In this document: positions 1-33,117 of the stretch, piece after piece
Layout of the letters: each line of letters opens with the position of its first letter
How positions within the stretch are numbered: the first letter of the stretch is position 1
Assembly: GCA_005883415.1 (NCBI GenBank)
Contig: VAWT01000158.1
Coordinates: 1 to 33,117 of the forward strand
Direction: 5' to 3'
DNA length: 33,117 bases
Origin: Actinomycetota bacterium
GTDB taxonomy: Bacteria > Actinomycetota > Thermoleophilia > Solirubrobacterales > Solirubrobacteraceae
Made by a program: the position numbers and the translations under genes
Notes under the pieces: model-generated
What the model was told of the DNA's origin: nothing
Seen by the model: the letters and a program-made list of their open reading frames with translations, nothing else
Database searches by the model: none

Positions 1-2
1 TC

Positions 3-743
3 ATCTCCTCCGGACTGGCCAAGTGGGGCCAGACCTCGCGGCTTACGCTGCTGCTTCCGCACGGCTACGAGGGCTCAGGTCCGGAGCACTCCTCGAGCCG
101 CGTCGAGCGGTTCCTACAGCTTGCAGCCGAGGGGAACATCCGAGTCGCGAACTGCACCACCCCGGCGCAGTACTTCCATCTGCTCCGCCGCCAAGCGCGG
201 ATCGCAAAGCAGCGTCCGCTGGTGATCATGACTCCCAAGAGCCTGCTGCGGCTGCCGCAGGCCACCTCGCCGATCGCGGATCTGGCCGAGGGGCGCTTCC
301 GCCCAGTCCTGGCAGAACCGGGGGTCGACAACGAGACGGTGACGCGGTTGATCCTGTGCACCGGCAAGATCTACTACGACCTGGTGGGCTCCTCCGTCCG
401 TAAGGAGAATCCGGGTGTGGCGGTGGGCCGGGTCGAGCTCCTGTACCCCTTCCCGCAGGCTGAGATCCTGGAGCTGGTGGCTTCGTATCCACGGCTCCAC
501 GAGGTCGTCTGGGTCCAGGAGGAGCCGCGCAACATGGGCGCCCGGGCGTTCATGTCTCCGCGCCTTTTGCAGATCCTCCCCGCGCACCTGCATTTCGGCT
601 ACGTCGGGAGGCCGGAGCGCGCCGCCTCCGGCGAGGGCTACCCCGTCGCCCACGCGCACGAGCAGAATCGGATCGTCACCACGGCGATGGACCTGCGCCA
701 GCCGGTGTCTCAGTATCCGCGCAAGCTGCCCGGCGAGCGCTAG
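3..743 (+). CDS. sucA: 2-oxoglutarate dehydrogenase E1 component, C-terminal part (5' truncated by window edge)
   Basis: Frame 3 is open from the window edge: ISSGLAKWGQTSRLTLLLPHGYEGSGPEHSSSRVERFLQLAAEGNIRVANCTTPAQYFHLLRRQ...PLVIMTPKSLLR...VWVQEEPRNMGA, hallmark of the OGDH E1 C-terminal region. Confidence 0.95.
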   Translation: MSSGLAKWGQTSRLTLLLPHGYEGSGPEHSSSRVERFLQLAAEGNIRVANCTTPAQYFHLLRRQARIAKQRPLVIMTPKSLLRLPQATSPIADLAEGRFRPVLAEPGVDNETVTRLILCTGKIYYDLVGSSVRKENPGVAVGRVELLYPFPQAEILELVASYPRLHEVVWVQEEPRNMGARAFMSPRLLQILPAHLHFGYVGRPERAASGEGYPVAHAHEQNRIVTTAMDLRQPVSQYPRKLPGER

Positions 744-749
744 CGCGCG

Positions 750-1031
750 GTGGGTCGCGTCGAGCGCGAGGAGCGGATCCTCGAGCGCATCAGGGCAACC
801 CCGCCGGGCTTTGTCCGCACATACGGCGACGTCTCGCCCGGTGCTCCGCGGGTGGCGGGGGCGGTGCTGAGCGCGTGTCACGACGAATCCCTCCCCTGGC
901 ACAGGATCGTGCGCGCCGACGGGACGCTGGCCAAGGGAGGGCGCCAGCGGGCGCTGCTCGACGCCGAAGGAGTTCCCTTCCGGGGATCCCGGGTCGACAT
1001 GCGAATCGCGCGAGTACCCGATCAGCCATGA
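750..1031 (+). CDS. Alkyltransferase-like protein (MGMT-fold, catalytic Cys replaced by Trp)
   Basis: GTG start; FVRTYGDVSPGAPRVAGAVLSACHDESLPWHRIVRADGTLAKGGRQRALLDAEGVPF; PWHR in place of PCHR. Confidence 0.85.
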   Translation: MGRVEREERILERIRATPPGFVRTYGDVSPGAPRVAGAVLSACHDESLPWHRIVRADGTLAKGGRQRALLDAEGVPFRGSRVDMRIARVPDQP

Positions 1032-1459
1032 ACGGAGCGTGGGTTCAGCGAGTGATCGAGCTCGCTCCCAGACCGCGCGGATTTCACCTGGTGACAAGCG
1101 AGGTCGTCGAGGCGCTGCCCGAGCTCTCAGATGTCCAGACCGGGCTGCTCCACCTGCTGATCCAGCACACGTCCGCGTCGCTGTCGTTGAACGAGAATGC
1201 CTCACCCGACGTGCGGCGCGACCTGGAGACGTGGTTCAACGAGGCCGTGCCGGAGCGCGCTTCGTACTGGACCCACACGCTGGAAGGTCCCGAGGACATG
1301 CCGGCCCACGTCAAGGCAGCGCTCCTTGGCCCCTCGCTCTCGCTCCCGGTGGCCGGAGGTCGCCTGGCGCTCGGCACCTGGCAGGGGATCTACCTGTGCG
1401 AGCATCGCGACCGCGGGGGCACCCGTACGGTGGTTGCAACGCTATGGGGAGCCGGATAG
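1028..1459 (+). CDS. YjbQ / UPF0047 family protein
   Basis: MNGAWVQRVIELAPRPRGFHLVTSEV...LLIQHTSASLSLNENASPDVRRDLE...LALGTWQGIYLCEHRDRGGTRTVVATLWG; ATGA overlap with upstream CDS. Confidence 0.9.
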   Translation: MNGAWVQRVIELAPRPRGFHLVTSEVVEALPELSDVQTGLLHLLIQHTSASLSLNENASPDVRRDLETWFNEAVPERASYWTHTLEGPEDMPAHVKAALLGPSLSLPVAGGRLALGTWQGIYLCEHRDRGGTRTVVATLWGAG

Positions 1460-1533
1460 GCTGAGCGCCGCTCAGCCCCGGGCGGCACGACTCGCCGCCC
1501 GCCAGGGCGGAACGTCTTAGGGAGGTTTCTCGG

Positions 1534-2391
1534 ATGCGCCACGTCTGTCGGGTGATTGGTCTTTGTTTGGCTGCCGCGGTGCTGGTTCCGGCCGCGGCCT
1601 GGGCCGCGACCGGGCCGTACGTGTCGCTGGGCGACTCGTACACGTCGGCTCCGCTGGTCCCGTTCCAGACGGGCAACCCGCCGGGCTGTGGCCGCTCCAC
1701 CAATAACTACCCCTCCGATGTGACGCGCGTGATCCAACCGCGCACGTTCACCGACGTCAGCTGCGGAAGCGCCACCACCGCCAACATGACCCAGCCGCAG
1801 TCGGTGCCGGGCGGCGGGACGAACCCGCCCCAGTTCAACGCGCTGGCGCCGGGCGAGAAACTGGTGACTGTGGGCATCGGCGGCAACGACGCCGGACTGA
1901 TCGGGGTGGCAGAGACGTGCGCCGAGCTGGATCTCTTCTCTCCCACGGGCACCAACTGCAAGGACCACTACACGGCGTCGGGCTCCGATCCGAACGTGGC
2001 GGCGATTAACGCCACCGGTCCGAAAGTGGCTGCGGTGATCCAGGGCATCCACCGGCGGGCACCCTCGTCGCGGGTGTTGGTCGTCGGCTACCCGGACGGG
2101 CTCCCGGTCGACGGCTCGAACTGCTGGCCGGTCGTGCCGCTTTCCTCCGGCGACATCGCGTACTTCAACTCGCTCGAGGAGCAACTCAACTCGGTCCTTT
2201 CCCAGGATGCCTCGAGCAACGGGGCGACGTACGTCGATACCTTCACCTCCAGCATCGGCCACGACGCATGTAAGGCGCCTGGAGTGGCATGGGTGAACGG
2301 AATCGTTCCCAATTCGGTGGCCTATCCGCTGCACCCCAACCAGGCAGGCGAGCAGAACATGGCAAACCAGGTGCTGTTGGCGGTCGGCTAG
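1534..2391 (+). CDS. Secreted SGNH/GDSL hydrolase
   Basis: N-terminal hydrophobic signal-like segment, YVSLGDSYTS block I, IGGNDAG block III, LHPNQAGE catalytic His block. Confidence 0.88.
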   Translation: MRHVCRVIGLCLAAAVLVPAAAWAATGPYVSLGDSYTSAPLVPFQTGNPPGCGRSTNNYPSDVTRVIQPRTFTDVSCGSATTANMTQPQSVPGGGTNPPQFNALAPGEKLVTVGIGGNDAGLIGVAETCAELDLFSPTGTNCKDHYTASGSDPNVAAINATGPKVAAVIQGIHRRAPSSRVLVVGYPDGLPVDGSNCWPVVPLSSGDIAYFNSLEEQLNSVLSQDASSNGATYVDTFTSSIGHDACKAPGVAWVNGIVPNSVAYPLHPNQAGEQNMANQVLLAVG

Positions 2392-2593
2392 GCGTCCGTC
2401 CGCCTTGGACCGAGCCTGTCGACGACACCGCAGATACGTTGGGGCTATTTCGACAGCCTCTGCCCCGCCGTCTCGGCCACCCTCTCCGGGGCCGCCTTGA
2501 TGACGCGATTCTGGCAACCTGTGAGCCATCAAGATTCGTAGAAATGGCCTGAAGCACCACACCGCCCGCCGTCACCTGACCCCCAGTCTGGGG

Positions 2594-3625
2594 GTGCACG
2601 ACATGGCGATCGACCTCGGGACGGCGAACACGCTCGTCTACGTGGCCGGACGGGGGATCGTGGTATCTGAGCCGTCGGTCGTCGCCTCGGACGTCGAGAC
2701 AGGTCTCGTCCACGCCGTCGGCTCCGAGGCGGAGCGGATGATCGGCCGCACGCCGGCCACCATCTCCGCCACCCGGCCGCTGCGCCACGGCGTGATCGCT
2801 GACTTCGAGCCGACCGAGGAGATGCTGCGGTACTTCATCCGCAGGGTGCTCGACCGCCGCCACGCCCACCCGCGGCTGATCGTCTGCGCACCTTCGGGTG
2901 TGACCGAGGTGGAGAAGCGCGCCGTCGAGGAGGCGTCGCTCGCCGCCGGAGCCAGGAGGGTGCACCTGATCGAGGAGCCGATTGCAGCCGCGATCGGCGC
3001 CGGGATGCCGATCGAAGAGCCCGTCGGGCGGATGGTGGTCGACGTCGGCGGGGGGACCAGCGAGATGGCCGTCATCTCGCTCGGGGGAATCGTCGTCTAC
3101 CGCTCCATTCGGATCGGCGGCTACGAGATGGACGACGCGATCGCCCACTACCTGCGCGCCAGGTACCACCTGGCGATCGGGTCCCGGACCGCGGAGACGA
3201 TCAAGATCGCGATCGGCTCGGCGATCCCGCTGGCCCAGGAGGACTCCTTCCACGTCAAGGGACGTCACCTACTCACCGGACTGCCCACCAGCGTCGAGCT
3301 TCGCAGCGAGGAAGTGCGCGAGGCGATCGCCGGTCCCATCGGGGAGATCCTGCAGTCCATCCGTGACACGCTCGAGGAGACCCCGCCCGAGTTGGCCTCG
3401 GACCTGGCGCGCGACGGGATCCTGCTCGTCGGCGGCGGAACGCTCGTCAGGGGGTTCCCGGAGCGGGTGGCCGAGGAGACCGGAATGCCGGTGGTCCGCT
3501 CCGAGTCACCGTTGACCTGCGTCGCGTTCGGGTCGGGGGCCGCTCTGGACCACTTCGACCAGATCGTCACCACGGGGCGCGGCCCGCGGACCGACCTGGT
3601 GACGCCCGATTGGCGCGTGTCGTAG
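2594..3625 (+). CDS. mreB: MreB/Mbl-family actin-like rod-shape protein
   Basis: MAIDLGTANTLVYVAGRGIVVSEPSVVA, HGVIADFEPTEEMLRYFI, LIEEPIAAAIGAGMPI, MVVDVGGGTSEMAVISLGGIV; GTG start. Confidence 0.92.
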   Translation: MHDMAIDLGTANTLVYVAGRGIVVSEPSVVASDVETGLVHAVGSEAERMIGRTPATISATRPLRHGVIADFEPTEEMLRYFIRRVLDRRHAHPRLIVCAPSGVTEVEKRAVEEASLAAGARRVHLIEEPIAAAIGAGMPIEEPVGRMVVDVGGGTSEMAVISLGGIVVYRSIRIGGYEMDDAIAHYLRARYHLAIGSRTAETIKIAIGSAIPLAQEDSFHVKGRHLLTGLPTSVELRSEEVREAIAGPIGEILQSIRDTLEETPPELASDLARDGILLVGGGTLVRGFPERVAEETGMPVVRSESPLTCVAFGSGAALDHFDQIVTTGRGPRTDLVTPDWRVS

Positions 3626-3669
3626 CACCGGCCACGCGCGGGGCGCGAGGCGGGTGACGGCGGCCATCA

Positions 3670-3719
3670 CTGCGCAAGCGCAGGCAGGTTCTGTGTGGAG
3701 CGCCGCGATTGCGCAGCGC
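3670..3719. terminator. Stem-loops between convergent mreB and ychF
   Basis: ctgcgcaagcgcag (3670-3683) and, read on the minus strand, GCGCTGCG-CAAT-CGCGGCGC (3719-3700; 8-bp stem with one G.U, tetraloop). No T-tract, so terminator function is inferred. Confidence 0.35.
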
Positions 3720-3724
3720 GATCG

Positions 3725-4807
3725 TCAGGGTGAGGTGAACCGAATCAACACCACGTCGCCGTCGGCGACCACGTAATCCCGTCCCTCGATCCGTAGCGTC
3801 CCACGCTCACGCGCGGCGGCGTACCCGCCCGCGTCGACCAGCTCATCCCAGGGGATCACCTCCGCCCGCACGAAGCCCCGCTGCATGTCGGTGTGAATCA
3901 GCCCCGCGGCGTCCCAAGCCGTGGCGCCGCGCCGGATGTGCCAGGACTGTGCCGGCTTGTCCCTGTCGGCGGTGAAGAACGCGATCAGCTCTAGGAGCGA
4001 AAAGGCGCCGCGCACGACCGCCTCCAGGCCCGAGCGCTCCAGGCCCAGGTCGGAGCGCATGGAGTCCGCCTCGGCGTCATCCAGCTCCGCCAGCTCGGCC
4101 TCAAGGCGCGCTGAGATCGCCACCGCCCGGGCCCCCGTCGAGCGCGCATGGTCCTCGAGCGGCTCAGGGACAGAATCAGCTCCCTCCTCAATGTTGGCGA
4201 CATACAGGACCGGCTTCGCGCTCAGCGGGGAGAGCAGCTTCACAACCTCTGGTGCGTCCGCCGGCGGTGGGACGGTGCGGGCCGGCCGACCCGCCTGCAG
4301 CGCTGCGATCAGATCCCGCAGCCAGCCCTCCTCGGCAATCGCATGGCGCTCGCCCCCCTTGGCGGCCTTCGAGACCCGTTCGAGCCTACGCTCGGCCTGC
4401 TCGAGGTCGGCGTACATCAGCTCGGTCTCGACCGTCTCGGCGTCCCTCAGAGGATCCACCCGGCCGTCCGGGTGAACCACGTTGGGGTCGTCGTGGACGC
4501 GAACCACGTGCACGATGGCGTCCGTTTCCCGAATGTTCGCCAGGAACTGGTTGCCAAGTCCTTCGCCCCGGTGGGCGCCCGCCACCAGCCCGGCAATGTC
4601 ACGGAACTCGATCGTGTCCGGCACCACCTTCGATGCCTTCGCCGCCGGCGCCACGGCCTCGAGCCGCTGGTCGGAGACGGGCACAACGGCGACGTTGGGT
4701 TCGATCGTGGTGAAGGGGTAGTTGGCGATGTCCGCGGCGGCGCCGGTCAGGGCCGTGAACAGCGAGGACTTGCCGGCGTTGGGAAGGCCCACGATTCCGA
4801 CCTTCAA
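3725..4807 (-). CDS. ychF: Redox-regulated ATPase/GTPase YchF
   Basis: MKVGIVGLPNAGKSSLFTALT, FRDIAGLVAGAHRGEGLGNQFLANIRETDAIVHVVR, C-terminal TGS-like domain. Confidence 0.97.
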   Translation of the reverse strand: MKVGIVGLPNAGKSSLFTALTGAAADIANYPFTTIEPNVAVVPVSDQRLEAVAPAAKASKVVPDTIEFRDIAGLVAGAHRGEGLGNQFLANIRETDAIVHVVRVHDDPNVVHPDGRVDPLRDAETVETELMYADLEQAERRLERVSKAAKGGERHAIAEEGWLRDLIAALQAGRPARTVPPPADAPEVVKLLSPLSAKPVLYVANIEEGADSVPEPLEDHARSTGARAVAISARLEAELAELDDAEADSMRSDLGLERSGLEAVVRGAFSLLELIAFFTADRDKPAQSWHIRRGATAWDAAGLIHTDMQRGFVRAEVIPWDELVDAGGYAAARERGTLRIEGRDYVVADGDVVLIRFTSP

Positions 4808-4809
4808 CG

Positions 4810-5307
4810 TCAGGCCTCCCTCCCGGCCTGCGAAGAAGGAGCGGGCCAGGCCTCTGCGATCGCCGTGCCTAGCAGCGCGCCGGCCAGCACGTCGCTCGGG
4901 TAGTGGACGCCGAGGTACGGCCGGCTGAGGGCGAACGCGACCGCGGCTGCATACAGCGGCCCGGTGGGCGCCAGGCCACGGAAGGCCCGGGTGGCGGCGA
5001 AGGATGTCGTGCAGTGGGCGCTCGGAAACGACAGACGCGAGACCGTCGAGGTCAGCGGCGGTAGGCCTTTGAGCTCTGGCCGGCGCCGCCGCACGGCGAG
5101 CTTGACAAGGAAGTTCAGGCCGTATGACGCGGCCACGATCCTCATGCCGCGCGACCAGCGCCGGCGGTGATCGGGGCCTCGGTCGAGCACGGCACCACCG
5201 CCTCCGATGAGCAACCAGCAGGCGCCGTGCTCGCCCAGGCGGGAGTAGGCGGCGACGAGCCGCTCCAGAGCCGGGGGATGCAAGCGCGTGCGGGCGCCGA
5301 GCAGCAA
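4810..5307 (-). CDS. PAP2-superfamily phosphatase (membrane); start uncertain
   Basis: KLAVRRRRP, FPSAHCTTSFAATRAF, SRPYLGVHYPSDVLAGALLG = three PAP2 phosphatase motifs. Confidence 0.85.
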   Translation of the reverse strand: MLLGARTRLHPPALERLVAAYSRLGEHGACWLLIGGGGAVLDRGPDHRRRWSRGMRIVAASYGLNFLVKLAVRRRRPELKGLPPLTSTVSRLSFPSAHCTTSFAATRAFRGLAPTGPLYAAAVAFALSRPYLGVHYPSDVLAGALLGTAIAEAWPAPSSQAGREA

Positions 5308-5359
5308 CGCGCAGTCCAGCTCGCGGAGCGCCTTGTAGATGACCGGAGCGCTCAGTGAC

Positions 5360-5584
5360 TCAGGTCCCGAATCCGACCCGATGCTCTTCGTGGTCGACGA
5401 TCACGTACACGACCTTGGTCAAGTCGACAGCCACGGTCCCCGCCTCGGCGGTCAGGTCGTGCCATCCGTCGGAGCCGAGGGCGTTGCGAAGCTTCGTCAA
5501 CTCGGCGGGCTCCACACGCGCCGCGAGCGTCTGGCCCCCTAGGAACCCGATGCTGATCTTGTGTGGCTTCTCGTTGGCCGCCAT
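5360..5584 (-). CDS. Small conserved protein, DUF3107-like
   Basis: 74 aa; KISIGFLGGQTLAARVEPAELTKLRNAL...VAVDLTKVVYVIVDHEEHRVGFGT, ending in the RVGFG-type tail of this family. Confidence 0.55.
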   Translation of the reverse strand: MAANEKPHKISIGFLGGQTLAARVEPAELTKLRNALGSDGWHDLTAEAGTVAVDLTKVVYVIVDHEEHRVGFGT

Positions 5585-5994
5585 CAGTGACCGTTCGCCG
5601 GTTGCACGAGCTCTGTGAGCACGCCGCCGGTCGAGGTGGGGTGCAGGAATGCCACCCGCGAGCCGCGGATCCCTATCCGTGGCTGCTCATCGATCAGCCG
5701 CAGCCCGGCGCTGGCCAGCCTCTCGAGCGTCTGCTGCACGTCTCCGACGCGGTAGGCCACATGGTGAAGCCCCGTCCCCCGGCGCGAGATGAATTTCCCC
5801 ACGGCGGTCTCTGGTCCCAGCGGCTGGAGCAGTTCTACGTGCCCGGCTCCGACATCGAGCAGTGCCGCATCGACGCCCTGTTCGGTGACCTTCTCCCGGT
5901 GGATCAGCGGCATCCCGAACGTGTCACGGTACAGGGCCAGCGCGGCCTCGATGTCCTCGACGGCCACCCCAACGTGGTCGATTACCTCAAGCAT
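5584..5994 (-). CDS. Methylmalonyl-CoA epimerase-like VOC protein
   Basis: MLEVIDHVGVAVEDIEAALALYRDTFGMPLIHRE...GTGLHHVAYRVGDVQQTLERLASAGLRLIDEQPRIGIRGSRVAFLHPTSTGGVLTELVQ. Confidence 0.88.
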   Translation of the reverse strand: MLEVIDHVGVAVEDIEAALALYRDTFGMPLIHREKVTEQGVDAALLDVGAGHVELLQPLGPETAVGKFISRRGTGLHHVAYRVGDVQQTLERLASAGLRLIDEQPRIGIRGSRVAFLHPTSTGGVLTELVQPANGH

Positions 5995-6016
5995 GGGCGG
6001 CTGAGGATACTGGCGA

Positions 6017-6956
6017 TCATTCCACCCGCTCCATCCTGGGGTTGGGCGAGTAGGTCCGTCCCACCTTGGCGCATGGGCGGCCCTCGAGCAGCACGACATC
6101 GGCGGTGAAGTCGTTCTGGCCCCGGATCAGCGAGGACCCGACCCCGTACGCATCGACCGGTACGGCGAGGGCCTCAAATTCATTGATGCGCGTTGCGTTG
6201 AAGCCTCCGCTGGCCACAATTCTCACATCCTGAAAGCCAGCCTGATCGAGGGCGCGTCGCACCTTCTCGACCAGCTGGGGGTTGACGCCGACGGGGGTGA
6301 AGCTGCCCATCTCATCGATCAGTGAGCGGTCGACGAGCTGCTCGGAGGTGTCCAGCCGCACCCCCCACAGCTTCGGACCGAGGGCCTCCGCCACCGCCAG
6401 CGCGGTCTTGATCGAGTCGTTCTCGAAGTCCACCAAGACGGTGATGTTCATCTCCCCGTGGAAGCGGTCGGCGAACAGGGCCGCCGCTTTGACCGTGTCG
6501 CCGCCGTAGGCCGCGATCAGTCCGTGGGGCACCGTGCCGATCCCTCGGCCGCCCCACCATGACGCCTGGGCGTCGGTTGAGACGCCGATCGCGCCGGCCA
6601 CGTGGGCGCTCCAGCCGTCGCCGGTCTGCACCAACCAGTGGTCGTGACGGGCGGGGAAGTAGAAGATCTGCTTGCCACGGGCTGCCTCCACCACCTCCGC
6701 CACGTTGCGCATGATCAGCGAGCGGCGGGCCATGCAGCCTAGGTAGACCGTCTCGAGATGGGCGAACAAGCTGTAGTCGCCCTCGATCGTCATCACGGTG
6801 AAAAACCTGCATCGTGACGGTGGGGTGATGGCCCTCCGCCTCGAGCAGGCTCTTGGTGTGGACGAAGTACGCGTCCGAGTAGTAGCCCTCGCGGATGCGC
6901 TCGACCGGAAGACGGAAGATCGCCGGATCCAGTCGGGTAGCAACCTGGGTAGACAT
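6017..6956 (-). pseudogene. Nicotinate phosphoribosyltransferase, disrupted by an internal out-of-frame deletion
   Basis: N-part MSTQVATRLDPAIFRLPVERIREGYYSDAYFVHTKSLLEAEGHHPTVTMQVF (6956-6801) and C-part TVMTIEGDYSLFAHLETVYLGC...PARHDHWLVQTGDGWSAHVAGAIGVSTDAQASWWGGRGIGTVPHGLIAAYGG...VASGGFN...GVGSSLIRGQNDFTADVV (to 6017) are in different frames and lack the segment expected between them. Confidence 0.8.
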
Positions 6957-6992
6957 GGAGCGAGTTTATTCGGGTAGGGTCGTCTCCGGTTC

Positions 6993-8315
6993 GTGGCTGA
7001 ACGCGATTTTCCACATGCGTCGGTGATCGAAGGCGTGCGCTTCACCGCCCAGGTCGCGCTGCCCAACCTGATCCAAGGGCTGTTCCGGCGACGGAAGCAA
7101 GCCTCGGCTATCGCCAGCCGAACCGGAGCCGATGGACTGGCGGTGGGCTTCCTTGCCGGCGTGAAGCGGAGCTACGGCGAGGGGCCGGTGTGGATCCGGG
7201 TGGCCAAGGACGAGACCCTGCTTCTGCTTGGCCGCACGCCGATCAGGCGCGCGCTCGAGGGGTCGCCGGAGCCATTCGCCGCGGATCCCGAGCCGAAAAA
7301 ATCGGCCATGTCGCACTTCCAGCCCCACGCGCTCACGATCTCTCGAGACGGCGACTGGGAGGATCGGCGCAAGTTCACAGAGGCCGTGCTGGACGCTGGC
7401 ATGTCCTCGCTTGCCGACCGGTTCGCCGCGGTCTGCGTCGAGGAGTCGGCTCGCTTGGAGGAGGAGCTTGACTGGGACACATGGAACCGCGCCGTTCGCC
7501 GCGTCACTCGGCGGATCATTCTCGGCGACGGGGCAGCCGACGACGATTCGATCTCCGAGATGCTCGGAGAGCTGATGGACAAGTCAAATCCCCCGGGCGG
7601 GGGAGACGAGGAGCTCTACGAGCGTTATGTCGCCGCGCTTCAGCGCTACGTGGACGAGGCGGAGCCAGGCAGCCTGGTGAGCCTGTTCGAACGCGCGCCA
7701 GTGACCGAGCGCACCGAGCCTGTCGGGCAGGTCACCCACTGGCTGTTCGCGCTCGGGGATACGTTGGCCATCAACGCGTTGCGCTGCCTGGCGTTGCTCG
7801 CCGCGTTCGACGAGCAGCACAAGCGCGTCTCGGAGGAGGTCGCGAACGCGGATCTCAACACCGAATCGGGCGTGGATTCGCTGAAGGTCCTCGAGGCCTG
7901 CCTTCAGGAAGCGATGCGGCTGTGGCCGACGACGGCGATGCTGTCGCGCGAGGCCGTGCGTGATGTCGACTGGGACGGGATCACGATTCCGGCCGGCAAG
8001 CAGGTCCTGATCGTCAACACCTTCAACCACCGTGATGACGACGCAGTGCCGTTCGCCGATCGCTTTGATCCCGACGCGTGGCTGTCGGGCGACGCCGCCG
8101 ATGACTGGATCTTCAACCACTTCAGTCATGGGCCGCAGGGCTGTCCCGGCACGGCGCTGGCGCTGTTCGTGGGCAAGGCGATGCTGGCATCTCTGCTGGG
8201 TCCGGGCTCCGAGGTCCGCCTGCTCTCGCCGCGGCTCGACCCGACCAAGCCACTTCCGCACACGCTCGATTTCTTCGGCCTGAAGCTCTCGCTCGGCGGC
8301 TCGTCGGCGGGCTAG
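6993..8315 (+). CDS. Cytochrome P450 family protein (divergent)
   Basis: Heme-Cys motif FSHGPQGCPGTALA, K-helix EAMR, I-helix-like FALGDTLAINALR, HFQPHALTISRDGDWEDRRKF. Confidence 0.85.
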   Translation: MAERDFPHASVIEGVRFTAQVALPNLIQGLFRRRKQASAIASRTGADGLAVGFLAGVKRSYGEGPVWIRVAKDETLLLLGRTPIRRALEGSPEPFAADPEPKKSAMSHFQPHALTISRDGDWEDRRKFTEAVLDAGMSSLADRFAAVCVEESARLEEELDWDTWNRAVRRVTRRIILGDGAADDDSISEMLGELMDKSNPPGGGDEELYERYVAALQRYVDEAEPGSLVSLFERAPVTERTEPVGQVTHWLFALGDTLAINALRCLALLAAFDEQHKRVSEEVANADLNTESGVDSLKVLEACLQEAMRLWPTTAMLSREAVRDVDWDGITIPAGKQVLIVNTFNHRDDDAVPFADRFDPDAWLSGDAADDWIFNHFSHGPQGCPGTALALFVGKAMLASLLGPGSEVRLLSPRLDPTKPLPHTLDFFGLKLSLGGSSAG

Positions 8316-8324
8316 CCGCAGGCG

Positions 8325-9620
8325 CTACCCGAGCAGCTCGCGCGCCAGGTCCGCGTAGAAGCCGGCGGCGAACCCCAGGTCGCGGACGTCGATTCGCTCG
8401 TCGGCGTTATGAACGAGCGGCGCCACGTCCAGGATCGTCATGTGGCGCTGCGGAAAGAACCCGTAGGCCACGCAGTCGGGGAATGCCTCGCGAAACCAGC
8501 GGGAATCGGAGCCGCCCGGCAGTATCACCGGGACGGTGTCCGCGCCCGGATCGTTATCGCCTATCCAGCGGTCGATGGCATCCATGAGCGGAGAGGCGAC
8601 CGCCGAGGCGTTGCCCGTGGCCGTCTCGGTGAACTCGATCTCCAGCGGGCCGTCGGCGCCGAGCAGCTCCTGGAGGCGCCGTTCGGCCAGCTCCTGGCCC
8701 AGGCCAGGGGGGACGCGGCAGTCGACCTTCACGTACGCTCGGGAGGGGATCACGTTGATCTTCTCCGATGCCTGGGCCATGGTGGGGGTCATCGTCACGC
8801 CTAGCATCGGCTCGACCAGCGTCAGCAGCGCCGGCTCGACCTCCCGGATCCGGGCGACCGCCGCCTCGGGATCCGAAGGATCCTCCCCCAACCCCCGCAG
8901 TAGCGCCGCCGGGGCTTCGGTGACGTCGTATGGCGGCTGGCGCTCGGCCAGTGCCGTCAGCACCGGGGCCAGCTTCAGCAGTGCGTTGTCGCCCGTCCGG
9001 GGCAGCGATGCGTGGCCCGCGGCACCGCGCGCGGTGACCTTGAAGCGGAAGATCCCCTTCTCCGCGCAACAGACGCCGTAGCGGCGCCGGCCCCGGTACT
9101 CGAACACCTCGCCTCCGCCCTCGTTCAGGAGCATGTCGCAGCGCACCTTGTCCGGATGGTTCTCGGTCAGCCAGTGGGCACCCTTCGCGCCGCCGGTCTC
9201 CTCGTCGCACACGAACACCAGCTTGAGCTGCCCCCGAGGTCGCCATCCCTCGCTGGCCAGTGCCGCCGCGGCGACGGCTTCGGCAGCGACCTGGGACTTC
9301 ATGTCCAGCGCGCCGCGGCCCCACAGAAACCCGTCCGCCACGTCGCCCGACCAGGGATCGTGACTCCACTCCGACGCCTCGGCGAGCACCGTGTCGACAT
9401 GGCCGAGGAAGCAAAGCGACGGCCCATGATCCGTGCCTTCCAGCGTGGCCACCAAGTTCGGGCGGTCCTCGGTGGCGCTCAGAAGCTCGACCTCGAACCC
9501 GGCTTCTCGAAGATACTCGGCTAGGTATTCGATTGCGGGCCGTTCGTTGCCGGGGGGGTTGACGGTGTTGAAGCGGACAAGCCGCTTAAGGACGTCGGTC
9601 GTTTCGGCCTGCAGGTCCAT
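8325..9620 (-). CDS. M20 family metallopeptidase (ArgE/DapE/ACY1-like)
   Basis: VRFNTVNPPGNE, CFLGHVDTV, WGRGALDMKSQVAAEA, VFVCDEETGG, GAAGHASLPRTGDNAL, HNADERI. Confidence 0.92.
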   Translation of the reverse strand: MDLQAETTDVLKRLVRFNTVNPPGNERPAIEYLAEYLREAGFEVELLSATEDRPNLVATLEGTDHGPSLCFLGHVDTVLAEASEWSHDPWSGDVADGFLWGRGALDMKSQVAAEAVAAAALASEGWRPRGQLKLVFVCDEETGGAKGAHWLTENHPDKVRCDMLLNEGGGEVFEYRGRRRYGVCCAEKGIFRFKVTARGAAGHASLPRTGDNALLKLAPVLTALAERQPPYDVTEAPAALLRGLGEDPSDPEAAVARIREVEPALLTLVEPMLGVTMTPTMAQASEKINVIPSRAYVKVDCRVPPGLGQELAERRLQELLGADGPLEIEFTETATGNASAVASPLMDAIDRWIGDNDPGADTVPVILPGGSDSRWFREAFPDCVAYGFFPQRHMTILDVAPLVHNADERIDVRDLGFAAGFYADLARELLG

Positions 9621-9633
9621 CGGTCGGTGGAGC

Positions 9634-10566
9634 CTAACGCGGTGCCGGGGAGCGCTTGACGCACAGGCCGCCGAGCGAGCCCTCGATCACCAGCTTGGCA
9701 CCAACGGCGAAGATGATGATCCCGGCCACGATCACCAGATGGATGTAGCTGTATGCGTCGGCCGCGGCCAGCACCGGATCGGTGTGGACCCGCAGTCGTT
9801 CCTGGGCGGTGCGGGCCAGCTCGTCGAAATACGTCCACCACAGGCCGACGGTGGCCACAAAGCACAGCGAGAACAGGACCAGAGTGTGCGCGGTCAATGC
9901 TGAGCTGGCCTGGGCGCCGATGGCCACAATCGACTCTCCGAGACAGATGATCACGAACAGGCCGTAGCGCTCCGCGAAGTGAGCGACGGCGACGCGCTGA
10001 AGGCTGCGCAGGCGCTGCCGGGAAAACCAGGCCGGTCCCGCGTAGTCGATCGCCGCGGCCACGAGCCACAGGGCGGTCCGAGGCCCGGACGCCAGGAACG
10101 AACCGGCGATCAGGAGGGCCATCCCGACCACGACCGTGATCGCGAACCCGGCGATCGCGCTCCACTGCGCCCTTCCGGCTCGCGACGCCTGGGCATAGAG
10201 GGCGAGGTGCAGGAACCGCACCACGGCATAGCTCACCGCGAACAGCGTCCCGCGCTGCTCGAACGCATGGGGCAGCGCCAGGCCTGCGACGAAGATGAAC
10301 CCCATCGCCACCAGCAACACCAGCCGTAGCTCGCGGGCCTCGTCGTCGAATGCGTTGGCGACCCAGACGAACGCTGACCACGCCCACCAGACGAGCGCCA
10401 GCGCGAGCATCGACCGTCCGAACCCGCCCCACGTCGGGTCCCGCGCCAGCAAGGTGACGACCTGCGTGACCGCGAATGCGAACACCAGATCCCACAGCAG
10501 CTCCACCGGGCTCGTCCGCCGCTCGCGCGGAGCGGCCTCGGCCACCTGGTCGGTAACTCCGGTCAC
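9634..10566 (-). CDS. Low-temperature-requirement protein A (LtrA) family membrane protein, apparently C-terminally short
   Basis: SPVELLWDLVFAFAVTQVV, HFAERYGLFVIICLGESIVAIG, multiple hydrophobic helices; ends abruptly after IIIFAVGAKLVIEGSLGGLCVKRSPAPR. Confidence 0.85.
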   Translation of the reverse strand: MTGVTDQVAEAAPRERRTSPVELLWDLVFAFAVTQVVTLLARDPTWGGFGRSMLALALVWWAWSAFVWVANAFDDEARELRLVLLVAMGFIFVAGLALPHAFEQRGTLFAVSYAVVRFLHLALYAQASRAGRAQWSAIAGFAITVVVGMALLIAGSFLASGPRTALWLVAAAIDYAGPAWFSRQRLRSLQRVAVAHFAERYGLFVIICLGESIVAIGAQASSALTAHTLVLFSLCFVATVGLWWTYFDELARTAQERLRVHTDPVLAAADAYSYIHLVIVAGIIIFAVGAKLVIEGSLGGLCVKRSPAPR

Positions 10567-10590
10567 GCCGAGAGCGTACGATCAGCCGCC

Positions 10591-11382
10591 GTGGGCAGCC
10601 GTGAAGACGACCTCGAGCTCGCACTCGAGTTGGCCGACGTCGCGGACTCGATGACCGTGGAGAGCTTTCGGGCCGAGGGCCTGGTCGTTGAAAACAAGCC
10701 GGACCAGACGCCCGTGACCGAGGCCGATCGCGCGGTGGAGCGGAAGGTTCGCGCGCTGCTGGCGCAAGCCAGACCCGGCGATGTGGTGGCCGGCGAGGAG
10801 TACGGGCCGGGCGAAGAGGCAGCGGACGGCGGGCGGCGGTGGATCGTGGATCCGATCGATGGAACCAAGAACTACGTGCGCGGGATCCCGGTTTGGGCCA
10901 CGCTGCTGGCCCTCGAAGAGGGAGAGCAAATCACGGTCGCTGTGGCCTCGGCGCCCGCGCTGCACCGGCGGTGGTGGGCGGCGCGCCACAACGGGGCGTT
11001 CATGACGGACGGGGTGGGCGATACAAAACGGCTCCGAGTCTCCGGGGTGAGCGAGCTCGCGGAAGCACAGCTGTCGTTCGCGGGATTCGAGGACTGGGAG
11101 GCGAAGGGACGGCTCGACGCGCTGCTCGAGCTCGGCCGGCGCTGCTGGCGGACGCGTGCCTTCGGCGATTTTTGGGGCTACATGCTGGTCGCCGAGGGCG
11201 CAGTGGAGATCTCGTGCGAGCCCGTCGTCGAGCTCTGGGACCTGGCGGCGCCGCAGCTGATCGTCGAGGAGGCCGGGGGTCGCTTCACCGACTTGAGCGG
11301 CGAGGCCCGCGCCGGCGGCGGCAGCGGGGTCGGCACGAACGGCCTGTTGCACGAGGCGGTGCTCGAAATCGTGGGGTTGTAG
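10591..11382 (+). CDS. hisN: Inositol monophosphatase-family phosphatase, histidinol-phosphatase-like
   Basis: GEEYGPGE, RRWIVDPIDGTKNYVRGIPVWATLLAL, ELWDLAAPQLIVEEAGGRFTDLSG. Confidence 0.85.
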   Translation: MGSREDDLELALELADVADSMTVESFRAEGLVVENKPDQTPVTEADRAVERKVRALLAQARPGDVVAGEEYGPGEEAADGGRRWIVDPIDGTKNYVRGIPVWATLLALEEGEQITVAVASAPALHRRWWAARHNGAFMTDGVGDTKRLRVSGVSELAEAQLSFAGFEDWEAKGRLDALLELGRRCWRTRAFGDFWGYMLVAEGAVEISCEPVVELWDLAAPQLIVEEAGGRFTDLSGEARAGGGSGVGTNGLLHEAVLEIVGL

Positions 11383-11459
11383 GGCCAGGAGCCGCCGGCC
11401 GCGGCCCGCGCGATGAATGCGCAACCGCGGCCTCCGCGCCACCTTCCATACTTCACAGC

Positions 11460-12767
11460 ATGCAGCGGCTGTTCGGTGACGACGCACCGTCGCGCGCTGA
11501 CGCGGTGGCACCCTCCGGTGCACCGCTTGCCACCCGCCTGCGGCCCCGAACGTTGGACGAGTTCGTTGGCCAGGATCGGCTGCTCCAACCGGGCTCGGCC
11601 CTTCGCACCGCGATCGAAGAGGGTCGGCCCCACTCGATGATCCTCCACGGCCCTCCAGGGAGCGGGAAAACCACACTGGCCCGACTGATAGCGGAGTCCT
11701 CGAGCGCAGCGTTCGAGGAGCAGAGCGCGGTGCAGGCGGGCCGGGCGGAGGTCAGGGCGGTGATCGAGCGCGCGCGCGAGCGCCTGAGCACGAGCGGCAC
11801 AAGGACCATCTTCTTCCTCGACGAGATTCACCGGTTCAACAAGGCGCAGCAGGACGCCCTGCTCCCGGCGGTCGAGGACGGGCTGATCACGCTCATCGGG
11901 GCGACCACCGAGAATCCGTACTTCGAGGTCAACTCCGCCCTGTTGTCCCGCACCCAGGTGTATGTGCTCGAGCAACTGAGCTCGGCCCAGATCCGCACGC
12001 TGCTCGACCGGGCCGTCCACCGAGGCGAGTGCGGGACGCGGACGGTCGAGCCCGAGGCGCTCGAGTTCCTCGCCGACCGTTCGGGTGGCGACGCTCGGAC
12101 GGCGCTCAACGCGCTGGAACTGGCCTGTCAGACGGCTGGGGAGGGGCCAGGGTCCGACTCTGTGACGCTGGCCTACGCCGAGGACGCGCTCCAGCGCCGC
12201 GCGCTGCTATACGACCGCCAGGCCGACTACCACTACGACACGATCTCGGCTTGGATCAAGGCCACCCGAGGCTCGGACCCCGACGCATCGCTCTACTACC
12301 TAGCGTTGATGCTCGAGGGCGGAGAGGACCCGCGCTTCATCGTCCGCCGGATGGTCGTCCTTGCCTCGGAGGACATCGGCAACGCCGACCCCCAGGCGTT
12401 GACGGTCGCGACCGCGGCGGCGCAGGCGGTCGAGCACGTGGGGTTGCCGGAGGCCCAGTTTGCGCTGGCGCAGGCAGCCATCTACTTGTCGCTGGCGCCC
12501 AAGTCCGATGCCACCAAGCGGGCGATAGTCGCGGCCAGGGAGCTGATCAGCGAGCGGGGGGCGGACCTGCCGCCGAGCTATCTGCGATCTTCCACGCGCA
12601 AGCGCGGGGATTACGACAATCCGCATAAGCGTCCCGGTCACGTCTCGCCGCAGGAGCTGATGCCCGAGTCCGCGATCGGGCGCCGGCTCTACGAACCTGA
12701 CGAAGCGGAGGCGCGGCTGCGGGAACACCTGGAGGAGATCCGCCGGGCGCGCGGAAGGGGCAGCTGA
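11460..12767 (+). CDS. rarA: Replication-associated recombination protein RarA (MgsA) AAA+ ATPase
   Basis: MQRLFGDD...[21 protein letters not shown]...[16 protein letters not shown]...[50 protein letters not shown] track start at 10839 is an upstream read-through. Confidence 0.95.
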
Positions 12768-12787
12768 GCGGGCTACCCTTTGAATTC

Positions 12788-13525
12788 GTGCCCGCCCAGG
12801 CCTACAGAGGCAAAGAGTGTGTCTGCCAGCTGCGCAAGGGCATCTGCGACCAGTCGTGTGTCGAGGGGATGCTCGAGACCAGGTTCTACATCGCCTGCCT
12901 GCGCCTGACCGGGCGGCGGTGCGTGGTCATCGGTGGCGGCGACGTGGGACTCGAGAAGGTCGAGGGGCTGCTGGCCTGCGACGCCGAGGTGACGCTGGTC
13001 GCGCCAGACGCCCATCCCGAGCTCGTGCAGCTGGCGCTCGAGGGCGCGATCCGCTGGGAGCAGCGCGAGTACGAGTCCTCGGACCTCGATGGCTGCCTGA
13101 TCGCGATCGCCGCGACATCGGACACCGATGTCAACGTCCGCGTGTTCGAGGACGCAGAGCAGCGGGCGATGCTGGTCAACGTGGTTGACGTCCCGCCGCT
13201 GTGCAACTTCATCCTCCCGGCGATCGTGCGCACCGGCCCCATCGCCATCGCTATCTCCACGGCCGGAGCGTCGCCCGCGCTGGCCAAGCGGATGAAGCGG
13301 GAGATCGGCGAGCTTTTCGGCGAGCCGTACGCGATGCTGGCCGTGCTCCTGAACGAAGCCCGTGGGTGGGCAAAGGCCACGCTTCCGAGTTATAAAGACC
13401 GCAAGGAGTTCTTCGAGTCGATCGTGGAGGGCGAGCCGGATCCCGTCGAGTTGCTGCGCGAGGGGCGCTTCGATGAGGTGCGCGAGCTGGTCGAAGACGC
13501 GATGCGGGAGCACGCTCCTGCGTGA
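12788..13525 (+). CDS. Precorrin-2 dehydrogenase / siroheme synthase N-terminal domain protein
   Basis: [35 protein letters not shown]...[48 protein letters not shown] at 12788 assumed, internal ATG at 12869 is an alternative start. Confidence 0.9.
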
Positions 13526-14028
13526 GCACTGAGCCGGGCGGCCGCCTGACGCACGTCGACGAGCGCGGCCGGGCCCGCATGGTCGACGTGTCCTCCAAGC
13601 CAGACACCGAACGCCGCGCTCTAGCCCAGGCGGTGGTGCGGGTATCAGCCGCGACGGCGCAGGCGGTTGAAGCTGGTGACGCTCCGAAAGGCGACGTGCT
13701 CGGCGTGGCCAGGATCGCCGGGATCCAGGCAGCCAAGCGGACCGCCGAGCTGATTCCCCTGTGCCACCCGCTGCCGCTGTCGTTCATCGGCGTGGATGGA
13801 GCGGTCGACCCGGAGGCAGGCACGATCACGCTGAGGGCCGAGGCCAGAACCACAGGCCCCACCGGCGTGGAGATGGAGGCCTTGACGGCGGCGAGCGTAG
13901 CGGCGCTGACCGTGTACGACATGATCAAGGGCATGGAGCGCGGGGCCAAGATCGAGGAAGTCATCCTGCTCGAGAAGGCCGGTGGGCGCTCGGGCCAGTG
14001 GCAGCGTGGAGAGGGGCCAGGGCGATGA
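13522..14028 (+). CDS. moaC: Cyclic pyranopterin monophosphate synthase MoaC
   Basis: [25 protein letters not shown]...[28 protein letters not shown]...[28 protein letters not shown]. Confidence 0.97.
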
Positions 14029-14747
14029 GCACCGAGCTGAGCGACGTTCTGGGGCGGGCGCGGGTGATCGACCTGAGCTATCCGCTGACCGCCGACTTCC
14101 CTCTGTTTCCCGCCTACGACCCGGTGCGGGTGGCGCAGAAGTTCTCCTGCGAGCGCGACGGTTTCTTCGTCAAATCGTGGGCGTTCGACGAGCACTCCGG
14201 CACGCACGTCGATGCCCCCGCCCATTTCGGCGCGGGTGCGCCGACCGTTGACCGCATCCCGCCCGAGGAGCTGATCCTCCCGGTTGTGGTGATCGACGTC
14301 CGCGAGCACGTCGAGCGCGATCACGATGCCACCGCCACACCGGATGACGTCCTGGCCTTCGAACAACGCCACGGCCCCCTCCCCGGGCGTTGCGCCGTGT
14401 TTGCGCTGACCGGGTGGGGGAGCCGCGTCCATGACCCGGCTGCCTACCTCAATGCCGATGACTCGGGCACTCTTCATGCTCCGGGCTTCAGCGAAGAGCT
14501 GACGGAGTTCCTCAAGGCCGAACGTCCCGGCGTCCGAGCGATCGGTCTCGACACCGCCAGCCTGGACATCGGCGCCAGCCGGGACTTCCCTGCCCACGTC
14601 AGCTGGCTGCCCAGCGGCCGCTATGGGATCGAGAATCTCGCCAACCTCGACCGGCTGCCCCCCACCGGAGCGGTGGCAGTCATCGGTGCACCGGCGCTGG
14701 CCGGAGGGAGCGGGGGACCTACTCGTGTCTTGGCGCTCCTGACATGA
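14025..14747 (+). CDS. Cyclase family protein (kynurenine formamidase-like)
   Basis: [61 protein letters not shown] overlap with moaC. Confidence 0.9.
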
Positions 14748-14781
14748 GCCGTCGCCCCGGCTGCGGCGGCCAAGACGTCGA

Positions 14782-15291
14782 ATGAGGGCCGCAATCATCA
14801 CGATCTCGACGTCGGTCGCCGCCGGCCGCACGGAGGACCGCTCCGGCGCGGCGCTGGCCGAGCTGGCGGCTGCGGCCGGCGTCGAGGTCGTGGCCAGGGA
14901 GACCGTGAGCGACGATCGCCGACAGATCGAGGACCTGCTCCGGCGTCACGCCGCGCGCGCGGCGGACACCCCACTCATCTTTACCACCGGGGGCACCGGC
15001 CTCACCCCCGATGACGTCACGCCCGAAGCGACCCGGGCCGTGATCGACCGGGACGCGCCGGGGTTCGCCGAGGCGATGCGGGCCGAGTCGCTCAGGCACA
15101 CCCCGATGGGGATTCTTACCCGCGGCGTGTCCGGCATCGCGGGCCGCACGCTGATCATCAACTTCCCGGGGAACCCAAAGGCGGTCCACGAGCTGTTCGG
15201 AATCGTCGCTCCGACGCTCGAGCACGCGGTCGCGACGCTTCAGCGTGAGCCCGGGAGGGCCAACAAGGGTGCCCGACACGCCGGCCATTGA
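14782..15291 (+). CDS. MogA/MoaB-family molybdenum cofactor protein
   Basis: AAIITISTSVAAGRTEDRSG...IFTTGGTGLTPDDVTPEATRAVIDRDAPGFAEAMR...LTRGVSGIAGRTLIINFPGNPKAV. Confidence 0.93.
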   Translation: MRAAIITISTSVAAGRTEDRSGAALAELAAAAGVEVVARETVSDDRRQIEDLLRRHAARAADTPLIFTTGGTGLTPDDVTPEATRAVIDRDAPGFAEAMRAESLRHTPMGILTRGVSGIAGRTLIINFPGNPKAVHELFGIVAPTLEHAVATLQREPGRANKGARHAGH

Positions 15292-15955
15292 GCTGCGCGG
15301 CGTCGGACGCCGGTTCGGCGAGCGCACCGCGCTCAAGGAGGTCTCGGTACTCCTGCCGAGAGGCGCGACGCTGGCGGTGCTGGGGCGCAACGGAGCCGGG
15401 AAGTCGACGCTGCTGCGGATCCTGGCCACCCTGCTGAGACCACACGGAGGCGAGGTGGAGGTGCTCGGGGAGCCGCTACCGCGGCGGGCGTTCGCCGTTC
15501 GGCCGAAGATCGGTCTCCTGGGACACGAGCCGCTCCTCTACCGCGACCTGACCGGTCGCGAGAACTTGCAATACCACGCGCGCCTGTACAGGCTGCCCGA
15601 GGACAAGGTGGACCGGTTGCTGGAAGCCGTTGGCATGGAGCTCCGCGGGGACGATGCCGTCCGCTCTCTGTCGAGGGGGATGGTGCAGCGGCTCGCGGTT
15701 TGTCGGACGGTGCTCCACGAGCCGGAGCTGCTGCTGCTCGACGAGCCTCGAGCAAACCTCGATCCCGCCGCCAGCGACCTGGTCGAGCCCCTGATCGGCG
15801 GCAGCAACGGACGCACTCGGGTGCTCACCAGCCACGATCCGGAGGCGGCGATCAAGGAGGCAGACCTCGTCCTGGGGCTCAGAGACGGCCAGCCCGCATT
15901 TCTGGCGCAGCCCGGCGGGCTCGACGCCCGGCAGGTCAAGGAGCTCTACGCATGA
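15245..15955 (+). CDS. ccmA: Heme exporter ABC ATPase CcmA (start may be GTG 15269)
   Basis: Walker A GRNGAGKST, LSRGMVQRLAVCRTVLHEPELLLLDEP; followed by CcmB, CcmC and CcmD. Confidence 0.9.
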   Translation: MSPGGPTRVPDTPAIELRGVGRRFGERTALKEVSVLLPRGATLAVLGRNGAGKSTLLRILATLLRPHGGEVEVLGEPLPRRAFAVRPKIGLLGHEPLLYRDLTGRENLQYHARLYRLPEDKVDRLLEAVGMELRGDDAVRSLSRGMVQRLAVCRTVLHEPELLLLDEPRANLDPAASDLVEPLIGGSNGRTRVLTSHDPEAAIKEADLVLGLRDGQPAFLAQPGGLDARQVKELYA

Positions 15956-16623
15956 GCACAGTGCTGGCCGTCCTGCGCAAGGACCTACGGCTCGAGCTGC
16001 GCACATTCGAGACGCTGCCGGCCATGGCGCTGTTCTCGCTCTCCACCTTTGTGATCTTCCACTTCGGGTTCAACCAGGCAGCGATCGCCGGTCAGCTGGC
16101 GGCCGGGGTGCTCACCGTCACGCTCCTGTTCGCGGCGCTCCTGGGCGCGGGTCGGCTGTTCGTCGCCGAACGAGAGCAGGGCGGCTTTGACGCCTTCCTG
16201 CTGGCCCCGGTGGACCGCAACGCGCTGCTGGTCGCGAAGGCCGTGGCGATGTTCATCTTCCTGGCGGTGCTCGAGGTGATCGCCGTGCCCGCGTTCGGGC
16301 TGTTATTGCTGGGGCCGCCCCTCGGCCCGCGGCTGCCTGGGCTGATCGCCGTGCTGGCGCTGGCCGACCTCGGGCTGGCCGTGATCGGGACCTTCGTCTC
16401 GGCGATCGCGATCCAGACGCGCGCGCGCGACCTGATCGCGCCCATCATCGGGTTGCCGCTGCTGATTCCCGCGCTAATCGCCACGGCCCGGGCGGCAGGC
16501 CCGTTGCTCGCCGCCCACGGCTCAGGTTCGCCTCCAACCAAATGGATCGCAATCCTCGCTCTTTATGATGTCGTATTCGCCCTGATCGCCTACGCGGTAT
16601 TCGACTACCTTCTGGAGGATTGA
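15952..16623 (+). CDS. ccmB: Heme exporter protein CcmB
   Basis: VLRKDLRLELRTFETLPAMALFSLSTFVIFHF, REQGGFDAFLLAPVDRNALLVAK; ATGA overlap with ccmA. Confidence 0.92.
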   Translation: MSTVLAVLRKDLRLELRTFETLPAMALFSLSTFVIFHFGFNQAAIAGQLAAGVLTVTLLFAALLGAGRLFVAEREQGGFDAFLLAPVDRNALLVAKAVAMFIFLAVLEVIAVPAFGLLLLGPPLGPRLPGLIAVLALADLGLAVIGTFVSAIAIQTRARDLIAPIIGLPLLIPALIATARAAGPLLAAHGSGSPPTKWIAILALYDVVFALIAYAVFDYLLED

Positions 16624-16627
16624 CTCC

Positions 16628-17356
16628 TTGACCACGTTCGGCCGCGGGCTTCGCACCCTCGTCCTCGCCACGGTCCTGACCATCATCGTCGCACTGGCGC
16701 TGGTCTTCTTCTACGCCCCGCTCGATGCCGACCAGGGCTTCATCCAGAAGATCTTCTACCTGCACGTGCCGCTGGCGATCGTCTCCCTGTGCGGATTCGT
16801 GTTCGGAGGCCTACTCGCGATCGGCCACCTGCGCACCCGGAATCGGGCCTGGGACATGCGCTCCTACGTGGCGATTCACATGGCATTGATCTTCGGCGTC
16901 GGCGGCCTGATCACGGGGTCGATCTGGGCCAAGGCCTCGTGGGGACACTGGTGGGACTGGAGCGACCCCACCCTGACCTCGTTCTTGATCGTGCTGCTTC
17001 TGTTCGCCACCTACCAGCCGCTTCGCTTCTCGATCGAGGATCCCGAGCGCCAGGCCAGGTACGCGAGCGTGTTCGCGGTGGTGGCGGCCGCCTTCGTGCC
17101 GCTCAACTTCATCGCCGTTCGGTTGGCGCAGCAGTTCGTCCACCCGCGGATCCTGACGTTGGGGGGCGGCAACCTGCCCGGCTCGATGCGGCTCACGTTC
17201 CTGGTCTCCCTGCTGGGGATGGCGCTCCTGTATGCCACGCTCTGGAAGTACGAGATGACCGCCAAGAACGCTCGCATCCAAGTCCGCCGGCTGCGGCGGT
17301 CCCTGCTCGGCGACGATTCTGTCCGCCCGCTCGGCAGGAGCGCGGCTCCGTCATGA
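16628..17356 (+). CDS. ccmC: Heme exporter/cytochrome c biogenesis protein CcmC
   Basis: QKIFYLHVPLAI, GLITGSIWAKASWGHWWDWSDPTLTS (tryptophan-rich WWD motif); TTG start. Confidence 0.93.
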   Translation: MTTFGRGLRTLVLATVLTIIVALALVFFYAPLDADQGFIQKIFYLHVPLAIVSLCGFVFGGLLAIGHLRTRNRAWDMRSYVAIHMALIFGVGGLITGSIWAKASWGHWWDWSDPTLTSFLIVLLLFATYQPLRFSIEDPERQARYASVFAVVAAAFVPLNFIAVRLAQQFVHPRILTLGGGNLPGSMRLTFLVSLLGMALLYATLWKYEMTAKNARIQVRRLRRSLLGDDSVRPLGRSAAPS

Positions 17357-17571
17357 GCGCGCTGGCAGTCTCACCGGCGCTCGCCCCCGGCAAGGCAGCT
17401 CCTTACGTGATCGCCGCCTACGCGGTATTTCTGGCGATCGTGCTGATCTACGTGGCGATCATGGCCCGGCGGCTGACCCGGACCGAAAAGGACGTCCAGC
17501 AGCTCAAGCGCGAGCTCGATCAGCGTGCGGCAGCGGCCGAGCACAAAGACGAGCGGGAGCCCGTTCTATGA
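17353..17571 (+). CDS. ccmD: CcmD-like small membrane protein
   Basis: MSALAVSPALAPGKAAPYVIAAYAVFLAIVLIYVAIMARRLTRTEKDVQQLKRELDQ: single TM then charged tail, directly after ccmC with ATGA overlap. Confidence 0.8.
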   Translation: MSALAVSPALAPGKAAPYVIAAYAVFLAIVLIYVAIMARRLTRTEKDVQQLKRELDQRAAAAEHKDEREPVL

Positions 17572-18911
17572 GCGAGCTGCTGGCGATTGGGGTCTCGCAC
17601 AAGACGGCCCCGGTAGAGGTCCGTGAGCGCCTGGCGCTGACAGACCGACGGGCCGCGGAGTTCCTCCGCGAGTTGCGCGGAGCCGCCGACGTGCAGGAGG
17701 CGGTCGCGATCTCGACGTGCAACCGGACCGAGCTGTACCTGGTCGTGGGCGATCCGGTCGAGGCGGAGTCGACCGCCCTGACGATGCTCTCACGGCAAGC
17801 CGGCATCCGGCCTACGGCGCTTGCCTCCGCGATCTACGCCCATCGCAACTGCGAGGCGGCGCGACACCTGTACCGGGTAACCGCCGGACTGGAGTCGATG
17901 ATCGTGGGCGAGAACGAGATCCAGGGACAGGTCAAGCGGGCATACGACGCGGCGCTGGCCAAGGAGACCACGGGTCCGCTCACGAACCGCCTGTTCAAGG
18001 CGGCGATCGAGACCGGCAAGCGGGTGCGCACCCAGACTGCCATCGGCGAGCGTCAGCTCACCTTGCCCGCGGTGGCGGTTGCGCTCGCGCGGGAGCTGCT
18101 TGACGAATTGCGCAGCCGCGAAGTCGTGATCCTGGGCACCGGAGAGACCAGCGAGCTGACGGCCCGCGCCCTCGCCGACTCGGGCGTGCGCGCCGTGTTC
18201 GTCGCCACACGCAGGCGCGACCGGGCAATCGGGCTGGCGCGCCGCTACGGCGGCACCAGCGTCAACTTCGACGAGTTGCCGCAGGCGCTGGAGCGGGCCG
18301 ACATCGTGGTGGCGGCCACCGCGTCGCCGCACCTCCTGATCGAGGCGGCCGCGCTGGAGGAGGTCATGGCCCGCCGCGAGCAGCAGCCGATGCTCGTGAT
18401 CGACCTGGCCGTCCCGCGCGATGTCGACCCGGCGAGCACCGGGATCGCCGGCGTGTCCCTGTACGACATCGATGACCTCCAGGCGGTGATCGCGCGCAAC
18501 CGCAAGGTGCGCCAAGCGGAGGCCCGCAGGGCGGAGGGGATCATCGAGGAGGAGATCCAGCAGTTCGCCAGCTGGCTGGGATCGCTCGAGGTGCTCCCCA
18601 CGCTGGCGGCGCTGCGGTCACGGGCCAACGAGATCGCGGCCCAGGTGGTGCGGGAGAACGCGGGCAAATGGGAGTCCGCGTCGCCGCGCGATCTCGAGCG
18701 GGTCGGAGCCCTCGCCGCCGCCGTGGTCAACCGACTGCTACACGACCCGACGGTAAGGATGAAGGAGCTTCGCGACGATCGTGTCCACGCCCGGATGGCG
18801 ATCGTGCGCGAGCTGTTTGGGCTCGAGGCCGCTCGAGCGGTGCCGGAGGCGGTCGACGAGCATCCCGAGCCACTAGCCGAGGTGCGCGAGCTCCGATCGC
18901 GTCGCCGTTGA
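17568..18911 (+). CDS. hemA: Glutamyl-tRNA reductase
   Basis: GVSHKTAPVEVRERLAL, ISTCNRTELYLV, GLESMIVGENEIQGQVKRAYDAA, LGTGETSELTARAL. Confidence 0.97.
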   Translation: MSELLAIGVSHKTAPVEVRERLALTDRRAAEFLRELRGAADVQEAVAISTCNRTELYLVVGDPVEAESTALTMLSRQAGIRPTALASAIYAHRNCEAARHLYRVTAGLESMIVGENEIQGQVKRAYDAALAKETTGPLTNRLFKAAIETGKRVRTQTAIGERQLTLPAVAVALARELLDELRSREVVILGTGETSELTARALADSGVRAVFVATRRRDRAIGLARRYGGTSVNFDELPQALERADIVVAATASPHLLIEAAALEEVMARREQQPMLVIDLAVPRDVDPASTGIAGVSLYDIDDLQAVIARNRKVRQAEARRAEGIIEEEIQQFASWLGSLEVLPTLAALRSRANEIAAQVVRENAGKWESASPRDLERVGALAAAVVNRLLHDPTVRMKELRDDRVHARMAIVRELFGLEAARAVPEAVDEHPEPLAEVRELRSRRR

Positions 18912-19756
18912 TCCGGATCGGGACCCGCGGTTCGGCGCTCGCGCTCGCGCAGTCGCGGTGGGTCGCCGAGCGGATTGCGGACGACACCGCGCTGGTGACG
19001 ATCACCACCGCGGGCGATCGCGGCGCCAGCCTGGCCGACAAGTCCCAGTGGGTTGCGGAGCTGGAGCAGGCCCTGCTTCAGCAACGCATCGACCTGGCGG
19101 TCCACTCCGCCAAGGACGTGCCTGCGGAGCTGGCGGAGGGGCTGGAGCTCGTCGCCATCCCCGACCGCGCCGATCCTCGCGACGCGATCTGCGGCGCGCC
19201 GTCTCTGCAAGCCCTGCCTGCCGGGGCGCGGGTTGGGACGAGCAGCCTCCGCCGCAAGGCTCAGCTGCGGGCGGTTCGCGAGGACATCGACGTGATCGAC
19301 ATGCGCGGCAACGTCGACACCAGGCTTCGCAAGCTGGCGGCTGGCGAGTGCGACGCACTGGTGCTCGCGGTGGCGGGACTTCGGCGCCTGGGACACGAGC
19401 CCGACGGGACCTTGGATGAGCTGGTGCCCGCCGCCGGTCAGGGCGCGCTGGCATTACAGGCACGCACCTGCGACGAACATGTACGTACATGTACACGGAG
19501 TGTCCGGGATGAACAGACCACGACCTGCGTTCTCGCCGAGCGCGAGCTCACGCGGCGACTAGAAGCCTCGTGCAACAGCGCTGTTGGCGCCAATGCTCGA
19601 CCGGCCGGCACCGGACACCTCGAGCTCCGGGCTTGGGTGGGCCTCTCCGACGGATCGGCGTGGATCAGCGACCGGCTGAACGGACGGCCCGGCGGACTGG
19701 GATCCGCGGTCGCAGAGCGCATGCTGTCGGTCGGCGCGGCGGGGATGCTCAGGTGA
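18908..19756 (+). CDS. hemC: Hydroxymethylbilane synthase (porphobilinogen deaminase)
   Basis: TTG start overlapping the hemA stop; LIRIGTRGSALALAQS, DLAVHSAKDVPAEL, GTSSLRRKAQLRA, DMRGNVDTRLRKL, AGQGALALQAR; cofactor Cys in EASCNSAVGA. Confidence 0.95.
   Translation: MIRIGTRGSALALAQSRWVAERIADDTALVTITTAGDRGASLADKSQWVAELEQALLQQRIDLAVHSAKDVPAELAEGLELVAIPDRADPRDAICGAPSLQALPAGARVGTSSLRRKAQLRAVREDIDVIDMRGNVDTRLRKLAAGECDALVLAVAGLRRLGHEPDGTLDELVPAAGQGALALQARTCDEHVRTCTRSVRDEQTTTCVLAERELTRRLEASCNSAVGANARPAGTGHLELRAWVGLSDGSAWISDRLNGRPGGLGSAVAERMLSVGAAGMLR
19477..19492. repeat. 16-bp perfect palindrome ACATGTACGTACATGT inside hemC
   Basis: Sequence equals its own reverse complement; an AT-richer island in GC-rich coding sequence. 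Confidence 0.9.
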
Positions 19757-21240
19757 CGGTCTACCTCGTCGGTGCCGGACCCGGCGATCCCGTCCTGCTC
19801 ACGACCAGGGCGCTTCAGCTGATCGCTGCCGCGGACGTGATCGTGTACGACCGCCTGATCCCAGCTGAGGCCCTGGCGGGGGCGAGGGCCGGCGCCGAGC
19901 TCATCTACGCCGGCAAGCAGGGCGGCGGGGTATCGGCCGACCAGGACGAGATCGAGCGGCTGCTGGTGGATTTTGGTTCTGCCGGGGGCACTGTCGTTCG
20001 CCTGAAGGGCGGTGACCCGTTCGTGTTCGGCCGCGGCGGCGAGGAGGCCGAAGCGCTAGCCGAGGCCGGGGTCCCGTTCGAGATCGTGCCGGGCGTGACG
20101 GCTGGCGTGGCCGCTCCCGCCTACGCCGGGATACCCGTTACCCATCGGGACGCGGCCAGCGCGGTCGCGTTTGTGACCGGTCACGAGGATCCGTCGAAGC
20201 CCGAGCCCGCCGTCGATTGGGAGGCGCTGGCGGTGTTCCCCGGCACGTTGGTGGTCTACATGGGGATTCGGCGGCTGGACGCGATCACCGAAAGGCTGAT
20301 CGAGGCCGGGCGCTCGCCACGGGAGCCGGCTGCGGTGATCGAGCGTGGGACGCTGCCTGACCAGCGCGTCATCGAGGGGACGCTAGAGACGATCGCCGCC
20401 ACCGCGGCATCTGAGGGAGTCAGGGCGCCGGCGGTCGCCGTGTTCGGGCAGGTCTCGGCCTCCCGGGAACGGCTGAGATGGTTTGAGAACCGGCCGTTGG
20501 CCGGCATCCGGGTGGCCGTCACCCGAGCACGGGCCCAGGCCAGTGAGCTTGCAGCGCGGCTTCGAGCGCTTGGTGGCGCCGTTGTGGAGGTTCCGGCGAT
20601 CAGGGTCGTGCCTCTGGCGGGTCCAGCGCCTAGGCTTGCGGGCTACGACTTGATCTGTCTGACCAGCCCCAACGGGGCCCGGGTGCTCTTCGACCGTCTG
20701 CGGGATGCCGGGCTCGACGCCCGCGCACTGGCCGGCGCCAGGGTGGCGGCGATCGGGCCCGGTACAGCCGCCGCGCTCGAGCGTCACGGGATAACGGCCG
20801 ACATCGTGCCCGACCGGTTTGTCGCCGAGGGACTGATCGAAGCGCTGGCGGACGTACCAGTGAGGCGGGCCCTCATCGCGCGCGCGGCGGACGCGCGTGA
20901 CGTGCTCCCTGCGGCCCTTCGCCAGAGGGGGGCGGAGGTCGACGTCATGCCTCTCTATGAGACGGTTCCCGAACCGCTCGATCAGACCCATCTGGAGCAG
21001 GCCGAGCGCGCTGACTACGTGACCTTCACGTCCTCCTCCACGGTTCGGTTCTTCCTGTCCGCCGCCGGCGAAAGGCTCGGTTCGGGGGCGCGGCTGATCA
21101 GCATCGGTCCGGTCACGAGCGCCGCGCTCAGAGAGCGGGGGCTAGAGCCCCACGTCGAGGCAGGGAGGCACGACATCGAGGGGCTGGTTGAGGCGCTCGT
21201 GCGCGACGCGGAAGAGCGGCGAGGTGCGCTGTGGGCGTGA
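19753..21240 (+). CDS. Uroporphyrinogen-III C-methyltransferase / uroporphyrinogen-III synthase fusion (CobA-HemD)
   Basis: VYLVGAGPGDPVLLTTRALQLIAAADVIVYDRL, VRLKGGDPFVFGRGGEEAEAL, followed by the HemD domain VAVTRARAQASELAARLRALGGAVVEVPAI...YVTFTSSSTVRFF. Confidence 0.95.
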   Translation: MTVYLVGAGPGDPVLLTTRALQLIAAADVIVYDRLIPAEALAGARAGAELIYAGKQGGGVSADQDEIERLLVDFGSAGGTVVRLKGGDPFVFGRGGEEAEALAEAGVPFEIVPGVTAGVAAPAYAGIPVTHRDAASAVAFVTGHEDPSKPEPAVDWEALAVFPGTLVVYMGIRRLDAITERLIEAGRSPREPAAVIERGTLPDQRVIEGTLETIAATAASEGVRAPAVAVFGQVSASRERLRWFENRPLAGIRVAVTRARAQASELAARLRALGGAVVEVPAIRVVPLAGPAPRLAGYDLICLTSPNGARVLFDRLRDAGLDARALAGARVAAIGPGTAAALERHGITADIVPDRFVAEGLIEALADVPVRRALIARAADARDVLPAALRQRGAEVDVMPLYETVPEPLDQTHLEQAERADYVTFTSSSTVRFFLSAAGERLGSGARLISIGPVTSAALRERGLEPHVEAGRHDIEGLVEALVRDAEERRGALWA

Positions 21241-21926
21241 GCGAGGCCATCCCGACCCAGCCCGCATTTCTGTTCGACCTGGACGGGACGCTGGTGGACA
21301 GCGTCTACCAGCACGTCGTGGCCTGGCGGGAGGCGCTCGAGGCCGTCGGCATCAACCTCCCGGTCTGGAAGATTCACCGCCGGATCGGTATGAGCGGGGG
21401 ACTATTTGTCAACGCCCTGGCGCGGGAGCTCGATACGGAGCTCGACCGCGAGATCCTGGACAGGCTCCCGACGCTTCATACCGACGCCTACATCCGCCAC
21501 TTCCACAGCGTGCGACCGCTGCCGGGAGCCGTTGAGCTTCTGGAGACTCTGACCGAGCACCGTGTGCCCTGGGCAATTGCCACCAGTGGTGTCGAGCGGT
21601 CCGCCAAGCTCGCACTGGAGTTACTGGAGCTGGACCCCCAGACGCCGGTCGTGACGCGCGACCAGGTGCGCTATGCCAAGCCGGACCCCGACCTGTTCCT
21701 GACGGCCGCCGAGCGCCTCGGGGTCGGCATCCGCGAGAGCCTCGTCGTCGGCGACAGCGTGTGGGACCTGCTGGCGGCCAGGAGGGCGAGCGCCCTGGGG
21801 ATCGGCGTGCTCTCGGGGGGCTACGGCCGCGAGGAGCTCATCTACTCTGGCGCCTTCCGCGTCTACGAGGATCCCCACGACCTTCTCGCCCACATCGATG
21901 AGGTAGGAGTACGGCGTCCTCTCTGA
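21231..21926 (+). CDS. HAD-superfamily hydrolase (phosphoglycolate phosphatase-like)
   Basis: AFLFDLDGTLVDSVYQHVVAWREALE, WAIATSGVERSAKLALELLEL, KPDPDLFLTAAERLGV, VVGDSVWDLLAARRAS. Confidence 0.93.
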   Translation: MGVSEAIPTQPAFLFDLDGTLVDSVYQHVVAWREALEAVGINLPVWKIHRRIGMSGGLFVNALARELDTELDREILDRLPTLHTDAYIRHFHSVRPLPGAVELLETLTEHRVPWAIATSGVERSAKLALELLELDPQTPVVTRDQVRYAKPDPDLFLTAAERLGVGIRESLVVGDSVWDLLAARRASALGIGVLSGGYGREELIYSGAFRVYEDPHDLLAHIDEVGVRRPL

Positions 21927-21971
21927 CGCCCCTGGCACGGCGTCCTCTCCGCCCCCCGGCGGCGCCCCGCG

Positions 21972-22613
21972 CTACTCCATCAGCCCTCGCCGCATCGCCT
22001 CGGCGACGGCGGCCGCCCGGTCGTGGACCCCGAGCTTATCGAGCAGGCTCTTGACGTAGGTCTTGACCGTCGAGGAGCTGATGAACAGGCGCTCTCCGAT
22101 CTCGGGATTCGACAGCCCCTCGGCGATCAGCAAGAGCACCTGGGACTCGCGCTCCGAGAGCAGCGATACCGCTGATCGATCGCGTTCGCGCAACTCTCGC
22201 ACCAAGCCGGAGTGGACCTCGGGGGCGAGCACCGTCTCCCCGCGCGCTACTGCGACGATCGCATCACAGATCTGATCGAGCGTCGAGGCCTTCGTCAAGA
22301 AGGCGGCCGCGCCCAGCTGCACCGCGTCGTACACGAGCTCCCGCGAGCTGTCCGCAGAGAGCATCACCACGGAGGTCTCGATTCGGTCGCGCTGGATAGC
22401 GCGGACGACGTCCAGACCTTCGAGCTGCGGCAACCGCATGTCTAGGACCGCGACCCCCGGCGACAGCGACCGGATGTCGTCCAGCGCGCGCCGCCCGTCG
22501 CCGCCCATACCGACCAGCTCGAGCTCCGGCCGCGAGGACGCTGCGCGCGCGACAGCTTCCCGAAAGACCGGATGGTCATCGGCGACGTAGACCGTGATTT
22601 TCTGTCCTGCCAT
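21972..22613 (-). CDS. NarL/LuxR-family response regulator
   Basis: KITVYVADDHPVFREAVARAA, VAVLDMRLPQLEGLDVV (phospho-Asp), LSERESQVLLLIAEGLSNPEIGERLFISSSTVKTYVKSLLDKLGVHDRAAAV HTH. Confidence 0.95.
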   Translation of the reverse strand: MAGQKITVYVADDHPVFREAVARAASSRPELELVGMGGDGRRALDDIRSLSPGVAVLDMRLPQLEGLDVVRAIQRDRIETSVVMLSADSSRELVYDAVQLGAAAFLTKASTLDQICDAIVAVARGETVLAPEVHSGLVRELRERDRSAVSLLSERESQVLLLIAEGLSNPEIGERLFISSSTVKTYVKSLLDKLGVHDRAAAVAEAMRRGLME

Positions 22614-22695
22614 TCGGGGCTAGCCGAAGAGTCTAATCCTGACTCCCCCAGATGGGTAGTAAGCCCCTCCCCCGATCGGGTTAGCCCCACTACGG

Positions 22696-22737
22696 CCGGC
22701 CGGTCGGGCGACTTTGACCTTTCAACTGACCGGCCGG
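22696..22737. repeat. Inverted repeat CCGGCCGGTC ... GACCGGCCGG upstream of the response regulator
   Basis: Perfect 10-bp arms at 22696-22705 and 22728-22737 with a 22-nt loop. Confidence 0.8.
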
Positions 22738-22821
22738 GGGATGGTCAGGATGCCGCTCCTGAGGGAGAATTCCTGCCAAGTCATTTCCTGCAGGCCTGAC
22801 CGACAATGGGGGCCAGGACAG

Positions 22822-22898
22822 CGAGCAGGCGGCCGCCCGGGGCAGCGGCCGCCCCTCGACAGAACTTCGAGCAGGCGGCCGCCCGGGGCAGCGGCCGC
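22822..22898. repeat. Two direct copies of a 31-bp repeat, each with two NotI palindromes (GCGGCCGC)
   Basis: CGAGCAGGCGGCCGCCCGGGGCAGCGGCCGC at 22822-22852 and 22868-22898 (46-nt period); GCGGCCGC at 22829, 22845, 22875 and 22891. Confidence 0.92.
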
Positions 22899-23069
22899 TC
22901 TCGAGGAACAGCGACCAGCTGTTAGCGGTGGCGCTGCGAGATCCGGGGCATACCTCTCGCCGCACCACCGCGACAGCTGTCTGCGGCAACGTCAGACGGA
23001 CGGCCGGACCCCGCGGAGCCCGCCGTCAAGGCCTTGCCGCCCTCGCTGGAATCGGGTAGAACAGGACAT

Positions 23070-23417
23070 GTGCACGGGTTCGTGCTCGATGCCGACCGGC
23101 TAGCCCAGCTGCGCGTCTTCAGCGACGCCGAGCGCCACGAGATCGCGAAAGGGGCCGCGACCGCCATCACCGCTCAGCTCGACCGACTGGAGCGTGCGCT
23201 CTCAGCTTCCGACCTGGGCACGGCCGCCGATGCTGCACATCGGGCACGCAACGAGACGCTCTTGGTTGGGGCCCGTCAGCTCACAACCGCATTCGCCGAT
23301 TTCGAGCGGGCGGCTCGCGGCGGCGAGCACGAGCTGGCGCGCGAGGCCGCACAGCAGGTGAAGGCCATCTGGCCCGCGGCACAAGCCGCCATCGACCAGA
23401 TTGCAGCCGGAGGCTGA
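23070..23417 (+). CDS. Hpt-like histidine phosphotransfer protein (orphan)
   Basis: AAHRARNETLLVGARQLTTAFADFERAARGGEHELA fits the Hpt helix pattern (AH-x-x-(K/R)...GA...L...LE); about 115 aa, helical; GTG start at 23070 assumed. Confidence 0.6.
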   Translation: MHGFVLDADRLAQLRVFSDAERHEIAKGAATAITAQLDRLERALSASDLGTAADAAHRARNETLLVGARQLTTAFADFERAARGGEHELAREAAQQVKAIWPAAQAAIDQIAAGG

Positions 23418-23437
23418 TCACAGTTCGAGGCGCTTAG

Positions 23438-23466
23438 CCGTCGACGAGCTCGAGCAGCGTCGACGG
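23438..23466 (+). terminator. Stem-loop downstream of the Hpt-like gene
   Basis: Perfect arms CCGTCGAC (23438-23445) / GTCGACGG (23459-23466), 13-nt loop; no U-tract. Confidence 0.35.
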
Positions 23467-23493
23467 CGGTGATCGTAATAGCCTGGCGGCCCG

Positions 23494-24297
23494 TTGAGCG
23501 ACGCGCCGGTGATCACGTTCCTGTCCGACTACGGCCTCGCCGACGGCTTCGCCGGCGTCTGCCACGGCGTGATAGCCACCATTTGCCCGCGGGCGCGGGT
23601 GATCGACATCACGCACGGCGTGCCGCGCCACGACATCCGTGCCGGGGCGCTGATCCTCCGTACCGCGCTTCCCTACGCCCCGGTCGGTGTGCACCTGGCG
23701 GTGGTGGACCCGGACGTCGGCGCCGAACGTCGCGCGGTCGCCCTGCGGCTTACCGACGGGCGCCTACTGGTCGGCCCCGACAACGGCCTGCTGTGGCTCG
23801 CCGCCCAGGACGGGGGCGGCGTCAGCGAGGCGGTCGAGGTCGGAAGCTCCCCTTGGCGACTCGAGCCGGTTTCGGCGACCTTCCACGGCCGCGACATCTT
23901 CGCTCCGGTGGCGGCGCGGCTTGCGGCGGGCGAGGAACTGGCCGACGCGGGACCGCCGTACGACGCGGCTGGGCTGGCCCGTCTCGATCTGCCGACCTCG
24001 CGCCTCGAGGACGGGGTGCTGGTCGCGCACGCCGTGTATGTGGACAGATTCGGCAACATCCAGCTGGACGCCACTCACGACGACCTGTACAACGCCGGGC
24101 TAAGGCTCGGCCACGGGGTGCTGGTCGGCGCGCACGCCGCCCGCTACCTGCGCACGTTCGCGGACGCTCGAGCCGGTGAGCTGCTCGTCTACGAGGACTC
24201 TTCCCAGATGCTCGCGGTGGCCATAAGTCAGGGGAACGCGGCGGAGCGCCTCGTCGTCGTGGCGGGCGACGAGGTGTGGATCAGAGCGCAGCGGTGA
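23494..24297 (+). CDS. S-adenosyl-L-methionine hydrolase (adenosine-forming), DUF62 family
   Basis: ITFLSDYGLADGFAGVCHGVI, VIDITHGVPRHDIRAGALIL, VHLAVVDPDVG, LLVGPDNGLL, ATFHGRDIFAPVAA, VDRFGNIQL. Confidence 0.95.
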   Translation: MSDAPVITFLSDYGLADGFAGVCHGVIATICPRARVIDITHGVPRHDIRAGALILRTALPYAPVGVHLAVVDPDVGAERRAVALRLTDGRLLVGPDNGLLWLAAQDGGGVSEAVEVGSSPWRLEPVSATFHGRDIFAPVAARLAAGEELADAGPPYDAAGLARLDLPTSRLEDGVLVAHAVYVDRFGNIQLDATHDDLYNAGLRLGHGVLVGAHAARYLRTFADARAGELLVYEDSSQMLAVAISQGNAAERLVVVAGDEVWIRAQR

Positions 24298-24983
24298 GCG
24301 GTCTCGGAAGTCCGAGGCTGCATCTCCGCCGCACGGACTCAACCAACGAGCGCGCCCGCGAGCTGGCGGCGCTGGGAGCGCCCCATGGCACGCTCGTCAC
24401 CGCGAGCCGACAGACCGCCGGGCGCGGCCGGCAGGGACGGAGCTGGGTGGCGCCGGATGGCCGGGGGCTGCTCTGCTCGCTTCTGTTGCGCGACCCGCCC
24501 CGGCTGCTGCCGCTGGCGGCAGGCGTGGCGGTGGCCTCGGTGGTCGGCGTCCCGGCCCTCGTCAAGTGGCCAAACGATGTCTTGGTCGATGGCCGCAAGG
24601 TCGCGGGGATCCTCGTCGAGGGCCGCCCGCAGGAGCGCTGGGCAGTGGTGGGGATAGGGCTGAACGTCGCGCTGCAGCCCGAGGACTTCCCGCCGGAGCT
24701 GCGAGAGACGGCGGGCACGCTGGGCCAGGGGCCGGAAGCGATCGAACCCACGCTCGAGCGGCTGCTCGAGGCACTCGAGCATTGGATCACGGCGTCGCCG
24801 GAGGATGTGCTGGAGGCGTTCCGGACCCGGGACGCCCTGCTCGGGCGGGCCATTCGGTGGGCGGGCGGCGAGGGCCGCGCGGCGGGAGTCGACCCCGAGG
24901 GCCGGCTAATGGTGCAAACGCGTCAAGGAAGGATGACGCTGGAGGCCGGCGAGGTGCATCTGGTCCCGAGCACTGGGACATAG
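24294..24983 (+). CDS. birA: Biotin--[acetyl-CoA-carboxylase] ligase, catalytic domain only
   Basis: LRRTDSTNERARELA, TASRQTAGRGRQGRSWVAPDGRGLLCSLLL, VKWPNDVLVDGRKVAGILVEGR. Confidence 0.93.
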   Translation: MSGLGSPRLHLRRTDSTNERARELAALGAPHGTLVTASRQTAGRGRQGRSWVAPDGRGLLCSLLLRDPPRLLPLAAGVAVASVVGVPALVKWPNDVLVDGRKVAGILVEGRPQERWAVVGIGLNVALQPEDFPPELRETAGTLGQGPEAIEPTLERLLEALEHWITASPEDVLEAFRTRDALLGRAIRWAGGEGRAAGVDPEGRLMVQTRQGRMTLEAGEVHLVPSTGT

Positions 24984-25011
24984 GTCCCCATCTTGGGAAC
25001 TAATCTCCCAG
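24973..25011. terminator. Inverted repeats between convergent birA and helicase genes
   Basis: CTGGGA (24973-24978) / TCCCAG (25006-25011), with nested TGGGA...TCCCA; spans both stop codons. Terminator role inferred. Confidence 0.35.
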
Positions 25012-27540
25012 TAGCTTGGGGTGCTCCGGAGCCCCCTCCCCCGGGGCGTCGCCATCGGTGGTGGCCTCTCGCTCGGGGGCGTCGACGTCGCCGGCGCCTG
25101 CCCCATTGCTCTGGGTGCTCGCCTGCAGCTCGACCGGCGCCGCGCCGTCGCCGGCTGCGCCCTTCCGGCGTCGGCGCCCCTTGCCGCCGCTGCGCCGACC
25201 CTTGGGGAAGTTGCGCAAGAGCTCCCGGGCCAGCGCCGCCGGCTTGCGGGCCAGCCGCGTCCGGGCCCCGCGCAGCGCCTCCTCAGCCTCCGGGGTGTGA
25301 GCCAGCGCCGCCGCCAGCAGCGCCGCCGACAGGCGCCGGTCCTCTTTGCGCGCCGCGTGCACGAGTCGCCGGGCGTTGCGAGCGTGGGCGGGTCCGCTCG
25401 AGTTGACCAGCAGGCCTAGCAGGCGCTTGGTCTCCGGCCACCGCTGAACCGCATATTCCTCGTGCACCTCGCGCGTGTACTCGGCCATCCGCCAGATCCA
25501 TGCGTTGGCCTGATCGCGACGTCCGATCCTACGCTCGGCCAGCGCCTGGAGCATGATCTTGACCCCCTCGCGGCGCTCGTCGCGCGGCCAGGCGGCCATG
25601 ATGTCGATCGCCGTGTCGAACGCCTCGGGGTCCTTGCTGGCTGCGATCTCCTGAAGCGCTCGCAGCCGCAGCTGGGTGTGGCGGTTTCGCTGGACGGCGG
25701 TCAGCAAGAACCGGCGCTTGAGCTCCCCGCCGCGGTCGAAGTGGAGCATGGCCTTCGCCCGGCGCCAGCCGTTGGGAGCCACACGGGCGCCCGCCAGCGC
25801 TGCCCAGACGTGCTGCTCGCCATAGTCGAGGTGTTCGACCGCGATCCGCCACAGCTCGCGCTCGAATACCTCGGCACGGCGCTCAGGGTCGGGCGTAACC
25901 GGTAGGACGCGCCGCTCGACCCGGACCCGGCGGCCGCGGCCACGGCGGACGGGGCCGACCACGATCGCCCCGCCGCGATAGACGTCGCGGTCGAGCAGCG
26001 AGTGCAGCGTGACCACCGGGTCATCGTGCTTGGTCGCGGGGTGGACGAAGTCCACCACGATCCCGGCCTCCTTGCCCGGCGCGCGGCGGGTGACCCGGCC
26101 GACCCGCTGCTGGTAGACGCGCCTGGATGCCGTCGGAGCAAGGTGCATGCAGATCGTCGCCCGTGGGCTGTTCCACCCCTCCGCCAGGAGCATGGCATTT
26201 ACCAGCACGTCGATCTTTCCGGACTCGTAGTCGGCAAGAATCCGCGCCAGCTGGCGCTTGGGAGTCTCGCCGGACACGGCCTGGGCCTTGAGCCCCAGTT
26301 CACGGAAGGCTTTGGCCACGTTGTTGGCGTGGCGTACGCCTGCCGCGTACACCACCCCTGGCACACCGTTGAAGCGCGTCTTGTACAGATCGGCGACGGC
26401 CATGTTGAAGGGCGTTTGATCCAGCAGCTCGGCCAGCATCTCCTGGTCGAACTCGGTGTCAACTTCTCCTCTGCGCAACGGCACCTTGGCGATCGTCCGC
26501 ACCCCCGGACCCGGTGGGATGCGGATGCACCGAAGCGGAGCGATCACCCCGCGCCGGGCCGCCTGGGCCAGGTCAAAGCGGGAGGTCTGGGTGGGAAACA
26601 GATCCGTGACGTGGCGGGCGATCAGCGCCCCGGTGGCCGTCATGCCGATGAAGATCGGGTCGGACCAGCGGCGGATGGCGCCGGAGGTCTTCTCTCCCAG
26701 CGCCGTGTGGGCCTCGTCGCAGATCACGATCGTGTAGGCCTCGGAGATCTTGCCCGCGTTGCGGACGAACCACTGGTAGGTCTCCACGGTCACCGGACCG
26801 ACCACGTTCTCCGGATTGCCGGCGCCGTTGAGCAGCGGCGCGTGGATCCGCTCGCGATAGCCACGGTCGCGTAGCTCGCCGTTGAACTGGTCGACGAGGT
26901 TGCGGCGGTGGGTAAGGATCAGGATTCCCCCCGTGCGCGACGCCTCGACGAACCCCAGCGCGGCGACGGTCTTGCCCGCCCCGGTCGCGTGCTCGAACCA
27001 GAACCGGCGAGCGGCGTTCGGGTCCTCGGGCGCGTCAACAAGCTGGACGTCTTCGTCCAGCTCGGAGTCGTCCTGCCAGTCGAGTGGCTCCTCGTCCTCG
27101 TCGCCGTTCTCTTCGAGCTCCGAGTCCTCCTCACCAGGGATGGCGGCCGAGGCCAGCTGCGCGGGCTCGAGCGCAGGCCCCGCTCCGTTGCCACCTGAGG
27201 TTCCGTTTCGCTGGGCCTCGGCCAGAAGCGCAGTCAGCGTGCCCGACAGCGCATCGACCTGATGGGCCGACAGCACCGTTCCGTCGGCCAGATGTGGCTC
27301 GTCTTCAGAGAGCAGCCGCTCGAGGCCGAGCAGCAACGAGAATCGGCGGCGCCACTCGATCGAGGGCTGTCTGGCGCCGCCGTCCAGCTCCGCCAGCGCA
27401 GCGTCGAAGGCCGTGCGGCGAGGGCCGCCAGGGGCTAGTGCGTCCTCGAGGCTTTCGCCCTCGTAGACGAAGTTCTCACGCGTGAACAATTCCGCGCGCG
27501 CGATCGCGGCAGGAGTTGGAAACGGGGCGGAAACACCCAT
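25000..27540 (-). CDS. SF2 DEAD/DEAH-box helicase with acidic insert and basic C-terminal tail
   Basis: HATGAGKTVAALGFVEAS (Walker A), VICDEAHTALG (motif II), FIGMTATG (motif III), ILADYESGKIDVLVNAMLLAEGWNSPRATICMHLAPTASRRVYQQRVGRVTRR (motifs V/VI). Confidence 0.93.
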   Translation of the reverse strand: MGVSAPFPTPAAIARAELFTRENFVYEGESLEDALAPGGPRRTAFDAALAELDGGARQPSIEWRRRFSLLLGLERLLSEDEPHLADGTVLSAHQVDALSGTLTALLAEAQRNGTSGGNGAGPALEPAQLASAAIPGEEDSELEENGDEDEEPLDWQDDSELDEDVQLVDAPEDPNAARRFWFEHATGAGKTVAALGFVEASRTGGILILTHRRNLVDQFNGELRDRGYRERIHAPLLNGAGNPENVVGPVTVETYQWFVRNAGKISEAYTIVICDEAHTALGEKTSGAIRRWSDPIFIGMTATGALIARHVTDLFPTQTSRFDLAQAARRGVIAPLRCIRIPPGPGVRTIAKVPLRRGEVDTEFDQEMLAELLDQTPFNMAVADLYKTRFNGVPGVVYAAGVRHANNVAKAFRELGLKAQAVSGETPKRQLARILADYESGKIDVLVNAMLLAEGWNSPRATICMHLAPTASRRVYQQRVGRVTRRAPGKEAGIVVDFVHPATKHDDPVVTLHSLLDRDVYRGGAIVVGPVRRGRGRRVRVERRVLPVTPDPERRAEVFERELWRIAVEHLDYGEQHVWAALAGARVAPNGWRRAKAMLHFDRGGELKRRFLLTAVQRNRHTQLRLRALQEIAASKDPEAFDTAIDIMAAWPRDERREGVKIMLQALAERRIGRRDQANAWIWRMAEYTREVHEEYAVQRWPETKRLLGLLVNSSGPAHARNARRLVHAARKEDRRLSAALLAAALAHTPEAEEALRGARTRLARKPAALARELLRNFPKGRRSGGKGRRRRKGAAGDGAAPVELQASTQSNGAGAGDVDAPEREATTDGDAPGEGAPEHPKLLGD

Positions 27541-27743
27541 GGAATCAAGAAAGTGCGTCTGGATGACGAGCCGGCGCAGAACGGCGAGGCGGCTCAGGGG
27601 CGCCCGGCTAAGCCGAGCGGGCGAGGGGTCCTCAGAAGCGGTTTCCCCCTCGGCCCTCAGGCTTGAGGATAGCGGTTATTTAAGCAAAACAAAGGAAATG
27701 CAAACCGGCGGCCTCTGGGCGCCTTCTGTCAAGCTGTCTCCAG

Positions 27744-28181
27744 ATGTCGGTGGTCTCCTATCAGGTCCGCCGCGCCCGCGGAAACGACGAGATGCAAGAG
27801 GCGCTCGCGCTCAGGCGCGAGGTCTTCTGCAGGGAGCAAGGCGTCCCCGAATTCGAGGAGCTCGACGGTCGGGACCCCGAAGGCATTCATCTAGTGGCGG
27901 TCACCGACGGGGAACTCGTCGGGACTTGCCGGCTACTGCACGTGGGCCATACCGTCCAGTTCAGCCGGCTGGCGGTACGAACCGATGCGCGACGTCGGGG
28001 AATCGCGACCAAGCTGCTCGAGCTCGCAGACGCCGAGAGCCGGGCTCTGGGGGCCAAGCGTTTGGTCCTCCACGCCCAGACGTACGCGCAGGGGCTGTAC
28101 GAGGGGGTCGGCTATCGGCCCCGCGGCAAGGTGTTCGTCGAAGCCGGGATCGAGCACGTGGCGATGGAGAAAGTGCTCTAA
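27744..28181 (+). CDS. GNAT-family N-acetyltransferase
   Basis: ALALRREVFCREQGVPEFEELDGRDPEGIHLVAV, VQFSRLAVRTDARRRGIATKLLELADAESRALGAKRLVLHAQTYAQGLYEGVGYRPRG. Confidence 0.93.
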   Translation: MSVVSYQVRRARGNDEMQEALALRREVFCREQGVPEFEELDGRDPEGIHLVAVTDGELVGTCRLLHVGHTVQFSRLAVRTDARRRGIATKLLELADAESRALGAKRLVLHAQTYAQGLYEGVGYRPRGKVFVEAGIEHVAMEKVL

Positions 28182-28198
28182 GTGGCCACCAGGGAGCT

Positions 28199-29221
28199 CT
28201 GATCGAGGACGCGTCGCCCGAGCTGCGGATTGACCCGCTCAGCGGCCACCGAGCGATCATCGCCGGCGCGCGGGCAGGCCGCCCTGGGGGGGAGCTGAGC
28301 GCGGAACCACCGCAGCCGCTTGATCGAGAGACCGATCCGTTCGCCGAAGGACACGAGGACCGCACCCCACCCGAGCTGTATGCGGTGCGCCCGGACGGAG
28401 GTGCGCCCAATTCACCGGGATGGAGGGTGCGGGTGGTGCCAAACCTCTACCCGGCGCTGAAGCCGGCGGCGGACGGCGATGCGGCGCAGGAACCGCAGCC
28501 CCGCCCCGGCGCCAACGCGGCCCGCGACCTGTTCTGGGCCGCTCCTGCCCTGGGCGCGCACGAGGTGATCGTCAACGCCCCCCACCCGGTGATGTCGCTT
28601 GCTGAACTCGAGGTCGAGCAGGTCGAGTGCGCGGTCGATGTGTGGCGCGAGCGTATGCGCGCTCACCAGGACGCCGCCTACGTCCATCTGATCGTCAACG
28701 AGCGGCCCGAGGCTGGGGCGTCGCTTCCGCACAGTCACGCCCAGCTCTACGCACTCGACTTCGTGCCCGCTGCCGTGGCCCGTGAGCGTGAGCGGTTCGC
28801 CGCCTATGCCACCCGCACGATGGGCGGAAACCTGCTCGCCGACCTCGTCCAAGAGGAGGTTCGAGCCCGCGCGCGGATCATCGCGATCGACGAGGAAACG
28901 GTGTTGATGGCTCCATTTGGCGCCCGCGTCCCCTACCAGCTGATGATCGCCCCGCGGGTCTCGAGGATGCGCTTCGAGGATCCGGGCCCCAGCGGCGCGG
29001 CGATGATTCGCGAGGCGCTCCGTCGGCTAGCGCTCCGACTCGGCTCGAGCCCTCCGCTGAACCTCTGGATCCGGACGGCGCCCCGCGGCAGCGAGCAGTA
29101 CTGCTGGCGGATCGACATCCTTCCGCGTCTGACCTATCTGGCGGGACTCGAGCTGGGCGCCGGAGTCGACCTCAATGTCGTCGCGCCCGAGCGGGTGGCC
29201 GCTGAGCTGCGGGACCAGTGA
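28199..29221 (+). CDS. galT: Galactose-1-phosphate uridylyltransferase-family protein (start codon uncertain)
   Basis: RIDPLSGHRAIIAGARAGRP, DPFAEGHEDRTPPELYAV, VRVVPNLYPAL, GAHEVIVNAPHP, ASLPHSHAQLYALDFVP. Boundary approximate: no canonical start is obvious in frame. Confidence 0.88.
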   Translation: MIEDASPELRIDPLSGHRAIIAGARAGRPGGELSAEPPQPLDRETDPFAEGHEDRTPPELYAVRPDGGAPNSPGWRVRVVPNLYPALKPAADGDAAQEPQPRPGANAARDLFWAAPALGAHEVIVNAPHPVMSLAELEVEQVECAVDVWRERMRAHQDAAYVHLIVNERPEAGASLPHSHAQLYALDFVPAAVARERERFAAYATRTMGGNLLADLVQEEVRARARIIAIDEETVLMAPFGARVPYQLMIAPRVSRMRFEDPGPSGAAMIREALRRLALRLGSSPPLNLWIRTAPRGSEQYCWRIDILPRLTYLAGLELGAGVDLNVVAPERVAAELRDQ

Positions 29222-29634
29222 GGGCGCTCGTCCAGCGGGTCAGCCGCGCGTCGGTGAGAGTCCAGGGCCAGACCGTGGCCGAGATCGGTGCCGGGCTGCT
29301 GGTGTTGCTGGGGGTGGCGCGCGAGGATACGGTCGCCGATGCCCAATGGCTCGCGAAGAAGGTGAGCGCGCTGCGGATCTTCCCCGACTTCGCCGGCCGT
29401 ATGAACGAGCCCCTGGGAGACCGCGAGGTGCTGTGCGTCAGCCAGTTCACGCTCTACGGCGACCCTCGTCGTGGGAACCGTCCGAGCTACGTCGAGGCCG
29501 CGCCGCCCGAGCTGGCCGAGGCTCTATACCGGCATTTCTGCGAGTTGCTGGGCGCGCGGCGCGGTGTGTTCGGAGCGATGATGGCGGTCGAGCTCGTCAA
29601 CGACGGGCCGGTGACGCTGCTGATTGAACGTTGA
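29218..29634 (+). CDS. dtd: D-aminoacyl-tRNA deacylase
   Basis: MRALVQRVSRASVRVQGQTVAEIGAGLLVLLGVAREDT, LCVSQFTLYGDPRRGNRPSYVEAAPPE, VNDGPVTLLIE. Confidence 0.95.
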   Translation: MRALVQRVSRASVRVQGQTVAEIGAGLLVLLGVAREDTVADAQWLAKKVSALRIFPDFAGRMNEPLGDREVLCVSQFTLYGDPRRGNRPSYVEAAPPELAEALYRHFCELLGARRGVFGAMMAVELVNDGPVTLLIER

Positions 29635-30345
29635 TCGAGCTCAGCCGCCAGTACGCGAAGCTGTGCGACGCGCGGGACTTCGAGGATCCCGAGCTGATCA
29701 AGACGATCCGCGCGCTGGTACCCGAGCGCGACCCGCATGAGCACATCGAGCGCAAGGTGTGGGAGTACGCGATGGTGATGCTGTTTCTCGCCGACACCGG
29801 GCATCTGGACGGCGGCTCGCGGGTGCTGTCGGTCGGCGCGGGCAATGAACGGGTGCTGTTCTGGTTGACCAACCACGTTGAAAAAGTGGTGGCCACCGAC
29901 ATCTACGGCGAGGGGGCGTTTGCAGCGCGCGAGGCGCAGTCGTCGATGCTCACCGACCCCGCCAGCCACGCCCCCGCCTATCAGTGGCGAGAGGAGGCGC
30001 TCGAGGTTCACCACATGGACGGTCGCCGGCTGGCCTTCCCCGACGCGAGCTTCGACGCCGTGTTCACGGTCTCCTCCATCGAGCACTTCGGCGCCCCGGG
30101 GGATGTCGCCCGGGCGGCCGCCGAGATCGGCCGCGTGCTGCGGCCCGGCGGCCACGCCCTGATCATCACGGAGTGCCTGGTCCACTACCACCTGCTGGAC
30201 CGTGCGGCCGGACTCCTCGCCCGGCTACGGGCGCGAATCCACACCGCAAAAGCGAACCTCCGCCGAGGCCAGCCCAAGGATCCTCCCGCACGCCGCGAAC
30301 TCCACCTACACCTCGGTTTGCCTGCCCCTGATGAAGCCCGAGTGA
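29631..30345 (+). pseudogene. SAM-dependent methyltransferase (glycan-cluster type) with frame disruption near 30240-30280
   Basis: TTG start; VLSVGAGNERVLFWLTNHVEKVVATDIYGEGAFAAREAQ, FDAVFTVSSIEHFGAPGDVARAAAEIGRVLRPGGHALIITE in frame 0; the C-terminal signature ILPHAANSTYTSVCLPLMKPE* is in the +1 frame ending at 30345. Confidence 0.7.
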
Positions 30346-30458
30346 TCGGGCCAAGGGGATCACGCCGCGGAACAGGTGGGGTGCTCATCCGCGGTAACGA
30401 TAAGCCTATTCCCGCTAGTCTCGCCAGCCCCAGTCCTGCGGCTCTCGCCCGACGCTCG

Positions 30459-31235
30459 ATGATTCGGTACCGCTACCTGTTCAGCCAGCTCGTCCGCCGC
30501 GAACTGCGGCAGAAGTACCAGGGATCGGTCCTCGGGGTGGTGTGGTACCTGGTCAATCCGCTCGTGCTGATGGCGGTCTATGGCGTGATGCTCGGTCCGG
30601 TGCTGAAGGCTGTCAACTACGCCGACTACCCAATCTTCATCCTGGCCGGGCTGTCGGTGTGGCTGTTCTTTTCGCAGGGGCTGCTCGCCGCCGCCACGTC
30701 GTTCGTCGACCAGGCTGGTCTTGTGTCCAAGGTCAGATTCCCCAGGGAGATGATTCCGGCCGCCGCGGTCACCGTTCAGCTGATCCCGATGCTCGCGATG
30801 CTCGTCGTGCTGGTCCCGGTGGCGCTGGCCGTACGGGGCAGCGCCAGCGCAGCCGTGCTGCTGCTCGTGCCGCTGATCGCATGTCTGTTCGCGTTGACGC
30901 TGGGGCTGGCGATGATCGCCTCGGTGCTGCACGCCCACTTCCGTGACGTCCAGCCGGTCCTCACGGCCGCGCTTCTGCCCTGGTTCTTCATATCGGGGGT
31001 GCTGTTCAGCCTTCAGCACCTCCCCGGACTGCAGACCCACCACTGGGTGGAGCCTCTGTTGCGCTGGGCGAACCCGATCGCGCCGTTCATCGACACGGCG
31101 CGTAGCGTTCTGTACAGCGGGCACGCACCGTCGCTGGTGACGTTGGCATACGTGGTTGCTGCCGGCGCGGTGTCGCTGGTCATCGGGATGGCGGTGTTCC
31201 GAAGCCTGGAGGGCGAGCTGGCGGTGGTGCTGTGA
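30459..31235 (+). CDS. wzm: ABC-2 type polysaccharide/O-antigen export permease (Wzm-like)
   Basis: MIRYRYLFSQLVRRELRQKYQGSVLGVVWYLVNPLVLMAVYGVML...FPREMIPAAAV...PWFFISGVLFSLQHLP; its own ATG at 30459. Confidence 0.92.
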   Translation: MIRYRYLFSQLVRRELRQKYQGSVLGVVWYLVNPLVLMAVYGVMLGPVLKAVNYADYPIFILAGLSVWLFFSQGLLAAATSFVDQAGLVSKVRFPREMIPAAAVTVQLIPMLAMLVVLVPVALAVRGSASAAVLLLVPLIACLFALTLGLAMIASVLHAHFRDVQPVLTAALLPWFFISGVLFSLQHLPGLQTHHWVEPLLRWANPIAPFIDTARSVLYSGHAPSLVTLAYVVAAGAVSLVIGMAVFRSLEGELAVVL

Positions 31236-32437
31236 CCCGGGGACTGGCGGCGGGGGAGATCGTGCTGGAGGACGCGTGGCGGCTGTTCTCGGCTCGCGGG
31301 GACCGGGGTCGCACCCTGAAGGAGCTCGTCGCATCGCTAACCCGGCGACGCGTGCCCGAGCTTCCGCCGACTCAGGCGCTGGCGGGCGTCTCGCTGCGGA
31401 TCGCGCCGGGAGAGACGGTCGGGATCGTGGGCCGAAACGGCGCTGGCAAGACCTCGATGCTGCGGGTGCTGGCCGGGATCATCCCGTTGCAACGCGGCTA
31501 CGCCGCGTGCGGCGGCCAGGTGGCCACGCTGATCGAGCTCGGGGCCGGTTTCGGCCGCGAGTTCACGGGGCGGGAGAACATCCACGTGAGCGCGGCGCTG
31601 CACGGCATGAGCCGGACCGAGACTGAAGAGCGGATCGACGACATCATCGCGTTCTCGGAGCTAGGCCACTTCATCGATGCCCCGATTAAGACCTACTCCT
31701 CCGGAATGCTGGTCCGGCTTGGGTTCTCGATTGCCGCCCACCTGCGCGCCGACGTCCTGCTGGTGGACGAGGTTCTGGCCGTCGGCGACGAGGCGTTTCA
31801 GCGCAAATGCCTTCGGCACATCATCGCCCAGATTGAGCAGGGCCTTACGGTGGTGCTCGTATCGCACGCGCCCGCAACGATCGAGCGCGTGTGCCGGAGG
31901 GCAGTGGTCCTCGACGCTGGCCGCGTCGCGTTCGATGGGCCGGCCGCTGAGGCGCTGCTCTTCTACCACCGGCTGCTGGGTATCGAGAGCCTGGAGCAGG
32001 TGGCCGCGCGCCAGGCCAGCGACAAAGCCGTGGCCCTCAGTCGGGCCACGCTCGAAGACGCCGGTGGTCGGCCCCGGCAGGTATTCGAGCCGGGCGAGGC
32101 GATGCGGCTCGTTCTCGATCTGGATGCCCCGCTGAATGCGCCCGAGGTGACCGTGGCGATCGAAGTCCGCCACGTCGACGGCCGCGCCGTGTTCCGGACG
32201 CAGAGTCCGGCCACGGCCCCCGGTGGGAGCGGTCAGCTGGTGTTCGACGTGCCGCGGCTGACCCTGCTGGGAGGTGACTACGACCTCGCGATTGCGATCC
32301 ACGAGCCGTCCGATACGCCGCCCGGTATCGACCGTCTGCTGACGTTCAGCGTCGTAAGCGCGGCGGACGCGGAGGGCATCGCGGACCTGCGCGGCACATG
32401 GACGGTCACCGGCCACCATGTGGAGACGGCTCCGTGA
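31232..32437 (+). CDS. wzt: Polysaccharide ABC transporter ATPase with C-terminal Wzt carbohydrate-binding-like domain
   Basis: GIVGRNGAGKTSMLRVLAGI, LIELGAGFGREFTGRENIHVSAALHGMS, KTYSSGMLVRLGFSIAAHLRADVLLVDEVLAVGD, then a beta-rich C-terminal domain of about 140 aa. Confidence 0.93.
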   Translation: MTRGLAAGEIVLEDAWRLFSARGDRGRTLKELVASLTRRRVPELPPTQALAGVSLRIAPGETVGIVGRNGAGKTSMLRVLAGIIPLQRGYAACGGQVATLIELGAGFGREFTGRENIHVSAALHGMSRTETEERIDDIIAFSELGHFIDAPIKTYSSGMLVRLGFSIAAHLRADVLLVDEVLAVGDEAFQRKCLRHIIAQIEQGLTVVLVSHAPATIERVCRRAVVLDAGRVAFDGPAAEALLFYHRLLGIESLEQVAARQASDKAVALSRATLEDAGGRPRQVFEPGEAMRLVLDLDAPLNAPEVTVAIEVRHVDGRAVFRTQSPATAPGGSGQLVFDVPRLTLLGGDYDLAIAIHEPSDTPPGIDRLLTFSVVSAADAEGIADLRGTWTVTGHHVETAP

Positions 32438-32823
32438 GAGACCCGCGCGAGGCGCTCGAGGCAGCGCGAAGGGCGGCGGCCCAGGCAGGTGACGACGGCG
32501 TCGACCAGGCGCCATGGAGCCTGGAGCACACGCCGATCACGATGAGGCAACTCGTCGAGTGGGCGATCATCGAGCCGGACGAGTCCCTGGTCTACTCGAC
32601 TCGCCGGTTCGGTCGGCCGATCACGGCGCTCAAACGCCTGCTGATCCACATTCTCTACCAGTATCTGGGTCAGATCAGCGCCCAGCAGAGCCGGTTCAAC
32701 GCCCACCTCATAGCGCGAGTGCTCCAACTCGAGGATCGCGTGCGCGCGCTGGAGGACGCGGTCTCCGCTTCATCCGAGCCCGCGGCGAGCTCGACGTCGC
32801 GGCCGGGCGATCGGTCCACGTGA
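32434..32823 (+). CDS. Hypothetical protein with C-terminal coiled coil, glycan cluster
   Basis: GTG start with GTGA overlap; RRFGRPITALKRLLIHILYQYLGQISAQQSRFNAHLIARVLQLEDRVRALEDAVSA. Confidence 0.7.
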   Translation: MRDPREALEAARRAAAQAGDDGVDQAPWSLEHTPITMRQLVEWAIIEPDESLVYSTRRFGRPITALKRLLIHILYQYLGQISAQQSRFNAHLIARVLQLEDRVRALEDAVSASSEPAASSTSRPGDRST

Positions 32824-33117
32824 AGGTCTCACAAGTCCTATGTGCGGCCGGCCCCGTGGACGCGGTCACCAACCAAGCGCTCGCGTGCCGGGCGCTGTTT
32901 GAGCAGTGGGGATGGGGCGGCAAGGACTACGCGGCTCTGTCCGCGTCAGGAGTCGATCGACGCGCAATCAGGCCGCTTCAGGCGCTTAACGCAGCTCCAG
33001 ACGAGGTCATGCTTCTGCACTATTCGGGATATGCACGCGGGCTCGAGCGCCTGTTCGATTCTCGCCGGCAGAGCGTGCTGATCTCCCACAACATCACGCC
33101 CGCACACTTCTTCTGGG
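32820..33117 (+). CDS. Glycosyltransferase (GT4-like), N-terminal part, truncated by window edge
   Basis: GTG start with GTGA overlap; open to window end: VKVSQVLCAAGPVDAVTNQALACRALFEQWG...VMLLHYSGYARGLERLF...VLISHNITPAHFFW. Confidence 0.75.
   Translation, partial: MKVSQVLCAAGPVDAVTNQALACRALFEQWGWGGKDYAALSASGVDRRAIRPLQALNAAPDEVMLLHYSGYARGLERLFDSRRQSVLISHNITPAHFFW

What the first reader, a model, noticed from the sequence alone, without database searches (positions are those of the whole stretch)
6780..6830. Nicotinate phosphoribosyltransferase carries an out-of-frame internal deletion
On the minus strand the first 52 codons (MSTQVATRLDPAIFRLPVERIREGYYSDAYFVHTKSLLEAEGHHPTVTMQVF) run straight into ATGCAGGTTTTTCACCGTGATGACGATC, where the next conserved block (TVMTIEGDYSLFAHLETVYLG) is in a different frame. 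In this family (for example the archaeal Thermoplasma-type NAPRTase as I recall it) roughly 40-50 residues lie between these blocks, so this looks like a deletion plus frameshift rather than a simple homopolymer slip. Either the NAD salvage gene is dead or the assembly has lost about 130-140 bp. The 5-base T/A run at the junction (6801-6805) is a plausible breakpoint.
Basis: partly seen in the sequence, partly recalled or inferred. Interest (0 to 1): 0.6.

Follow-up and report, generated by a model that had tools for sequence, protein, structure and literature searches.

The report
Assembly gap breaks an ordinary gene
A normal vitamin-B3 salvage gene of an uncultured soil actinobacterium looks broken most likely only because the draft genome lost about 150 letters at a bad join, a fault that recurs in several other, partly essential, genes of the same draft.

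Summary
On the minus strand, 6956-6017 encodes a nicotinate phosphoribosyltransferase (NAPRT) that lacks 51-52 codons between QVF and TVMTIEGDY and changes frame at 6799/6800. Relative to other genomes, 152 or 155 bp are absent. All 28 genus genomes were searched. Apart from this one, every match is full-length except one split over two contig ends, and so are 79 of 80 database loci. The rest of the gene shows no decay: dN/dS is like that of intact pairs, and 150 of 151 remaining invariant residues are kept. The missing piece is nowhere else in the draft.

The cause is most likely the assembly. In 322 kb of the same MAG, at least five other genes carry the same lesion, 131-170 bp missing with a frame change: ileS (no other copy held), smc, clpP, glmS and a GTP cyclohydrolase. 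An N-gap written as 27 N stands where a relative has about 180 bp, an error of 153 bp. The same detector found no such deletion in 646 kb of relatives. The likely fault is scaffold joins whose gaps were underestimated by about 150 bp. There is no reason to think NAD salvage is dead, and de novo nadA and nadC are present anyway. Ordinary artefact, low interest.

The parts
6017..6956 (-). NAPRT gene (nicotinate phosphoribosyltransferase, NF005529/PRK07188-like), interrupted
6801..6956 (-). 5' piece, 52 codons MSTQ...MQVF in frame -2
   Evidence: 79% identical to the closest intact relative
6799..6800 (-). join where 152 or 155 bp (51-52 codons) are missing relative to all intact relatives; reads ...CAGGTTTTTC|ACCGTGATG...
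6801..6805 (-). five-T run beside the join; relatives mostly read GTC or GTG then TTC here
6017..6799 (-). 3' piece, 260 codons TVMTIEGDY...ERVE plus stop in frame -3, intact and conserved

Best explanation
The gene in the cell is most likely an intact, ordinary NAPRT (Preiss-Handler NAD salvage). The break is an assembly error: two contigs (or read-overlap paths) were joined at 6799/6800 although about 152-155 bp lie between them. The recurring shortfall of 131-170 bp at other broken genes, and an N-gap too short by 153 bp, suggest that the scaffolding step underestimated gaps by about 150 bp (about one Illumina read length, inferred) and closed the short ones without N. Shown: the missing segment, its absence elsewhere in the draft, the lack of decay, and the recurrence of the same lesion in other genes. 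Inferred: the scaffolding mechanism and the intact state in the living cell.
For: (1) In 322,406 readable bases of the same MAG, tested with proteins from a complete relative (51 gene pairs, 1.6 Mb of its genome), five distinct genes including this one show a deletion-type frame change of 137-170 bp: ileS 140, GTP cyclohydrolase 137, clpP 157, smc 170, NAPRT 155 (junctions read). With queries from other relatives glmS is a sixth, 131 bp. The same detector on 645,955 bases of relatives (288 gene pairs) gave no deletion of this kind; its four hits have shifts of -19 to -58. Fisher exact p = 6e-5, or 4e-4 without the NAPRT site; control pairs are not fully independent. (2) IleRS is essential (established knowledge), and the only ileS copy found in this assembly is the broken one; smc is likewise found only in pieces. 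(3) The one partial N run met in the sample (27 N, C374:7868-7894) lies where a relative's protein needs about 180 bp, an error of 153 bp. (4) The gene shows no decay: dN 0.10-0.13 and dS 0.71-1.03 to relatives, like intact pairs; GC3 0.87; 150 of 151 remaining invariant residues kept. (5) Every other genus genome at least 90% complete and at most 5% contaminated has the gene. (6) 469 contigs, 75.9% complete.
Against: No reads were available, so the missing bases were not seen in the data. The segment is not on another contig of the draft, though a merge error need not leave it there. The smc and glmS shifts are measured across variable regions and may include natural length differences. Within the window, no other conserved gene is broken.
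Confidence: 0.92

Rival explanations
1. A real, very recent out-of-frame deletion has inactivated NAPRT in the sequenced population. NAD is then made de novo.
For: The lesion is a clean join. nadA and nadC lie together on C383 and nadB-like genes are present, so the loss would be survivable. No second NAPRT copy was found in the draft.
Against: The same size and type of lesion hits ileS, clpP, smc and glmS in the same draft, which cannot all be real losses. No decay of the remaining sequence. The gene is kept by 13 of 13 good-quality genus genomes.
Confidence: 0.06
2. A functional split or shortened NAPRT: the 3' piece (260 residues) is translated on its own from the GTG or ATG at the join.
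For: GTG and ATG codons sit right after the join, with a weak AGG upstream. The 3' frame is open and conserved.
Against: 17 positions invariant in 28 relatives fall in or at the edge of the missing stretch. In the family the active site lies at the dimer interface and needs residues of the N-terminal domain, such as human Y21 (PMC4442680). No relative has such a form.
Confidence: 0.01
3. The neighbouring cytochrome P450 (6993-8315) is a recent insertion that cut the gene off from its operon and led to its decay.
For: No relative examined has this P450 between the M20 peptidase and NAPRT.
Against: Several relatives carry another gene (an MFS-type transporter by sequence) in the same slot and the same divergent orientation, beside an intact NAPRT. 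There is no decay to explain.
Confidence: 0.01

Closest known systems
Nicotinate phosphoribosyltransferase NF005529 (PRK07188) / NF006415; solved relatives 2i14 and 1ytd (Thermoplasma acidophilum)
   Same: The 3' piece matches positions 94-355 of 358 at 6.5e-86 and the 5' piece matches positions 16-54. An intact genus relative aligns with 2i14 and 1ytd.
   Different: 51-52 codons between the two pieces are missing in this draft only.
Frame-breaking scaffolding or gap-closing errors in metagenome-assembled genomes (from general knowledge)
   Same: Recurrent loss of about one read length at joins, in unrelated genes of one draft.
   Different: No difference is known; reads were not available to prove the mechanism.

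Membership tests
Nicotinate phosphoribosyltransferase (type II PRTase) | Profile match over the barrel domain | tested here: met
   NF005529, 6.5e-86, positions 94-355 of 358 (fragment score 288.5, below the whole-protein cut-off of 378)
Nicotinate phosphoribosyltransferase (type II PRTase) | One continuous frame with a complete N-terminal domain | tested here: not met
   51-52 codons missing and frame changed, in the draft as it stands
Pseudogene | Relaxed constraint or further lesions | tested here: not met
   dN/dS as in intact pairs, 150 of 151 remaining invariant residues kept
Assembly artefact | Same lesion recurs in essential, unrelated genes of the same draft and not in relatives | tested here: met
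Assembly artefact | Reads contradict the contig at the join | not testable with these tools
   no reads held

The most novel reading that the evidence does not exclude
A real, very recent loss of NAPRT in this soil lineage, so that it depends on de novo NAD synthesis alone.
Probability: 0.06. Interest if true: 0.15.

Novelty: not a real feature. Interest (0 to 1): 0.07.

Why it matters
It matters only as a warning: this draft genome, held as the genome of its species, loses about 150 bp at joins, which fakes broken genes, including essential ones. Claims of gene loss or pseudogenes from it should be checked against reads.

Tried and rejected
Second copy or stray piece of NAPRT in the own genome: none. 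PF04095 is blind to this subfamily: it missed the window's own gene and Pfam gave no match, so proves nothing by itself. Exact junction in other genomes: none, though records of this genome may be left out there. Repeats at the join: only short imperfect repeats, none at the join itself. Operon break by the P450: rejected. A first version of the lesion detector grouped + frames wrongly and found too few sites; corrected.

Full report
What is there. The window is the whole of contig C181 of a 469-contig draft, 2.93 Mb and 75.9% complete. Its named relatives are Solirubrobacterales metagenome bins and Conexibacter. On the minus strand, 6956-6801 encodes 52 residues of a nicotinate phosphoribosyltransferase, and 6799-6017 encodes the remaining 260 in another frame.

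Size of the loss. In 18 intact relatives that could be measured, 51 (8 genomes) or 52 (10 genomes) residues lie between QVF and the T of TVMTIEGD. The missing DNA is therefore 152 or 155 bp. The join is at 6799/6800, directly 3' of the T run 6801-6805. Relatives mostly read GTC or GTG followed by TTC there. The five T could be two silent changes, or one silent change and one extra T with a whole-codon loss; the sequence alone cannot tell.

Is it unique? All 28 genus genomes were searched. Apart from this one, 24 have matches. All are full length except one that is split over two contig ends, and none has the short form. Of 80 loci from another collection, 79 are full length and the other is cut by its contig end. 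The missing segment is not elsewhere in the draft.

Is the gene decaying? No. dN and dS to six relatives are 0.10-0.13 and 0.71-1.03, much as between intact relatives. GC3 is 0.87. Of 168 positions invariant in 28 relatives, 17 fall in or at the edge of the missing stretch, and of the other 151 one has changed. So either the deletion is extremely recent or it is not in the cell.

Test for an artefact. I took 40 other contigs of the same draft plus the window (322,406 readable bases; eight of the contigs read N throughout) and compared them with proteins from 1.6 Mb of a complete genome of the same genus. Among 51 gene pairs, five distinct genes show two pieces in different frames with 137-170 bp missing: NAPRT (155), ileS on C374 (140), a GTP cyclohydrolase (137) and clpP (157) on C110, and smc on C230 (170) (letters at the joins). 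With proteins of other relatives a sixth appears, glmS on C200 (131). Names are from NCBIfam models. The same detector on 645,955 bases of relatives with 288 gene pairs found no deletion of this kind. Fisher's exact test gives p = 6e-5, or 4e-4 without the NAPRT site; control pairs are partly orthologous to each other, so these are guides only.

Why this decides it. Isoleucyl-tRNA synthetase is indispensable, and the only ileS found in this draft is broken in this way, with model positions 107-150 absent. smc is also only in pieces. A cell is not expected to live with all of these lost, so the class of lesion is an assembly error and NAPRT is one instance. In the same sample, a run of 27 N on C374 (7868-7894) stands where a relative's protein needs about 180 bp, an error of 153 bp. 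This points to a scaffolding step that took gaps to be about 150 bp shorter than they are and closed those that came out near zero. That last step is inference, since no reads or assembly logs are held.

Consequence. NAD salvage in this organism is most likely intact. Even if it were not, nadA and nadC are present side by side on C383 and nadB-like genes exist. In this family the active site is formed at the dimer interface with N-terminal residues of one subunit (PMC4442680), so the fragments as written would not be expected to work.

A side idea that failed. A cytochrome P450 at 6993-8315 separates NAPRT from the M20 peptidase that lies next to it in some relatives. I considered whether its insertion had silenced the gene. 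Other relatives carry a transporter-like gene in the same slot and orientation beside an intact NAPRT, so this is a variable slot and not a cause.

Noticed in passing
C374 (L173) 7868-7894 and 12509-12558; C110 (L270) near 2300-2394 and 5042; C230 (L277) near 7110; C200 (L181) near 7200: Other joins of the same draft with 131-170 bp missing, in a TPP-enzyme-like gene (there written as 27 N), ileS, a GTP cyclohydrolase, clpP, smc and glmS.
   Followed up: yes
window 6993-8315: Cytochrome P450 in a variable slot between the M20 peptidase and NAPRT. Several relatives have an MFS-type transporter there in the same orientation. The closest P450 found is 50% identical, in another family of the order; the same draft holds a second one at 43%.
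   Followed up: partly
window 21241-23500: About 2.2 kb absent from the otherwise collinear contig of the closest relative: an HAD-type phosphatase (21231-21926), a LuxR-type response regulator on the minus strand (21972-22613) and a short unknown stretch.
   Followed up: no
window 22823-22900: Two near-identical copies of about 27 bp (AGCAGGCGGCCGCCCGGGGCAGCGGCCGC) in an apparently non-coding stretch.
   Followed up: no
window 5584-5994: A glyoxalase-fold gene (methylmalonyl-CoA epimerase-like by sequence) follows NAPRT in most close relatives, displaced by about 1.6 kb in a few (for example L086, L103); the reason for the pairing is unclear.
   Followed up: no
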